DNA of 64,000 nt from Fimbriimonadaceae bacterium (GTDB lineage Bacteria > Armatimonadota > Fimbriimonadia > Fimbriimonadales > Fimbriimonadaceae). The stretch's first letter is position 1. Every line of letters begins with the position of its first letter. Below are positions 1-64,000 of this stretch, piece after piece. Both the position numbers and the translations under genes were made by a program. The DNA lies in NCBI GenBank assembly GCA_019638775.1, contig JAHBTD010000002.1:310001-374000 (forward strand), given 5' to 3'. The notes below the pieces were generated by a model that was not told the DNA's origin, did no database searches, and saw nothing but the letters and a program-made list of their open reading frames with translations.

Positions 1-402
1 AAAGCAGGGAAGAAGTTTGAGGATTTGGCGACGCAGTACAGCGAAGACGTCACCAAGAGCGTTGGCGGCGATATTGGCTGGCAGGCTTTTGGGGCGCTGT
101 CGGGCCCTGTACGTGCTGAGCTTGAAGCGATTAAGGCAGGTCAGGCCACAAACTGGATTGCTGGGAAGTCGTCTTCTGTGAAATTCTTCCTCGTTGAAGT
201 CAAGCAACAGGAGCTTCAAGCTTACGATGCCGACACCAAGAGGCTGCTTCGCCGAAGGATCATGCTTGATCGTGGAATCAACAAGAATAACCTCGCTGAG
301 GAGATGAAGGCTTTCCGTGCAAAGGCGAAGATCGAGATCACGAACCCCGTCTTTGCCGAGCAGTACAAGGGTCTGCTTGACAGCATGATGAGCGGTGGAT
401 AA
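1..402 (+). CDS. Peptidyl-prolyl cis-trans isomerase, parvulin type (C-terminal part)
   Basis: The reading frame is open from base 1, so the gene begins before the window. The visible ~133 residues carry the end of a parvulin (PpiC/SurA) domain: the F-x-x-L-A-x-x-Y-S-x-D run, then GGDIGW, then a short loop and a strand ending in FFLVEV. A basic helical tail of about 70 residues follows. Parvulin isomerases of this layout usually help fold exported or outer-membrane proteins; any signal peptide lies outside the window. The gene converges on the protease gene that ends 9 bp downstream on the other strand. The family call is firm; assignment as SurA, PrsA or PpiD is not possible from this fragment. 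Confidence 0.8.
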   Translation, partial: KAGKKFEDLATQYSEDVTKSVGGDIGWQAFGALSGPVRAELEAIKAGQATNWIAGKSSSVKFFLVEVKQQELQAYDADTKRLLRRRIMLDRGINKNNLAEEMKAFRAKAKIEITNPVFAEQYKGLLDSMMSGG

Positions 403-410
403 GCTCTTAG

Positions 411-1799
411 CTACTGCTTGCTGGCTTGCTTTGCCTGGACCAGCTTTTCGTGAACGTAGCGATTCTCGCTCATCGTACGTACTTGGTCGGCGGTGCCTTT
501 CATCGGCCCGAGTTTGCCATTGATCATCTCGTCGATCTTTACTAGCCGGTCGTAAGCCGAGTTCTTGTCGTTTGAATAGAAGTCCAGCAGGGCTTCACGC
601 CATTCTTTTGCAGCCTTGCCTGGTTTGGGTTCTACGCCTGCCTCTTTTAAGAACTCTTTGGCAACCTCAATCGGGATCGCGTAGTTTTGTTCGGGTGCGT
701 CCTCCTTTCCTGCGACGTTGAGCCCGATGAGCTTTCCCTTGTCGTTGAGTACTGGACCGCCACTATCTCCGTGGTGAATGCCTGCCGTCATATGGATTAG
801 GTTCCAGTTACCTTCCATTGGCATGATCTGCCCGACACGTCCATCGTGAATGACGCACAGGTAAGTTGCACGCAGACGCATTCCCGTATCAACTGCGGCT
901 CCGGGAAAGCCGAAACAGTAAACGTTTGCCCCGGCGCTCACCTGACTCGAATCGCCCAGTTCTATGGCGATCAGGTTCTTGGCCTCGCACTTCAAAACGG
1001 CGACATCTTTTCCGGGATAGATCGTCCCGCTTGCCAAGACCTTGGCTTCGGAAGTGTTTTGGATAATCGACTCTTCGTGGCTCGGGAAGAATTCAGCCAA
1101 AGAGGAGGTTGTAACTTCTTCACGCTCAGGGAGATCTTCGAGGGGGCGTTTCTTGGGAAAAAGCACTCGGACTGATCTGAACTTCACGGTGGCCTTGATT
1201 TGTGGGCTAAGCCATTGAGCGACCGCGTAGATCGCGTTTTGCCTGGTTGCTGAGCTTGGTTTTAGATAATATCGATCCTCCAGGTCCTTAATGACGACTT
1301 GGGCTACGGCAAGGACGATGGAATCGGCCGGAATCTGCCCATCGGCAACAACATGCTTATTCGTGAGGATGACACCACTGGGATCGACAACAACGCCACT
1401 CCCTTCCGAGTAGGGTCGATTTTTCATCTCGAATTCATCGGACTGAAGCGTCGGTTCAAGGAAGTCATCTGGGCTTTTTGTGAGTACTCGGAATGCGTAC
1501 TCGGAGTCGACCATTCCATCTGGAACAAGACCTTTTGAGCGGTCTTCGCTAACCCGATTATCGAGAATTGTTCTTTGAGTGGTGTAGAAGGTGTAAGAGT
1601 TGAATGACGTGGATGTTCTTAGCTTGACGTCATAGGGGCCAGTCAACGTGATGTCGCCATAGGAGTAAATCTTTACGGTGGCGGCCTGCCCCAGCGCTGT
1701 GATCATCTCGTGATCTAAGCGTTCAGGTTCGGTGCGTCCACCACATCCCAATATTAGCAAGCAGGTCAGCAAGCTCAAAGACATGCCAAGTTTCTTCAT
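411..1799 (-). CDS. Secreted trypsin-like serine protease, lipoprotein
   Basis: 462 residues. The N-terminus is a lipoprotein signal peptide with lipobox L-I-L-G-C, giving a lipidated Cys near residue 19. The chymotrypsin-fold catalytic triad is readable: His in TNKHVV, Asp in GKDVAVLK, and Ser in GDSGGPV. No PDZ domain is evident after the protease domain; instead there is a ~90-residue helical tail. An insertion of about 100 residues separates the His and Asp motifs, which is longer than in DegP/HtrA. It probably degrades or processes envelope proteins. The start ATG at 1799 follows a purine-rich RBS (GAGGAAGG). Substrate and exact subfamily are unknown. Confidence 0.8.
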   Translation of the reverse strand: MKKLGMSLSLLTCLLILGCGGRTEPERLDHEMITALGQAATVKIYSYGDITLTGPYDVKLRTSTSFNSYTFYTTQRTILDNRVSEDRSKGLVPDGMVDSEYAFRVLTKSPDDFLEPTLQSDEFEMKNRPYSEGSGVVVDPSGVILTNKHVVADGQIPADSIVLAVAQVVIKDLEDRYYLKPSSATRQNAIYAVAQWLSPQIKATVKFRSVRVLFPKKRPLEDLPEREEVTTSSLAEFFPSHEESIIQNTSEAKVLASGTIYPGKDVAVLKCEAKNLIAIELGDSSQVSAGANVYCFGFPGAAVDTGMRLRATYLCVIHDGRVGQIMPMEGNWNLIHMTAGIHHGDSGGPVLNDKGKLIGLNVAGKEDAPEQNYAIPIEVAKEFLKEAGVEPKPGKAAKEWREALLDFYSNDKNSAYDRLVKIDEMINGKLGPMKGTADQVRTMSENRYVHEKLVQAKQASKQ

Positions 1800-1900
1800 G
1801 GCCCTTCCTCACCCTGATGGAGATACTCAAGGAGTTCTTTAAGAATAACAAACCTGGCGGCTTTGCGAGACGCTAATCTGCACTCATAGGCTTGGGTGAA

Positions 1901-2827
1901 TTACAGCCCGTGCTTCTCGATAGCCGGAAGCAACTTCGTTGAAAACTCTTTGATGTCGCACGCCCAAAGATCGAGACCCTGGCGGCAGTATCGCTCTGGG
2001 GACTCGACGACGAGCCTTCCTCCTCCACAAATAGAGAAGGGAAAGTTCTTTGAGCGCAGTCCCGAAATCGAGCTAACAAGCTTTTCCACTCGCTCTTCTG
2101 TTCCGAGTGTCGAGGCACTGATGAGCACAAGATTCGGGCGATGACGTTCGACGGCTCTCAGGAACGATCTTTGGGGAACGTTTGCGCCTAGGAAGTAGGT
2201 GTTCCAGCCATGTTGTCGGAGAATGTCACCGATCATCCGCAGTCCAATGACGTGCCAGTTGTCCGGGGCGCAGCCAAGGACTGCTACATTCGCCGATCTC
2301 TTGATGGGCGGTCTTTGCGAAATGATGTGCGACATCAAGCGTTCGGTGATGGAGGATGCGAGATGCTCCTGTCCTTCATCAATGGCTTCGACTTGATACC
2401 AAACGCCGACGAGCTCCATAGCTGGGCATAGGAGGTTGTGGTATATGTCGGCGAGCGACATGTTCGCCCGCAAGTATTCATCGACGACGCGCTCGCAGCC
2501 AGCTTTATCGCCGTTGACGCCGTAACGGGCGTAATCCTTGACGCTCTGCTCTTCGTCGATGTGGACATCCCCGCTGGAAGGGGAAATGACCGCCATGCGA
2601 ACTGTTTCTGTGATATCCGCCGAGCAAAGCGAGTAGAAGACTTCGCGTCCGACTTTGCGTGAGGAGACGATCCCTTTGGCACGCATTCTTCCAAGGTGGT
2701 TGGAGACATTGGGCTGTCGAAGGCCCGCCTCGTCGACAATCTCTCCGACGTTCTTAGGGCCTTCGACGAGACAATACAGGATGCGCCGTCTCGACTCTTC
2801 CCCCAGTTCCTCGAAGATGTTTGCCAT
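1901..2827 (-). CDS. ArsR-type HTH regulator fused to a cobalamin-binding (CarH-like) module
   Basis: 308 residues. Residues ~5-75 form an ArsR-like winged helix (EESRRRILYCL, then RQPNVSNHLGRMRAKGIV). Residues ~105-170 are the four-helix cap of B12 sensors, ending in EGQEHLASS (E154, H155) with W143 ahead of it. Residues ~180-300 form a Rossmann B12-binding domain with N190-W-H192-x-x-G, where H192 would be the lower cobalt ligand, and later a SAST loop. CarH/LitR photoreceptors use the same cap and B12 domain but with a MerR-type HTH. The cap Trp is followed by Tyr and the Trp-to-EH spacing is 10 rather than 9. It is divergent from the acyl-CoA dehydrogenase gene, a possible target. Light sensing is inference. 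Confidence 0.78.
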   Translation of the reverse strand: MANIFEELGEESRRRILYCLVEGPKNVGEIVDEAGLRQPNVSNHLGRMRAKGIVSSRKVGREVFYSLCSADITETVRMAVISPSSGDVHIDEEQSVKDYARYGVNGDKAGCERVVDEYLRANMSLADIYHNLLCPAMELVGVWYQVEAIDEGQEHLASSITERLMSHIISQRPPIKRSANVAVLGCAPDNWHVIGLRMIGDILRQHGWNTYFLGANVPQRSFLRAVERHRPNLVLISASTLGTEERVEKLVSSISGLRSKNFPFSICGGGRLVVESPERYCRQGLDLWACDIKEFSTKLLPAIEKHGL

Positions 2828-2868
2828 GGGTAACCCTTTGAATATATCAGCAATTCTTGATGCGTGTC

Positions 2869-2874
2869 TATAAT
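2869..2874 (+). promoter_or_regulatory. Candidate -10 box for the acyl-CoA dehydrogenase gene
   Basis: A perfect TATAAT lies in the region between the divergent B12-type regulator and the dehydrogenase. I see no convincing -35 at 17 bp, which would fit an activated or repressed promoter. It would leave a leader of about 110 nt. Confidence 0.35.
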
Positions 2875-2988
2875 TCGAGAAACCTCGCTTGAGATTCCTT
2901 GCTGCTCCTACTGAGCCCCAACCGAAGAACGCTGATCCGAAGTAGAATCTATCAGTTGCGTTGTCTCAGCGTCGAGGATTGCACCTTT

Positions 2989-4107
2989 ATGGAGATTCAT
3001 CTTTCTGCCGAGGAATCGGCCTTTCTTGATAGTGTTCGTAAATTCGTCGAGAGTGATGTTTGGCCCTGCACTCGGGATTGGGAAGAGAAAGCCCTTTTCC
3101 CGTCCGATATCTGGACCAGACTCGGCTCGCTCGGTTTGCTCTCGATGACCTTGCCGAAAGAGTTGGGGGGCAAGGGCTACTCGTGCGTTACCTATGCTGA
3201 AGCATGTCGTGAGCTTGCCAAGGGCGATCCTGCCCTTGCGATGAATGTCGCGGCTGTCAACGCTTTGTGTGTGGCTCACTTTATCGACTTTGCCAGCCAG
3301 GAGCAACGCGACGCCTACCTTCCCGGCATCGTCAAGGGCGATATCAAGCTCGCCTGGGGATTGACCGAGCCGGATGCGGGTTCGGATGCGCGCCGAGTAA
3401 AGACGATGGCGACCCCGATCGCCGACAAGCCCGGCTATTACCACCTCAACGGCGAGAAGATGTTCATCACCAACGGGGGAGTTGCCGACATGATCATCAT
3501 GATCGCCCGCACCTCCGAGAAGGAGCTTTCGGCGTTCTTTATGGAGACGAATCAGCCCGGATTTGAGCTGATCGGGCGCATCCCGACGGTGGGTGTGAGA
3601 GCATCTTGGACAGCCCACTTCAAGCTGAACAACGCGGTGGGCTGGCACACTCCTTGCACCTTCGAGCAAGCGATCGGTCTGCTTTATCGCGGACGCATTG
3701 GCATTGCCGGCATGGCGCTCGGCATCGCCGAGAGAGCGTTCGAGCTTTGTGTGAACTACTCGAAGAACCGCGAACAGTTCAATCGAAGGCTTTGCGATAT
3801 GCAGTCGGTACAGAACATGATCGCCGACAGCGCTATGGAGATTGAGGCTTCGAGCTTGCTGCTCCACAAGGCGGCGACGATGTACGACAAGGGTCTTCCC
3901 GTGGTCAAGGAAGCTTCCTTTGCGAAGCTGTATGCCAGTGAGACCTCGAACCGGGTCACAAACCGCGCGATTCAGATTCACGGTGGGCGCGGCATGGTTC
4001 CTGAGTACCTGGTTGAGAAGCTTTGGCGTGATGCCAAGCTGACCGAGATCGGAGAAGGTTGCAGCGAAATTCAGCGTATGGTAATCGCGAAGCAGGTTAT
4101 CCGTTAA
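2989..4107 (+). CDS. Acyl-CoA dehydrogenase
   Basis: 372 residues from the ATG at 2989, preceded by GAGG. The frame is open further upstream to 2899, but that stretch does not resemble the family. The usual three-part ACAD fold is visible: an N-terminal helical domain (LGLLSMTLPKELGG), the FAD/acyl-binding middle (AWGLTEPDAGSD, GEKMFITNGG), and the C-terminal helices (NREQFNRRL, IHGGRGM, EGCSEIQR). The Glu in the last motif is at the place of the catalytic base in short- and medium-chain enzymes. It catalyses alpha,beta-desaturation of an acyl-CoA with FAD, passing electrons to ETF. Chain-length preference cannot be read. No other beta-oxidation gene is adjacent. Confidence 0.92.
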   Translation: MEIHLSAEESAFLDSVRKFVESDVWPCTRDWEEKALFPSDIWTRLGSLGLLSMTLPKELGGKGYSCVTYAEACRELAKGDPALAMNVAAVNALCVAHFIDFASQEQRDAYLPGIVKGDIKLAWGLTEPDAGSDARRVKTMATPIADKPGYYHLNGEKMFITNGGVADMIIMIARTSEKELSAFFMETNQPGFELIGRIPTVGVRASWTAHFKLNNAVGWHTPCTFEQAIGLLYRGRIGIAGMALGIAERAFELCVNYSKNREQFNRRLCDMQSVQNMIADSAMEIEASSLLLHKAATMYDKGLPVVKEASFAKLYASETSNRVTNRAIQIHGGRGMVPEYLVEKLWRDAKLTEIGEGCSEIQRMVIAKQVIR

Positions 4108-4149
4108 ACTATGGCGAACGCTCAGCGTTAACGACTTGTTAGGAACATC

Positions 4150-5127
4150 ATGATCACCGCCGCATTAGCTTGTCTCGTCATCGGAATGCCTGCGCAGCAG
4201 GCAGAGCCTATTCAGCTTGGCCGGGTTTACACCAAGGGTGAAAAAGCCAAGTATGAGGTTCATTCAAAGCTCACGACAGAGTCGCGACAAGTTGGGCTGG
4301 ACACCTGGATTCCCGACGATCTCGATCTGATTTACCAGTACAGCTATGAAGTGGTGGAGATGAAGGCTGACGGCATCTGCGTGATGCGATACCTGAGGCC
4401 GACGATGACCCAGATCAAGGGTGCAACGGCAGACGCTCCGGCCAAGAAGACCACCGAAAAGGTTGATTACAACCTGGAACTTACGGTTTCTCCCTCAAAC
4501 GAACTTCTCAACGTGAAGGACCTCACGCCGAAGAAGGACCCGAAGAAGCCACCAACAGTGAATTTTATCGCCGCGATGCGGGCAGGAGGCAAGGAGCGAC
4601 AGGATGTGCTCGGAGGATTCCTGAATCAGTTTGTTGGTGAGATTTATCGGTTGGCGATGTTTGCGGGTTCGCTAGACTCTTCGTTGGATTTCAACCCGAA
4701 GATGCCCTATGACGAGACGAAAGTCGGCGAAACTTGGAAGCGAACTGTGGGTTACTCACCCCAAAAGCAACAGGGAAGCGAGAAGATGGCCGTCCAGCGA
4801 ATGGACTACACCTACACCTACAAAGGGATTGTGGACGTCAGCGGTCAGAAGTATCAGCGCATTACGGCTGACATTCTGCTCAAGTCCGACCTTGCCGAGT
4901 TCATTCACCAGAGCTTCAATGTCAAGTCGTCGGTTACGGGTCTGAAAGAGATTCCTCTTAACTTCAAGGCGAGTGTCGATTTCGATTTGGATCCCAAGAC
5001 TTTTAAGACGATACGAGCAAATGGCACATCTTCGGGCGGCTTCAGCATTTTCATTACGGACTTGCAGAATGAAGCCCTACAAGAAGAGAGATTCCAAAGC
5101 CGAATCTCCATGAAGATTGTCCCGTGA
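4150..5127 (+). CDS. Exported beta-rich protein of unknown function (DUF6263-like layout)
   Basis: 325 residues. The N-terminus (M-I-T-A-A-L-A-C-L-V-I-G-M-P-A-Q-Q-A) is a short signal peptide with a likely cleavage after A-Q-Q-A. The rest is beta-strand rich with no catalytic motif: a Y-E-V-H-S start, a VGETWKR motif near residue 195, and paired strands ending in a repeated FDLDPKTFK-type segment. The protein at 44865-45806 has the same layout (signal peptide, VGKSW motif, then a FDLKRG strand), so the two may be distant paralogues. It follows the dehydrogenase by 42 bp and ends at a strong terminator, so it may be co-transcribed. Function unknown. Confidence 0.7.
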   Translation: MITAALACLVIGMPAQQAEPIQLGRVYTKGEKAKYEVHSKLTTESRQVGLDTWIPDDLDLIYQYSYEVVEMKADGICVMRYLRPTMTQIKGATADAPAKKTTEKVDYNLELTVSPSNELLNVKDLTPKKDPKKPPTVNFIAAMRAGGKERQDVLGGFLNQFVGEIYRLAMFAGSLDSSLDFNPKMPYDETKVGETWKRTVGYSPQKQQGSEKMAVQRMDYTYTYKGIVDVSGQKYQRITADILLKSDLAEFIHQSFNVKSSVTGLKEIPLNFKASVDFDLDPKTFKTIRANGTSSGGFSIFITDLQNEALQEERFQSRISMKIVP

Positions 5128-5147
5128 TTGCGAAACTGAATAAACAA

Positions 5148-5186
5148 GGATGCGTTGCCGATCTCGGCAACGCATCCTGCATTTTT
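5148..5186 (+). terminator. Rho-independent terminator
   Basis: Perfect 14-bp inverted repeat (5148-5161 with 5164-5177, GGATGCGTTGCCGA and its complement) followed by a TTTTT run. It lies between the exported protein gene and the HAD hydrolase gene. Confidence 0.85.
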
Positions 5187-5197
5187 GGGGGCTCCGC

Positions 5198-5842
5198 ATG
5201 AGACCACAACTCGTCATCTTTGACTGTGATGGCGTTCTCGTCGACTCTGAGCCGATTGCAAACCGAGTCTTTGCCGAACTCATTCGCGAAAACGGCTGGC
5301 CGATTACCCTTGAGGAGACGATTCAGCGCTTTGTAGGGCGGTCGTTGCCTTCTTGCATTACTGAGATTGAGGCCCACCTTGGTCGGCAGCTGCCTGCCGA
5401 GTTTGGCGAGCAATATCATGACCGCGTTTGCCAGGCCTTTGTGACGGAGTTGCGAGCGGTCCACGGCGTACGGGAGGCTATCTTAAGCCTTGATTGCTCT
5501 TTCTGCGTTGCCTCAAGCAGCGGGCATGTAAAGCTGCGGCATACGCTGAATACGGTTGGGCTGTTACCGTTGTTTGAAGGCCGAATCTTTAGCTCGGAGG
5601 ATGTGGTGCACGGGAAGCCTGCTCCCGATCTTTTCCTTTATGCGGCGCAGCGGATGGGCTTTGAGCCGGAAAGTTGTGTTGTGGTGGAGGATTCTGAAGC
5701 CGGAGTGCAGGCGGGGATAGCGGCGGGAATGCGGGTTTTGGCCTATCGCGGCTATGCCGATCCGATGCGGCTGTCGGCGCTTGGGGCGACGCCCTTTGAC
5801 GATATGGGCGAACTCGCGCAACTCCTTGCCCAGGACGCTTAG
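5198..5842 (+). CDS. HAD-superfamily hydrolase, beta-phosphoglucomutase/phosphatase type
   Basis: 214 residues from the ATG at 5198, which follows a GGGGG stretch; an open frame further upstream runs through the terminator and is not coding. HAD motif I is FDCDGVLVDSE (two Asp nucleophile/acid residues), then a helical cap (residues ~15-80), motif II in CVASSSG, Lys in HGKPAPDLF, and motif IV VVVEDSEAGVQAG. The family hydrolyses or isomerises small phosphorylated sugars and related metabolites with Mg2+. It is nearest in style to the beta-phosphoglucomutase/GS1/YniC group; the substrate is not predictable. Confidence 0.88.
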   Translation: MRPQLVIFDCDGVLVDSEPIANRVFAELIRENGWPITLEETIQRFVGRSLPSCITEIEAHLGRQLPAEFGEQYHDRVCQAFVTELRAVHGVREAILSLDCSFCVASSSGHVKLRHTLNTVGLLPLFEGRIFSSEDVVHGKPAPDLFLYAAQRMGFEPESCVVVEDSEAGVQAGIAAGMRVLAYRGYADPMRLSALGATPFDDMGELAQLLAQDA

Positions 5843-5907
5843 GACCGGCTTGCCGAAGCTCTCTGGTGTATGCCATAATCCGCTTCTACGGCAAGAGGTT
5901 TGAATCG

Positions 5908-6174
5908 ATGAAGGCAGGAATCCACCCAACAGTCTATCCGGTCGTCTTTGTGGACGGCGATCATGAATGGACAGGCATTTCGACACAACAGACGAACAAC
6001 ACGAAAGTGATTGACGGAATTGAGCATTACGTGGTGAATGTCGATATCTCCGCCTTTAGCCACCCGTTCTATACGGGCCAGAAGCGCATCGTCGATACCG
6101 CAGGCCGGTACGAGAAGTTTATGCGCCGCTATGGCAACCAGATGCAGAACCAAGAAACACCCGAGAAAAAGTAA
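5908..6174 (+). CDS. rpmE2: 50S ribosomal protein L31, type B (no zinc cysteines)
   Basis: 88 residues from the ATG at 5908, with AGAGG about 10 bp upstream. Family hallmarks are MKAGIHP at the start, YPVVFVDGDH, the VDISAFSHPFYTGQKR core and the AGRYEKFMRRYG tail. It contains no Cys at all, so it is the zinc-independent (type B, YkgM-like) form rather than the CxxC form. Bacteria with both forms often switch to this one under zinc limitation. No zinc-regulated operator is visible upstream, and it may be the only L31 here. A terminator follows directly, so it is probably monocistronic. Confidence 0.9.
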   Translation: MKAGIHPTVYPVVFVDGDHEWTGISTQQTNNTKVIDGIEHYVVNVDISAFSHPFYTGQKRIVDTAGRYEKFMRRYGNQMQNQETPEKK

Positions 6175-6196
6175 TCGTTTCTGCCATTTCGTTTTT

Positions 6197-6230
6197 GATG
6201 CCTCCGAGTGTTCGGGGGCATCTTTGCTTT
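6197..6230 (+). terminator. Terminator after L31 gene
   Basis: Hairpin with arms GATGCCTCCGA and TCGGGGGCATC (one G-T pair), followed by a T-rich stretch. Confidence 0.75.
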
Positions 6231-6245
6231 TGATGTATGCAGTTT

Positions 6246-6273
6246 CTACTAATTAGGAAGAATGACTTAGTAG
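6246..6273. promoter_or_regulatory. Inverted repeat upstream of Cys/Met PLP enzyme gene (possible operator)
   Basis: CTACTAA and TTAGTAG are perfect 7-bp inverted copies 14 bp apart, about 80 bp before the start codon, in an AT-rich segment. The position suits a repressor or activator site. No SAM riboswitch core is recognisable. Confidence 0.35.
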
Positions 6274-6350
6274 CAGAATAATATTAGGAAAAATAGCGAT
6301 CCCATGAAATAATCGGATGCTGGCGCGTCAAAATGAATGACGAGGCAATC

Positions 6351-7634
6351 ATGGAAAACCGATACCGAGACCGCTCAGTTTTAATCCACGGCAAGTTCAA
6401 AAGCGAGAAATGGGACTTCGAGGATCATATCCTTCCTCCGATCACCACTTCCGTCGCATTCCGGCTTCGAAGCGCTCAGCGTGGGGCTCAGGGATTCCAA
6501 CAGTTTGCCAACCCGGAGCTCGACCGTGAGACCATTCACCCGATTTATATCTACGGGCGCCTCGATGAGCCTGGGCAAGCGCTTCTTGAGGAGACCTTGG
6601 CGTTTGCTGAGAAGGGTGAGACGGCGGTGAGCTTTGCGACAGGGATGGCGGCGATTAGCGCAGCGATTGGCATCCACGTGAAGGCGGGTGACCACATTGC
6701 CATGCATCGCACGGTTTATGGCTGTACGTTCGGCTTTGTCACGAACTGGATGGCACGGTTCGGAGTCGATCATACGCTCTCCGATTTTCGAGATATCGAG
6801 GCGCTGAAGCAGTCGATCAAGCCGGAAACTCGCGTCGTTTACTTCGAGACTCCGTGTAATCCGAACCTTGATCTAATTGACATCGAGGCGGTTGTGGAGG
6901 CGGTTAAGGAGGCGAATGAGGGTCGGCCAAAGGAGGAGAGGATTGTCACGATCCTTGACAACACTTTTGCGACACCTTACTGTCAGCGTCCCCTCTTGTT
7001 GGGTATCGATTTCGTTGTTCACAGTCTTACAAAGAACTTGGGCGGTTTTGGTGCAGATATGGGCGGGGTCGTTATTGGGCCGCGGGAGAAGGAGACGGAT
7101 GTTTTGCTCTTCAGAAAGGACTTTGGCGGGTCGCTATCGCCCAAAGCGGCTTGGGACGTTTTGGTTTATGGCATCCCCACATTAGCGCTACGCATGGAGC
7201 GTCAGCAGGAGAGCGCGCAGCAGGTGGCTGAATTCCTTTCGCTGCATCCCAAAGTCAAGGATGTGCGCTATCCAGGGCTTGAGAGCTTCCCCCAATATGC
7301 GCTTGCCCAGAAGCAGATGCGCGATATCGATGGCGACTTTGCTCCTGGTTCGCTGCTGTACTTTGAGCTGGTTGGCGCACCGGAGAAATCGTATGAGCGG
7401 GCGGTGAAGATGATCAACCATATCGCGGAGAACGCGCTTTCGGTGACGCTTGCCGTGTCGTTGGGACAAATACGCACGCTGATCGAGCATCCAGCTTCGA
7501 TGACGCACTCTGCCATTCCGCCAGAGGAGCAGATCAAGGGTGGCATCGCGCCTGGTGGTCTGCGGATGAGTTTGGGAATTGAAGATGTGCGGGATATTCT
7601 GAGCGATCTTAAAGAAGCGCTGGATGTTGTGTAA
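6351..7634 (+). CDS. Cys/Met-metabolism PLP enzyme (cystathionine gamma-synthase / O-acylhomoserine sulfhydrylase / gamma-lyase family)
   Basis: 427 residues from the ATG at 6351, chosen because GAGG sits 5-6 bp before it; an ATG at 6333 is in frame but lacks an RBS. Family marks are YGRLDEPGQALLEE near residue 70, FATGMAAISAA, YFETPCNPNLDLID, ILDNTFATPYCQRPL, the PLP-binding Lys in HSLTKNLGGFG, and the C-terminal SLGQIRTLIEHPASMTHS that binds substrate carboxylate. These enzymes exchange or eliminate the gamma substituent of homoserine derivatives in methionine/cysteine metabolism. Which reaction it runs cannot be decided from sequence alone, and no other methionine gene is adjacent. The upstream inverted repeat may regulate it. 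Confidence 0.9.
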   Translation: MENRYRDRSVLIHGKFKSEKWDFEDHILPPITTSVAFRLRSAQRGAQGFQQFANPELDRETIHPIYIYGRLDEPGQALLEETLAFAEKGETAVSFATGMAAISAAIGIHVKAGDHIAMHRTVYGCTFGFVTNWMARFGVDHTLSDFRDIEALKQSIKPETRVVYFETPCNPNLDLIDIEAVVEAVKEANEGRPKEERIVTILDNTFATPYCQRPLLLGIDFVVHSLTKNLGGFGADMGGVVIGPREKETDVLLFRKDFGGSLSPKAAWDVLVYGIPTLALRMERQQESAQQVAEFLSLHPKVKDVRYPGLESFPQYALAQKQMRDIDGDFAPGSLLYFELVGAPEKSYERAVKMINHIAENALSVTLAVSLGQIRTLIEHPASMTHSAIPPEEQIKGGIAPGGLRMSLGIEDVRDILSDLKEALDVV

Positions 7635-7638
7635 TCGG

Positions 7639-9312
7639 CTATCCGCCGATCTCGCTTCTGAACTTGGCGAGCCTAACTTGCTCGTCAGTAATCCATGCCC
7701 GAAGTTGGCCTTGGACACGCATTTCCATAAAGCTTCCTCCCAGATATACGATTGTTAAGAAAATAATCGCAAGGGCTGGGGCTCGGCCATTCCAAGGAGC
7801 TTGTTTTGAGGCTCCGAGCCAGATCAAAAACGTTCCAAAGGAAAAGCCTGCGATCTGGGCCATGATAACCTCGAAGTTTCGTCCTTCAAGTATTCCCGCA
7901 TACACGAGCACTGCAAAAAAGGTCGCAACCAAAATCACTGTCGCCTGCAATATGGGGTTTCTGAGATTCTTGTGGATAGGCTCGAAGCGAAAGAGCGCAA
8001 TCAGGACAAAGCAAAGAACCATGCCTGCGAGTGGGAAACCACCGCCAACTAGAAGACTACAAACAGCCGCTACCGAAAGTGCTATCCATATCTCGAACTT
8101 ATGGAGCGATGAGAATCGACTGATGACCGCAACAAGAGCAATCCAGACGGCAAGGGATAGCCAAAAAAACATATAGCGCGTAGGGTCCATCATCTCAACA
8201 GCCCAAGGCCAAGTGGTTAGCGGCCAGAGACTCATGATCCAGTAGGGCTTAAAATCCTCGCTCCTTTTCTGCGCGAAGCGGCCACTTAGCAAGACAAACA
8301 GAACACCCCAGACAAGACCAAGAAATGAAAGCGAAGACCATCGTGAATGCACGACAGTCCTCTCGAATGTAGCCTCGTCAACAGGGAAGATCGTGCTTCC
8401 CGATAGTGATTTGTGAGCCTTTACTCCCCATGTGAAAATGTCTGAGGAAGTCATGCTGTCGAGTTCCTCTGCTTTGGTCATTGAGGGCTTTTCCTTCGCG
8501 CTTGGTTTAGCCATGTCGGCAATGAGGATGGTGCCAACCAATGAAGTAATCAGATTTGGCGCTTTGATTGTCAGCAGTTTGCCGATCTTCGCAGTTGCTA
8601 GCATGTCATCGGTGCTGTCTTCTGGGAGTTCTTCGCTCAGTTTTCTGATATCGGAAAGATGAGGAAGCAGAACCATGGCGTAGGCAGCGGCCTCGTGGTC
8701 TGCACTCTCGTATCCTGCTTTTCTTAGCTGCTCAGATATAAGCTTGGCTTGTTCGGAAGTTCCGTCGTTGTATTCAGTGCATTCGCTCGCTTTGATCCAA
8801 GCCTCTTTCGCCTCATCGTAGCGCCCCAGTATCCATAGTGCATTTGCCTTACGAATGAACCAAAAGCCGTCGTTGGGATCGGTAGTTTTCGCTTCATCGG
8901 CGAAGAGAAGGATCCTGCTTGCGTTGCCCTTCAACTGGGCAAGGTTCTCTTCGGACATCTTGTCGATCTGGGACTGTGTCCGAATAGGCATCGAAGCGAG
9001 CCGTGTGAACATTCTCTTGAGGTCTGAACGATCGGGGTTGGCTTCGATGATGCCTAGAAGATCGCCAAGTTCAAAAGTTCCAGAATTTGCAAGTGCCTTG
9101 GCTGCTTGACCGTCAACCGTCGATGTATCGAATTCGACCTGATTGATGTTTTCTGCGTACCAGAGTGCATGTTCATACACCTGTTCCGACGGTGGGATGG
9201 GGCGATTCACCATCGCAATTTGTTTGAGTGTGATCACACGAGTCTGGGGAAGGAGAGTGATGCCTACGAATGCGCTTAGTGCGAAAAGGATGGCTTTGTA
9301 TAGGGGCTTCAA
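7639..9312 (-). CDS. Polytopic membrane protein with soluble helical N-terminal half; third gene of sigma-factor operon
   Basis: 557 residues. The start is a TTG at 9312 that overlaps the anti-sigma stop codon as TTGA and has a strong RBS (GGAGG, 6 bp spacing). An N-terminal hydrophobic segment (residues ~5-22) is followed by ~280 mostly helical, charged residues with a TPR-like flavour (a WILGRYDEAKEAW segment). Then come about 7-8 transmembrane segments from residue ~335 to ~540 and a short charged tail. I recognise no family. Its translational coupling to the sigma/anti-sigma pair suggests it belongs to the same signalling unit, as a sensor, a transporter or a main regulon member. Confidence 0.72.
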   Translation of the reverse strand: MKPLYKAILFALSAFVGITLLPQTRVITLKQIAMVNRPIPPSEQVYEHALWYAENINQVEFDTSTVDGQAAKALANSGTFELGDLLGIIEANPDRSDLKRMFTRLASMPIRTQSQIDKMSEENLAQLKGNASRILLFADEAKTTDPNDGFWFIRKANALWILGRYDEAKEAWIKASECTEYNDGTSEQAKLISEQLRKAGYESADHEAAAYAMVLLPHLSDIRKLSEELPEDSTDDMLATAKIGKLLTIKAPNLITSLVGTILIADMAKPSAKEKPSMTKAEELDSMTSSDIFTWGVKAHKSLSGSTIFPVDEATFERTVVHSRWSSLSFLGLVWGVLFVLLSGRFAQKRSEDFKPYWIMSLWPLTTWPWAVEMMDPTRYMFFWLSLAVWIALVAVISRFSSLHKFEIWIALSVAAVCSLLVGGGFPLAGMVLCFVLIALFRFEPIHKNLRNPILQATVILVATFFAVLVYAGILEGRNFEVIMAQIAGFSFGTFLIWLGASKQAPWNGRAPALAIIFLTIVYLGGSFMEMRVQGQLRAWITDEQVRLAKFRSEIGG

Positions 9313-9587
9313 GATCGGCCTCCGAGTTTTGCTGGTTCATCAATGCGCAGTTGGGCCATCTGGTGGCTCAAGATCGGGTTGCCCGAAGGTTCACGCGTTG
9401 CCGGAGCAGCGCTGCCAAAGTACGCCAGCAGCAGAGCCGCCGCCCAACCTGCAAGGGCAGGACCAGCGATGGAGAGCCACAAGGATGTCCGGCGTTTGGT
9501 CTCAGGCAGTGTCATTGACGGCACGGGAGCGTCCTCTATGGAGCGGTAGTGCGCTTTGAGAGCTTCTTCAAATGGCTTTTTTGGCAT
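9309..9587 (-). CDS. Small single-pass membrane protein, probable anti-sigma factor
   Basis: 92 residues from the ATG at 9587, which overlaps the sigma-factor stop (TGATG) and has GGAGG 7 bp upstream. A ~40-residue charged N-terminus (PFEEALKAHYRSIEDAP) precedes one transmembrane helix (SIAGPALAGWAAALLLAYF) and a ~30-residue outer tail. No ZAS zinc motif (HxxxCxxC) is present. Size, topology and coupling to an ECF sigma gene are what identify it as an anti-sigma candidate; the sequence itself is not diagnostic. Confidence 0.6.
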   Translation of the reverse strand: MPKKPFEEALKAHYRSIEDAPVPSMTLPETKRRTSLWLSIAGPALAGWAAALLLAYFGSAAPATREPSGNPILSHQMAQLRIDEPAKLGGRS

Positions 9588-10087
9588 CAGGATTCCTCCC
9601 ACAGCTTCTTAAACTGGGCTTTTGCGGTGTTCAGACGCGAGGCAACGGTTCCTTCAGGCACCCCCAGTGCCTCCGCCATCTCCCGATAGCTGAGCTGCTC
9701 GAAGTAGGCAAGGGCGAGGATGGCTTGACTCTCTTCGGGGAGCCGTCTCAGCACGTCGGCAACGTGGATGGGCCGCTCAAGGTTGTTCGTATCTTCATGA
9801 ACATCCGAAAGGTCCTCGTACTTGCGCACCTTCAGCGCATCGACGGCACACCGGACACAGATCTTCCGCGCCCAAGCGATCTCAGCCTGCTCGTCACGCA
9901 GAGTGTTCCGGTTCTTGCTGATGCGCAAGAGAACCTCCTGGGCGACGTCCTGCGCCGTGTCCGGGTTCGAAACGATGGCGAGGGCAAGCCTGTATACGTA
10001 GTCCCGTCTGCGCTCGATCACGGTACTGGCATCGTGTTCTTGGCGGAGGGGTAGTGTGCGTTCGATAGCGGCGGCCTCGGCGTCCAT
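9587..10087 (-). CDS. ECF-family RNA polymerase sigma factor
   Basis: 166 residues from ATG 10087; a TTG 36 bp further upstream is also in frame and cannot be excluded. Sigma region 2 is VIERRRDYVYRLALAIVSNPDTAQDVAQEVLLRI followed by AWARKICVRCAVDAL. Region 4 is LPEESQAILALAYFEQLSYREMAEALGVPEGTVASRL, a standard helix-turn-helix that reads the -35 element. It directs RNA polymerase to a small regulon, normally held inactive by a membrane anti-sigma factor, here probably the next gene. It is the first gene of a three-gene overlapping operon. Confidence 0.9.
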   Translation of the reverse strand: MDAEAAAIERTLPLRQEHDASTVIERRRDYVYRLALAIVSNPDTAQDVAQEVLLRISKNRNTLRDEQAEIAWARKICVRCAVDALKVRKYEDLSDVHEDTNNLERPIHVADVLRRLPEESQAILALAYFEQLSYREMAEALGVPEGTVASRLNTAKAQFKKLWEES

Positions 10088-10186
10088 GACGGTTCTTGAT
10101 ATAAGGACCGAGACAGCGCCCAATTTCTTCAGCCACTTTGTAAAAACTGATGTTGGGCCGCCGAATCCGGGCGCAATAATTGGCGT

Positions 10187-10215
10187 ATCATGGAATAAGC
10201 AGATTATTCCATGAT
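10187..10215. promoter_or_regulatory. Palindromic operator of toxin-antitoxin operon
   Basis: ATCATGGAATAA and TTATTCCATGAT are perfect 12-bp inverted copies around a 5-bp spacer, ending 10 bp before the antitoxin start. This is the usual place for autorepression by a Phd/YefM antitoxin dimer. Confidence 0.75.
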
Positions 10216-10224
10216 GGAGCGAAT

Positions 10225-10506
10225 ATGATTAAAGCCACAGCCGTTGATTCATTGACCAATTTCCAGAAGAACTCGAAAGCATTCGTCGGGAAGCTTGAGG
10301 CAAGCAAAGAGCCTCTCGTCCTGACTGTGAACGGCAAGGCTAAGCTTGTTGTGCAGGATGCCGAGGCTTATCAGACTCTGTTGGACAAAGTGCAGGCCAC
10401 TGAAGATCTGGAAGCGATTCGACAAGGCCTAAAGGAATCGCTCGAAGGCAAAGGACGACCTGCCGAGGAATTCTTCGCCGAGTTTGAAGCCAAAAATGAG
10501 CTATAA
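10225..10506 (+). CDS. Type II antitoxin, Phd/YefM family
   Basis: 93 residues from the ATG at 10225, with GGAG 6 bp upstream. The N-terminal Phd/YefM fold is clear: TAVDSLTNFQKNSKAFVGKL, then EPLVLTVNGKAKLVVQDAEAYQTL. The acidic, probably disordered C-terminus (GRPAEEFFAEFEAKNEL) would wrap the toxin. The protein should neutralise the downstream toxin and, as a dimer, bind the palindrome immediately upstream to repress the operon. Its stop codon lies 11 bp inside the toxin gene, the typical translational coupling. Confidence 0.88.
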   Translation: MIKATAVDSLTNFQKNSKAFVGKLEASKEPLVLTVNGKAKLVVQDAEAYQTLLDKVQATEDLEAIRQGLKESLEGKGRPAEEFFAEFEAKNEL

Positions 10507-10822
10507 GATCATTCTTCAGCCGAGTGCGGAAGTCGGAATCATTGAAGCACATGACTACATTGCAGAGCGGGCCCCGGAAGCCGCTGATAAGTGGGTTCGT
10601 AGACTTCGTATGGAGATTGGCACCTTGTCTGAGATGCCTGGGCGGTGTTCGGTCGCCCCTGAATCGATCAAACTAGGATTTGATCTTCGCCACTTACTAT
10701 TTGGAAAGCGATCCGGCGTCTACAGAGTAATTTTTAGAATCCTAGAGACCGAGAAAGAAGTTCATGTTTTAAGCGTCCGGCACGGTGCTCGAAAACCATT
10801 AGAGCCAGACGATTTGACCTAA
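10496..10822 (+). CDS. Type II toxin, RelE/ParE superfamily
   Basis: 108 residues from the ATG at 10496, overlapping the antitoxin gene by 11 bp. Family signs: KIILQPSAEVGIIEAHDYIAERAPEAADKW (ParE/RelE alpha1-alpha2), a central LRHLLFGKRSGVYRVIFRI strand pair, and VHVLSVRHGARKPL at the end. The R-Y/H-rich C-terminal strand with H-G-A-R is typical of this superfamily. RelE members cleave mRNA on the ribosome while ParE members poison gyrase; sequence alone does not decide which. It is adjacent to a Phd/YefM antitoxin. Confidence 0.88.
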   Translation: MSYKIILQPSAEVGIIEAHDYIAERAPEAADKWVRRLRMEIGTLSEMPGRCSVAPESIKLGFDLRHLLFGKRSGVYRVIFRILETEKEVHVLSVRHGARKPLEPDDLT

Positions 10823-11235
10823 CTAGCTTCATTCGCCCGCAGCTGATCCAGCCAATCTGGATCAAGGTTCAGCTTCTTCACCACAGGTGACTTCCGATCT
10901 ACGATTCGCCAGAACGGACTTACATCGTCTAGGGTTTTGCCTTCCGAGAGATCGATCATCGCCGCTTCCGTGACCAAGCGGATAAAAATACCACAGACGA
11001 GCGGACAGGTTGCATCAGCATCAAATTCGCGTCGCAAGTCTTCGCGCATCTCCGTCGGCGTTCGCATCTGCCCGGCGGGGATGGCTTCGATGTATGCCTT
11101 GACCTGCATTGGGGTAGGCACCAACACCTTTTTGCCGGCAGGGACTCCGGCATAAGGTTTGTCCATGACTGCGATCTCGGGGCCGCGGTCAATAATCAGT
11201 TTTTCGTGGGCGCTCTTTCTTCTACGGGTTGCCAT
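10819..11235 (-). CDS. MGMT-like (alkyltransferase DNA-binding fold) protein lacking the PCHR active site
   Basis: 138 residues. The core (IPAGQMRTPTEMREDL, then CPLVCGIFIRLVTEAA, then SPFWRIVDRKSPVVKKL) matches a family usually annotated as MGMT-like, in which the winged-helix domain of O6-methylguanine-DNA methyltransferase is kept but the Cys acceptor motif PCHR is absent. A basic N-terminus (MATRRRKSAHEK) precedes it. It could recognise damaged DNA without repairing it, as alkyltransferase-like proteins do, but that is inference. It converges on the toxin gene with a 4-bp overlap. Family call from memory of the GIF and YWR/FWR signatures. Confidence 0.55.
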   Translation of the reverse strand: MATRRRKSAHEKLIIDRGPEIAVMDKPYAGVPAGKKVLVPTPMQVKAYIEAIPAGQMRTPTEMREDLRREFDADATCPLVCGIFIRLVTEAAMIDLSEGKTLDDVSPFWRIVDRKSPVVKKLNLDPDWLDQLRANEAS

Positions 11236-11549
11236 TTCTTAGGGCCTCGCACTGTATCTAAACTACATTATCCACGACCGGCACCATGCGGTCCTGCTAT
11301 TTTCGGCTCTGGACAAGATGGTCGACGACCTTGGGGCGGCTGGGACTAGACTGGATCTCCCAACGAAGACGGTCCCCTATTCCAGTTATTCGACACTGGC
11401 GAAGAACTCGGGCCCGGTCCCCAACCTCCGCGAAGTCGGCTGAGCGGGTATAACTTCCCAGTCGGCCAGCGCTTCAATGGCGCAGCGAACCTGGGCGAAT
11501 CCGCAATTCTACCGATAACCTCCATTAGGGAGAACACACAGGGAACATC
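11236..11549. other. Intergenic region upstream of pdhA
   Basis: 314 bp with no convincing gene. It must hold the promoters of the MGMT-like gene (minus) and pdhA (plus). A TATAAC-like box lies near 11449. No riboswitch, repeat or RNA gene recognised. Confidence 0.5.
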
Positions 11550-12566
11550 GTGGCCAAACAAGCGCAAGTCAAGCTGCCTTACTCTGCCCAAGAGTTGGAG
11601 CAGTTCTACCGAGAAATGGTTTTCATCCGGCGCTTCGAAGAGAAGTGCAACATCGCCTACCGGACGGGCAAAGCCGGGGGCTATCTTCATGTCTATATCG
11701 GCATGGAAGCGTTAGCCGTGGGCTGGCTCAACAACATCCGCAAGGGTTATGACTACGTCATCACGGCCTACCGCGACCACGCACACGCGCTATTACTCGG
11801 CTCCGATCCAGTGGCCTGCATGGCGGAGATCATGGGTCGCTCCGGCGGTCTCAGCCGTGGCAAGGGCGGCTCGATGCACCTTTACGACATCGAGAAGGGC
11901 TTCTTCGGTGGTTGGGGCATCGTCGGCGGGCACATCCCCCTCGGAGGCGGACTGGCCCTTGCTGCCAAGTACCGCAAAGAGGATCGCGTCACGCTTTGCT
12001 ATCTGGGTGATGGCGCAGCAAACGCGGGTGTTGTTTTTGAGACCATGAACATGTGCGGTCTTTGGGACCTGCCGATCATCTTCATCGTCGAGAATAACCA
12101 GTACGCGATGGGCACGGCGCTTGAGCGACACGCAGCCGATCCTGACCTCAGCAAGCGCGGCATCCCGTTTGATATGAAATGCGAGAGGCTGGACAGTATG
12201 GACCTGGTCCAGTGCCTGCAAGATTCTAAGCGCATTATCGACTACGTTCGAACGGAGCAAAAGCCGGTCTGGGTAGAAGCGATCACCTATCGCTACATGG
12301 GTCACGGCGCTGCCGACAACGACCGCACGCTTTATCGAACAAAGGCAGAAGAGGATAAGTGGGATCCGCTGGACCCGCTTCCCCGATTCCGCAAGTATTT
12401 GATTGACAACAAGATCGCCACCGACGAGAAGCTGGAAGCGATTGACGTTGAGGAGGAGGAGCGAGCCGATTGGGTCTATGAAGAGGCCGACAAGTCGCCG
12501 TTCCCCGATATCGACCAGGTTTATACCGATGTTTACGATGACATGTCGCCGGAGGTGGGGCACTGA
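11550..12566 (+). CDS. pdhA: Pyruvate dehydrogenase E1 component, alpha subunit
   Basis: 338 residues, GTG start. Thiamine-diphosphate signature is GDGAANAGVVFETMNMCGLWDLPIIFIVENN (GDG...NN). Other family blocks: FIRRFEEKCNIAYRTGKAGGYLHVYIGMEA, the RDHAHAL substrate-channel segment, GRSGGLSRGKGGSMHL and the regulatory-loop-like YRYMGHGAADNDRTLYR. With the beta subunit it decarboxylates pyruvate and acetylates the lipoyl group of E2. The acetoin dehydrogenase E1 alpha is closely similar and cannot be fully excluded. The next gene starts on its stop codon (TGATG). E2 and E3 genes are not in the window. Confidence 0.92.
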   Translation: MAKQAQVKLPYSAQELEQFYREMVFIRRFEEKCNIAYRTGKAGGYLHVYIGMEALAVGWLNNIRKGYDYVITAYRDHAHALLLGSDPVACMAEIMGRSGGLSRGKGGSMHLYDIEKGFFGGWGIVGGHIPLGGGLALAAKYRKEDRVTLCYLGDGAANAGVVFETMNMCGLWDLPIIFIVENNQYAMGTALERHAADPDLSKRGIPFDMKCERLDSMDLVQCLQDSKRIIDYVRTEQKPVWVEAITYRYMGHGAADNDRTLYRTKAEEDKWDPLDPLPRFRKYLIDNKIATDEKLEAIDVEEEERADWVYEEADKSPFPDIDQVYTDVYDDMSPEVGH

Positions 12567-13597
12567 TGGCTACGTTGACTTACCGAGAGGCTTTGCGTCA
12601 GGCGATCATTGAGGAGATGGATCGCGACGAGAATGTCTTCATCATGGGTGAGGACATCGGCGCCTACAAAGGCACCTTCCGAGTGACGGAAGGGCTTTTC
12701 GACCGATATTGCATCCAGCCCAAAGACTGGCTGCTGGAGCCCCCGCATCCTGAGATTCAGGATGGCGTGGGCCGCCGAGTGATCGACACACCCATCACTG
12801 AGCCGGGAATCGTCGGCATGGCGATCGGCGCGTCGATGACGGGTCTGCGACCGATCGTCGAGATGATGACGATGTCGTTTTCGATCTTGGCGATGGACCA
12901 GATGATTAACCACGCCGCCAAGATTCACTACATGACGGGCGGACAGGTGACCGTTCCTATGGTCCTGCGCGGACCGGGCGGCGCAGCCAACCAGCTTTCT
13001 GCTCAGCACAGCCATTCGCTTGAGGGGTGGTACGCCCACGTTCCCGGCCTGAAGGTCGTCGCTCCTGCGACCGCGCTGGACGCCTATGGCATGTTCAAGA
13101 CGGCGGTACGCGACAACAACCCGGTCGTCTTTACCGAGAACCCCGGCGTCTACGGCCTGAAGGGCGAGATTCCCGAAGACGGCGATTTCACGATCCCATT
13201 CGGCAAGGCCAACGTCGTGAAGGAAGGGAAGGACCTGTCTTTGGTCTGCTACAGCCGTATGGTTCACGTCTGCCTTCGGGTTGCGGAACAGTTGGAGAAG
13301 GACGGTATCGACGCCGAAGTTGTGGACGTTCGCTCTCTGCTTCCGCTCGACACTGAGACCATCTACAACTCGGTCCGCAAGACACACCGTGCTGTGGTCG
13401 TCTATGAAGACTGGAAGAGCGGTGGTTTTGGGGCGGAGATTGCTTCTCGTATCAGTGAAGACTGCTTTGACGATTTGGATGCTCCGGTTGGGCGTGTGGG
13501 CGGGCTGAATGTGCCGATGCCCTATGCGCGCGTGCTGGAGCTCGAGTGCATCCCGAACGAAGAGGATGTGCTCGCGGCGGTTCGAAAGTTAGGCTAA
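12566..13597 (+). CDS. pdhB: Pyruvate dehydrogenase E1 component, beta subunit
   Basis: 343 residues, starting on the pdhA stop codon. Blocks typical of the transketolase-like beta subunit: TYREALRQAIIEEMDRDENVFIMGEDIGAYKG, DTPITEPGIVGMAIGASMTGLRPIVEMM, GGAANQLSAQHSHSLEGWYAHVPGLKVVAPATALDAYGM, and the C-terminal swivel domain (VCLRVAEQLEKDGIDAEVVDVRSLLPLD). It supplies half of the E1 active site as alpha2beta2. An insertion of about 15 residues (RYCIQPKDWLLEPPHPEIQDG) sits before the DTPITE motif. A strong terminator follows, so pdhAB forms a two-gene unit without E2/E3. Confidence 0.93.
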   Translation: MATLTYREALRQAIIEEMDRDENVFIMGEDIGAYKGTFRVTEGLFDRYCIQPKDWLLEPPHPEIQDGVGRRVIDTPITEPGIVGMAIGASMTGLRPIVEMMTMSFSILAMDQMINHAAKIHYMTGGQVTVPMVLRGPGGAANQLSAQHSHSLEGWYAHVPGLKVVAPATALDAYGMFKTAVRDNNPVVFTENPGVYGLKGEIPEDGDFTIPFGKANVVKEGKDLSLVCYSRMVHVCLRVAEQLEKDGIDAEVVDVRSLLPLDTETIYNSVRKTHRAVVVYEDWKSGGFGAEIASRISEDCFDDLDAPVGRVGGLNVPMPYARVLELECIPNEEDVLAAVRKLG

Positions 13598-13615
13598 GAT
13601 TGCATCATCAAGATT

Positions 13616-13656
13616 CAAGCTCTCCGCGCTACAAGGCATGGAGAGCTTGTTTACTT
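13616..13656 (+). terminator. Terminator between pdhB and the convergent DUF302 gene
   Basis: Perfect 10-bp stem CAAGCTCTCC/GGAGAGCTTG with a T-rich tail; could act on both strands. Confidence 0.7.
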
Positions 13657-14124
13657 TGCGACCGCGGAAAGGATGAGCCTCAGGTCTTTGTACACTTTAT
13701 CGCCGATGGAAGCCATGTCTTTTCCTCTATACATCTTGGCCATCGCTCGTGTATCAAAAGTGGTGACCATGACTTTATCGCCTTTCATCCAGATCATGAT
13801 CGGGCACGGCATCATCAAGCCCGTCATGACATCGTTCTTCAATGAATCTGATGCCGACTTCGGGTTGCAAATCTCGAGGATGTATAGCTTTTCGCGAGGG
13901 AAGCCTTTCGTTGCCAAGATGTCCGACAGCGGATGAAGCCCTTGAAAGCCGTACTTCTCAGCCGCTCCAGCCATTTTGAGAGCCTCGATTGTTTGGTCGA
14001 AAGGCAGCGAGGACTCTACAGTCATCTCAAGTTTGTATTGTTGAGCCTCTGGTTCCTTAGCGAAGGCAGAGAAGCCGGTAAAGGCAAGAACTGTTAGACA
14101 AACGCCGAGAAGCAAGTTCTTCAT
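13651..14124 (-). CDS. Exported DUF302 protein
   Basis: 157 residues with a clean signal peptide (MKNLLLGVCLTVLAFTGFSAFAK, cleavage after AFA). The mature part matches DUF302: SLPFDQTIEALKMAGAAEKYGFQGLHPLSDIL, LYILEICNPKSASDSL, GLMMPCPIMIWMKGDKVMVTTF. The Cys in ICNP and PCP are family-conserved. DUF302 proteins are small periplasmic or cytoplasmic homodimers of unknown biochemical role, sometimes linked to redox or metal handling. No operon partner. Confidence 0.78.
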   Translation of the reverse strand: MKNLLLGVCLTVLAFTGFSAFAKEPEAQQYKLEMTVESSLPFDQTIEALKMAGAAEKYGFQGLHPLSDILATKGFPREKLYILEICNPKSASDSLKNDVMTGLMMPCPIMIWMKGDKVMVTTFDTRAMAKMYRGKDMASIGDKVYKDLRLILSAVAK

Positions 14125-14242
14125 TGCGCCAGTTTATTCGGCGTACGCGATCTATTGCACTTATCACGCGTCGCAAGCGCTGCTTGAGACTCTCCCCTCA
14201 ACGTCAGCCTCATGATGAGTCTGGCGACGACACTGACCCGTG

Positions 14243-16399
14243 TTAACCCCCTTCGCCCTCCAACTTCTTGCGAAACTCCTCTGGCAGCTGGGAATAGGGC
14301 GTAAAGCTCCCCGACCCTGGCTGCCCGAACTGCAGCTGCATACCGATCGTCTCGCGGGCGCTCGGGCGCAGCGTAAAGGTGTACCGATCCATCTGTGCGC
14401 TCCTGACCTCCATCGTATCTCGCTGTCCAAGGCGGTAGTCCTGCCGGTACTGCTCAGACAGAGCGAACATCCGCAGCATATTCTCGGTCGCAACATGGCC
14501 CGCCGAACTACCGCCTGCCCGAACCTCATAGGCGACCGCCGGACTGCGGTGCAGCGAGATGGAGAGCCCGCCCGGGACTCCGTTCTTCAGAAGCTCCATC
14601 GGGCCCGCTTTTGTCGCTTCCTTCGGGTCAAAGTCGGGCCACACCTGCGCGAGCAGGCGCATATCGGGGCTGGCCGGGTCTGAGCTGTAGCCCATCATCG
14701 GCCAGTGCTGCACGCTGAAATGCAGCAGGAAGAGGCGGATCGCTTCCTTCTGGTCGGGGGGCAGGCTGCCATAGCTCAGCGTGCTGCCTTCCAAAAGCTG
14801 TCTGCGCACTGCGGGAGAGAGCATCCCTAAGAACCGAAGGAAGTGGAACGTGTGCGGGTACTGGAATTCAAGCGTGTAGGCCGCGACGCCCTTGCGGCTT
14901 GCCGACGCGAACAGTGTGGAGGCGATCGCGCCGCGCGACTGTCGATAGGTCACCAGCGCGGCGGCATCGGCAAAGGCGTTCAGCTGGGCTGGAGCAGCCG
15001 CAAGCAGGTCGCGGATCTTGCAGAGCGTTTCCGTCGGGACGCTCTGCGGTCGCAGCGCCTGCCAATACTTCGTTCGGGCGGAAATCCATGCACCGTCGAA
15101 ATCCCAGTCGGCCTGGGCATGGATGCAGAATGCCTCCATCGCATGGCGCAGCATCGTGATGGGCAGCTTGGGCGAAGCGGACCACACCTCCGTATCCAGG
15201 CAGTCGGCGACGAGATTCACCTTGGCAGAGGAGGCGATCTCGACAAGCAGCCGTGCTAGCTGGGCCGAAGGATGAACCTTGGTCGTGGAGCTTCGAAACC
15301 GGCTGAGAAGCGTTCTCGACTCTATCCAGCTCTGCAGAATGCCAGTCAGCGTTTCGGACGGGTCGATGCGAGCCTCCAGCACAGGATGTTGGGCCACCAC
15401 TTTGGGCAGCGGAGTCTCCTCCTTATAGCTGCGGCTGGAGATGCGCTCTTCATACAGCGGGCGGCCCTGCCTGTCGATCAGAATGACCTGCTGTGGAATC
15501 TTGCCCGAGGGGTCCAGCGGGTGCAGCGGCCCCTCCGTCCTGACTTCGATCAGTCCGTTGCGGATCTCGTCTGCTTTGAAGGCGTTGAGGGGAAGCCGGA
15601 GCTTGAGAAGGTCGAGCTCGGTCTGGGCTTCCGGCGAGAGTCCGTCTGCGTTCGTGGGCAGGGAAGAGAGGCGGTCTGCGAGAAGCCCCATCTGCGTCTG
15701 AGCGTTGCTGAGGAGCGGGTTCAGGATCACGCCGGGATAGTATGCGCCGACGATCTTGCCGTCCCGATCCAGCCTGAGCAGGTCGGCGCGCGACAGGCTG
15801 GCAGCGAAGGCGTCGGCAGCCTGGTTGGCGGGGTTGAACAGGCGGATGTAGCGCACCCGCTCGTTGTTGATCTCCACGTCCGCCTGCAGCCATCGCGAAT
15901 GCTCCTCCTTCTCCATCGCGACGGGGTTGTAGCCCTCTCGGTGCTTCATCACCCGCTGGACGAAGAGGCGAAACGCTTCTTTATCCTTCTCTGTGGCCAC
16001 GTTGCTTTGCAACGACTTTCTCGCCTCGGCTTGCCAGCGCAGTAGGGGTATCAAGGCCTGCTCCTCGCGTGCCTTTGCTTCCGAAATCCTTTGCGCCTGA
16101 GTCTGTGTTAGGGTTAACGTGCCGTCGGTGTCGATCTCCCAAGTCCAATCGAAGTGCTTGGCGATTCGCTCCAGAGTGTCATGCGCAGGACCAAGGGCAA
16201 AAAGAACCAGGCGGTCATCCCTAACAGTTGGAGATGCCTTTAGCTTGACTCCTGTTTTGGCGGTTACCTGCGTGAGAAACTCTCCGATACTGCCTGCTTC
16301 GGATCGAAGCTCTACAGTGTCCTTAAGTTTCGGTTCTCGTGCGAGAACGGAGTCTTGGACAGTCAGCAAACCGGTGAGAACGACTACAAGCGTAATCAT
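14243..16399 (-). CDS. Large exported protein with two STN-like segments
   Basis: 718 residues from ATG 16399; a TTG at 16417 is in frame. Signal peptide MITLVVVLTGLLTVQDSVLA. Residues ~30-95 have the short secretin/TonB N-terminal (STN) pattern: GEFLTQVTAKTGVKLKASP, LERIAKHFDWTWEIDTDGTLTL. A second similar segment lies near residues 380-450 (LARLLVEIASSAKVNLVADCL, HAMEAFCIHAQADWDFDGAWISAR). Between and after are helical stretches without known motifs. No secretin or TonB barrel follows, so it is not a receptor of those classes. The region is more G+C-rich than its neighbours. Function unknown; likely periplasmic. Confidence 0.65.
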   Translation of the reverse strand: MITLVVVLTGLLTVQDSVLAREPKLKDTVELRSEAGSIGEFLTQVTAKTGVKLKASPTVRDDRLVLFALGPAHDTLERIAKHFDWTWEIDTDGTLTLTQTQAQRISEAKAREEQALIPLLRWQAEARKSLQSNVATEKDKEAFRLFVQRVMKHREGYNPVAMEKEEHSRWLQADVEINNERVRYIRLFNPANQAADAFAASLSRADLLRLDRDGKIVGAYYPGVILNPLLSNAQTQMGLLADRLSSLPTNADGLSPEAQTELDLLKLRLPLNAFKADEIRNGLIEVRTEGPLHPLDPSGKIPQQVILIDRQGRPLYEERISSRSYKEETPLPKVVAQHPVLEARIDPSETLTGILQSWIESRTLLSRFRSSTTKVHPSAQLARLLVEIASSAKVNLVADCLDTEVWSASPKLPITMLRHAMEAFCIHAQADWDFDGAWISARTKYWQALRPQSVPTETLCKIRDLLAAAPAQLNAFADAAALVTYRQSRGAIASTLFASASRKGVAAYTLEFQYPHTFHFLRFLGMLSPAVRRQLLEGSTLSYGSLPPDQKEAIRLFLLHFSVQHWPMMGYSSDPASPDMRLLAQVWPDFDPKEATKAGPMELLKNGVPGGLSISLHRSPAVAYEVRAGGSSAGHVATENMLRMFALSEQYRQDYRLGQRDTMEVRSAQMDRYTFTLRPSARETIGMQLQFGQPGSGSFTPYSQLPEEFRKKLEGEGG

Positions 16400-16469
16400 G
16401 ACTCCATGATAACACAATGACTACAAATGTAATCAATGGGTCATAAGAAACTGCTTGTCGATATGTCAG

Positions 16470-17288
16470 TTACGTTGATGCAGGTTCTGGATCACGCAAG
16501 CGATAGTCGGAAGGCGGTTTGCCATACCGCTCCTTGAAGACCCGGCTGAAGTGGGCATGGTCGGCAAATCCAGCCGAAACCGCTATCTCCGATACTTTTC
16601 TGTCGTTCTTGCGCAGCTGATCGAAAGCCCATTCGAGCCTGCGGTCGCGAATATAGTCCCCGACCGTTTGACCAAAAGCGGCTCGAAAAGCCCGGGCAAG
16701 ATGGGAGGGATGTGAACCTATCGCATTTGCACAGGTTGCGAGTTGGACAGGCTCCAGATAGTGCTCGTCTAGCCATTGCCTTGCCGATGCGAGCCATTGC
16801 CGGACGTTCTGATCTTGCAGCGGGCGTTTGTGCCGGAGATATGCGGCGATGAGGCGGTGGAACGATCCAAGCAGAGCATGATCGGAGCCCGCGTCTTTGG
16901 CGGAGAGGTTCTCGGCGATATCGTCGATGATGCTTCTACCGATGGCGTGATCAAGGACGTAGGCGTCGGTATGGGACGCGAGGGCGGGTGAAAGTTCAAT
17001 CGGGAATTGGATGCCCAAGCTGCGGATGTCGGTGGGGCAGGCCTCGTGCGTGTGGGGAAGCATTGGTGGGCGGAAGTACCAGATGCCAGGAAGCGACCAT
17101 CTGATCTTGCCTTCGTTACTGGTCCAGTGGTGCTGCCCACCGATAAGGGCGATGAATGTAGCCGTCGTGTGGCAGTGTTCGGCGACAGTCGTACGCGCGC
17201 CACGACGGGTAAGGGCAAAGTGGACTCCCCCTACCCGTCGCGAATATTCAGGCTGGCCGTGATGCTCGCCGATATCGAACACTTTCAT
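16470..17288 (-). CDS. AraC-family transcriptional regulator with cupin sensor domain
   Basis: 272 residues from the ATG at 17288 (MKVFDIGEHHG); the open frame upstream is not family-like. Residues ~15-95 form a cupin (HFALTRRGARTTVAEHCHTTATFIALIGGQHHW, then PHTHEACP). The C-terminal ~100 residues hold two AraC helix-turn-helices: VQLATCANAIGSHPSHLARAFRAAFGQTVGDY and VSEIAVSAGFADHAHFSRVFKERYGKPPSDYR. It binds DNA in response to a ligand, often a sugar or aromatic compound. It starts 31 bp beyond the PEP-CTERM gene stop, on the same strand, so the two may be co-transcribed. Confidence 0.9.
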   Translation of the reverse strand: MKVFDIGEHHGQPEYSRRVGGVHFALTRRGARTTVAEHCHTTATFIALIGGQHHWTSNEGKIRWSLPGIWYFRPPMLPHTHEACPTDIRSLGIQFPIELSPALASHTDAYVLDHAIGRSIIDDIAENLSAKDAGSDHALLGSFHRLIAAYLRHKRPLQDQNVRQWLASARQWLDEHYLEPVQLATCANAIGSHPSHLARAFRAAFGQTVGDYIRDRRLEWAFDQLRKNDRKVSEIAVSAGFADHAHFSRVFKERYGKPPSDYRLRDPEPAST

Positions 17289-17319
17289 GCTTTTCTGGAG
17301 ATTACTCGGACGGCTTCCA

Positions 17320-18288
17320 TTAAGACTTTTTAACGGAAGCAACACGCCGTCGGCCTGCAATGAACGCCGCGCCAAGAACGAAGAGGCCCATCGTGGTCGG
17401 CTCTGGAACAGCGGCAATGAACGTCGGGCCGCTCAAGCCACCGCCCGAACCGATGTAGTCGTTCAGGTAAGCACCGGTGGAACCGCTAAACCTCAGGACT
17501 CGGTTGTTTCGCCACGAAGTCACAAGCAGATTTCCGTTGTCATCGAAGATCATTCCCGATGCGCCAGCAAGACCACCGGAGCCTGCCGTCACAAAGGTAT
17601 CGACAAAAGCGCCGGTTGTCTTGTCGTATCGCACGACCTTGTTGCCCGAATCGCTTGAAACATACATGTGATTGCCTTTCCAGAGCATCACACGAGGCTG
17701 AGTCAGTCCACCCGATCCGGAAGTGACAAAGGCTCCCATGAAAGCGCCGTTGCTGGCGTTGTATCGGAGGATTTGGTGGTTCCAGAAGCTGGGGATGTAG
17801 AGATTGCCGTCGGGGCCGACTGTCAATCCAACGTCGGGGCCGCTCAAGCCACCTAGGCCGGGAGCTACAAGTTGGCCCAGGCTTGCGCCGGTGCCCGCTT
17901 GATACTTGAGGACTGAGCTTGTATTGAACGAGGCGACCAGAAGGTTACCGGAGGAGTCGAACGTCAGTCCGGTAGGGCCGTTGAGTCCTCCTTGGCCGGA
18001 AGTGACGAAGGTGTTGATGTAAGACTTTGTCGCGGGATTGTAGCGATGGACGCTATGGTTGCCCTCATCGGCAACGTAGAGCATTCCGTCGGGGCCGGTT
18101 ACGACCGCCTGCGATCCTTGGACGGCAAAGCCTGTGAGACTTTGAACGTACGCACCGGCGTTGTTGTGCAGGCGCACCTCGTTGCCGGTGAAGTTGGAGA
18201 TGAGATAGGAGCTTGCCTTCGCTGACGGTGTGATGCAAACCGCGCCACAAACCGCAGCGAGAACAAGCCATTTCGATGAAAGGGACAT
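17320..18288 (-). CDS. PEP-CTERM sorted NHL/SMP-30-like beta-propeller protein
   Basis: 322 residues. Signal peptide MSLSSKWLVLAAVCGAVCITPSAKA. Residues ~28-290 are six repeated blades of the type G-L-x-G-P-x-G-L-x-F-D-x-x-G-N-L-x-V-x-S-x-x-x-x-x-V-L-R-Y, as in NHL/SMP-30 propellers. The C-terminus is a PEP-CTERM signal: VPEPTT, a hydrophobic helix (MGLFVLGAAFIAG), then RRR. Such proteins are processed by an exosortase and anchored or exported with exopolysaccharide; no exosortase gene lies in this window. The propeller probably binds a ligand or surface; substrate unknown. Confidence 0.88.
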   Translation of the reverse strand: MSLSSKWLVLAAVCGAVCITPSAKASSYLISNFTGNEVRLHNNAGAYVQSLTGFAVQGSQAVVTGPDGMLYVADEGNHSVHRYNPATKSYINTFVTSGQGGLNGPTGLTFDSSGNLLVASFNTSSVLKYQAGTGASLGQLVAPGLGGLSGPDVGLTVGPDGNLYIPSFWNHQILRYNASNGAFMGAFVTSGSGGLTQPRVMLWKGNHMYVSSDSGNKVVRYDKTTGAFVDTFVTAGSGGLAGASGMIFDDNGNLLVTSWRNNRVLRFSGSTGAYLNDYIGSGGGLSGPTFIAAVPEPTTMGLFVLGAAFIAGRRRVASVKKS

Positions 18289-18390
18289 GCAAGGAGTGTA
18301 CGGCTATGCCGACCCAATTGCCTTGTACGTCAATTGCGCGTTGTTGGATCGTTTTGCAGGGGTGTAAGTTCGTGGGGTGAGGGATGGGGA

Positions 18391-18960
18391 TCACTCTGGC
18401 GTTTTATCCACGAATGGATCGCGGGGCATGCTTGCCCCACCGACATAGGCAACGAACCTTCCAAGCCAGCGTCCATCATAAACTGCTTCGCCAAACAGAC
18501 CATCACCGCAGTTGTCGAAAGTCTCTTGCGCACATCGAAACTCGATGATCCTTTGATCGCTCATTTGAAGCTTGACGTAGAACTCGACATCGTCATAGGC
18601 TTCCCACTGCCAATCGCTGGTGAGCATCTCACCTTCGCGAAAAGCGAACTTGCCGACGACACGAGTGTGGGCGTCCGTCTGTTGAATGCCTTTGCCAGAC
18701 GACGGGGTTTTTGCTTTATGCAAACCGTAGATGAGGGCTCCACCCGTCGAGAGCAGCCCCAGCAAGATCATCCCCGGACCGAGGCCACGCAAAGCCCACA
18801 ATCCTGGATCGCTCCCTGCCGACTGCATATAGCGTGCGGCTCCTCCGAAATAGAGGAACAATGAAAAGAAGACTCCTAGCACGGAAACGATCACTCCTCC
18901 GAAGATAAAGCACCCGAGGGAAATCTCCTTTCCACTATCAGGATCGTGCCGATTTATCAT
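18391..18960 (-). CDS. Membrane protein of unknown function with two N-terminal TM helices
   Basis: 189 residues. Two transmembrane helices (residues ~16-38 IFGGVIVSVLGVFFSLFLYF and ~58-78 GPGMILLGLLSTGGALIYGL) flank a short loop; a soluble beta-rich domain of ~100 residues follows (VVGKFAFREGEML, WEAYDDVEFYVKLQMSDQRIIEFRC, then GRWLGRFVAYVG). It has the look of DUF3592/DUF7489-type membrane proteins, but I cannot assign it firmly. Stands alone. Confidence 0.62.
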   Translation of the reverse strand: MINRHDPDSGKEISLGCFIFGGVIVSVLGVFFSLFLYFGGAARYMQSAGSDPGLWALRGLGPGMILLGLLSTGGALIYGLHKAKTPSSGKGIQQTDAHTRVVGKFAFREGEMLTSDWQWEAYDDVEFYVKLQMSDQRIIEFRCAQETFDNCGDGLFGEAVYDGRWLGRFVAYVGGASMPRDPFVDKTPE

Positions 18961-19038
18961 CTTGCTAAGAAAGACGTCCCTACCTTGTATTAGGTTGAGA
19001 TGATTCTGAATTTCTTAAGTCCATAATAGCGTACGCCA

Positions 19039-19977
19039 ATGCCGGAAACGAAGTCGCCTTTGCCCTTGCGCCAGATGGTTCGTCACACAACGATTATCGA
19101 AGCGCCCCGACTTCGTGATGCGCTAGGGATTGACGTCACCATCGCAAGCGAAACTTTCCAGTACACGGGAAGCTTCAAGTTTCGGGCGGCTTACAATCTT
19201 GCCCTCAATGTCCCCCAACAGAAGATCGTTACCGCGTCTTCTGGCAACTTTGGGCAGGCTTTGGCCTATGCCTGCAAGCTGCTTGGAAAGAGCGCAATCG
19301 TGGTGATGCCTGCAACTTCGGCAAAGGTAAAGATCGACTGTGTTCGCGAGTTTGGCGCAGTGGCGGACTTGGTTGAAACGCGTGAGAAGAGCCGTGCTGA
19401 GCGCGTCGCTGAACTTGCCGCAGAGCATCCCGACGCGTACATCGCCAGCGCATTTGACGATATTCTCGACATTCAAGGCAATTCAAGCCTTGCCCACGAG
19501 CTTCATGAAAGCGGCCTTGACTTTGATACGGTCATCGCTCCGGTCGGAGGTGGGGGGTTAACCTCGGGGTTGGTGCTTGGTTTCAAGGAGAATGGGCATC
19601 CGGTAGAGGTCTTTGCCGCCGAGCCCCAAATGGCTAACGATGCGTCGCGATCGCTGAAAGAGGGGCGCTTGATCTTCAATGAATTTGAACCGCCGTCAGT
19701 TGCTGACGGGGCGCGAACGATCAGTCTTGGAAATCTGAACTACGAAATCTTGAAGGACGGTTTGACTGGGATTGTTGAAGTGCCTGAGGAAGCGATCAAG
19801 CAAGCGACGCGAGATCTGTTCTTACTTGCGAACCTTAAAGCCGAGCCGACTGGAGCGTTGGGGATCGGGGCGTTGACCGTCGAACCGGAAAGGTTCCGGG
19901 GCCGGAAAGTAGTCTGTGTGGTGAGTGGTGGCAACTGCGATCCTGCGGTTTATGCAGAGATACTTGCAGGCCGGTAA
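19039..19977 (+). CDS. Threonine/serine dehydratase-like PLP enzyme
   Basis: 312 residues. Fold-type II PLP enzyme: PLP Lys in QYTGSFKFRAA, SSGNFGQALAYACKLLGKSAIVVMPATSAKVKI, the glycine loop PVGGGGLTSGLVLGFKE that binds PLP phosphate, and VVCVVSGGNCDP at the end. It lacks the ACT regulatory domain of IlvA, so it resembles catabolic threonine dehydratase or serine racemase. The reaction is probably deamination of threonine/serine to 2-oxoacid; racemase or threo-hydroxyaspartate ammonia-lyase activity is possible. Single gene. Confidence 0.87.
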   Translation: MPETKSPLPLRQMVRHTTIIEAPRLRDALGIDVTIASETFQYTGSFKFRAAYNLALNVPQQKIVTASSGNFGQALAYACKLLGKSAIVVMPATSAKVKIDCVREFGAVADLVETREKSRAERVAELAAEHPDAYIASAFDDILDIQGNSSLAHELHESGLDFDTVIAPVGGGGLTSGLVLGFKENGHPVEVFAAEPQMANDASRSLKEGRLIFNEFEPPSVADGARTISLGNLNYEILKDGLTGIVEVPEEAIKQATRDLFLLANLKAEPTGALGIGALTVEPERFRGRKVVCVVSGGNCDPAVYAEILAGR

Positions 19978-20001
19978 GCGTTAGCCTTGGGGCATCCGAC
20001 C

Positions 20002-20481
20002 TTACTCCGTCTGCCGCTTAAAGACCGCTTGATCGTCGGGCTTGCCGTTATCAAGAAGTATGGTCAGAGTGCTTTTGTCGCCGCCAACTTGCAAAGTCAT
20101 TGGTTTTTCGGCATCGTCTTTGGCTGCAAGGGCAGACGAATCCTTATCTTTCGACTTATTGATCTCCATCCCCATGAACTTCTCGGGTGTGAGAATGACC
20201 GTATTGCCACTGCGCTTGGCTGTGCCTTCGACCGTAAAGAAGGCCAAGGTCATCGTGTACTTGTTTTCTGGCTTGATCTCAAGGGTCATTGCTTCGGTCA
20301 GCATGTTTCCAAAGCCCTCCGCGAGCGCGCCAAATGGGTTATTAGGGTCAACCTTAGGTGGCTTCCTTTCGATCTTCCAAGTTCCGATCAGGTCGTCGCA
20401 GTTTTGGCTTCCACAGCCTCCAATTGCAAGCAGGACCGAGGCTAAAGCGATAGCAACCGCAAAGAGGCCGAGTTTTGTCAT
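20002..20481 (-). CDS. Lipoprotein with one lipocalin-like GTWK domain
   Basis: 159 residues. Lipoprotein signal with lipobox A-I-G-G-C. The mature domain starts with LIGTWKIERKPP, then GFGNMLTEAMTLEIKPENKYTMTLAFFTVEGTAKRSGNTVILTPEKFMGM and strands to the end. The order GTWK - amphipathic G(F/M)G(N/D)ML - L-E-strand - eGt - gNtvILTP is repeated in the larger upstream neighbour (20590-21564), so the two are paralogues. This pattern is like lipocalin-type small barrels but no family is certain. A terminator separates it from the neighbour. Confidence 0.72.
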   Translation of the reverse strand: MTKLGLFAVAIALASVLLAIGGCGSQNCDDLIGTWKIERKPPKVDPNNPFGALAEGFGNMLTEAMTLEIKPENKYTMTLAFFTVEGTAKRSGNTVILTPEKFMGMEINKSKDKDSSALAAKDDAEKPMTLQVGGDKSTLTILLDNGKPDDQAVFKRQTE

Positions 20482-20531
20482 GGCATTGGGACTGACGAAC
20501 TCAGGCCGTGTTAGGTTTCGGGTAGCACATG

Positions 20532-20568
20532 AAAAGGCGGATTGGAAAGAGGCATCTTTCCAATCCGC
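20532..20568 (-). terminator. Terminator after the larger lipoprotein gene
   Basis: Perfect 14-bp inverted repeat (20537-20550 with 20555-20568; GCGGATTGGAAAGA and complement) around a 4-nt loop. A T-run follows on the minus strand. Confidence 0.85.
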
Positions 20569-20589
20569 TGGCCGTAAAAGATTGGGTGC

Positions 20590-21564
20590 CTATTTCTTGA
20601 CAAAGAAGAAAGAATCTTCGAGCGGGTTTGAGGCTGTGCCTGCCGAAGCGCTCTGCAATGCCTTGAGCGTTCGTCCACCGTCGAGAATCTTGAGCTTCAT
20701 CGGCTCGCTTGATGTCGTTTTCATTCCCATTGCGTGAGTGATGTTCAACGTGAGGATGTTGCCTTCGATCGTCCAGTTTCCGGATGCCTCTACTACGAGC
20801 GTCATGCGGAACGTTTTATCTGATGCGATATCAAGCGTCGATGCCTCGATCATGGCCTTTGCCATCGGTAATTCAGCCTTGTCTTTTTCGGAGAGCTTTG
20901 ATTCGTCGATGCGAAGGTCAACACCAAAGTGTCCGACAACGGACATATCGGTGCCGCTCGCGACGAGGGTCTTTTCGCTCTTCGAATCTCCCGATTCGGT
21001 AAGACGCTCCGTCTTGACTACCGAGGTGTCTCGCTTAAAGACTAGAGAGCCATTCTTCTCTTGGCCTTCTTCGGGCTCAGCAACAAGCTCCTTTCCGTCC
21101 ATGCTGATTGTCAGGGTAAGGGGTTTTGTGAATTCGTCCTTGTCTGGCGTTGCCTGACCCTTTGAGGCCGACATCGCTTTGAACTCGTCAACGGTCATGC
21201 CCAAGACCTTGGCGGGAGTGAGCTTTAGCTTGTTGCCTTCTCGGACAAAGTCTCCCTCGATTGGGAAGCCGAGAGCGCTCAGGCGGAACTTGTCGTCATC
21301 CATGAGTTCCAGCTGCATTGAGCTGGCCAACATGTCACCCATGCCCTTTGCGATGGCTGCGGCCGGATCGTCGGCAGGCAGTTCGGGCATCTGAACTTCG
21401 CCCTTCCAGGTTCCAACAAGGAAGCCGTTCGAGGAAGTCTCGTTTGACGATTTGGAAACGCTGGATGCAAAGTCAGCGGCGGAAAGCGCTGCCTCCTTTG
21501 AGTTGCACCCTGTCAGCACACCTACGGTGGCAAGAGCCACAGCGATTAAAGATAGAACACGCAT
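20590..21564 (-). CDS. Lipoprotein with two tandem GTWK-type domains
   Basis: 324 residues. Lipobox V-L-T-G-C gives a lipidated Cys at ~20, followed by a Ser-rich linker. Domain 1 (residues ~48-175): VGTWKGEVQMPELP, KGMGDMLASSMQLELMDDDKFRLSALGFPIEGDFVREGNKLKLTP. Domain 2 (~205-320) is a diverged copy: VGHFGVDLRIDESKL, MAKAMIEASTLDIASDKTFRMTLVVEASGNWTIEGNILTLN. The neighbouring lipoprotein has one copy, which suggests duplication and fusion within the locus. Probably anchored at a membrane; role unknown. Confidence 0.72.
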   Translation of the reverse strand: MRVLSLIAVALATVGVLTGCNSKEAALSAADFASSVSKSSNETSSNGFLVGTWKGEVQMPELPADDPAAAIAKGMGDMLASSMQLELMDDDKFRLSALGFPIEGDFVREGNKLKLTPAKVLGMTVDEFKAMSASKGQATPDKDEFTKPLTLTISMDGKELVAEPEEGQEKNGSLVFKRDTSVVKTERLTESGDSKSEKTLVASGTDMSVVGHFGVDLRIDESKLSEKDKAELPMAKAMIEASTLDIASDKTFRMTLVVEASGNWTIEGNILTLNITHAMGMKTTSSEPMKLKILDGGRTLKALQSASAGTASNPLEDSFFFVKK

Positions 21565-21643
21565 AAGCCGAATTATCGGATTTGGTATTGGCGATCTAGC
21601 TTCGTTGGCTGAAAACTGGCGTGTTTGCCTGGATATGTCAGGT

Positions 21644-22522
21644 TCAACTTAGTCGATTAACCGCATACCAAGCGAGGCTGTGCAAATGCCCTGCCTCATC
21701 GATTCCTGCGGGAAGATTATTGACCGCCTGCTCGACAAGTTGGCAAGCCTTTTCCCGTGTCTCACTTAGTCCATAGACTGCTGGATAGGTGGCCTTTTGG
21801 CGCTCCCGGTCTGAACCTGCCGACTTCCCAAGCTTTTCCGGCGTGGAGGTCTCGTTTAAGATGTCGTCGGCCATTTGGAACGCGAGTCCGATTCTTTGTC
21901 CAAAGTTTTCAAGCGCGGACACTTGGCTGTCGGAGCCACCTCCGAGTATTGCGCCGATGGCACAGCTTGCCGCGATGAGCGCACCGGTCTTTTGCCGGTG
22001 GATCCGTTCGATCAGTTCTGCGGTGGCAGGCTGGCCTTCGCTGAGGACGTCGAGCACCTCTCCGCCAACCAAACCGCTCGATCCAGAGGCGCTTCCGAGG
22101 ACTTGGAGCGAGCGCAGAACGCGGCTAGGCTCGCCGGGACAGTGGCTTAGAACCTCGAAGGCGAGGGAGAACAGCGCATCTCCGGCGAGAATGGCGATCG
22201 CATCTCCAAACTGGACATGGCACGTGGGGCGGCCTCGGCGCAGTTCGTCATCGTCGATGGCGGGGAGATCGTCGTGGATGAGGGAGAAAGCGTGGACTAG
22301 CTCAATGGCGCACCCAGCATCGACAGCATCTTCAGGCTTGCCCCCAACGGCTTCACAGCACGCCATGCAGAGGGCGGGACGAAGGCGCTTCCCGGGGGCG
22401 GCGCCCGAATAGCGCATCGCTTCGTGTAGTTCGACGGGCGATTGAGTGGCTGGGGGAAGAAGCTCGTTCAAACGCCGATCTGTTAGGTCTCGGTAGGACC
22501 AAAGCAGGGTTTCAGCGTCCAC
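21644..22522 (-). CDS. ispA: Polyprenyl (farnesyl/geranylgeranyl) diphosphate synthase
   Basis: 292 residues, GTG start at 22522 with a TAAACT box 6 bp upstream and no RBS, so probably leaderless. First aspartate-rich motif is HDDLPAIDDDELRRGRPTCH (DDx4D, the bacterial short-chain type); second is FQMADDILNE. GKRLRPALCMACCEAVGG is the usual isopentenyl-PP binding segment. It condenses IPP with allylic diphosphates to C15 or C20 products for quinones, carotenoids or cell-wall lipid carriers. Residues just before the first motif (V-H-A-F-S-L-I) resemble FPP synthases, but product length is not certain. Divergent from the DUF1015 gene. Confidence 0.9.
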   Translation of the reverse strand: MDAETLLWSYRDLTDRRLNELLPPATQSPVELHEAMRYSGAAPGKRLRPALCMACCEAVGGKPEDAVDAGCAIELVHAFSLIHDDLPAIDDDELRRGRPTCHVQFGDAIAILAGDALFSLAFEVLSHCPGEPSRVLRSLQVLGSASGSSGLVGGEVLDVLSEGQPATAELIERIHRQKTGALIAASCAIGAILGGGSDSQVSALENFGQRIGLAFQMADDILNETSTPEKLGKSAGSDRERQKATYPAVYGLSETREKACQLVEQAVNNLPAGIDEAGHLHSLAWYAVNRLS

Positions 22523-22528
22523 AAAGTG

Positions 22529-22534
22529 AGTTTA
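22529..22534 (-). promoter_or_regulatory. -10-like hexamer for leaderless prenyl synthase transcript
   Basis: TAAACT on the minus strand, 6 bp before the GTG start; no RBS between them. Confidence 0.4.
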
Positions 22535-22559
22535 CCAGTCGAAGTAGCGATCCTTTGGT

Positions 22560-22565
22560 TACAAT
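22560..22565 (+). promoter_or_regulatory. -10-like hexamer for DUF1015 gene
   Basis: TACAAT 9 bp before the ATG at 22575; it implies a leader of only a few nucleotides. Confidence 0.4.
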
Positions 22566-22574
22566 GGCTGTGCA

Positions 22575-23849
22575 ATGGCTCAGATTCGACCATTCCGCGG
22601 ATTACGCTTCGCAGCGAAGGCCGGCAGTCTTGATAGCCTCATCGCGCCACCTTACGACGTCATTTCTCCCACCCAACGCGAAGCCCTTGCCGCACAGAAC
22701 GAGCACAACGCAGTGCTTGTCACCCTTCCTGAATCTCAGGATGACGACCGCAGTAAATTTATCAAGTACATGCGGAGCGCCTCACGTATCGCGGACTGGA
22801 GGCGCGAAGGCATCCTCGAAGTAGAGGATAAACCCACGTATTACCGCTACACTCAACGATTTAATGTTCCTGGCGAGCCGGAGAAGCTGACGCGGACGTC
22901 GGTGATTGTGCTTCTCAAGACCGAACCCTACGAGAAGGGCGTTGTTCTCCCCCACGAGCAGACGTTCCCCAAGCACAAGGAAGACCGACTGAGGCTCCTC
23001 GAAGCTACTCGGACGCATGTGGAGTCGATCTATGGTCTGTATGAGGACCCCGACGGTTCCATCCAGAACACCGTTTCTACGGCTCCTGCAACCGAGGTGG
23101 GAAGACTTACCAGTGAAGAGGACGTCGAGCAGATATTCGAGCTGATCCAAGACGAAGAGGTCTGCCGCACCTTTACTCAGCAGCTCGCCGACAAGCGGCT
23201 ATGGATCGCGGACGGGCACCATCGTTACGAAACCGCCTGCACGTTTCGGGAGAGCGTCGGGGCAAGGGATGGCATTGTCGCGGAAGATTTCATGATGATG
23301 GCGATCGGCTCGATGGCTGATCCGGGCTTGGTGATCCTCCCGACCCACCGCATCGTCCCCAAACTCCCGTGCGGATTGATGGAGCTGGACCAAAAATTTC
23401 AGGCCTTTTTCAACACACGCAGGGTTCCGAACGACAAGCTGTTGGCTGAACTCAAGCGATTGCAAGCTCCCGACACGCGAGTGATTGGAGTTGCTTTGCC
23501 CGGTGGAGTGGGACTTTTGCTGACGCTGGACCGCCCTGAAGAGGCTCTGAACTGGATCGAAGGTCCCGAGTCTGAGCGCTTGAAGCTTCTGGACGTATCA
23601 ATCCTACATAGAGTGATTTTTGAGAGACTGTTGGGTCTGAGTGGACTTGACTTCTTTTCATACACACGAGACCCCGACGAGGCGCTGGCCTCGGCTAAGG
23701 ATGGCGGAGCCGCATTCCTGATGAATCCGCCGAGCAATGAAGACATGAGATTGATCGCTCTTGGCGGTGAGAAGATGCCGCAAAAGAGCACCTACTACTA
23801 TCCGAAGCTCCTCAGTGGACTCGTGATGTGGTCATTCGAAGACTTTTAG
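22575..23849 (+). CDS. DUF1015 family protein
   Basis: 424 residues. Family marks: MAQIRPFRGLRF at the start, SLIAPPYDVISPTQREAL, the central LWIADGHHRYETACTFRE with its HH pair, and a closing TYYYPKLLSGLVMWSF. DUF1015 proteins are widespread in bacteria and archaea and often lie near serine/amino-acid or sugar-kinase genes; their activity is not settled to my knowledge. The HHR motif suggests metal or phosphate binding. The next gene begins 1 bp after its stop, so the two form an operon. Confidence 0.85.
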   Translation: MAQIRPFRGLRFAAKAGSLDSLIAPPYDVISPTQREALAAQNEHNAVLVTLPESQDDDRSKFIKYMRSASRIADWRREGILEVEDKPTYYRYTQRFNVPGEPEKLTRTSVIVLLKTEPYEKGVVLPHEQTFPKHKEDRLRLLEATRTHVESIYGLYEDPDGSIQNTVSTAPATEVGRLTSEEDVEQIFELIQDEEVCRTFTQQLADKRLWIADGHHRYETACTFRESVGARDGIVAEDFMMMAIGSMADPGLVILPTHRIVPKLPCGLMELDQKFQAFFNTRRVPNDKLLAELKRLQAPDTRVIGVALPGGVGLLLTLDRPEEALNWIEGPESERLKLLDVSILHRVIFERLLGLSGLDFFSYTRDPDEALASAKDGGAAFLMNPPSNEDMRLIALGGEKMPQKSTYYYPKLLSGLVMWSFEDF

Positions 23850-23850
23850 T

Positions 23851-24657
23851 ATGAAGATTCGACTACTGGGCACAGGCGCAGCCGATGGCATCCCGGGCAT
23901 GTTTAGCAAGGACCGGGTGAGCAACTATGCGCGCGAACATGGGGGCAAAGACATTCGCACCCGAAGCGCGGCAATCGTTGACGGCTGTTTAAAGATTGAC
24001 CTGCCGCCCGAAACGCTGATGCAGCTCCAGAGGGACGGCACGAGCGCCCTGGACTGGTGCGCTCTGCTTTTGACCCACAATCACGCGGATCACTTCGCCC
24101 TGGAAGAGATTCAGTACGCGCTGTACCCGTTCACCGATCTGGATCAACTCCCGTTCACCATCTACGCGAACGAAACGATGTGTGAAGCGATTGAGTATGA
24201 ATATCCCGAGTGGCCGATGGATGTCATGCGCCTTCGAAGCTTTGAGCCGGTGAGCTTCTGCGCTTACCGAGTGACGCCGATCCATGCCTACCACGACTTG
24301 GAGCAGGACAGCCATAACTTTATCATCGAATCGGAGGGGAAGTCCTTGCTTTACGCCACCGATACCGGTATGTGGCGCGAAGAGACCTGGGAGTTTTTGA
24401 AGGGCCAGAAGCTGGATGGGCTGGTGCTTGAATGCACGGAAGGCTTTGTGCCGACCGAGTATTGGGGCCACCTGGACATCAAAGACTGCATCGAAGTTGT
24501 AAACCGTCTGCGCGAGATGGGAACGCTCGCCGAAAAAGGACCGGTTTACACGACGCACCACTCACACAACGGCAACGGCACCCACGCCGAGCTAGAAGAA
24601 GCGCTCAACCCGCACGGGATCAGCCCAGGGTGGGATGGGTGTGAGTTTGAGATTTAG
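23851..24657 (+). CDS. Metallo-beta-lactamase-fold hydrolase (PhnP-like)
   Basis: 268 residues. Starts MKIRLLGTGAADGIP, the strand found in PhnP/RNase Z-like enzymes. Metal motif LLTHNHADHFALEE (HxHxDH), then HAYHDLEQDSHNF, LYATDTGMW (Asp ligand) and TTHHSHNGNGTH (last His). The C-terminal half carries LVLECTEGFVPTEYWGHLDIKDCIEVVNRL. It most likely hydrolyses a phosphodiester or other small ester using two metals. Co-transcribed with the DUF1015 gene. Confidence 0.85.
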   Translation: MKIRLLGTGAADGIPGMFSKDRVSNYAREHGGKDIRTRSAAIVDGCLKIDLPPETLMQLQRDGTSALDWCALLLTHNHADHFALEEIQYALYPFTDLDQLPFTIYANETMCEAIEYEYPEWPMDVMRLRSFEPVSFCAYRVTPIHAYHDLEQDSHNFIIESEGKSLLYATDTGMWREETWEFLKGQKLDGLVLECTEGFVPTEYWGHLDIKDCIEVVNRLREMGTLAEKGPVYTTHHSHNGNGTHAELEEALNPHGISPGWDGCEFEI

Positions 24658-24661
24658 GGGT

Positions 24662-24705
24662 GTCGGCAAGTAGTCGGCAAGTAGTCGGCAAGTCGTCGGC
24701 AGGTG
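24662..24705 (+). repeat. Four tandem 11-bp repeats
   Basis: GTCGGCAAGTA is present twice exactly and twice more with 1-2 changes (GTCGGCAAGTC, GTCGGCAGGTG), immediately after the hydrolase stop. No coding role seen. Confidence 0.8.
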
Positions 24706-24748
24706 GTTCCTAACAACTTGCTAACGCTTACCAAGAATCCGTGATACG

Positions 24749-24979
24749 ATGAAGAAGTACATGCCGAAGAATCAAATCATCCGTTGGGGCATCATTGGGC
24801 TCATTGCTTGTGTTCTGTTGTGGGCGGGGAACAAGTTCCTGATCTTTGTCGAGCCAGCGTTGCCTTACGCAGCAGGGGTTGCCTTGCTGATGATCGTGGT
24901 CGGCACTTTTTGGGAGATGCGCAAGGCAAAACTCACGCCTGATGGGGCAGCTGCGCCCGCAACTGAGACCAAGGATTAA
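24749..24979 (+). CDS. Small two-helix membrane protein
   Basis: 76 residues. Two transmembrane helices (residues ~10-30 IIRWGIIGLIACVLLWAG and ~36-56 PALPYAAGVALLMIVVGTFW) joined by a short loop, with a polar Ala/Thr-rich tail. No recognised family. Codon use looks ordinary and the ATG is well placed after the repeat tract, so it is probably real. Confidence 0.55.
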   Translation: MKKYMPKNQIIRWGIIGLIACVLLWAGNKFLIFVEPALPYAAGVALLMIVVGTFWEMRKAKLTPDGAAAPATETKD

Positions 24980-24992
24980 CGCCGATTCCAGG

Positions 24993-25721
24993 CTAGTCTT
25001 TACCCGGACGCTCGCCAAAGACCCCATCTGCCATGTACTGCGGGTGAAGCTCATAGATGAGGTGCTCTGCGACGACATGCGGGTCCGCGTCGAGCAGTTT
25101 TGCCACTTCCTTAGCGTCTTTCGACCAGAAAATACAAATTCCTCGCTTGTCTTGACCCTCTGCCAGAGGGCTTGCCATGGCAAGATCGCCCGTCTTTAGC
25201 ATCGCTTGCAATCGTGCGACATGATCGGCTTGGCGGGTTGATAAATCGTGGGAAGGCTCCGCCGTCCACTTTGGTCCTTTCTTGAAGATCACAAGGGTGA
25301 ACTCGGCGAGCGCAAACGGCTCCTTGGGCTTCTTGAATGACGATTCGGGCGTGAGGATGGCATAAGCCTCCACATCGAGCAATCCGTTTTGGACAAACGG
25401 GTCGTTTTTGAAGCAATCCGCCACACCGGCCTTATCCTTTGCCTTGACGACGACTGTGCCACGAATAAAGCCATTACTCCCCAGCGGTCCCGCGGCAAAG
25501 CATCGACCCTGCCCTGCGAGCGTCCCAAAGTTAGCGACATGTTCGGCTTGCCACTTTGAAACTTGATCCTGGGAGACGCCCTCTTTGGGATTCTTACCCT
25601 TGTTCAGGAATATCCACCAGAGCTTGTCCTCTGCCTTTGTTTTGTCCACAGGCGCTTGACCGTCGGCAAAACCTACAGCAAAAAGACTAAGTACCACCAA
25701 AAAGTATATCAACATTCTCAT
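24993..25721 (-). CDS. Exported protein with two YCII-like domains
   Basis: 242 residues from the ATG at 25721 (MRMLIYFLVVLSLFAVGFADG, a signal peptide); a longer TTG-start form is less likely. Two repeats of the YCII (ferredoxin-like) pattern follow. Repeat 1, residues ~35-130: WWIFLNKGKNP, HVANFGTLAGQGRCFAAGPLG, GTVVVKAKDKAGVADCFKNDPFVQNGLLDVEAYAI. Repeat 2: FTLVIFKKGPKW, HVARLQAMLKTGDLAMASPLA, GICIFWSKDAKEVAKLLDADPHVVAEHLIYELHPQY. YCII domains often act as small enzymes or binding domains with a conserved His; an exported tandem form is uncommon. Substrate unknown. Confidence 0.75.
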   Translation of the reverse strand: MRMLIYFLVVLSLFAVGFADGQAPVDKTKAEDKLWWIFLNKGKNPKEGVSQDQVSKWQAEHVANFGTLAGQGRCFAAGPLGSNGFIRGTVVVKAKDKAGVADCFKNDPFVQNGLLDVEAYAILTPESSFKKPKEPFALAEFTLVIFKKGPKWTAEPSHDLSTRQADHVARLQAMLKTGDLAMASPLAEGQDKRGICIFWSKDAKEVAKLLDADPHVVAEHLIYELHPQYMADGVFGERPGKD

Positions 25722-25846
25722 GCCAGCTCGATTGTTCACTTTTTGGAAGTCTGAATGCAACTGTCTTGTGTGTATTGAGCGATTGTGGCAAGGGTGAGAG
25801 TTGGCGGATGCAATGTGTTTCGAGGAAGAGTTTCCTTACTCCCTGA

Positions 25847-26410
25847 CTAAGTTCCATCCGATTCAACGTAGAGCGACCACGCATAGACAAGCAGTCCGAC
25901 CGCTACATAAACGGGATAGTGGTCGGGCAGGGTCTTCTCGGCAGGCCATTGGGCATAAAAAGAAATGTCCTGCTCGGTCTTGGCGTCTTGCCAGGCTGAG
26001 TAGAACGTGAGCACGGTTTCCAGGTTGGGGTTCAGGAAGTCGCAGCCCTTGTCTGGCCTTCTGCGGAATCGGTGCTCGCCGAGGTCGGTGAGCTGGATAA
26101 CTCCCTTCGACCAGCAGTACCCGTTGCGGATGACCTTTCCAAGAGGTTTGCCATCAACGGACATAAGATTCATGCTTGCGTCTTCTGCCTGGCCCACGAG
26201 CCCCGCCGAATAGAGGTCGGTCTGAGCTGTTATGACGAGCACGGATTCGATCTTTATGCTGGCGCGGAGTTTGTTGGGGGCATCCTGCGAGTAGTACTGC
26301 TTGTGACTTACATATCTGTGAAGATACGGCGCGCTGAGGTTGAATTCGTTGAGCTCTGCTGTGACAGGCTTTAGGGGTTGCCAGCCTTGGTAGGGGTCGG
26401 TGTCGCTCAT
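25847..26410 (-). CDS. Protein of unknown function, C-terminal hydrophobic segment
   Basis: 187 residues from ATG 26410 (MSDTDPYQGW); a TTG 66 bp upstream is also in frame. The body is mixed alpha/beta with VLVITAQTDLYSAGLVGQAEDASMNLMSVDGKPLGKVIRNGYCW, which has the feel of scramblase/LURP-type barrel proteins, but the similarity is too weak to call. The C-terminus (YPVYVAVGLLVYAWSLYVE) is a possible single membrane helix. No operon partner; borders the repeat locus. Confidence 0.5.
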   Translation of the reverse strand: MSDTDPYQGWQPLKPVTAELNEFNLSAPYLHRYVSHKQYYSQDAPNKLRASIKIESVLVITAQTDLYSAGLVGQAEDASMNLMSVDGKPLGKVIRNGYCWSKGVIQLTDLGEHRFRRRPDKGCDFLNPNLETVLTFYSAWQDAKTEQDISFYAQWPAEKTLPDHYPVYVAVGLLVYAWSLYVESDGT

Positions 26411-26481
26411 GTTGGTCGTTGGAAGAGTTGACGAGCGCACTGAGTCATTGGTTGCGTTCCGCAAATTCTGAATCAAGGTCT

Positions 26482-26690
26482 CCCTCCCCCTTGACGGGGT
26501 GGGGACCTCAGTTTATAGGTAGAGGGTGTGTCGGAGGTTTTGGGTAGCGAAAGGCGAGGTACCGACGTGGTAGCCAGTTGCCACCCCCATCCCGACCTTC
26601 CCCCCGTCAAGGGGGAAGGGGGCCTCAGTTCATAGATTGAGGGTGTTTCAAAGGTTTGGGGTTGCGAAAAGCGCGGTAGCGCCGGGGCAG
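26482..26690 (+). repeat. Left repeat block of the DUF559 locus
   Basis: One partial and one fuller copy of a ~115-bp unit. Each has a GC-rich palindrome (CCTTCCCCC-GTCAAGGGGGAAGG type, 26596-26618), then CCTCAGTTTATAG, GGTTTGGGTAGCGAAA, CGACGTGGTAGCCAG and TGCCACCCCCATCCC (26579). The second copy diverges after ~26680. No gene is visible between 26411 and 26896 apart from these repeats and a ~130-bp stretch (26691-26820) that I cannot classify. Confidence 0.85.
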
Positions 26691-26826
26691 ACGCGCGGTT
26701 TGCTTTAAGCCAGCAGAGGGAGAGAAGGGGACGATCTCTAAGAGCTCATCTGATACTCGGACGTGAGCCACTGCACTTCTCGGCGACGCACACCGGCCTG
26801 AGGTTGCAGCCTCAAAGGAACGTCAT

Positions 26827-27312
26827 CCTCCCCCTTGACGGGGGAGGGCAGGGGTGGGGGTGGCACAGGCGTAAGCCACGGGTGTTAAATAGACGCATGC
26901 CGAGAAAGAGCAAGCGTTTGGTCGAGTTCGCTCGCGACAACCGCGCCAGCGCGACTGACGCTGAGCGGATGCTTTGGCATCATTTAAAAGGCAAGCAGGC
27001 AGGCTATCGCTTTCGCGAGCAGCATCTGCTCGTCGTTGACTTCTTTTGCCCTGAGGTGCGGGTTGCTATCGAGCTTGACGGCTCTGTCCATGAGGGCCAG
27101 GAGTCTTCTGACGCCTCGCGTCAGAAGAAGATTGAAAAGCTTGGCATCCTTGTGCTTCGGTTTAAGAACGAAGAGGTTTACGAGGATGCTGAGGCTGTGG
27201 TGCAAGCGATCCTCGAGGCCTGCGACATCAGGCTCGGATTGAGAAAGGCGCGGTACAAGCGTGGCGGCCAGTTGCCACCCCCATCCCAACCTTCCCCCGT
27301 CGAGGGGGAAGG
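26827..27312 (+). mobile_element. DUF559 gene bounded by ~40-bp imperfect inverted repeats
   Basis: Left arm 26827-26865 and right arm 27273-27312 are inverted copies matching at about 34 of 40 positions: TGCCACCCCCAYCCC followed by the palindrome CCCCC-GTCRAGGGGG. They enclose only the DUF559 gene. No transposase is present, and target-site duplications could not be identified. Classing it as mobile is inference from the arms and from the copies of its 3' end nearby. Confidence 0.5.
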
Positions 27313-27328
27313 GGACGTCAGTTTGTAG
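26897..27328 (+). CDS. DUF559 (Vsr-like) endonuclease-domain protein
   Basis: 143 residues from the ATG at 26897 (MPRKSKRLVEFARDNRAS). The DUF559 fold, related to very-short-patch repair endonuclease, is clear: ATDAERMLWHHLKGKQAGYRFREQH, then the PD-(D/E)xK-type core VVDFFCPEVRVAIELDGSVHEGQ (D...E-L-D-G), and LGILVLRFKNEEVYEDAEAVVQAIL. It is a predicted nuclease; the natural substrate of DUF559 proteins is not established to my knowledge. The last ~20 codons (GGQLPPPSQPSPVEGEGDVSL) run through the flanking repeat, so the C-terminus is repeat-encoded. Confidence 0.88.
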   Translation: MPRKSKRLVEFARDNRASATDAERMLWHHLKGKQAGYRFREQHLLVVDFFCPEVRVAIELDGSVHEGQESSDASRQKKIEKLGILVLRFKNEEVYEDAEAVVQAILEACDIRLGLRKARYKRGGQLPPPSQPSPVEGEGDVSL

Positions 27329-27590
27329 ATAGTGTGTATGTCACAGGTTTGGGGTAGCGAAAAGCGCGGTATCGACGTGGTAGCCAGGTGCCACCCCCAT
27401 CCCGGCCTTCCCCCGTCGAGGGGGAAGGGGACGTCAGTTTGTAGATAGTGTGTATGTCACAGGTTTTGGGTAGCGAAAAGCGTGGTACCGACGTGGTAGC
27501 CAGGTGCCACCCCCATCCCGACCTCTTCCACCCTCTCGCTGCTCGGTCGGAGCCACCGTCGAGGGGGAAGGGGACCTCTATACCAAGGAT
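27240..27590 (+). repeat. Right tandem repeat block of the DUF559 locus
   Basis: Two full units and one partial, with TGCCACCCCC starting at 27273, 27390 and 27505 (periods 117 and 115 bp). Units 1 and 2 are almost identical. The third is broken by a ~30-bp insertion inside its palindrome (27530-27556). The preceding coding bases at 27248-27272 (GCGCGGTAC...GTGG...GCCAG) match the end of each unit, so the repeats look like copies of the 3' end of the DUF559 gene. From 27591 to 27684 I see only the glyA promoter. Confidence 0.85.
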
Positions 27591-27672
27591 GAGGAGGATC
27601 TCCAGAAGTCACTGAACAGTGGATTGTGAGGCGGTGCTGTCGTGCCACACATGTTGTGTGCCCGGCCCAATC

Positions 27673-27678
27673 TATAAT
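27673..27678 (+). promoter_or_regulatory. -10 box of glyA
   Basis: Perfect TATAAT ending 6 bp before the ATG, with no RBS; transcription would start at or next to the start codon. Confidence 0.6.
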
Positions 27679-27684
27679 ATCTGC

Positions 27685-28959
27685 ATGGCCACCGTTTCCC
27701 CGACTCTTGCCGCACACCGCATGCCCCTAGCCCAGGTTGACCCTCAGATCGCCGACCTCATCGCCAAGGAAGAGCAGCGCCAGGAGCACAACCTCGAACT
27801 CATCGCCAGCGAAAACGTCGCCAGCCTTGCCGTGCGGGAAGCCATGATGTCGGTCCTGACCGACAAGTACGCAGAGGGCTACCCCGGGAAGCGGTATTAC
27901 GGCGGATGCGAAGTCGTCGACGAGGTTGAGACGCTTGCTCTTGAGCGTGTGAAGCAGATTTACGGCGCGAACTTCGCCAACGTTCAGCCTCACAGCGGCG
28001 CGCAGGCGAACATGGCGGTCTACTTTGCCTTCCTCAAACCCGGCGACACCCTCATGGCCATGAACCTCGCCCACGGCGGACACCTCACCCACGGCTCGCA
28101 CGTGAACTTCAGCGGCATGATGTACAACATCGTCCCTTACGGCGTGCGCGAGGGCGACGAGCTGATCGACTACGACGAGTTCCACAAAGCTGCCGTGGAG
28201 CACAAGCCGAAGATCATCGTCAGCGGCGCGACCGCCTACTCACGACAGTTCGACTTCAAGAAGATTCGCGAGATCGCCGACGAGGTGGGAGCGATGCACA
28301 TGTGCGACATGGCCCACTACAGCGGCCTCATCGCGGCGGGCGAGTACGATTCGCCGGTCCCGCACTGCCATGTGGTCACCTCAACCACCCACAAATCCAT
28401 CCGCGGTCCGCGCGGAGGCATGATCCTCTGGAACGATGAGGAGCTGAGCAAGCCGATCAATATGTCGGTCTTCCCGGGCATCCAGGGCGGCCCGCTCATG
28501 CATGTGATCGCAGGCAAAGCCGTCTGCTTTAAGGAGGCTCTGCAGCCCAGCTTTAAGGACTACCAAGCCCAGATCAAGAAGAACGCCGCCGCGCTGGCCG
28601 CCGCGATGATCGAAGAGGGCTTCCGCATCGTTAGCGGGGGCACCGACAGCCATCTGATGCTGGTCGATCTCAGGCCGTTCGGCGTCACCGGAAAGCTCGC
28701 GCAGAACGTGCTCGACACTGTCCACATCACCTGCAACAAGAACGCCATCCCGTTCGACCCCGAAAAGCCGTTCGTCACCAGCGGCATTCGGCTGGGCACG
28801 CCAGCCGTCACCACACGCGGCATGAAGGAGCCGGAGATGAAACGGATCGCTCAGCTGATCGGGCGCACCCTGCGAGGACATGAGGATGAAGCTGAGCTTG
28901 CAGCGGTGAGAGGGGAAGTGATCGAGCTCACAAAGGGCTTCCCGATTCATCAGTTCTAA
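27685..28959 (+). CDS. glyA: Serine hydroxymethyltransferase
   Basis: 424 residues from ATG 27685; the open frame upstream is not conserved. Signature blocks: [58 protein letters not shown], the PLP Lys in [37 protein letters not shown], and [16 protein letters not shown]. It converts serine and tetrahydrofolate to glycine and 5,10-methylene-THF in the cytoplasm, the main source of one-carbon units. It is probably transcribed from a leaderless promoter next to the ATG. It lies directly after the repeat locus and is intact. Confidence 0.97.
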
Positions 28960-29002
28960 AGGCTTGTCTCGTACAATACGCAATAGACTTTAGGGGGAGA
29001 TA

Positions 29003-30033
29003 ATGCGTATTCATGCCTTCTCGATTCTGAGTTTCGTCCTTTTGATGCTGGGCGGCCCAAGTTCGGCACAGGATTCGGGTACTTGGCTCCGGCTTGTCGT
29101 TGCTTCACGAGACCGTGAGGCAACGACAAGCTGCTTTCCAGTCTGGACAAGACTAAGCTTGCTGAGGAAGCTGGGCGTCTTCGGTTTACCGTCGAAGAAG
29201 GGAAGACCACGGCCTTCGTCATTGATGACAGACTGCTCTACACAGAACGCCAGCGTAACCTCGAAACCCTACTTAGAATGCTTGAAAGAGGCAAGCTGCC
29301 CATCGTACTTGAGCTGTCCTCAATGTCCCCGGGAGAGAAGGAAGCCGTTGTTGATATCGTTTGCCAGTCTGGCATCAAGCTCCCGATCGCTTGGAATATG
29401 ATGCAAGCGCCGGAGGCTAAGATAAGCATCGAACCCTACGCGGAGATTCAAATCAGTGGACAGGGAAAAATGCATCAGGCAGAAATCCGTCCAGGGCAGG
29501 GATCAGCGAGTGTTAATGGGTCGGTCATTTCATCTGTAGAGGGGGCCAAGCTCCTTGAAAAGATTGAGAACGACGATCCGAGCGTTCGTGTTCCGGAGAA
29601 TATACGAGAGAAATACACCGAAGACAGCTTGGTATTCCTTCTAAAGGGTTACAACGTTGGAGGAGCGGATCAGACGCTCATGGTCGACCAGGCGATGAAA
29701 ATCATTCGTGCGAAGGTTGCCGAACGAGAAAAACTCATTGATCAGAGGATAAACGGCCTTTTGTCACGGCTGTCCCAAGCGGCAGGACTCCTCAAGGCTG
29801 GCGACAAAGAGCAGGACTTTGCGGACTTTGACTCATCAGCCCAAGAGGCGTTGATCGATTGGTTCAAGCCCCGGTTTCGGGAGCTTGGCCTTAAGAATCC
29901 GGGGGAAGTTGATGGGTGGCTGAGGTCACAAAAGGTGAAAGTAAAGCGTGCTTCCATCGAGATCGGCTTCAATTTTCGAGATAGCAGCGGCCTGACGCGC
30001 GGTGCATATTTTGACATAGGCATCGTCAAGTAA
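29003..30033 (+). pseudogene. Exported protein gene interrupted by a frameshift
   Basis: The gene starts at ATG 29003 after a good RBS (GGGGGAG) and a TACAAT box at 28972. It encodes a signal peptide (MRIHAFSILSFVLLMLGGPSSAQ) in one frame. From about 29119 the coding signal moves to the -1 frame (GNDKLLSSLDKTKLAEEAGRL..., continuing to 30033), and that frame has an in-frame TGA at 29116 just before. No start codon in the second frame precedes 29278. The break sits inside a 40-bp inverted repeat. The downstream part (~300 residues) is mostly helical with no recognised family. Either a recent mutation, a sequence error, or frameshifting. Confidence 0.65.
29092..29131. repeat. 40-bp near-perfect inverted repeat at the frameshift
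   Basis: Arms GCTTGTCGTTGC and GCAACGACAAGC (12/12), then one mismatch, then TCACG/CGTGA around the loop AGAC. It would form a strong hairpin in DNA or mRNA. Confidence 0.85.
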
Positions 30034-30064
30034 CAGACCGTGCACTCTTGTTCCGGTTTCTCTA

Positions 30065-30105
30065 CGGCGTAGCTTCTCCGCAGTGGCTACGCCGAATCCT
30101 TTTTG
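30065..30105 (+). terminator. Terminator after the frameshifted gene
   Basis: Perfect 9-bp stem CGGCGTAGC/GCTACGCCG with CCTTTTT downstream. Confidence 0.75.
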
Positions 30106-30250
30106 CGTCTGGCCCAACCTGCAGGCTTGAACTTGGCTGAATACTGTCAGGTCTGGCCAACTTCCAGGGAAGGAATCTGCGTTTTGGACGTCCTTATTAC
30201 CATAGAGTTTGCAAGAGCGAAATGGGAAGCGTCGAGGTGTCGATTCAAAG

Positions 30251-31195
30251 ATGTTCAACGATCGTTGGTGGGAGAATCACATGTTCACTTACGGCAGCGT
30301 GGGTGACGGCATGATCTGGAAGCAGGTTCATTCCGAATACAAAGCCGACCGCCTTGATGTCGCGTGGGAGGTCGCCCAATCACTGGGAATCCACTCGAGC
30401 GGACAAGGTGTCGGATTCTTGCGCATGTTGGAAGCCGAGCTTGAGACTCGTAAACGCTCCTTCTGGGAGGACCAGAACGGTTGGCTGAGCCTTGAGATGA
30501 GCCAGGGATTTGCGCAGGAGCGGTGGGATGCTCTGCGTGATGTAGCCGAGCGAGCAATCCAAGAAACGGCCTTGGCTCTCGGGTTTGCGGAACAGCCGAA
30601 GGTACTGATGACGGTTATTTTGGATGAGTTGGATACGCCTTGGACTCCGGGGCGGTTTGGCTACCACACCAAGAAAGAGAAGTATCACAAGATCTGTCTG
30701 CCGGAGAACCTGCTGGACCGTCCCAATGAGCTCTATCACGCGATTAAGCACGAGTATTGCCACGTTGTCAGTTCGCAATTGACAGAGGAGTCTTGCCCAA
30801 CTTGGCTCGATGAGGCCATTGCAATGGCAATTTCGGACTCGCTCATTCGAGACTACGCTGCTCAGGCGCAGCAGGACGAGGAGCTTTGGCTTGGACCTGA
30901 TGATTTGGATGTGGCGTTTATGGGAGCCATCGGCGACCCTGACCAGTCTCGCGCCGTACACCGAGCCTATGCTCAGTCAAGCTGGATAGGGAAGTATCTG
31001 ATGTCGCTTGGTGGCGGCCAAAGATTGGGGAAGCTGCTTGCAGCTTTTGGCGACAACTCCTTGTGGGGTGAGTTTAAGCTTCGTGTGATGGGTACTCGTC
31101 CCGCTGAAGAAGCCTTGAGGCAAGTTTATAAGTTGGGGATTCAGGAGGTGTTTGACAATGCGAAAGCTTCCCTGGGCATTCAACAAAAACTTTAG
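30251..31195 (+). CDS. HExxH metallopeptidase-like protein (gluzincin, peptidase MA-like)
   Basis: 314 residues from ATG 30251. Zinc motif H167-E-Y-C-H171, then E188 in CPTWLDEAIA, giving HExxH-x16-E as in peptidase MA/M61-like gluzincins. The upstream half has no known domain (about 115 residues, with WENHMFTYGSV near the start), and the C-terminal part (RAVHRAYAQSSWIGKYLMSLGGGQRLGKLL) is the helical cap common in this group. No signal peptide or membrane helix, so cytoplasmic. The substrate is unknown. Confidence 0.75.
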   Translation: MFNDRWWENHMFTYGSVGDGMIWKQVHSEYKADRLDVAWEVAQSLGIHSSGQGVGFLRMLEAELETRKRSFWEDQNGWLSLEMSQGFAQERWDALRDVAERAIQETALALGFAEQPKVLMTVILDELDTPWTPGRFGYHTKKEKYHKICLPENLLDRPNELYHAIKHEYCHVVSSQLTEESCPTWLDEAIAMAISDSLIRDYAAQAQQDEELWLGPDDLDVAFMGAIGDPDQSRAVHRAYAQSSWIGKYLMSLGGGQRLGKLLAAFGDNSLWGEFKLRVMGTRPAEEALRQVYKLGIQEVFDNAKASLGIQQKL

Positions 31196-31312
31196 AGCCC
31201 CATATTAGGACTTGAAGTACGAACTTGTTCCACGTATAGTGTATTGTAACATGATGACAGGCTCATTCGAGCTGTGCCGGATTAACTCTTGTTAGTTTCA
31301 GGAGGTCTGTTT

Positions 31313-33580
31313 TTGGGGAAGAACGATCTGGAGAATGGAGCAAGCCTAGAGCTTTGGGAGCGTGAAAGGGGGCTTAGTGAGAAAAGGCGCTACGACCTTT
31401 TACGATCGATGCTGTTCGTCTGGCTCGCTGGCGGGCTATTGGCAACAGCAACGATATTTCAGGCGCAATTGCCTCATAACATACCCGTACTCGTTCCCGT
31501 TGTCATTTGGCTATGTTTCTTTAGCCAATTATGGTTGGTAAAGAAGCGCGATTATGAAGGAGCCAGCTGGGTTAGCGTTGTCGCTGGATTCATCATCATA
31601 TCTTCCCTTGTTGTGCGAGAAGGAGGTATTCAAGCCTCGACAGTATCCTTTTATATCATCCATTTTTTGTTTTCTTCGATGCTGCTTGGGATACGTGTTG
31701 GCGTTGCAAATCTCTTGGGTGGATTTGTGGTGATACTTGGAACCGTGTTGGCAGTAAGCACGGGCTATTTATCTAAGCCGGTAGTGCCGATATCGGACTG
31801 GATTTACCTGAGTCAACATGCGATCGCTTTTGTGGCGATTGGAGTAATCCAGTACATATGGATTAAGAACCATCACGAAGACCTCAGCCAAATTCAGATT
31901 GAGCTCGCAACGCGTAAGAAGATACAACGTGAAATGGAGTCATTTTTTGAGGCTTCACTTGATGCTATCGTCGTTTTTGATCGATCAGGTCCGATTTTTG
32001 GAGTTAATAAAGCATTTACAGAATGGGTTGGGCAATCCAGCGATGACGTTAGCGGGAATCTTCTTGAAGATTACACACATCCTGATGATCGTGAAATAGT
32101 ACGTTCATGGGTGAAACGCATCGCTAGTGGAGAAGACATTGACGATGGGCTTTTGCGGTTTTTGGATGCTGAGGGCAATACCAGATGGATTAACTGGCGG
32201 ATATCTGTCGACCCAGGCAATTTCGAACACGCCTTCGCAATCGGTCGAGATGTAACCAGGCTTAGGGAAGAGACTCAACGTCTGCAGGAATCGGCTATCC
32301 GAGCACAGGAGCAAGCCGACTGCATCATTCAGATAGCAACGCATGAAGCGGTGGCATCGGGAGATTTGGCGAACGGCTTGAAAGTCCTTGCTGAAGTTTC
32401 GGGCAAGGTTTTGGATGTTGAACGAACATCCGTGTGGATGTTTGAGGATGACGAGTCGGAGTTGAAGTGTCAGGTGCTGCACTTACTTTCTGGGCAGGAG
32501 GCTGATACGGAAGGGAACTTAAAGATTTCCGATTTTCCTCGCTACTTCGACAGCATTCGCGACGGGAGGTTCATTGATGCTGACGATGCGATGTCGGACC
32601 AGCGCACTGCTGAACTGACGGGTGAGTATCTCTTGCCACTAAGGATCAGTTCTCTCATCGATGCCCCTGTTCGAGTGGGAGGAAAAGTCGTCGCGATTGT
32701 TTGTTTTGAGCATGTCGGTGAGATTCGGAGATGGCTATCCGATGAGAAGACCTTCGTCGGGATTATCGCCGATCAAGTGGCTCAGCTCATCACAGCAGCT
32801 GCACGGCGTGAGGCTGAACTTCTCCTACGAAAGCTAAACGAAGAGTTGGAAACCAGGGTCGCCGACAGGACTCAGGAGCTTCAAGATAAGAACCAAGAAC
32901 TAGAGACCTTTGCTTATTCCGTGTCACACGATCTACGTTCGCCGCTGAGGGCCATTGCGGGCTATAACCAGATGCTGAAGGAGGACTATGTGGAGGTCTT
33001 GGATGAGACGGCCCAAGGGTACATCGGAAGAGTTGAAGCCGCCGTTCTCACAATGTCGCAGTTGATTCAGGACTTGCTGACCTATTCAAGATTCGAGCGA
33101 CGTGCAATTACCGAAACAACGATTCATCTTCCCACTCTTGTTGAGCGCATTCTTGACGACCTGCATCTCGCTCAAGCGAACAACGGGTTTGAGATTGAAG
33201 TTGACATTGCGGATTTTGAGATATGTACCGACTCGGATGGGGTGGCGATGGCCTTGAGAAATCTCATTGACAATGCTGTGAAGTTCTCTAAGGGTCAGCC
33301 TTCGCCGCGTATTGTGGTTCGAGCCGCCCTTGATGGCCCAGTCTGTGAGATTACGGTTCGAGATAACGGTATCGGCTTTGAGCAAAAGTACAGCGAGAAA
33401 ATCTTTGAGATTTTTCAAAGGCTTGAAAGGGTGGATGCCTATCCCGGCACGGGTGTAGGGCTTGCCATCGTGAGGAAGGCCATCCAGCGGATAGGTGGTT
33501 CGGTCACTTGTGAGAGCGAGCCCGGAAAGGGGGCAACGTTCCATTTACGTGTTCCCGATAAGGCCGCGATGATGCTTTGA
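31313..33580 (+). CDS. Membrane-bound sensor histidine kinase (6 TM, PAS, GAF, HisKA, HATPase)
   Basis: 755 residues from a TTG at 31313, chosen because GGAGG lies 7 bp before it; a further TTG at 31289 lacks an RBS. Residues ~30-190 contain six transmembrane helices. PAS: ~210-325 (FEASLDAIVVFDRSGPIFGVNKAF ... GNTRWINWRISV). GAF: ~345-505 (LDVERTSVWMFEDDES, APVRVGGKVVAIVCFEHVG). HisKA with H539 in YSVSHDLRSPLRAI. HATPase: NLIDNAVKFSKG, DNGIGFEQKYSEKIFE, YPGTGVGLAIVRKA. It phosphorylates a response regulator in response to an unknown signal; no regulator gene is adjacent. Confidence 0.9.
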   Translation: MGKNDLENGASLELWERERGLSEKRRYDLLRSMLFVWLAGGLLATATIFQAQLPHNIPVLVPVVIWLCFFSQLWLVKKRDYEGASWVSVVAGFIIISSLVVREGGIQASTVSFYIIHFLFSSMLLGIRVGVANLLGGFVVILGTVLAVSTGYLSKPVVPISDWIYLSQHAIAFVAIGVIQYIWIKNHHEDLSQIQIELATRKKIQREMESFFEASLDAIVVFDRSGPIFGVNKAFTEWVGQSSDDVSGNLLEDYTHPDDREIVRSWVKRIASGEDIDDGLLRFLDAEGNTRWINWRISVDPGNFEHAFAIGRDVTRLREETQRLQESAIRAQEQADCIIQIATHEAVASGDLANGLKVLAEVSGKVLDVERTSVWMFEDDESELKCQVLHLLSGQEADTEGNLKISDFPRYFDSIRDGRFIDADDAMSDQRTAELTGEYLLPLRISSLIDAPVRVGGKVVAIVCFEHVGEIRRWLSDEKTFVGIIADQVAQLITAAARREAELLLRKLNEELETRVADRTQELQDKNQELETFAYSVSHDLRSPLRAIAGYNQMLKEDYVEVLDETAQGYIGRVEAAVLTMSQLIQDLLTYSRFERRAITETTIHLPTLVERILDDLHLAQANNGFEIEVDIADFEICTDSDGVAMALRNLIDNAVKFSKGQPSPRIVVRAALDGPVCEITVRDNGIGFEQKYSEKIFEIFQRLERVDAYPGTGVGLAIVRKAIQRIGGSVTCESEPGKGATFHLRVPDKAAMML

Positions 33581-33596
33581 AAGGCTAAACTACGCC

Positions 33597-34427
33597 ATGC
33601 CCTATTCCGTTCTGGTTGAGCCTGGAGCTAAGGTAGACCTAAGTTCAATCGACCCCAACTTTGACGCTGGCCTTGAGAAGGATGCCGCTAAGAAGCTGAC
33701 GAAGGCGCTCGGCGAAGAGATGGCAGAGCTGCAGGAACTGCTTTTTGCGACTGGACAGAACGGTCTGCTGCTTGTGTTTCAGGGTCCCGACACGGCGGGA
33801 AAAGACGGGGCAATCAACCAGATTCTTGAGTTTGTGAACGTGCAAAGCACGAAGGTATACCCCTTCAAAGTTCCAACTTCAATCGAACTGGCTCATGATT
33901 TCCTTTGGCGAGTGCACCAACGTACACCCGCGAAGGGTGAGATCGCCATATTCAACCGCTCGCATTATGAGGATGTCTTGGTTGTGCGCGTTCACGAACT
34001 GATCCCTGAGGTGGAGTGGCGCAGCCGATACAAGCGGATCAATGAGTTTGAGAAACTGCTTGCCGATTCAGGCACGATCATTCTTAAGTTCATGCTCCAT
34101 ATCACGCCCGAAGAACAGGAGGAGCGGCTTCTTGCACGCGAAAAGGACCCTCGCAAGGCATGGAAACTGTCGGTGAACGATTGGAAGGAGCGCGAGAATT
34201 GGCAGAAGTATCAAACGGCGTTTGAGGATGCCTTGCACCACTGTAGCGCCGAACACGCGCCGTGGCATGTGATCCCGGCAAATAAGAAGTGGTTTCGGGA
34301 CTTGGCTGTTTCAGAGGCGATCGTGAGCGCTTTGCGACCCTATAAAGAGTCCTGGATGGCGCACCTTGCCGAAGTCGGGGTGAAGGCTAAGGCGGAGCTT
34401 GCGGAGTATCGGCTTGGCCGGAAGTGA
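33597..34427 (+). CDS. ppk2: Polyphosphate kinase 2 family protein
   Basis: 276 residues. PPK2 motifs: Walker A in VFQGPDTAGKDGAINQI, Walker B area GEIAIFNRSHYEDVLVVRVH, and the lid with ARE-K-DPRKAWKLSVNDWKERENW. Length and the GPDTAGKDG form fit the class III/I one-domain group, which uses polyphosphate to phosphorylate AMP/ADP or GDP. Direction and nucleotide cannot be settled here. It starts 16 bp after the sensor kinase, with a TAAACT box 5 bp before the ATG, so it may be both co-transcribed and independently expressed. Confidence 0.92.
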   Translation: MPYSVLVEPGAKVDLSSIDPNFDAGLEKDAAKKLTKALGEEMAELQELLFATGQNGLLLVFQGPDTAGKDGAINQILEFVNVQSTKVYPFKVPTSIELAHDFLWRVHQRTPAKGEIAIFNRSHYEDVLVVRVHELIPEVEWRSRYKRINEFEKLLADSGTIILKFMLHITPEEQEERLLAREKDPRKAWKLSVNDWKERENWQKYQTAFEDALHHCSAEHAPWHVIPANKKWFRDLAVSEAIVSALRPYKESWMAHLAEVGVKAKAELAEYRLGRK

Positions 34428-34487
34428 GGTCCGAGCGATGAGTCCTACCTTGGGAATGTGCGTTATCCGAAGGCCGTCACTAGAAGT

Positions 34488-34700
34488 ATGAACTTCCCAG
34501 TAAAGGCCCACTACAAGGAGAATCCCGATGGAGATACCAAGAGCATTGCGCTTACGGAAGAACAGGTGCGCAAAGCACTTGGGTTAGGTCAAACAGACCC
34601 GATTCCTGAGTTCTGGCATCAGCAACCACAGATTCACGGGTTAGTTTCTGGTTTGACTGCCACGACGGTTGAGGTCATCCACGTTGGGCACGAAGACTGA
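34488..34700 (+). CDS. Small hypothetical protein
   Basis: 70 residues from ATG 34488; a GTG at 34458 in the same frame would add 10. The sequence (MNFPVKAHYKENPDGDTKSI, EEQVRKALGLGQTDPIPEFWHQQPQIHGLVSGL) looks like a folded alpha/beta protein, but no family is recognised. It lies between ppk2 and the tRNA gene. Confidence 0.5.
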   Translation: MNFPVKAHYKENPDGDTKSIALTEEQVRKALGLGQTDPIPEFWHQQPQIHGLVSGLTATTVEVIHVGHED

Positions 34701-34737
34701 TAAAGTCTTTTGAGCCCGGAATGGACACAGAGTGAAA

Positions 34738-34812
34738 TGGAGCCGATGACCGGACTTGAACCGGTGACCTGCTGTTTACGAAACAGCTGCTCTACCGCTG
34801 AGCTACATCGGC
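34738..34812 (-). tRNA. tRNA-Thr (anticodon CGT)
   Basis: On the minus strand: 7-bp acceptor stem GCCGATG/CATCGGC, D-arm AGCTCAGCGGTAGAGC, anticodon stem CTGTT/AACAG with loop TTCGTAA (anticodon CGT, reads ACG), T-arm ACCGGTTCAAGTCCGGT, discriminator T and an encoded CCA. 75 nt including CCA. No neighbouring tRNA. Confidence 0.95.
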
Positions 34813-34919
34813 ATATCTAACGTCGCCCGACCTATTTACCATCGGCAGGGAAGCGCCGGGTCTGAAGTAGTCGGACGGCAAATTATGCCCGGAGCGGGGC
34901 CGCAGGCGCAAGGACCCAT

Positions 34920-35130
34920 GTCGATTTTGGATTTTCGATTTTGGATTTTGGATTGAATTGACGCGGTGCCAACCATTGGGAGGTTTGGGTTTTGGATTTT
35001 AGATTTTAGATTTTGGATTTGTGAACCGTGATTCGTAATCCGTGAATCGTGAATCGTGAATCGTGAATTGTGAGTAGTGAATCGTGAATCGTGATCCGTA
35101 ATCCGTAATCCGTAATCGGTGATCTCCAGT
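34920..35130. repeat. Two heptamer-repeat tracts between tRNA-Thr and the TraB-like gene
   Basis: 34920-35020: degenerate copies of GATTTTG (period 7). 35022-35125: copies of CGTGAAT/CGTAATC (period 7, at least 12 units). Open frames over them encode only low-complexity peptides. This fills most of the ~395-bp gene-free stretch. Confidence 0.85.
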
Positions 35131-35207
35131 ACTGAATCGAAATCCAAAATCCAATCACATGTCCCAGACTTTCGCAACCGTGCCCGTGGTCAGAGCGTAA
35201 CGGCCTT

Positions 35208-36086
35208 ATGCGTAGGAGTGTGTTGTTGGCGGGTGTTGGGACGGTTGGGGCAGTTTGTCTCAGCGGCTGGATACAAACCTACCCCGGAGCTTCCGTGTAC
35301 TCTCCTGACCCCTCAATCGAGCTTAAGGGCACAAGGCGAACCAGCGCTGAACACGACGCGATCTACCCAAAGACCACTTTCCCGTATGTCCTCGACCTAA
35401 GCCAAGGCAAAGGACGACTCCTCTTTATAGGTGTGCAGCACACCAGCGATCCAGCCAATCCCCAGTTCAAGAATATCGAAGCCTTGTGGAACGAGATGAA
35501 GCCGGATGTGGCGCTTGTCGAGAGCCGACTGCGCGCGTTTTCGGGCAGCCTTGAGGACGCGGTGAAGCGCGGCGAGCCTTACTATATTTATGGATTGGCG
35601 CACAGGAGCGGCGTTCCGATCTACTCTTTAGAGCCCGATGCCAAGGCTGAGGGCGCAGCGCTGGCAAAGACCGAGACGCCCGAGAGGGCGTTGATGTGGA
35701 TCACCTTGCGCGGATATCTGAGCGATCGCCGCAATGCGGGTGACAAGGGGGTTTCCGATACGATTGTGGGTTTTATGCTTAGCCGTCGGGCGAGTGAGTA
35801 CGGGATTCAGAGTGGCTTGAAGACGTTGAAGGACCTTGACGAGCTATGGAAGAAGGACTTTCCCGACGGTCCAGACTGGCGCAAGATGGATGAGCGGATG
35901 ATGTGGCCTGGCGATGAGAAGACGTATCTGAACCGACTGGCGAATGTTGCGAATGAGGTGCGTGATGATCACTGGGCGCGTGTAATGGTGGATTTGGTGC
36001 GAAAAGGGAAGAAAGTTTTCGCGGTCGGTGGGGCGAGCCATACGATCATCATGGAGCCTGTCTTGAGGCTAACCCTGACGGGTTAA
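35208..36086 (+). CDS. TraB/GumN-like (TIKI fold) protein, putative
   Basis: 292 residues. The N-terminus (MRRSVLLAGVGTVGAVCLSGWIQ) is a signal peptide or anchor. LLFIGVQHTSDPANPQFKNIEALWNEMKPDVALVESR resembles the GxxH...P..L.E start of the TraB/GumN/TIKI fold, and the end (GKKVFAVGGASHTIIMEPVLR) resembles its closing GxxH motif. Members include metal-dependent proteases and proteins of unknown role. The middle (KTLKDLDELWKKDFPDGPDWRKM) is not diagnostic. The call rests on two motifs and overall size. Confidence 0.55.
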   Translation: MRRSVLLAGVGTVGAVCLSGWIQTYPGASVYSPDPSIELKGTRRTSAEHDAIYPKTTFPYVLDLSQGKGRLLFIGVQHTSDPANPQFKNIEALWNEMKPDVALVESRLRAFSGSLEDAVKRGEPYYIYGLAHRSGVPIYSLEPDAKAEGAALAKTETPERALMWITLRGYLSDRRNAGDKGVSDTIVGFMLSRRASEYGIQSGLKTLKDLDELWKKDFPDGPDWRKMDERMMWPGDEKTYLNRLANVANEVRDDHWARVMVDLVRKGKKVFAVGGASHTIIMEPVLRLTLTG

Positions 36087-36259
36087 GCAGGTCTCTGACG
36101 TGGCGGTCCTACTCTGTTCTGCCGCTTTGAGCGGGTTTGATAGGACCAGCGGAGCGTTGGATATGTGCTTGTTTCAGGGTGAAAATTAGCGTCCGCGGGC
36201 ACGTGCGCGCGAATTGTCCTTATCTTGGGTCCCAAATGCATGGAATTGTGGGTGGGACC

Positions 36260-36288
36260 TTGACACTGGGAGCGCGGGCTGGTATCAT
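36260..36288 (+). promoter_or_regulatory. Promoter of the 23S-5S rRNA operon
   Basis: TTGACA (36260-36265), a 17-bp spacer and TATCAT (36283-36288): the best consensus promoter seen in the window. It lies ~105 bp before the mature 23S start. GGTCCCA and TGGGACC just upstream form an inverted repeat. Bases 36087-36394 hold no gene. Confidence 0.85.
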
Positions 36289-36394
36289 CTCCCCTTGCCG
36301 CTGAACGATTTCGCATCGAACGGTGGCCAGCGCCGAGCCCTTTGAAAGTTGCATAGAGATTTTGTAGGAAATAGATCGAGCACGTAGAGAACAG

Positions 36395-39357
<2,963 letters not shown>

Positions 39358-39453
39358 TACTACGTGTTTGGTCTATCCCTATAAAATCATGTGCAACTTT
39401 CTAAGCGCTTGAAGCGCAGATCTTGAGAGTAAATTTCAAGGTCCGAATAGGTT

Positions 39454-39579
39454 TCTATTCGGGTGACCATAGCGAGGAGGACACACCCGTTCCCATCCCG
39501 AACACGGCAGTTAAGCTCCTCAGCGCCGGAAGTAGTTGGTCCGCAGGGTCCCGCCAGATAAGGACGTTGCCCGGATAGA
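39454..39579 (+). rRNA. rrf: 5S ribosomal RNA
   Basis: About 120 nt. Ends pair as TATTCGGG (39456-39463) with CCCGGATA (39570-39577). Core ACACCCGTTCCCATCCCGAACACGG and GCGCCGGAAGTAGTTGGTCCGCAGGG are typical. It lies ~97 bp after 23S; the spacer has no tRNA. Confidence 0.9.
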
Positions 39580-39590
39580 TAGATTTAAGA

Positions 39591-39617
39591 AAGCTCCGCT
39601 TATGCGGGGCTTTTTTG
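39591..39617 (+). terminator. Terminator of the 23S-5S operon
   Basis: AGCTCCGC-TTAT-GCGGGGCT stem (one G-T pair) followed by TTTTTT. Confidence 0.9.
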
Positions 39618-39784
39618 CTTTTTCTTATGCCTTAGAATGTCGATTTTTTGAAGTATCGCCTCTTTGGACTCATTCCCCCCTAAAGATACGGGGAAGCGCT
39701 CCGATACTCGTATCAAGACTATTCCAACGGACCGTTCAATACGGTTACAGAGGGCAGGATAGCAAACACAACAAAGAAGTTCTT
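39618..39784 (+). other. Gene-free stretch between two terminators
   Basis: About 165 bp downstream of the rRNA terminator and ending at another strong terminator. It holds a TAGAAT box near 39633 and a GATACG...CGTATC inverted pair (39683-39713). It could encode a small RNA; no known RNA family was recognised. Confidence 0.3.
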
Positions 39785-39808
39785 AGCGGCGCAAGCCGCT
39801 ATTTTTTT
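39785..39808 (+). terminator. Strong rho-independent terminator
   Basis: Perfect AGCGGC-GCAA-GCCGCT stem with a stable GNRA tetraloop and seven T's. No annotated gene ends just before it. Confidence 0.9.
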
Positions 39809-39873
39809 GTCTGTACATAGGTGATTTTGCGCAAGCCCTCGATTTTTGGAAGGAAATAGGGCTCGTTTCTTCG

Positions 39874-39879
39874 TACACT
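39874..39879 (+). promoter_or_regulatory. -10-like hexamer of the TPR gene
   Basis: TACACT 6 bp before ATG 39886, no RBS; leaderless-type arrangement. Confidence 0.45.
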
Positions 39880-39885
39880 TAAAAC

Positions 39886-41460
39886 ATGCGACGAATCCTC
39901 CCCTGCGTTGCCGCTTTGTTATGTGCCGTCTGGGTGACTGCTCAACACGGCGAGATGGACTTCAAGAATTTCACCGCGCTTCCTGAGGGAACTTTGGTGG
40001 AAGGGATTGGCAAGACGACGCTCAAGGTCACCACAAAGTCAGAAGAAGCCAGGAAGCTGTTCGAGCAGGGCCTTTGTTTTTATCACGGATTTCATTGGAC
40101 AGAAGCCCATCGGTCTTTCCGAGACGCCGTGAAGATCGACCCCAGCTTTGCCATGGGGTGGTGGGGGCTTCACGCAGTTTTGCAGAATCCTTGGTACCGA
40201 AACAACACATACAAGGCCGAGCGTGAAGGGGCGATCGACCGTGCAGTGCGGATGATGGAGGGCTGTACTATGTTGGAGCAAGACCTGATACGGTCCTGGA
40301 AGATTTGGACCTCCGGCGCTCCCGAGGCATTTAAAGAGTTCGAGAAGTCCATGCTCGACATTTGCGAACGCAATCCACAAGAGGTTGAGCCAAGGGTTCT
40401 TCTTGCCGGAATCTATGTGCAGACGAACCTAAGCAGAGGTTATGGCGAGGATGGCAAACCTATTGGGGCGATGGCCGCAGCTCGCAAGCTTTCACAGGAA
40501 GCCCTCAAACTAGATCCTAACAGCACGGGTGCTCACCACTACTGGATTCACGCATGCGAAGGGAGTCCCAAGCCCGAGGATGCGCTGGACAGTGCGGAGA
40601 AGCTTGGAAAAATCGCCTGGAATTGCGGGCATCTGATCCATATGCCTGGACACATCTTCTATCGGTGTGGGCTTTACGACAAAGCGGTCAATTCTTTTGA
40701 AGCCGCCCGGAAAGCCGACGAAAAATACAACAAGCTGGTTGGTACGTCGAGCGGCAACTGGAATTTCTTTCACAACACCGACTTCTTTATCGCCGCGCTT
40801 GTCGAGGTCGGCAGGAGGGAAGAGGCTCTCAAACTAGCCGCTGACTCTTCACGCAACAACACGACCTACATTCTTTGGCGCACGAGCGACTTTTCGAAGC
40901 TGAATGAGATGCTCGAAGCTAAATCGATCCGGGCTGGAGCCCTCGCCACGACATTCTTCAAAGCCATGTCAGCGTTTGAAGCGGGCAAAATCGAGGATGC
41001 TGCCACTATCGTCGACGACATCAAATCGAAGGCAGCAAGCTCAGGCAAGTTCGATGACGATCAGTTTTACCGCATCGAAGCGGAGACCTATCTGGCTTGT
41101 GCCAGCAACGATGGCGCTGGGGTTGAGGCTCTCGTCGATGAGCTTGAGGCAGTGATGAAGAAGCAACCCTATACTGAGCCGCCGTACTATGCCCGCCCGG
41201 CTGCAGAAGGAATGGGGATGGCGCTGCTAAAAACTTCGAAGCTTGACCTGGCAAAGAAGTGTTTTGATATCGCTCTTACTGACCGAGCCAACAGCCCATA
41301 CTCAATCTACGGACTTGCCCAGGTTGCCGAAAAGAAGGGGGATAGCAAAGAGGCCATGCGGCTTTATCGCATGGTTGTCGATGCGCTTAAAAGCGGAGAT
41401 GCCGATCTGCCACTCTTCGTCGCGGCGAAAGGAAAGCTTGAAGCGGCGAAGAGACGCTAG
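39886..41460 (+). CDS. Exported TPR-repeat protein
   Basis: 524 residues. Signal peptide MRRILPCVAALLCAVWVTAQ. The mature protein is mostly TPR-like helix pairs: FEQGLCFYHGFHWTEAHRSFRDAVKIDPSFAMGWWGL, HMPGHIFYRCGLYDKAVNSFEAARKADEKY, and GLAQVAEKKGDSKEAMRLYRMVVDAL near the C-terminus. A central stretch (WNCGHLIHMPGHIFYR) has conserved His and Cys, a pattern seen in a family of large exported TPR proteins annotated as hypothetical. It is likely a periplasmic scaffold. The gene follows two terminators and converges on the ROK kinase gene. Confidence 0.8.
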   Translation: MRRILPCVAALLCAVWVTAQHGEMDFKNFTALPEGTLVEGIGKTTLKVTTKSEEARKLFEQGLCFYHGFHWTEAHRSFRDAVKIDPSFAMGWWGLHAVLQNPWYRNNTYKAEREGAIDRAVRMMEGCTMLEQDLIRSWKIWTSGAPEAFKEFEKSMLDICERNPQEVEPRVLLAGIYVQTNLSRGYGEDGKPIGAMAAARKLSQEALKLDPNSTGAHHYWIHACEGSPKPEDALDSAEKLGKIAWNCGHLIHMPGHIFYRCGLYDKAVNSFEAARKADEKYNKLVGTSSGNWNFFHNTDFFIAALVEVGRREEALKLAADSSRNNTTYILWRTSDFSKLNEMLEAKSIRAGALATTFFKAMSAFEAGKIEDAATIVDDIKSKAASSGKFDDDQFYRIEAETYLACASNDGAGVEALVDELEAVMKKQPYTEPPYYARPAAEGMGMALLKTSKLDLAKKCFDIALTDRANSPYSIYGLAQVAEKKGDSKEAMRLYRMVVDALKSGDADLPLFVAAKGKLEAAKRR

Positions 41461-41506
41461 GCGCAGTGATTCGGTGATCGGTGACCTGTGATTAGTTAGC
41501 TTGGAG

Positions 41507-42421
41507 TCAGTTCTCTGCTTCTTCGCTTCTTGCCCAGAGCATCGCCGCGCCGAACACACCGGCGCTATCGCCGAGCTCAGGAGCCACGACCTTTGTCGTG
41601 AATACTTTCGTGAATGCATGAGCTTGCAGGTGCTCTACGCCATACGTGTACAGATGCGGCACCTGCCCCGCACCGCCTCCCAGAACGATGATCTCAGGGT
41701 CAAAGATATTCACGACCAGGGCTAGCGATCTTCCGAAGTGAGTGCACATCTCGGCGATGGTGCGACGGCACTGAAGGTCGGTATCGTAACGCTCGGAAAT
41801 CTCCTTCAACGAAAGCTTCTCTCCCGTCCTCTCCTCGTGCCTTTGCTCCACCGATGGACCGCGTAGGTAGGTTTCCACGCAACCGCGCTGCCCGCAATAA
41901 CAAGCGGGCCCATAAGGATCGAGAACGACGTGTCCCCATTCGCCGGCAATTCCATTTGCTCCATGCAGCACTTGCCCGTTGACGACCATTCCTCCGCCAA
42001 CGCCGGTACCCATAATGACGCCAAAGGATGTTTTGTAGCCGCGTGAAGCCCCAAGGTGAGCCTCTGCTAGGGCAAAGCAGTTTGCGTCATTGCTCATGCG
42101 CACCTCTGCTTGTAGAGCTTTGGCAAGGTCTTCGCGGACGGGTTTGCCGATCAAACAAGCTGTGTTCGAATTTTTGAGCAGCCCGGTTGCGGGTTCGATT
42201 GCCCCAGGAGTTCCAATCCCAAGTTGCCTCGGTTCAGGCTCACCCAACTCTTTTGCCGCTGATCGAACAAGGCCACCGACCGCATCGACGATATGCCCGT
42301 ATCCCTTGTTGGCTTCGGTTGGAATACGCTTGCGGATAAGTGGGTTCGACAAGTCAGCAGGATCAAGGGCACACACCTCTATCTTGCTTCCACCAAGGTC
42401 GATGCCCCACAAAAGGCTCAT
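41507..42421 (-). CDS. ROK-family sugar kinase
   Basis: 304 residues. ATP/sugar motifs: GIDLGGSKIEVCAL (phosphate 1), LGIGTPGAIEP, and the N-D pair in RMSNDANCFALAEA that contributes the catalytic Asp. The glycine-rich FGVIMGTGVGGGMVVNGQ is followed by GEWGHVVLDPYGPACYCGQRGCVETYL, which holds the ROK zinc motif (H plus CxCGxxGC). ROK enzymes phosphorylate glucose, fructose, N-acetylglucosamine or related hexoses. It has no HTH, so it is a kinase rather than a repressor. The exact sugar is unknown. Confidence 0.9.
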   Translation of the reverse strand: MSLLWGIDLGGSKIEVCALDPADLSNPLIRKRIPTEANKGYGHIVDAVGGLVRSAAKELGEPEPRQLGIGTPGAIEPATGLLKNSNTACLIGKPVREDLAKALQAEVRMSNDANCFALAEAHLGASRGYKTSFGVIMGTGVGGGMVVNGQVLHGANGIAGEWGHVVLDPYGPACYCGQRGCVETYLRGPSVEQRHEERTGEKLSLKEISERYDTDLQCRRTIAEMCTHFGRSLALVVNIFDPEIIVLGGGAGQVPHLYTYGVEHLQAHAFTKVFTTKVVAPELGDSAGVFGAAMLWARSEEAEN

Positions 42422-42516
42422 GTACGATGCTTACCCTTTATTGAAGAGATAACGCAAAAATGGAAGCTGCAAAAGATACGGGAAATTCGCAAGCTGTGAA
42501 GTGCGGATATCGCGGT

Positions 42517-44742
42517 CTAGACCATGTTGGCGACTTTTTGCTGTGCTTTGCGCAGCCGCATTGTGAGGTCGCTCGCATTCAGAAGGATCACTCGCGTTCC
42601 CGATTCCATGCTTGCCGTAAGTTCGACTTCGGGAACTCGGAAGCTGATGGGATTCGCCTCACCGGAGATGTTGAGGATCAAAGCCGTGTCCTGAAAGTCG
42701 GCGCCTACGATGGCGTCGAACGGGACTCTCCACTTTTTCAGCAACCCGCCGAACGTGATTTCGTCCAGATCAATCGTCAGATTTCCGTTCCCGACCTCGG
42801 TCCATTCTCCTTCGACGAGATCGAAGCGAACCGCATTCGACCGCCAAATCAACTTGGACTCTTCGCGCCCGTCAAAGGCGATCTGTCCTTCGTGGTAAGC
42901 AGCTCGAATAGCAAGGCCAAACCCCGTCTCAAAGTCTGTCACCTGGGCGATGAGCGGCAGGTTGCGGGCCGCCCGATGCCAATCTTCCATCACGAGAGGT
43001 TGCCCTAAGTAGCGTCTCATGCCCGGATTTTTCGTCCTTTGCAAGCGGTGATAAGCACCGTCGATATCAAACTCACACAGGCAGTCTTGGCAAACGAGAC
43101 CGCCGTGGGGGCTGGTCTTTCCAACACCAAACCACCTCATTCCCTCAATCGCCATCAGTCGTCCTTGGAACTCGTGGAGGAAATCGTAAGGATCGTGGGC
43201 GGCGTCGATAAGCGTGATCTGATCGCCTTCGATAAAGTAATCGGCCCCACAGCTGTCGCATTCGGAGTTGCCCGCTCCAGGAGGCAGGTTGGCGGCTACA
43301 CGAGCCCATTCATCGCGATAGAGCGATTTGTAACGGCTCATCGCCTCTGGAACAACCAGCGTATATCGCCCATCGATCTGTGCATCGAACTGAGCTTCAC
43401 AGCCTTGGCAGATGAGGATTTCATCACTGCGCCGAGCCATAGCTTGCCATTCACTCAAGGAGAGCGCAGTGTCGGGCTCAATATTGGTTTCGTGGTTCCC
43501 TGGGTCGGTGAGGGTCAAGACATCGCCGCTTGGGCTGAATCTCGCCTCACATTCTTGGCAAGCTAATTCAGAGACAGGCTTGAAGAGCCCCTTTTTGATC
43601 GGCATCATCAGACCGAATCGACAGATTGGACACGTGGTCAGGCTACTGTGTGTTTTCACCTCTTTCAACGGTGATGCTTTGCATACTGGGCAAAGCTTTG
43701 GATCGATGTGTCGGATGGACACCATACCATCCCGACAGACCGGGCATTGCAGCCTTTTTAAGGGGCGGGGCACTTCCAGCAGGCCTGTGCACTCTGGGCA
43801 TTCCATCTTGTGAAAGCGCAGATTGCTAAGCTCAAGCCGTCGCTGATCAAAGTCCTCGATGCTTGCCAGCATTCCACTGCCCACACGCCCCTCGAAGATG
43901 GCGAGCATGTCACTTGCGGTCTGCGGGCGGGCGCTAAAGTTCATCTCAAGCCCAGCTTCGATGGCTCGCTTTAAGCCATCGGAGACATCGGGACGGAGGC
44001 GCTCAATTGGGATAACAGCCGTCCCTGACATACGATCGCCAGCGCCGGGGGGAGCCGTTCCGGTCAGAGCATGATAAAGTGTCGCGGCAAGCCCATATAA
44101 GTCGGTAGCTGGTCCACGTCGTGCTTTTTCCGAGAGCTGTTCGGGAGGCGCATAGCCCACCGTGAGGATCACGGTTTGGGCTGCGCGACAGTCGGCAAAC
44201 CATTCACGGGCGGCACCAAAGTCGATGAGATACGCTCTGCCTTGCTGGTCAAGCAGGATATTGCTGGGCTTGATGTCTCGATGCAGCGTGCCTTTGTCGT
44301 GCACTTCCTCCAGCGTCTCTAAGAGGTCGCGAAGTGTCTCTTCGGCTTCAGCAATCGAAAGCCGTCCTTTTTGGGCCAGACGCTCCGATAGTGGTAACGC
44401 CGACTCAATGTAGTCGGATGCGTAGTAGGCAGTGCCGTTTTCTGTGAATGAGGCTCGGACCTCTGGAATTCGGTTGGTGCAAAGCTTTTGCATCAACTTT
44501 GCTTCTTGGAGGAAGGTCTGACGCATCCGCAAGTCATGCCCGTCGCCAAGCTGTTCCATGTGGATGACGCCTTTTGCGTCTCTTAGGGCGCCTTCCGGCG
44601 CAAGCTCCTTGATCACGCATATGTCGCCACGAGCTTGATCCAAGGCTTTGTAGGCGATGCCGAACCCGCCACGTCCCAAGACGGATTCAATACGGAATCG
44701 TCCCTGCAACACGGTTCCTGCGGGTAGAGGTGGCAACGGCAT
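42517..44742 (-). CDS. Ser/Thr protein kinase with repeated zinc-knuckle C-terminal region
   Basis: 741 residues. Residues ~15-285 form a Hanks-type kinase: GRGGFG loop 23-28, K45, HRD at 154-156 (catalytic D156, N161), DFG at 174-176, APPE near 198-201. C-terminal to it are eight CxxC pairs at 315, 333, 350, 369, 393, 443, 493 and 549. The first four could form two classical zinc ribbons. The last four start ~50-residue repeats of the form CxxC-x3-F/Y ... L ... W/H-x-x-A/M-x-x-L. A beta-rich end (~655-730, LKKWRVPFDAIVGADFQDTALIL) resembles a PH-like fold. No transmembrane helix. All catalytic residues are present, so it should be active. Single gene. Confidence 0.85.
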   Translation of the reverse strand: MPLPPLPAGTVLQGRFRIESVLGRGGFGIAYKALDQARGDICVIKELAPEGALRDAKGVIHMEQLGDGHDLRMRQTFLQEAKLMQKLCTNRIPEVRASFTENGTAYYASDYIESALPLSERLAQKGRLSIAEAEETLRDLLETLEEVHDKGTLHRDIKPSNILLDQQGRAYLIDFGAAREWFADCRAAQTVILTVGYAPPEQLSEKARRGPATDLYGLAATLYHALTGTAPPGAGDRMSGTAVIPIERLRPDVSDGLKRAIEAGLEMNFSARPQTASDMLAIFEGRVGSGMLASIEDFDQRRLELSNLRFHKMECPECTGLLEVPRPLKRLQCPVCRDGMVSIRHIDPKLCPVCKASPLKEVKTHSSLTTCPICRFGLMMPIKKGLFKPVSELACQECEARFSPSGDVLTLTDPGNHETNIEPDTALSLSEWQAMARRSDEILICQGCEAQFDAQIDGRYTLVVPEAMSRYKSLYRDEWARVAANLPPGAGNSECDSCGADYFIEGDQITLIDAAHDPYDFLHEFQGRLMAIEGMRWFGVGKTSPHGGLVCQDCLCEFDIDGAYHRLQRTKNPGMRRYLGQPLVMEDWHRAARNLPLIAQVTDFETGFGLAIRAAYHEGQIAFDGREESKLIWRSNAVRFDLVEGEWTEVGNGNLTIDLDEITFGGLLKKWRVPFDAIVGADFQDTALILNISGEANPISFRVPEVELTASMESGTRVILLNASDLTMRLRKAQQKVANMV

Positions 44743-44864
44743 AACAGCTCTCTTTCAGACGGCGAAAGGCCTGAATTCGTACTTAGCGCATATTGTATAG
44801 CGTATCAAATAGGACCGTGAACGTCATATTTCGTACAATTGACACAGATTAGGGTGAAATCTCC

Positions 44865-45806
44865 ATGCTAACGATACTCGCTGCCGCCTTGATAACGCCT
44901 GCTGCATACAGTTTTCCGCCAGGTTCCAAGTTGAACTTTGACATGACGGTGGATCTCCAGGGGTTTCTCCCGATCATGGGTGGGATCAACGGAGACGCAT
45001 CAATCCAGCTGGGTGTGCTGGTTGTCGGGGAGAAGCGCGACGCATCTGGGAACCCGCAAGCATCCAGCGATCTCACAAGCGCGAAAGTGATTTTTGGGGG
45101 AGCTGAACTCCCGTTTGGTCTTGATCAAGTTCGTGATAGTTTCCCAAAGACCACGATTTCTATGAGCCCACAGGGCAAGGTGTTAAAGACTGACGCACCG
45201 GACATCAATCCTCCCGTAACCCTTCCTGGGCTCGACGTGAAGCGCTTTCCAGAGATTAGCTACCTACCCGTCGAGTTTCCAGCCGCGGGAATCGAAGTCG
45301 GGAAGAGTTGGAGTTTCAAGCGTCAGTTCAACGGATCAGAAATCTCTTATACGGTCACCCCTTCCAAGCTCGAAGGCGAAACCCTGCACCTCGACGTAAA
45401 GCTGGACCAGACGAATTTGACTTATGAAGACTCCTCGGGTGGCAATGCGACCAAGCAAAGCGCCTACGCAAAAGTGACGACCGTGATGCAAGGAACGGGC
45501 ACGATCAAGTTCGACCTGAAGCGAGGCGTTGCAAAGGATGTTCGGGTGGTGACCGATTCAACCAGCACATCTGAAGCAGTTGTGGGCGGGAAGAAGACAG
45601 AGCGGAAACTCAAAACCACGCTCAACGTTAAGTTGCGTGAGCTTGGCAAGTCGGCGAACACAAATCCCCCGAAGTCACGGGCACGATACATTGGAGACTG
45701 GCAACTGCCGGATTGGGCGAGCGGGGCTATCGACACGACTCAGCGATGGGCCTCTACCGCAGCCATGCGACTGTTTGCCCTCTTCATGGGTTTTCGTCGC
45801 GTCTGA
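44865..45806 (+). CDS. Exported protein of unknown function
   Basis: 313 residues. Signal peptide MLTILAAALITPAAYS. Beta-rich mature part with EFPAAGIEVGKSWSFKRQFNGSEISYTV and GTGTIKFDLKRGVAKDVRVVTDSTS, a layout also seen in the protein at 4150-5127. A TACAAT box at 44834 and an AGGGTG RBS precede the start. The C-terminus (RWASTAAMRLFALFMGFRRV) is amphipathic, possibly membrane-associated. Function unknown. Confidence 0.68.
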   Translation: MLTILAAALITPAAYSFPPGSKLNFDMTVDLQGFLPIMGGINGDASIQLGVLVVGEKRDASGNPQASSDLTSAKVIFGGAELPFGLDQVRDSFPKTTISMSPQGKVLKTDAPDINPPVTLPGLDVKRFPEISYLPVEFPAAGIEVGKSWSFKRQFNGSEISYTVTPSKLEGETLHLDVKLDQTNLTYEDSSGGNATKQSAYAKVTTVMQGTGTIKFDLKRGVAKDVRVVTDSTSTSEAVVGGKKTERKLKTTLNVKLRELGKSANTNPPKSRARYIGDWQLPDWASGAIDTTQRWASTAAMRLFALFMGFRRV

Positions 45807-45874
45807 CGTTCCCATTCAAAACCAAGCTCTGGTAACCTTCGCGCGGCGCAGCATCGCGCCGGAGCCGATCTTTC

Positions 45875-46759
45875 ATGAACCGAGAGCACCATCAAGACAT
45901 CCGTATAGGAACACTCGCCCCTTTTAGCAACGGCATCGACTATCTGCGGGCTATTTTGCCCCACGGTTTTGAGTCGTTTGAGTTGACTCTGTGGCGGTTT
46001 ATCGACGACGTCAACCTTGAAGAGTTCGCCAAGCAATCGGCGGACGTCTTGGGCGATAAGGCGATCATCAGCAGCATCGGAATCTATGGTAATCCCCTCC
46101 AAGATGAGCAGACTGCGAAGGATTGGGAGACGGTCATCCGGTCGGCAAAACTCTTTGGCGCAAAGGTGGTTTGTGGATTTGCGGGCGCGTTAGAGGATAA
46201 GCCAATCGATGAATCTATGCCGAAGTACAAAGAGGTCTTCGGTCACCTCGCCAAGGTCGCCGAAGGTGAGGGTGTCAAGATCGCATTTGAGAACTGTGAT
46301 ATGGGGGGAACTTGGAGCGCGCCTCGATGGAATATCGCCCACTGCCCGCGAGCTTGGGAGATGATGTTCAATGAAATCCCTGGAGAAACTATCGGATTGG
46401 AATGGGAGCCTTGCCACCAGATGTACAGCCTTGTTGATCCGATCCCGAACCTGCGCAAGTATGCCAAGCGTGTGTACCACGTTCACGGAAAGGATGCGAC
46501 GATCAACTGGGATGTGATTAAGGAGCACGGCTACCGGTCTGGGCTGCCCGTGGTGCAACACCGAACGCCGGGATTTGGCGACACGAATTGGACAGATGTC
46601 ATCTCTATCCTTCGAGAAAGTGGCTTCCGTGGGGCCATCGACATCGAAGGTTGGCACGATCACATCTATCGCGATGAACTGGAGATGACGGGTCAAGTTC
46701 ATGGGATGAACTACCTTAAGCAGTGCCGAGGAGGAGCCTACGTTCCCAACCCTAAGTAG
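45875..46759 (+). CDS. Sugar phosphate isomerase/epimerase family protein (xylose isomerase-like TIM barrel)
   Basis: 294 residues. TIM-barrel family marks: [13 protein letters not shown], a [15 protein letters not shown] strand with the metal Glu, [13 protein letters not shown] (Glu/His ligands), [13 protein letters not shown] and [15 protein letters not shown]. These give the divalent-metal site typical of the AP_endonuc_2/IolE-like group, which isomerises or epimerises keto/aldo sugars. The substrate is unknown. No sugar-transport operon adjoins it. Confidence 0.85.
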
Positions 46760-46770
46760 GCTCTCGCGGG

Positions 46771-46776
46771 TACCTT
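46771..46776 (+). promoter_or_regulatory. -10-like hexamer of queC
   Basis: TACCTT 6 bp before ATG 46783, no RBS. Confidence 0.35.
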
Positions 46777-46782
46777 TCCTTC

Positions 46783-47475
46783 ATGCCTTCTGCCGTCGTG
46801 CTCCTGAGTGGGGGCCTGGACTCCGCTACCGTTTTGGCTCTTGCCAAATCGGAGGGTTTTGACGTCCACACGCTCTGCATTCTGTACGGTCAGAGGCATA
46901 AGATAGAACTTGAATCGGCGCGGCGAATCTCGGCGATACTCGGCGCAGTCGAGCATCGCGAGGTGCATGTTGACCTTGCCGGGCTCGGTGGTTCTGCTCT
47001 CACCGACGACATCGACGTTCCTAAGGATCGAGCAAGCGAAGAGATGGAGCAGGGCATCCCGGTGACTTACGTACCAGCACGAAACACGGTTTTCCTTTCG
47101 ATTGCGCTTGGATACGCCGAGGTCATTGGTGCAAGGGATATTTTTGTCGGTGTGAATGCCGTCGACTATAGCGGCTATCCTGACTGTCGACCTGAGTTCG
47201 TCGCAGCTTTTGAGCAGTTGGCCAACCTTGCCACTAAGGCAGGCGTTGAAGGCGATAGCTTCAGCATTCACGCGCCCCTGATCGATATGGGTAAGCCAGA
47301 GATTATCCGTACGGGCATCGAGCTTGGCGTGGATTTTGGAATGACTCACTCGTGCTACGATCCTGACGCCGATGGCAAAGCTTGCGGACGATGTGACGCT
47401 TGCCTCATACGGTCGGCGGCTTTCCAAACCCTGGGCATGGAAGACCCTGTGCTCGAGCATCTTCGAAATGGATAA
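46783..47475 (+). CDS. queC: 7-cyano-7-deazaguanine synthase
   Basis: 230 residues. PP-loop ATPase motif [46 protein letters not shown], and a C-terminal zinc site [21 protein letters not shown]. It converts 7-carboxy-7-deazaguanine to preQ0 with ATP and ammonia, in the pathway to queuosine (and deazapurine DNA marks in some bacteria). The queE start overlaps its 3' end by 8 bp, so QueC and QueE are made together. QueD and QueF are not in the window. Confidence 0.95.
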
Positions 47476-48172
47476 ATTACGGATTGCCGAGATCTTTACA
47501 AGCGTTCAGGGTGAGGGCACGCTCGCTGGCACGCCGTCTACATTTGTGCGGGTGAGTGGCTGCAATCTGCGATGTGTGTGGTGCGACACTCCCTATGCAA
47601 GCTGGAATCCTGAAGGACCGACGATGTCCATTCCGGAGATCGAAGAGGCCGTTGAAAAGGGCTGTGTCGAACATGTGGTGCTTACGGGCGGTGAGCCGAT
47701 GCTGTTTGATGCGATTGAGCCGCTTTGTGAGCGGCTGAGCAAGAAGGGATTCCACATTACGATTGAGACAGCGGGTACGGTTTTTCGTAATGTTCCTTGC
47801 GGGTTGATGTCGATCAGCCCCAAACTCTCGAATTCGAAGCCGGGAATTGAAGCGGGATTTGGTTGGACAGAGCGTCACGAGAAGCTGCGCTCTAATCTCG
47901 AACCGCTGAGACGCTTGGTAGAGGGTTATTCCTACCAGCTCAAGTTCGTCGTAAACCCCGACGAAGGACTTGGCGATCTGGATGAAATCGAGGCGGTTTT
48001 AGCTACCCTGCATGAAGAAGCGCGTCAGCACACGATGCTCATGGCTGAAGGAACGTCTGCAGAGACGCTCACAAGGCGGGAAGCGCTGCTGTTGCCCATA
48101 TGCCAAGAGCGCTCCTATAGGATCTCTCCACGGATGCACATTCATCTTTTTGGAAACACGAGGGGCACATAG
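47468..48172 (+). CDS. queE: 7-carboxy-7-deazaguanine synthase (radical SAM)
   Basis: 234 residues from the ATG at 47468, overlapping queC. Radical-SAM cluster motif is [15 protein letters not shown] (CxxxCxxC), with [21 protein letters not shown] ahead of it and LTGGEPML after it. It rearranges 6-carboxytetrahydropterin to 7-carboxy-7-deazaguanine, the step before QueC. The C-terminal part ([30 protein letters not shown]) fits the family. Cytoplasmic; oxygen-sensitive [4Fe-4S] enzyme. Confidence 0.95.
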
Positions 48173-48294
48173 CAGTCTCTCCTTCTATCAAGTTCCAATT
48201 TTGGCTGTAGATTTGAGTTCATGAACCCGACAATCATCATTACTGCGAGTCGTATGGCTCGCCGTTTTTATGATTGGGTGAAAGGGGTTGCTTC

Positions 48295-49728
48295 GTGGTG
48301 GAGTTGGCTACGCAAGATACGTTCAAGATTTTGTTAGTAGAGAGCGATTTGTCGCTTGCAGATGAGTTATCCGTTGAGATCAAGGATGCGGGATTTGAAG
48401 TACAACACACAGAGCATGCTGCCGCAGTAGCAGATTTGTGTCTTCGAGATGATATTCGCATCGTTGCGGCAAATCGGTTCTTTCCGGAGATGAGTGGGCT
48501 TGAACTGAGCCGCCAGTTGTCAGAATTGCCTGGGCCTATCCGCCGTCACCTTGTCCTTTATGGCGGAACCACACCTCAGATTTCCGAAGCCATTTTACAA
48601 GCGGAAGCATTCGGAGCCGCGCCACGGCCTTCTCTCGAAAAGAAGGATTTCATCGCCAAGCTTCGTAGTGTTGCGCGCATCGCTCAGATGGAGCAGGCAG
48701 CGTACGAGAATCAGAGAAAGGTTCAAAGGATTCAGGCTAACCTCGAACTTGCCAACAAGAGCCTAACTATCGCTTCTCGCCGTTTCGAGGAGCTTTTTAG
48801 TGGCCTTCCCGTTGCTTCGTTTACCTTTGACAACGAAGGGAAGATTCGTGAGTGGAATCGGCAAGCTGAGGTTCTCTTCGAGGTTGCTGCTTTCGAAGCC
48901 ATGGAGCGCACGATCTGGGATGTAATGGGGGAGAGCTCGTCGGAACTGTGGAATGGTGCGACGGTAGAAGCCGTCCTTGCTGGGCAAGAGATCGCCCATC
49001 GGGAATGGACATACGTTAATGCGAAGGGTGAAGAGAATTTCCTCGTTTGTAGCGTTATTCCGCTCACAGGCGGCACCGGCAGCGTCGTCGGTGCGATCAG
49101 TGCGAACATCGATATTACGGACAGGGTCCTTGCCGAAAGACAAGTCGAATGGCACATGCAAGAGATTCGCGAGCAGAAGTCGAAGTTAGAAGAGGCGAAT
49201 CGCAAGCTTGAAAGGCTCGCCGAGACTGACGGGCTAACGGGCCTCATCAACCATCGAAAGATGTATGAACTGCTGGACGGGATGCTTGCCGAAGGGGAAA
49301 CAAAGCTCTCAGCAATTCTGATGGACGTCGATTCGTTCAAGAGCTTTAACGATAACTACGGGCACCTTGCTGGGGATCAAGTTCTTCGTAATGTCGCAAA
49401 GCTAGCCGATGAAGCGATTGGCAATCGGGGCTCAGTTGCGCGTTACGGCGGAGAGGAGTTCGCTGTGCTGCTAAAGGGCTTTTCACCAGATGAGGCCATT
49501 CGAGCTGCAGAAGATGTACGGAACGCGATTGCAGATTTCGTTTGGGAGTCGCGGCAAATCACGGTTAGTGTTGGGGTTGCCACTCTTCAGCCCGACGAGA
49601 ATGGAGCCGCGCTGCTGCGCAGGTGTGACACCGCGCTTTACATGGCAAAGGGTACGGGCAAGAACCGCGTTGTACATTTCGATACGATGACGGAAGCCGA
49701 CCTTTCCGAGTGGTCCAAGGCTGCCTAA
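48295..49728 (+). CDS. Receiver(-like)-PAS-GGDEF diguanylate cyclase
   Basis: 477 residues from GTG 48295, chosen for the AAAGGGG 8 bp upstream. Residues ~10-125 look like a receiver domain (ILLVESDLSLADEL, then ANRFFPEMSGLELSRQL), but the phospho-acceptor position is Asn60, not Asp, so it is probably not phosphorylated. PAS: ~170-285 (LFSGLPVASFTFDNEGKIREWNRQAE). GGDEF: ~310-475 with DVDSFKSFNDNYGHLAGD and RYGGEEFAVLL (active GGEEF). No RxxD inhibition site is seen. It should make c-di-GMP. Its stop overlaps the dapF stop on the other strand by 4 bp. Confidence 0.88.
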   Translation: MVELATQDTFKILLVESDLSLADELSVEIKDAGFEVQHTEHAAAVADLCLRDDIRIVAANRFFPEMSGLELSRQLSELPGPIRRHLVLYGGTTPQISEAILQAEAFGAAPRPSLEKKDFIAKLRSVARIAQMEQAAYENQRKVQRIQANLELANKSLTIASRRFEELFSGLPVASFTFDNEGKIREWNRQAEVLFEVAAFEAMERTIWDVMGESSSELWNGATVEAVLAGQEIAHREWTYVNAKGEENFLVCSVIPLTGGTGSVVGAISANIDITDRVLAERQVEWHMQEIREQKSKLEEANRKLERLAETDGLTGLINHRKMYELLDGMLAEGETKLSAILMDVDSFKSFNDNYGHLAGDQVLRNVAKLADEAIGNRGSVARYGGEEFAVLLKGFSPDEAIRAAEDVRNAIADFVWESRQITVSVGVATLQPDENGAALLRRCDTALYMAKGTGKNRVVHFDTMTEADLSEWSKAA

Positions 49729-50552
49729 TCGGACCAGACGCCTTCAAAGACAGTCGTTGCCGGACCTGTCATCCAGAGGACATTGTCCTTGAGTTCGATA
49801 GTGAGCTCTCCACCGGGGAGTCGTACACTGCATTTAGGTTCAACAAAACCCTGCCGGTGCAACGCAGCGACAGCAGCGCACGCACCAGTGCCGCAGGCAA
49901 GGGTAACCCCTGCACCCCTCTCCCAGGTTCGTTGAATGACGTGTTCTCGGTTTTGGACCTGCACAAAGTGAACGTTTGTTCGATTGATGAACAAGGGGTC
50001 AGACTCTAGCAGCGGCCCCAGCGTATGCAACTCAACGGCCTGCACATCCTCTACGCGAATGACCAGATGAGGATTGCCCGTCGAGACAGCTGTTCCGTGA
50101 AGGGGGCCATCGGTTCTGTAAAGCGGCTGGTTGATGAAGGTCTCTTTGGGGTTTCCCGACATTCCAATCTCGGCACGTGTCCATCGGGGGCTGCCCATCG
50201 AGACGGTGTAGCACCCCGGCTTTTCGCTGACGAGAGTCAAGACACCTGCGCCCGTGTCTACGGTGACGCTCCGCTTGTCGAACAAAGCTTTGTCGTGAAG
50301 CATCAATCCGAAGCAGCGGATGCCGTTTCCGCACATCTCACTCTCGGAGCCGTCGGGGTTCCACATTCGCATCCGGAAATCGGCGCCGTCCCCATATTCG
50401 CCCACGATTAGGCCATCAGCGCCAACCCCAAAATGTCGGTCGCAGGTCGCCCTTGCCAGCGCTTGGAAGTCAACGTCGCCGTGCTTTCCGGTGAAGTTGT
50501 CAAGCATAACGAAATCGTTGCCGATTCCGTGCATCTTGACGAAGGGAATCAA
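49725..50552 (-). CDS. dapF: Diaminopimelate epimerase
   Basis: 275 residues. Active-site motifs: [34 protein letters not shown] (first catalytic Cys), and [21 protein letters not shown] (second catalytic Cys). [11 protein letters not shown] matches the substrate loop. It interconverts LL- and meso-diaminopimelate for lysine and peptidoglycan. It overlaps the hfq stop by 4 bp, so it is translationally coupled to hfq. Confidence 0.96.
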
Positions 50553-50812
50553 TCTTCTCTTTCTTCCTCGTGGTGGTTGTCGTTCGGTTGCCGATAGGTG
50601 GAGATTTGCCGCGTGGGCACCACACTCGCCATCGCGTGCTTATAGACCAACTGTGTCGGTTTTCCGGGAGAATCAAGCAATACCGTAAATGCGTCGAATC
50701 CGCGTACTTGCCCTCGAAGCTGAACGCTATTCGTTAGGTAGATCGTAACTCCGATCCCCTCTTTGCGGACCTGATTCAGAAACATATCTTGTAAATTAAT
50801 CGACTTAGCCAT
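50549..50812 (-). CDS. hfq: RNA chaperone Hfq
   Basis: 87 residues. Sm1 motif [43 protein letters not shown] and Sm2 motif [14 protein letters not shown] are clear. The acidic, His-rich tail ([11 protein letters not shown]) is short. It forms a hexamer that pairs small RNAs with mRNAs. The miaA-hfq neighbourhood is common across bacteria; here the run is apt-miaA-hfq-dapF. Confidence 0.96.
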
Positions 50813-50826
50813 TCTCTATCCCTGCA

Positions 50827-51729
50827 TTAAATAATTTCAATCCATTGGCAAGCTTCGCTGAAAGCCTCTTCAGTATCGCCGAATCTGGGAATAACTCTCA
50901 CGTCCGGTTCCGAGCGCAGCCACGTCCGTTGACGTTTCGCGTACTGTCTCGTTTCGATTTCTGTAGCTTCAATCGCTTGCTCTAACGCTATTTCACCCGT
51001 GCAGACTTTCAGGAGTGTCCTGTACCCAATTGCCCTCATGCTGGGGTCATTGTCCGAAATTCCGGCTCTGCGAAGAGCCTCTACCTCGGCCACCCACCCA
51101 TTTTGCACCATTTCGCTTACGCGGTTCTTGATACGCAAATTGAGATCGTCTTTATCCGGTTGGAGGCTCATTTTTACCCGTTTATAAGGTGGAACAGAGA
51201 ATAAAGTTTCCACCTTTGGGCAAAGGGCCTTTTCGATGGCACGTCTAACGCGCACCGGATTATGAATGTCGATCCGCTCTGAGGACTCCTTGTCGATCTC
51301 GCGCAACCATTGAACGAGCGCTTCCATCCCTCCGGCGGCTTCGCGCTCCCGAATCCTCTCCCGCGTCTCGGGATCGGCGGGTGGAAAAAGAGCCCCATAG
51401 CCTTGGAAGAGGGCACGGACGTAAAGTCCGGTGCCGCCGACAAAGACGACATTACGGCGTTTTTCGTAGAGGGGAACAAGCTCATCAACCGCAAGCTGAA
51501 CCCACTCTCCCACTGCGATGGACTCGGTGGGTGATTTGATGTCTACGAGCCTGTATCTGTCTTTTTGGGCAGGCTTCGCAGTACCGATATCGAATCCTCG
51601 ATACACCTGAAAAGCATCAGCCGCAAAGAGTTGGGCGTTGTAACGTTCGGCGATACGCTCGGCGAGAGCTGTCTTGCCGGATGCGGTCGGGCCCATGACG
51701 GCGATCATCAAAGGCTCGTGTTCGGGCAT
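50827..51729 (-). CDS. miaA: tRNA dimethylallyltransferase
   Basis: 300 residues. P-loop VMGPTASGKTALAERIAE, DAFQVYRGFDIGTAKP, FVGGTGLYVRALFQG, and YAKRQRTWLRSEPDV near the C-terminus. It adds dimethylallyl to A37 of tRNAs reading UNN codons, using DMAPP. It lies between apt and hfq with short gaps, so it is part of one transcription unit. Confidence 0.96.
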   Translation of the reverse strand: MPEHEPLMIAVMGPTASGKTALAERIAERYNAQLFAADAFQVYRGFDIGTAKPAQKDRYRLVDIKSPTESIAVGEWVQLAVDELVPLYEKRRNVVFVGGTGLYVRALFQGYGALFPPADPETRERIREREAAGGMEALVQWLREIDKESSERIDIHNPVRVRRAIEKALCPKVETLFSVPPYKRVKMSLQPDKDDLNLRIKNRVSEMVQNGWVAEVEALRRAGISDNDPSMRAIGYRTLLKVCTGEIALEQAIEATEIETRQYAKRQRTWLRSEPDVRVIPRFGDTEEAFSEACQWIEII

Positions 51730-51740
51730 GGCGCTCCGTG

Positions 51741-52262
51741 TTAGTACTCAATCAGCGAGGTGATGGGATATTCGAGGAGAATCGAACGTCCACCCAGAAA
51801 GCCCAGTTCAACCATAAAGCCAAACCCACAAACACTGCCGTTGAGCCGCTCGATAAGTCGAGCTGATGCAGCAGCCGTGCCACCCGTTGCTAACAGATCG
51901 TCCACGACGTAGGCGCGTTGACCGGGTTGTACAGAGTCGCAGTGCATTTCGACCGTGTTTGTCCCGTACTCCAGCGCGTACTCTTCGGAAATCTTGTCAG
52001 CCGGCAGCTTGCCAAGCTTCCTCGCCATCACGAACGGCAAGCCAAGGCTGAGCGCGATGGGGACACCAAAGAGAAAACCACGGCTTTCAATTCCGACGAT
52101 GATGTCGGCCTCTTTTGAACGAGCGTCGTCGCGTAGAGCATTGACGACTTCGGTGAATGCGGGCGGGTGGAGGAGAACCGGGGTGATGTCCTTAAACATG
52201 ATTCCCGGCTTCGGGAAATCGGGGACATCGCGAATAATGGACTCGGCAAGGAGCTTCGACAC
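51741..52262 (-). CDS. apt: Adenine phosphoribosyltransferase
   Basis: 173 residues from the GTG at 52262; a longer open frame extends into the DUF2207 gene, but the family begins about here. Motifs: IIRDVPDFPKPGIMFKDITPVL, IVGIESRGFLFGVPIAL, LGLPFVMARKLGKLP, and the PRPP loop YVVDDLLATGGTAAAS. It converts adenine and PRPP to AMP. A TACATT box 7 bp before the GTG and no RBS suggest leaderless expression. The typical length is 170-180 residues. Confidence 0.94.
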   Translation of the reverse strand: MSKLLAESIIRDVPDFPKPGIMFKDITPVLLHPPAFTEVVNALRDDARSKEADIIVGIESRGFLFGVPIALSLGLPFVMARKLGKLPADKISEEYALEYGTNTVEMHCDSVQPGQRAYVVDDLLATGGTAAASARLIERLNGSVCGFGFMVELGFLGGRSILLEYPITSLIEY

Positions 52263-52269
52263 GAGGATC

Positions 52270-52275
52270 AATGTA
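52270..52275 (-). promoter_or_regulatory. -10-like hexamer of apt
   Basis: TACATT on the minus strand, 7 bp before the GTG start. Confidence 0.4.
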
Positions 52276-52299
52276 CCCGATGGTTCGGTCCGTCGCTGC

Positions 52300-54255
52300 C
52301 TACCAACTGTCTCCGCCGCCCCCACCACCGCCATCGCCAACGGAATCGCTTCCCGAGAAGCCGCCATCGGACGAGCCATAGTCTGTGAATGAGGAGTCGC
52401 CCGAAGCGAAGGAACTCCCCGAACCATCGCTCCAAGAGTTGTCTGTCGGGAATCCCTTGTTCTCGAAGAGCGCGGCGGGCGTCATGGCATTTGTCCAATC
52501 ATGATCGAAAGTTGTGAATGTATCGGCTAACACCGCAGACCATAGGAAGGCGTCGTAGCTGTAGCTTGGCTCTGCAGCGATCCATTCCGGCTGACTCAGG
52601 TGAAAATCACGGAAAGCCGTCGTCCATTGCTGGGCATAGCCGAAAGCAACGGCATAGGGAAGAAGAGTCTCGAAGAGCGCTTGCAGCGGCATCCTTGCCG
52701 ACATGGAATTCAGCTCATCCTTTTGGGCCCGCGAGATGAATTCGCGAAGACCCTTGAGCTCATGCTGAATCGCCGCTCCTTTTGCTGTGTGCATTTTCGA
52801 TGTGAGGAAAACAAGGCCAAGCAAAAGCAGTCCGACGAACGATCCGAGCATCACCCAGCCCGGACCAAAGCTAAATGTGAAAGCACCCAACAGCAGCGCC
52901 ACGAGGATCGCACTGACGCAACCGCAACCCTGAACACAGCCATGGTTCGCTCGCATCAAGCCGAGGCTAATCGCGTTGTTTTGCACGACCCGCTGAACTG
53001 ACTGATAACCAAGTCGGAAATTGCCGCGAAGCTGTTCAGGCGTGATCATCGGGCCGAAACCTTCGAGGGCATCGCGCAGGTTCTGCTCGGCATTGGTGAG
53101 CGTTTGCCTGTCGTATCCGTCTAGGAGTTCGAGCGTGTAGGAGGTGGAGTCTGGTTCTGTTTTGCTGGCAGGAAGGTGGAGGCGGATGACGCCTTTTTGG
53201 GCAAGGCTGATGATGCCCGCCGTTAAGTCGCGAGCATGGAAAGCGCCGTCGATTAGATATCCGCCCTCGATTGGGCCGATGCCATCAGGTGGCTCAAACC
53301 GAGTGACCAGGGGACCTTGCTTGGGCAACCCCAAGAGCTTGCGAAAGAGGAGGGCTAGGGCCGCCAGGATCCCAAAGGGAAGTAGTCCGAGTGGGTTCCA
53401 AAGATTCTCCATGCCGGGAGGCATGGGCTCACCCCAACCTACCACCAACTCATCTTGATCGGAAGCAGTGGGCTGACCGTCTATGCCTTGCTGAGGTACG
53501 TAGGCGCCTTCCCAGTCCACCGATCCTTTGCTCATCGCAAGGGAGGTCATCATTCCATGCTGCTTTGGCAGCGGGCCAATAACGCTTGCTTCCGTTGAGT
53601 TCGCGGTAAGGGTAGCTTCGAGGAGCTCGATCTTGCCCTGTATAGGCTTGCCAGGACCGTAAATCTCGACCCCGTCCTTCGCGCCAGACGGTCCGACGAT
53701 GTACCGGACTCTCGGTGGGATTTCTCCACCAGATGGGAAGCGAACGGACACGCTTGCTTTGTCTATCTCTGTGGCCCAACCGACGGGAATGAAGTTCCAA
53801 ACGAGTTCACTGTGTGCTGCCGAAGTAGCGGTCGCTTCGAAGTCGGTAAGCGTGCCGGTGAGTTCATACACCAACTCGTACCGCACGCGCCCGAGGAGCT
53901 CCACGCCTGCGTCACCCACCCTAAGCTTCCACCAACCTTGGTCGATCGTGTGTGAGAGATTCGCCCGAACCGAGCCGTCCTCTTCATCCACTCTGTGCTG
54001 AGTGACGGAGATGAGTTTGTGCCCGATGCTTCTTTGTTCGCCGTTACGCGCTCGGTAGTCGACGGGCACCCAGCGCACGATCCCGTGAGAAGCCTTCGTA
54101 AAGTTGACTTCAATCGTCTCTGCGATACGCAATGTGCGGTCTTGCTTGATCTCGGCGTCAACGCGAAAGATAGAGGTTGTAAAGGACTGACCGACCCCAA
54201 CGACCGCCAAGAAGGCGAATAGGAGTGATGCTAGGAGGCTGCGAACGAACTTCAT
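52300..54255 (-). CDS. DUF2207 membrane protein
   Basis: 651 residues. Signal peptide MKFVRSLLASLLFAFLAVVGVG, then the DUF2207 ectodomain (residues ~25-190: FRVDAEIKQDRTLRIAETIEVNFTKASHGIVRWVPVDY). One TM segment lies near ~300 (NPLGLLPFGILAALALLF) and a pair near ~455-495. The C-terminus ends in a Gly/Ser-rich tail (DGGGGGGGDSW). The family is usually paired with LemA in one operon, as here (ATGA overlap with LemA). The role is unknown but is usually linked to the cell envelope. Confidence 0.88.
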   Translation of the reverse strand: MKFVRSLLASLLFAFLAVVGVGQSFTTSIFRVDAEIKQDRTLRIAETIEVNFTKASHGIVRWVPVDYRARNGEQRSIGHKLISVTQHRVDEEDGSVRANLSHTIDQGWWKLRVGDAGVELLGRVRYELVYELTGTLTDFEATATSAAHSELVWNFIPVGWATEIDKASVSVRFPSGGEIPPRVRYIVGPSGAKDGVEIYGPGKPIQGKIELLEATLTANSTEASVIGPLPKQHGMMTSLAMSKGSVDWEGAYVPQQGIDGQPTASDQDELVVGWGEPMPPGMENLWNPLGLLPFGILAALALLFRKLLGLPKQGPLVTRFEPPDGIGPIEGGYLIDGAFHARDLTAGIISLAQKGVIRLHLPASKTEPDSTSYTLELLDGYDRQTLTNAEQNLRDALEGFGPMITPEQLRGNFRLGYQSVQRVVQNNAISLGLMRANHGCVQGCGCVSAILVALLLGAFTFSFGPGWVMLGSFVGLLLLGLVFLTSKMHTAKGAAIQHELKGLREFISRAQKDELNSMSARMPLQALFETLLPYAVAFGYAQQWTTAFRDFHLSQPEWIAAEPSYSYDAFLWSAVLADTFTTFDHDWTNAMTPAALFENKGFPTDNSWSDGSGSSFASGDSSFTDYGSSDGGFSGSDSVGDGGGGGGGDSW

Positions 54256-54800
54256 GTGTTGACGGTTGGGACTTCTCTTTCCTGAACTGATTCGAGCTCG
54301 AAAAAGTCAGCGTGTTTGAATCCGCCAAGGCTTGCGAAGAGGTTGGAGGGGAAGGCCTCGATTTTTGTGTTGTAATCCCTCACGCAAGCGTTGAAGTACT
54401 GTCTTGCGTTTGCGATCAGCTTCTCCGTTTCTTTAAGCTGGCTTTGCAATTCCAAAAAGTTTTCGTTGCTCTTAAGATTAGGGTAGTTCTCGGCGAGGGC
54501 AAGCACGTTCACCAGCTTGGTTCCCACAGTGGCTTCGGCATCGGCACGGTCGAGAGTTGCCCCCGGTAGAGCCATTGCCCGGCTGCGTGCTTCGGCAAGC
54601 CCTTCCAACAGGGCCTGTTCATGGCTGGCGTAGGCTTGGACACTGGCGACCACGTTGGGGATCAATTCCGCCCGCCGCTTGAGGTAGACGTCAACGTCGG
54701 CCCAGGCATTCCTTGTGAGCTGGCGCATCTGCACAAGGCCGTTGTACAGCAGTATCGCCCCGATTAGGACGACAGCCACGATGATGAGAATGGGCCACAT
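54252..54800 (-). CDS. lemA: LemA family protein
   Basis: 182 residues. Single N-terminal TM helix (ILIIVAVVLIGAILLYNGLV), then the LemA helical bundle: RNAWADVDVYLKRRAELIPNVVASVQAYASHEQALLEGL, LALAENYPNLKSNENFLELQSQLKETEKLIANARQYFNACVRDYNTKIEAFPSNLFA. LemA proteins are anchored with the bundle outside the membrane. Its stop overlaps the DUF2207 start by 4 bp, so the two are translated together. Confidence 0.93.
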   Translation of the reverse strand: MWPILIIVAVVLIGAILLYNGLVQMRQLTRNAWADVDVYLKRRAELIPNVVASVQAYASHEQALLEGLAEARSRAMALPGATLDRADAEATVGTKLVNVLALAENYPNLKSNENFLELQSQLKETEKLIANARQYFNACVRDYNTKIEAFPSNLFASLGGFKHADFFELESVQEREVPTVNT

Positions 54801-54891
54801 AGTGTTATTTTGACTTGGATGCCGGATGGATGCGTCAGATAGTCCCTGCTCGGGTCACGCGCAACAACCTCTTGCGGTGGGCAACGAGTGG

Positions 54892-55218
54892 TTATGGCTC
54901 CAGGTCAATGCCTGGGTTATCCCACTCGCACTCGTGGACTGGCATCAGCACCTTCACGGACATGTCTCCGTGAACTCGGCACTGGCAGCTTAGCCGGAAC
55001 TGCCCAAGCACGCCATCCTCTTCAAGGCAGTCGTGTTCGACCTGCCCCATCGGCGGCTCGGGAGTCTCGAACTTGACGCGGCATGTCGTGCATCGGGCGT
55101 TTCCACCACACCGATGGCTGATGTCGTACCCCGCCTGCTCGATGGCGTAGGCCAGTTTCGCGCCATCCTCAACGTCGAAAGTTCCGAATCCACTAACCGT
55201 GACTTTATGCTTTGCCAT
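54892..55218 (-). CDS. [2Fe-2S] ferredoxin
   Basis: 108 residues. Plant-type ferredoxin with iron ligands C37 in HRCGGNARCTTC (the C-x5-C-x2-C run) and a fourth Cys in LSCQC. Order: MAKHKVTVSGFGTFDVEDGAKLAYAIEQAGYD, cluster loop, then the fourth ligand near residue ~79. It shuttles single electrons; the partner enzyme is unknown. It stands apart from the acyl-CoA and radical-SAM genes in the window. Confidence 0.88.
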   Translation of the reverse strand: MAKHKVTVSGFGTFDVEDGAKLAYAIEQAGYDISHRCGGNARCTTCRVKFETPEPPMGQVEHDCLEEDGVLGQFRLSCQCRVHGDMSVKVLMPVHECEWDNPGIDLEP

Positions 55219-55330
55219 GGACGCAGAATGTTACCTGTGACGCCTCGGTTCCTAGGTCAGAAATGCGCTGTGACAAGGTCTTGACTAGTGTGGCAGTACG
55301 GCTCACAAACCGCACAACTGCTTAACCAGA

Positions 55331-55336
55331 TACAAT
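55331..55336 (+). promoter_or_regulatory. -10 box of the M20 peptidase gene
   Basis: TACAAT 7 bp before ATG 55344; the bases between contain GGGGA but too close for an RBS. Confidence 0.5.
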
Positions 55337-55343
55337 TCGGGGA

Positions 55344-56462
55344 ATGATCAATGAGCAACGCCTCGTCAAGCTCTTCAAAGAGCTTTGTCTAATCGACGCC
55401 CCATCGCTTCAAGAGCGCGACTGTGTCGCCTATGTTAAAGCTCATCTCACGAAGGTGGGACTTGAAGTTTGGGAGGATGACGGTGGTGAGCAAATTGGCG
55501 GAAACGCAAACAATCTGATCGCGAAACTCGCAGGCAATAAACCGGGTGCGCCGAGAATCTTCCTTTCGGCTCACTTCGATACGGTTGAACCGACAGCGGG
55601 TCTGGTTATTGGAGAGAAGGACGGGGTGCTCTTCAGCGAATCGGACACCATCCTTGGCGCTGATGACAAGGGAGGAATGGCACCCGCAATAGAAGCTGTT
55701 CAAGCTTTGATGGAGACAGGAGCCCCGCACGGCGATGTCTATCTGCTTTTCAGCTGTGCTGAAGAGATCGGACTGCTGGGCGCTCACGCCCTTAAGATCG
55801 AGGACCTCGACGTTGACTTTGGTTACGTGCTCGATACGGGTCCTCCTGTCGGCACATTCGTGACGCGGACGGCCACGCATGACAAGCTCGATGTGAAGAT
55901 CATCGGCAAGCCCGCTCATGCTGGAAAGGACCCGGAAAAGGGGATCAACGCGATTCAGGTTGCTGCCCATGCAATCGCCAAGATGAAGATCGGGCGTATT
56001 GGACCTGAGACGACCGCAAACGTGGGCACGATCAACGGCGGGTCGGGGACCAACGTCATTCCGGCGTCCGTCACGATGAAGTGTGAGGCGCGCAGCACCA
56101 ATACAGAGGAGCTTGATGCGCAAGTGAATCACATGAGAGCGTGCTTCGAGGAGGCTGCTGCGGCATTTGGCGCAGGTTGTGAGATCGCCTACAAGCGGCA
56201 TTACAGCGCCTACGAAGTCTCCTCAGACAGCGACGTTGTAAGGTTCGCGCAGGCTGCAAGCAAGAAGCTGGGTTTTGAGCCGACCTTGCGGACCACGTTG
56301 GGCGGCAGCGATGCAAACGTCTTCAACACAAAGGGCGTCCCCTCAATCGTTATTGCCACGGGAATGGATAAGATTCACACACACGACGAGTTCATCGCGA
56401 TTAAGGATTTGTGCGACACAGCGCGGCTGGCGTATGAGATTCTTGTTACAGCAGCGAGTTAG
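55344..56462 (+). CDS. M20-family peptidase (PepT-like tripeptide aminopeptidase)
   Basis: 372 residues. Two-zinc site: LSAHFDTVEP (His, Asp), GADDKGGMAP (bridging Asp), FSCAEEIGLLGA (Glu catalytic, Glu ligand), VLDTG (Asp), and a C-terminal His in DKIHTHDEF. The dimerisation/lid domain (residues ~180-290) is present. Length and motif order fit PepT-like enzymes that release N-terminal residues from short peptides. Probably expressed from a leaderless promoter. Confidence 0.88.
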   Translation: MINEQRLVKLFKELCLIDAPSLQERDCVAYVKAHLTKVGLEVWEDDGGEQIGGNANNLIAKLAGNKPGAPRIFLSAHFDTVEPTAGLVIGEKDGVLFSESDTILGADDKGGMAPAIEAVQALMETGAPHGDVYLLFSCAEEIGLLGAHALKIEDLDVDFGYVLDTGPPVGTFVTRTATHDKLDVKIIGKPAHAGKDPEKGINAIQVAAHAIAKMKIGRIGPETTANVGTINGGSGTNVIPASVTMKCEARSTNTEELDAQVNHMRACFEEAAAAFGAGCEIAYKRHYSAYEVSSDSDVVRFAQAASKKLGFEPTLRTTLGGSDANVFNTKGVPSIVIATGMDKIHTHDEFIAIKDLCDTARLAYEILVTAAS

Positions 56463-56531
56463 GGTTTTCAACTTCGGCGCGTCGTTTTATGTTCGGTCGC
56501 GTCTTTTCGACATTAGGAGGAAGTTATCAGG

Positions 56532-57047
56532 ATGAAAAAGTGTTTATTCATCGTCATTGTCGCGGCTCTGGCGGGGTCAATCGTTGCCCAAGTTACCAAG
56601 CCGGTGGGCATCTCGGTGCGGATCGGCACGTTTAGCCCCAGTACAAATGTCGCTAAAGACCAGGGAGAGTCTTGGTTCTTCGGAGGGTTTGACTGGAAGT
56701 TGCGCGACCTCAGCTTCGATGCCAATTCTGGGTCATCGACAAGCCTCGCGCTTTCCGTGGATGCCTACCAAAAGGGCAAGATGGGAGCCATCCCGATTTT
56801 GTTGAACTGGGTCCACCGCAATGACGAGTGGTACTGGTCGGTGGGCGCAGGGATCGCTCTGAACAAGGATTTTCGTGAGTCCGGTTCCGATACGATCACG
56901 GTTCGAGACGAGAGGTTTGCGTATCAGGCGACACTTGGATACGACTTCATGAAGCGCAAGTCCCCCCTCTTTGCCGAAGTCAAGTACTTTGGCAACTCAC
57001 GCGACCGCTTGAACGGATTTGCATTCGCGGTCGGGATACGTTTGTAA
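56532..57047 (+). CDS. Small exported beta-rich protein, possible outer-membrane barrel
   Basis: 171 residues. Signal peptide MKKCLFIVIVAALAGSIVAQ with an AGGAGG RBS. The mature part is a series of amphipathic strands: VGISVRIGTFSPS, ESWFFGGFDWKLRDLSF, SLALSVDAYQ, AIPILLNWVHR, WYWSVGAGIALNKDF, FAYQATLGYDF, LFAEVKYFG, and FAFAVGIRL ending in an aliphatic strand. Eight strands would suit an OmpX/OmpA-type small barrel. The C-terminal residue is Leu rather than the usual Phe. It lies directly before the sigma-E-like gene cluster. Confidence 0.6.
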   Translation: MKKCLFIVIVAALAGSIVAQVTKPVGISVRIGTFSPSTNVAKDQGESWFFGGFDWKLRDLSFDANSGSSTSLALSVDAYQKGKMGAIPILLNWVHRNDEWYWSVGAGIALNKDFRESGSDTITVRDERFAYQATLGYDFMKRKSPLFAEVKYFGNSRDRLNGFAFAVGIRL

Positions 57048-57061
57048 GGCAATTTGCGTAG

Positions 57062-57108
57062 GAACCGGTAAGTTGCTTTTTCGTGTGAATTTACCGGTTC
57101 GACCCTTT
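57062..57108 (+). terminator. Hairpin after the barrel protein gene
   Basis: Perfect 10-bp stem GAACCGGTAA/TTACCGGTTC with a T-rich loop and a short TTTT tail; a weak terminator or an attenuator ahead of the sigma gene. Confidence 0.55.
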
Positions 57109-57181
57109 TCGAGCGGGACTATTGAACATTCCAAATCGGTCCTCGTCTTCCCCCTATGAAAGTATGGAGCTCTGTCTGCGC

Positions 57182-57796
57182 ATGGACTTAGGGCAAGGCT
57201 CATCAAACGACCGTGCTACCGAGCTGGCGTTAGTTGAGCGGTGTCGTAAGCAGGATGATGAAGCGTTCGCCAAATTGGTGGACGTCTTTCAGAATAGGCT
57301 CTTCGGATTTGTACGCCGGATGGTGCACGACCGGGAAGAGGCGATGGACATCACGCAAGAGACGTTCATTCGTGCTTACCAAAGCATCTCCCGTTTCGAC
57401 GGGCGATCCTCCCTCAGGACGTGGCTGTTCAGGATTGCACACAACCTGTGCATCGATCGTGCAAGAAAAGCCGACCGCAGACCGATTGAGTATGCCTTGG
57501 ATGGGCTCGCCGACACGGACGACGCTTTTGAAGTCGCCGATTCGCGCTGGAATCCAGAAACGGGAATGCTTGACGACGAGCTGAGAAAAGTCGTTGAGGA
57601 CGGAGTCGCCGGAATGAGCGAAAAGCTGAGATCGGTACTCTTGCTCCACGACCGAGAAAGCCTACAATATGAAGAGATCGCGGAGATTTTGAAGATTCCC
57701 ATCGGCACGGTAAAAAGCCGACTCTTCCTGGCGAGGGCGCACCTGCAGCAGGTGATGACGACTTATTTGAACTTTGAAGGGAGCGAAAGACGATGA
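57182..57796 (+). CDS. ECF sigma factor, RpoE-like
   Basis: 204 residues from ATG 57182 (GGAG ~10 bp upstream); ATG 57164 and TTG 57122 are in frame and also possible. Sigma region 2: FAKLVDVFQNRLFGFVRRMVHDREEAMDITQETFIRAYQSISRF, SLRTWLFRIAHNLCIDRAR. Region 4: EKLRSVLLLHDRESLQYEEIAEILKIPIGTVKSRLFLAR. It heads a gene run of sigma / anti-sigma / RseB-like protein and is likely an envelope-stress regulator. The next gene starts on its stop codon (ATGA). Confidence 0.93.
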   Translation: MDLGQGSSNDRATELALVERCRKQDDEAFAKLVDVFQNRLFGFVRRMVHDREEAMDITQETFIRAYQSISRFDGRSSLRTWLFRIAHNLCIDRARKADRRPIEYALDGLADTDDAFEVADSRWNPETGMLDDELRKVVEDGVAGMSEKLRSVLLLHDRESLQYEEIAEILKIPIGTVKSRLFLARAHLQQVMTTYLNFEGSERR

Positions 57797-58257
57797 AAAA
57801 GGACTTGATAACAAAAATGCTCAAGGAAGCGAAGCTGACGCGTGAGGAAGAGGCGCGGCTGGATGCGTTGCTCGAAAGCAAGGCACAGCAGACTGTGTCT
57901 CACGCAGTCGAGAGCGTTCCCGGAGAAGAGCTGAATCTCGCATGGCGAGGAAATCTGAATTCGAGACTCGTCGTAGAGTCTGCGAAACGAAAGCGACGTC
58001 AGCGCATATTCTTAGCTCTTAAGCCAGCAGTCGGATTGAGCTTGGCGGGCGCTATGGCGGTTATGGTTTGGGTGCAGCAGCCTTCTACCGTCCCGGCTGG
58101 ACCCTACAAAGCGCCTATCGAGATGTCGTTGATCACCGCTCACCAAGAAGCGGCGACCGTCGCCGAATTAAACGGCTCAACGATCGCGACTTATCACAAC
58201 CCAACCTCGGTACAGCCACGAGAGGATTGGACGGAGGTTGATCTCGGAACGTTATGA
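57793..58257 (+). CDS. Membrane anti-sigma factor (RseA-like)
   Basis: 154 residues. N-terminal ~75 residues are cytoplasmic and charged (KDLITKMLKEAKLTREEEARLDALLESKA). One TM helix follows (LKPAVGLSLAGAMAVMVWVQ) and then ~60 periplasmic residues. Topology and gene order (directly after an ECF sigma, before an RseB-like protein) identify it; there is no ZAS zinc motif. It should bind the sigma factor and release it after regulated proteolysis. No RseP or DegS gene is in the window. Confidence 0.72.
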   Translation: MKKDLITKMLKEAKLTREEEARLDALLESKAQQTVSHAVESVPGEELNLAWRGNLNSRLVVESAKRKRRQRIFLALKPAVGLSLAGAMAVMVWVQQPSTVPAGPYKAPIEMSLITAHQEAATVAELNGSTIATYHNPTSVQPREDWTEVDLGTL

Positions 58258-59306
58258 CGATTCGTCATTCCGATCTATATCGACTCGTATTCGCGATTTG
58301 CCTGCTCTTCGTTTCGGTCACGGCTGTCGCTCAATTCGATGGCCAGAGTTCTCGCGGAGGCCGTGACTCAGGATCGTCAAGTCAAGACAAAGAACTCAAA
58401 GAGTTGCTCGAATCTGCGCCGCCGATCTTGCGGAAGATGATGGAGCGGGCGCAGAAGAACACCTATTCTGGCGAGCGTAAAACGGAGTTTCGTCGCCGAT
58501 CCGAATGGATTAGCCATACCGAGTACATCCTGCGCAACGGCTCACGAATGCGAATTACTTTTCCTCGTGATAGCAAGTTCGCCGGTCAAGTCATTGCCGA
58601 AGACGGCAAAACTAGACATCAGTATTTCCCCGACCGTAATGAGATTGAGGTCGCCCCGGCACGGTACGACGAATTGACCGAACGGCTCTATGGGATGCTT
58701 AAGGCCATCAAGAGCGGCTCTGTCGACGTTAGCACTGGCGACGGAGGAACGGTTGCCGGACAAAAGACGGAGCTTGTCGAAGTTAGCGATAAGAAGGGCA
58801 ATCCGCTGCAAAGATTCTGGATCGAACCGAAAACAGGGATTCTCCTCAAAAGAGAGTTTTATAACCAAGTCGGTTCAGTGGACGGACGATTCGAGTTTGT
58901 AAGAATCGACCTTAGCCCCCGGTTTAACCCAAGAGACATTTTCCCAATCCGCCGACAAGGCGCGAAGTATCTCAGCCTTGAGGATGTTTCCCGTCGGCTG
59001 ATGAAAGAGAACGGATTTGATCAAGCTTTCTTGCCTGCATCCGAAGGATTCGCTCTGCAGAGCGTGCGTGTGATGCAGCACGACGATCAGAAAGCTCTGT
59101 TCCAGGCATATCGGCACAAAGAAAAGGTCGTGACGTTCTTCCAAGTACTTGGCTCGGTCGAGATGGAGAAGCTTAAGAGGATGGCCCCGAAAGAGGTTCG
59201 CATCCATACCTGGACTCAGGGATCGAAGAGCTTTGTGATCATCGGACAGTTTTCCGATCGCGAGTTCGAGCGATGGGAAAACAAGGTTAAGAATCCTGAG
59301 GCTTAA
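58254..59306 (+). CDS. RseB/MucB-like sigma-factor regulatory protein
   Basis: 350 residues. Signal peptide (residues ~1-26, FAICLLFVSVTAVAQ), then a Gly/Ser linker. The LolA/RseB-like domain runs ~60-235: RAQKNTYSGERKTEF, EWISHTEYILRNGSRMRITFPRDSKFAGQVIAEDGKTRHQYFPDRNEIEV, and GNPLQRFWIEPKTGILLKREFYNQ. A smaller C-terminal domain (~240-345) follows. RseB binds lipids or LPS and protects the anti-sigma factor from proteolysis. It overlaps the anti-sigma stop (ATGA). It probably acts in the periplasm. Confidence 0.82.
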   Translation: MTIRHSDLYRLVFAICLLFVSVTAVAQFDGQSSRGGRDSGSSSQDKELKELLESAPPILRKMMERAQKNTYSGERKTEFRRRSEWISHTEYILRNGSRMRITFPRDSKFAGQVIAEDGKTRHQYFPDRNEIEVAPARYDELTERLYGMLKAIKSGSVDVSTGDGGTVAGQKTELVEVSDKKGNPLQRFWIEPKTGILLKREFYNQVGSVDGRFEFVRIDLSPRFNPRDIFPIRRQGAKYLSLEDVSRRLMKENGFDQAFLPASEGFALQSVRVMQHDDQKALFQAYRHKEKVVTFFQVLGSVEMEKLKRMAPKEVRIHTWTQGSKSFVIIGQFSDREFERWENKVKNPEA

Positions 59307-59364
59307 CACCCACCCCGCGTGGGCCTAAAACGAGCGACGGAAACTAGTTCCATCGCCAATCCGT

Positions 59365-59370
59365 CATATT
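59365..59370 (+). promoter_or_regulatory. -10-like hexamer of PBP1A gene
   Basis: CATATT 6 bp before the GTG at 59377, no RBS. Confidence 0.3.
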
Positions 59371-59376
59371 AGAGTT

Positions 59377-61707
59377 GTGGGCGTAGCTACAGGCACACGA
59401 GTCCGTTCAGGCGGAAAAACCAAGAAGCGTATTCCACGCTGGTGGAAAATACTTCGCGCAACTTTGATTTGGTTGTTTATCTTCTCATGCCTCGGATTCA
59501 GCTACTTCGGCTACCGAATGAACTCCGCGCTGAGCTGGGCCGACCCCATCGTCCAAGACCTCGATAGCAAGAAAGCCCTTATTGCGAACTCCTCACCTTC
59601 GACCATCGTTTCTGCCGACGGTAAGGTTCTTTATCGCCTCCAAGAAGAGTTTCGACGCTACGTAGAGTTCGATCAGATTCCCAAGGTCCTTGAGAACGCA
59701 ACGCTTGCGGCTGAGGACAAGACGTTCTATGAGCACCAAGGCGTGAACTGGTTTGCCGCGGCACGAGCAGCGGTTCAGAACACTGCCTCCGGTGGAAAAT
59801 CCCCTGGCGCAAGTACGATCACGATGCAACTCGCCAAGAGACTGTACACGTCTACTGAGAAGACTTTCGACCGCAAGATCAAAGATATGGCGCTCGCGAT
59901 GAAAATCGAGAAGCGCAAGACCAAGGAAGAGATTCTCACCCTGTACCTCAACCAGGTTTACTACGGAGCGGGAGCCTATGGAGTCTCAGCTGCGGCGGAT
60001 GTGTACTTTGATAAGAAGCTCGATAAGCTCACCATCGCCGAAGCGGCGATGCTCGCCGGATTGGTGCAGCGCCCGAGCAAAGTGAACCCCTTTGACGACC
60101 TTGAAGCCTCGATCAAAAGACGGAACTATGTTCTCCGCGAGATGCGAGAATCCAATTGGATCACGGAAGAGGAGTACCAAGAGGCGCTTGAGGACAAGCC
60201 AAAGCTCGCCAAGAGATCGTTTGGCAGCGGTGAGCGCATTATTAGCGCCCCCTACTATGTTCGCTATATTCTCGATCAGCTAGACCGACTTGCCCCCGAG
60301 ATTAAGGACGAGATCTCAAAGGGCGGCTTTAAGATCTACACAACTCTCAATTCTGAGATTCAAAAGGTCGCAGAGGATGAAGTTCGAGAAATCGTCAAGA
60401 AGTATCGAAAGCAAAAGGTGACGACCGGCGCATTTGTGCTGACGGACTACGAAGGCAAGATCATCGCAATGGTTGGCGGGGTGGATTATGAACACAACCA
60501 GTACAACATGATCTCTCAAGGTCGGAGACAGCCCGGTTCGGCATTCAAGCCGTTCGTTTATGCAGCGGCTTTTTCGACTGGAATTCTCGGACCGAGGGAC
60601 TACATCCCCAACACACCTCTCGTCATAGACGATCCCCGACGTGGGAAGATTCTCTGGCCCAAAGGGGGCAGCAAGTATGGGGACACTGTTTCGGTCACTA
60701 CCGCACTCGCCGCATCACTGAACCCAGCGGCTGCGCACGTTTGCCAGATGGTTTCCCCAAGGGTTGCCGCAAGTTACGGCAAGGACGTTTTTGGTATTCG
60801 CTCGGAACTGGACCCTGTTCTCCCCCTGGTCTTGGGTTCAAGCGCAGTTTCCCCTCTTGAGATGGCCCGAGGCTATTCAGTATTCATGCTACAGGGGGAT
60901 CGTTTTGAGCCGTACGGCATCACGAGAATCGAAGGTCCAAGCGGTGGCATTATCCGCGACTTTAAACCGACCATCCGCAAGAACCAGCTTGATCCCACAG
61001 TCGCCGGTTGGATGGATGATCTTCTGCGCAAGGTCGTCACTGGGGGTACAGCAACTATCGCCCGGTCCGTGCCAAACGCCCGAGGTAAGACCGGAACAAC
61101 CTCGGAAAACCGAGACGCTTGGTTCTGCGGATACACAAACAACTATCTCGGAATTGGATGGGTCGCCAACGAACGGCGCAGCGGCGACCGTTGGGTTTAC
61201 GACCCGATGACTGGCGTTTTTGGTGGAAAGGTCACTGTTCAGATTTGGGTTGGCGTGATGAAGAAGGTCGTCGATAAGTTCGGCGATGGCGAAGCTCGGC
61301 CAAGATCCAATAGTCTGCCGCCTGTGAGCGACGTCATTGAGCCGGTTCCCGTGGATCCGCCCGTCGATGACGTGGCGGGCGCCACCAACGGCAACGACCC
61401 GGCTCCAGCAGACGCACCGCCCACGACTACATCGGCGCCTGCAACGGGACCTGGAACGACCGCCCCACCGGCTGCTGGGGATGGCGCAACGCCTCCGGCA
61501 ACCTCAAGCCAAGGGACGATCAAGCGAGACCCTGTGAAGCCGATCGGCGATCCCAAGGTCGAAGCCACGGTTGAGCAAGAGATTTGCGTGGACAGCGGTC
61601 AGCAGGCGACGATCTACTGCCCAGAGACAGTGACACGCAAGTTTAAGAAGAGCCAAGCGCCAAAAGGGAAGTGCCCGTTGCACGGCCCAAATGCGCACAG
61701 GCATTAG
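59377..61707 (+). CDS. Penicillin-binding protein 1A (bifunctional transglycosylase/transpeptidase)
   Basis: 776 residues, GTG start. Basic N-terminus and one TM helix (residues ~28-50). GT51 domain: LAAEDKTFYEHQGVNWFAAARA (catalytic Glu), GGKSPGASTITMQLAKRLY, KEEILTLYLNQVYYGAGAYGVSAAADVYF. Transpeptidase: SxxK in RQPGSAFKPFVYA, SLNP, and KTGTTSENRDAWF. The Pro/Thr/Ala-rich linker (~655-715) is followed by a small Cys-containing end (EICVDSGQQATIYCPETV, KCPLHGPNAHRH). It polymerises and cross-links peptidoglycan in the periplasm. Confidence 0.95.
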   Translation: MGVATGTRVRSGGKTKKRIPRWWKILRATLIWLFIFSCLGFSYFGYRMNSALSWADPIVQDLDSKKALIANSSPSTIVSADGKVLYRLQEEFRRYVEFDQIPKVLENATLAAEDKTFYEHQGVNWFAAARAAVQNTASGGKSPGASTITMQLAKRLYTSTEKTFDRKIKDMALAMKIEKRKTKEEILTLYLNQVYYGAGAYGVSAAADVYFDKKLDKLTIAEAAMLAGLVQRPSKVNPFDDLEASIKRRNYVLREMRESNWITEEEYQEALEDKPKLAKRSFGSGERIISAPYYVRYILDQLDRLAPEIKDEISKGGFKIYTTLNSEIQKVAEDEVREIVKKYRKQKVTTGAFVLTDYEGKIIAMVGGVDYEHNQYNMISQGRRQPGSAFKPFVYAAAFSTGILGPRDYIPNTPLVIDDPRRGKILWPKGGSKYGDTVSVTTALAASLNPAAAHVCQMVSPRVAASYGKDVFGIRSELDPVLPLVLGSSAVSPLEMARGYSVFMLQGDRFEPYGITRIEGPSGGIIRDFKPTIRKNQLDPTVAGWMDDLLRKVVTGGTATIARSVPNARGKTGTTSENRDAWFCGYTNNYLGIGWVANERRSGDRWVYDPMTGVFGGKVTVQIWVGVMKKVVDKFGDGEARPRSNSLPPVSDVIEPVPVDPPVDDVAGATNGNDPAPADAPPTTTSAPATGPGTTAPPAAGDGATPPATSSQGTIKRDPVKPIGDPKVEATVEQEICVDSGQQATIYCPETVTRKFKKSQAPKGKCPLHGPNAHRH

Positions 61708-61783
61708 CTTGCGCCCCGGTTTAGGGTGTACTTCAGGCCCATTTTGGCCATCTGGGATCAACTTGTACCTTCTTCGGCGTTAG

Positions 61784-61789
61784 TACAAT
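61784..61789 (+). promoter_or_regulatory. -10 box of PBP2 gene
   Basis: TACAAT 5 bp before the GTG at 61795; no RBS between. Confidence 0.5.
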
Positions 61790-61794
61790 GAAGA

Positions 61795-63621
61795 GTGTCC
61801 GTTATCCACGCCCCCCGAAGGCCTGAACTTGACCTGCGACAGATGTGGTTTCTCATCGTCGTTGGGGTGTGGCTTGTCGTTATCTTTCTCCGACTCTGGT
61901 ATTTGCAGGTTGTTCGGGCCGACGAACTCCAAAGCCGTGCCGTCACAATGCGAACCACAAGCGTGGCGAAGCTCGCCCCTCGCGGTTTGATCTATGACCG
62001 CAACGGCGTTCTGATTGCGGGAATCAAGCCTCAGATCGTCCTTACCGCTAAGCCAGCCATCATCAACCAGAACCCGTGGGTGCTCGACAAGATCGCAGAG
62101 ATGCTCGGCACGTCAAAGACAAAGCTGCAGGATAAGGTTAACGACAACGCATTTCGACCCTATATCGCGGTCCCAATCTTTGTCGGCGTACCGATCGAAC
62201 AGGCTACTAAGATCGCCGAGGCTGGTCAGTATCTGCCTGGAGTTGGCGTGGAGTACATCCCCATGCGGACGTACACGGATACGCTGAATTACAGCCATAT
62301 CCTCGGCTATGTGTGGACCCCAAGTGAAAAAGATGTCCAGCGGCTTGAAGCTCTTGGCATCAAGACTCCCGATTACGTGGGCAAAAATGGTGTCGAGTAT
62401 CAGTATGAAACGGCCTTGATGGGTGTGCCTGGGCTTGAGCGAATGGAGGTTGATGCCCGTCGGAGACCTCAACGAGTCGTCGAGCGAGACAACGCAGTAC
62501 CCGGAACAAAACTGATCCTGAGCATCGACGATGAGCTTCAAAAGTACGCCTATGAGCAGTTGCGGGGAAGGAAGGGAGCGGTTGTGGCGCTTGATCCCAA
62601 TACCGGCGAAGTGCTTTGTTTGGTGAGCGCACCGACCTTTGACAGCAAACTGTTTGAAGGGGGAATCTCAAAGAAAGACTGGGAGCCACTCATCAACGAC
62701 CCGGACAAGCCGCTTTATAACCGGGCTGTTCTTTCCCACTATTCACCCGGCTCGACCTTTAAGATTGTCGACTCCATATCTGCCGCACAAAACGGACTTT
62801 TCGATCCACGGCACTACACCGTCTGCAACGGCTACTACAAGGTTGGAAATAGGCTCTCCAAGTGCCTTGGCAACCACGGGGCCGTTAGCTTTGATCGTGC
62901 CTTTACGGTTTCCTGCAACACGTACTTTTCCGACCTTGGTATGCGTATCGGGCCTGAAGCGCTCAAGAAGTCCTCTCTGGAGTGCGGACTTGGGCAGGAT
63001 ACGCTCATCGATCTGCCCTCAGAGGATGAGGGAGTTGTCCCAACTCAAGAATGGCTCGAAAAACGAGACCTGAGGTGGTATCCGGGGGATACCGTGAACA
63101 TGTCTATTGGACAGGGCGCTCTTGCGGCGACTCCTCTTCAAATGGCGTGCATCGCTGCGCTTGTGGCAAACAACGGTGTTTCCTATCGTCCGCATTTGGT
63201 GAGAGCGCGGATTCTTCCTGGCCCTGAAAATAAGACAATTGTCCAAAACCCCGAGGTGCTTGCGAAGGTGGATCTGCCAGGTGATTTCTGGCGTCAGCTC
63301 AAAGACGCCATGACTCATGTGATGCAAAGTGGAACGGGGCGCGGCATCCCTCCTATTCCTAATGTGGTCTGGGGCGGAAAGACAGGCAGCACGGAACATG
63401 CGAAGGCTTCACAAACGCACTCATGGTTTGTCGGCATTGCCCCAATCGACCAGCCGAAAATCGTTGTTGCGGTGATCGTCGAAGCTGCAGGACACGGCAG
63501 CAAAGTTGCCGCGCCGGTCGCTCGGAATGTTATTGCAAAGTTCCTTTCGCCCAAGCAAGGTCCGATCATGCCAACGGCAGATGTCGAGACGGAAGTTCGA
63601 GCAATTCCCAACGGCGAGTAG
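61795..63621 (+). CDS. mrdA: Penicillin-binding protein 2 (elongation transpeptidase)
   Basis: 608 residues, GTG start. One TM helix (residues ~17-40: [22 protein letters not shown]), then the PBP dimerisation/pedestal region beginning [15 protein letters not shown]. Transpeptidase motifs: SxxK in [13 protein letters not shown], SxN in [13 protein letters not shown], and KTG in [12 protein letters not shown]. It crosslinks peptidoglycan for cell-wall elongation, normally with RodA (not in the window). It is PBP2 rather than FtsI by motif context and length, though the assignment is not absolute. Confidence 0.88.
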
Positions 63622-63627
63622 TATCCT
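63622..63627 (+). promoter_or_regulatory. -10-like hexamer of kdsB
   Basis: TATCCT 7 bp before ATG 63635 (4 bp before the GTG at 63632). Confidence 0.35.
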
Positions 63628-63634
63628 CTTCGTG

Positions 63635-64000
63635 ATGGACTGTGTAATCGTCGTCCCGGCAAGAATGGCAAGCACCCGCTTTCCTGGCAAGCCCCTGGTT
63701 GACCTCTGTGGCAAGCCGATGATTCAGTGGGTCTGTGAGGCTGCAAGTGAATCCGGGATGGCAGACAGGATTATCGTAGCGACTCCCGACCAGGAAATCA
63801 TAGAAGCTTGTGTTGGTTTTGGGACTGAAGCGATGCTTACGTCCTACGATCACCCGAGCGGGACTGACCGCGTTGCAGAGGTCGCCCGTGCGGTGGGAGC
63901 CAACTATTACGTCAACGTCCAGGGAGATGAGCCGCTTATCAATCCCATTACCATTAGGCGGCTTGCTCGCCTTATGGTCGATGACCCCAAGCGCCAAGTT
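63635..64000 (+). CDS. kdsB: 3-deoxy-manno-octulosonate cytidylyltransferase (N-terminal part)
   Basis: 122 codons in frame to the window end; the gene continues beyond. The family start is complete: [31 protein letters not shown] (CTP-binding loop), [23 protein letters not shown], and [11 protein letters not shown]. It activates Kdo with CTP for the LPS inner core, so the organism should have LPS or a related outer-membrane glycolipid. The start is ATG 63635 or the GTG immediately before it. Confidence 0.93.

Follow-up and report, generated by a model that had tools for sequence, protein, structure and literature searches.

What has been joined to the catalytic domain of the protein kinase encoded on the minus strand at 42517-44742 of this 64,000-nucleotide stretch of DNA (the window), and what might the addition do? 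The open reading frame specifies 741 amino acids, in which an intact Hanks-type kinase is followed by eight CxxC knuckles and then by a PH-fold domain. The interval 42517-43815, with which an earlier note on this DNA was concerned, corresponds to residues 310-741. The parts of the protein, in order from its N-terminus, are as follows.

43891..44742, minus strand: Hanks-type Ser/Thr kinase domain, residues 1-284 (PF00069, E 2e-33; catalytic residues conserved in most homologues)
43822..43860, minus strand: linker helix, residues 295-307 (AF2 helix 295-306 in the full-length model; homologues keep LD...L..L..FRF)
43579..43812, minus strand: knuckles 1-4 (C315/318, C333/336, C351/354, C371/374), residues 311-388 (conserved cysteines; a two-knuckle element duplicated internally)
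43420..43575, minus strand: unit U1, residues 390-441, with knuckle 5 (C395/398) (unit-unit hhalign with shuffle control; DSSP order)
43270..43425, minus strand: unit U2, residues 440-491, with knuckle 6 (C445/448) (hhalign; DSSP order; both cysteines in all homologues)
43105..43275, minus strand: unit U3, residues 490-546, with knuckle 7 (C495/498) (hhalign; DSSP order; both cysteines in all homologues)
42937..43107, minus strand: unit U4, residues 546-602, with knuckle 8 (C551/554) (hhalign; DSSP order; cysteine conservation)
42889..42951, minus strand: connecting helix, residues 598-618 (AF2 helix 598-618)
42520..42852, minus strand: C-terminal PH-fold domain, residues 631-741 (VIA-align on the predicted model; weak bPH_6 match in some homologues)

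The kinase domain scores 116.4 bits against PF00069, above the gathering score of 31.7, and its motifs comprise the P-loop GRGGFG, K45, E80, HRDIKPSN (154-161) and DFG (174-176), with K45, D156 and D174 all present; the earlier description of a complete Hanks kinase is thereby borne out. As in other Hanks-type bacterial Ser/Thr kinases (PF00069; PknB-like), a complete catalytic domain is combined with a modular C-terminal extension. In contrast to the PknB-like kinases, the window protein has no transmembrane segment (maximum KD19 0.89) and no PASTA domain, and possesses instead a soluble zinc-knuckle repeat and a PH fold. PADLOC matches to PD-T4-6 and mad6 cover the kinase domain only and give no reason for a defence-gene label, and the sole PADLOC match of the tail by itself, a weak one to typeIV_Cas8 (E 0.004), was taken as chance.

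The four later knuckles belong to a repeat that is apparently undescribed. No Pfam or NCBIfam model exceeds its curated cut-off on U1-U4, either in the window protein or in its homologues, so that the absence of a named domain holds as the earlier note had it, and the match to an existing zinc-ribbon or DZR family that would have told against its proposal did not occur in these scans. The PDB matches by sequence are likewise weak and fall mostly on zinc-finger-like stretches, chiefly zinc fingers and RING proteins at knuckles 1-5. Judged from sequence profiles, U1-U4 are four homologous copies of a single unit some 50-57 residues long, because hhalign beats shuffled controls with and without the knuckle and because the same order of elements is predicted in each. 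The six pairs of units score 35.9-52.0, compared with maxima of 20.5-28.2 under a column-shuffle control that keeps the knuckle, and for each of the six pairs 0 of 60 shuffles reach the observed score. With the CxxC knuckle removed, the unit-unit scores are 15.4-31.9 and the shuffle maxima 12.2-14.6, all pairs lying above their controls; the smallest margin, a thin one, is that of U2 and U3 (15.4 versus 14.0). When the ribbons and the PH region served as controls in a first-pass comparison, hhalign probabilities between units and non-units were at most 26%.

The AF2 model (pLDDT 92.6) predicts one order of structural elements for all four units: strand, knuckle, strand, strand, a short strand, and helix. 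Counting from the first cysteine as 0, the leading strand ends at 0, the next two run from about +6 to +10 and about +13 to +19, the short strand falls within +28 to +36, and the helix begins at +34, +31, +37 and +34 in U1 to U4, respectively. The likeness of the four units in a predicted structure, when compared by secondary-structure order, therefore agrees in 4 of 4, and the proposal that one unit was duplicated fourfold stands up to the shuffle controls. In its particulars the earlier note was correct about the motifs (CQECEARF, CQGCEAQF, CDSCGADY and CQDCLCEF are all in the open reading frame) and about the spacings of 50, 50 and 56 residues; the four late knuckles that it placed at 393, 443, 493 and 549 are present, but two residues further on, at 395, 445, 495 and 551. 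The W/H...A...LP helix that it described is clear in U2 and U4, only partial in U1 (EWQAMA) and shifted in U3 (RWFGVGK).

The segment that closes the protein, earlier called PH-like, is confirmed as a PH fold over the C-terminal ~110 residues on the predicted model. VIA-align matches model residues of about 320-437 to many PH, RanBD and EVH1 chains, the best with Z 10.4 and rmsd 2.6 over 93 residues. The PH-fold family bPH_6 (PF10756) is matched weakly by 6 of 29 homologues (best E 6e-4), whereas the window protein itself has no match. The top Foldseek matches are chains of GRK2, a eukaryotic kinase that likewise combines a kinase with a C-terminal PH fold and that to our knowledge lacks zinc units; the alignment covers the PH fold only and is no evidence of kinship. 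Foldseek matches (PDB, BFVD) to sliding clamps and DDB1 have low probability in lists otherwise filled by the PH domain, and were dismissed as chance.

The whole arrangement is conserved within the phylum Armatimonadota. A sequence search gave matches in 40 of 101 relatives and a profile search in 54 of 291 genomes of the phylum, although the two weakest matches, in G077 and G122, are instead to a topoisomerase-like protein and to a small zinc protein. Matching genomes mostly have one kinase locus, a few of them split into two matched pieces; one homologue (L087) is located in a relative (G161) represented by a single contig of 5,231,762 bases. Homologues are about 30-45% identical, and in three distant ones, L077-L079 from further families of the phylum, the order of kinase, eight knuckles, helical stretch and PH-like end is unchanged. 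Two of these, L078 and L079, have an extra CxxC...CxxC pair N-terminal to the kinase. Homologues are known so far in Armatimonadota alone, the searches having covered genomes of the phylum, plasmids, viral contigs and two pattern-limited scans of wider genome contigs: none was found among plasmids and viral contigs, the pattern-limited scan with the whole protein found no relatives, and the one with an alignment of five homologues as query found 13. No description of this kinase was found in literature searches.

Conservation of the tail equals that of the catalytic domain (mean 0.50-0.52 for the zinc region, 0.52 for the kinase). Each of the 16 cysteines is retained in 26-30 of 30 homologues, C445, C448, C495 and C498 in all 47 distinct homologues, and E557 and D559 of U4 are invariant in 44. 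The full set of eight knuckles is preserved in 37 of the 47 distinct homologues, and this presence in homologues is what the earlier note would have counted as support. The four repeats are ancient as well as real, and together with the rest of the tail they constitute a genuine accessory architecture, at the level of the phylum, carried by a kinase of ordinary type. This defines an unrecognised repeat and a kinase architecture conserved in Armatimonadota.

How the knuckles may be paired in metal sites is suggested by the lineages that have lost some of them. Alignment and tree indicate that knuckles 1 and 8 were lost together in one genus (g27: L051, L020 and L021) and independently in L029, and knuckles 4 and 5 were lost together in L031 and L038, which were counted as one event. 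Single losses affect knuckle 8 in the catalytically changed homologues of another genus (g4: L080, L094 and L095), and in L078 one half of knuckle 2 is gone. The pair of knuckles 3-4 is a duplicate, within the protein, of the pair 1-2 (hhalign probability 96.5). The paired losses and this duplication suggest that the 16 cysteines make four putative Zn(Cys)4 sites, for which the simplest pairing is 8-1, 2-3, 4-5 and 6-7. A site formed by knuckles 4 and 5 fits the AF2 model, in which a strand directly after knuckle 4 (74-79, model numbering) and another directly before knuckle 5 (86-91) give the strand order of a classical ribbon. The closed pairing is put forward as a hypothesis because there are only three independent double-loss events; by our own combinatorial count, ~6% of triples drawn at random from the 28 pairs would agree this well with a single matching. 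A nested pairing (1-8, 2-7, 3-6, 4-5) can be hypothesized that fits the losses too. An analysis of residue coupling in the 47 sequences (Neff 44) mainly picked up noise columns, and its result was discarded.

More ordinary zinc ribbons would account for part of the same region. Knuckles 1-2 and 3-4 might form a double zinc ribbon, with the units paired as 5-6 and 7-8 or binding metal singly, and the scaffold role would be the same. Spacings of 18-20 residues, as found here, are common in ribbons, the internal duplication is that of a two-knuckle element, and knuckles 1-4 have weak, sub-threshold matches to the ribbon families DZR (PF12773), Zn_ribbon_6 (PF07191) and Zn_ribbon_FGT1_2 (PF23548), with which they share ribbon-like CxxC spacing. 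DZR is matched by 6 of 29 homologues (best E 0.0038) and Zn_ribbon_6 by 9 of 29 (best E 0.044), but neither is found among the Pfam matches of the window protein at E<=10, and PF23548 is the only one of the three to match it, below its cut-off. The window protein differs from these families in its four further, unrecognised units and in its losses: the co-losses that such ribbons predict (1-2, 3-4, 5-6 or 7-8) are found in no lineage among the 47 distinct homologues, and those observed, 1 with 8 and 4 with 5, point to another pairing. We regard the ribbon layout as rather unlikely, and the earlier division into two self-contained four-cysteine ribbons and four separate knuckles is probably wrong, since both co-losses cross that boundary. 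The closed pairing, if true, would be a zinc-repeat arrangement that is not known to us in any described family. Its fullest form, in which the eight knuckles would be a closed, velcro-like ring with four shared Zn(Cys)4 sites, knuckle 1 closing on the last unit, and hence a new circular zinc-repeat fold serving as a kinase scaffold, is offered tentatively, as a possibility with the odds somewhat against it.

The catalytic domain has changed in some lineages that retain the tail. Most homologues are predicted to be active kinases, but 10 of 45 scored, in several lineages, differ at K45, D156 or D174 and keep the tail (L006, L014, L020, L021, L031, L035, L051, L080, L094 and L095); most of these are likely pseudokinases. 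Because several such lineages keep it, the tail probably has a role of its own as a scaffold or partner-binding module. Knuckle loss is nevertheless more frequent among the catalytically changed homologues (7 of 10, versus 3 of the 35 others; Fisher p 2.5e-4, a value that ignores kinship), an association from which we read that the tail is tied to kinase function.

The same association, and the fusion of eight cysteine pairs to a kinase, could be taken to favour a redox or metal sensor, in which oxidation or loss of metal would rearrange the units and switch the kinase on or off. Such switching appears improbable, given that L029 and L038 have dropped knuckle pairs yet keep their catalytic residues, while L006 and L014 have changed catalytic residues and all 16 cysteines, a pattern more like that of structural sites. 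Zinc ribbons often bind nucleic acid, and a tail of zinc ribbons and repeated helices might do so in a manner coupled to phosphorylation; no similarity to a nucleic-acid-binding family exceeds the Pfam or NCBIfam cut-offs, however, and with no support from the PH domain or the gene context this reading is given very little credence.

The interpretation that we favour, at about even odds, is a soluble Hanks kinase joined to a compact, metal-stabilised scaffold of eight knuckles (sites 2-3, 4-5, 6-7 and 8-1) and a PH fold, with a partner or scaffold role. In this scaffold the 16 cysteines would form four Zn(Cys)4 sites, neighbouring knuckles being paired around a closed chain. Its part would be mainly structural: kinase and PH domain would be kept in register with each other, and a surface would be offered to a partner or substrate; the tail would thus recruit or position targets, and may restrain the kinase. 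The AF2 model contains no metal; the metal binding, the pairing of sites and the scaffold or partner role are our inferences.

Next to the kinase gene, at 44865-45806 on the plus strand, is a conserved gene that is divergently transcribed, with ~120 bases between the two. Its product has a hydrophobic, signal-like N-terminus and no match in Pfam. Homologues are found in 51 of 61 relatives and, read from coordinates, adjoin the kinase gene in 15 of the 30 kinase-bearing genomes among those 61; because the gene is also present where the kinase was not found, it is not a dedicated partner of the kinase. Further along the plus strand, at 46783-48172, are QueC-like and radical-SAM QueE-like open reading frames, which, judged from their translations, are probably involved in synthesis of a queuosine precursor.
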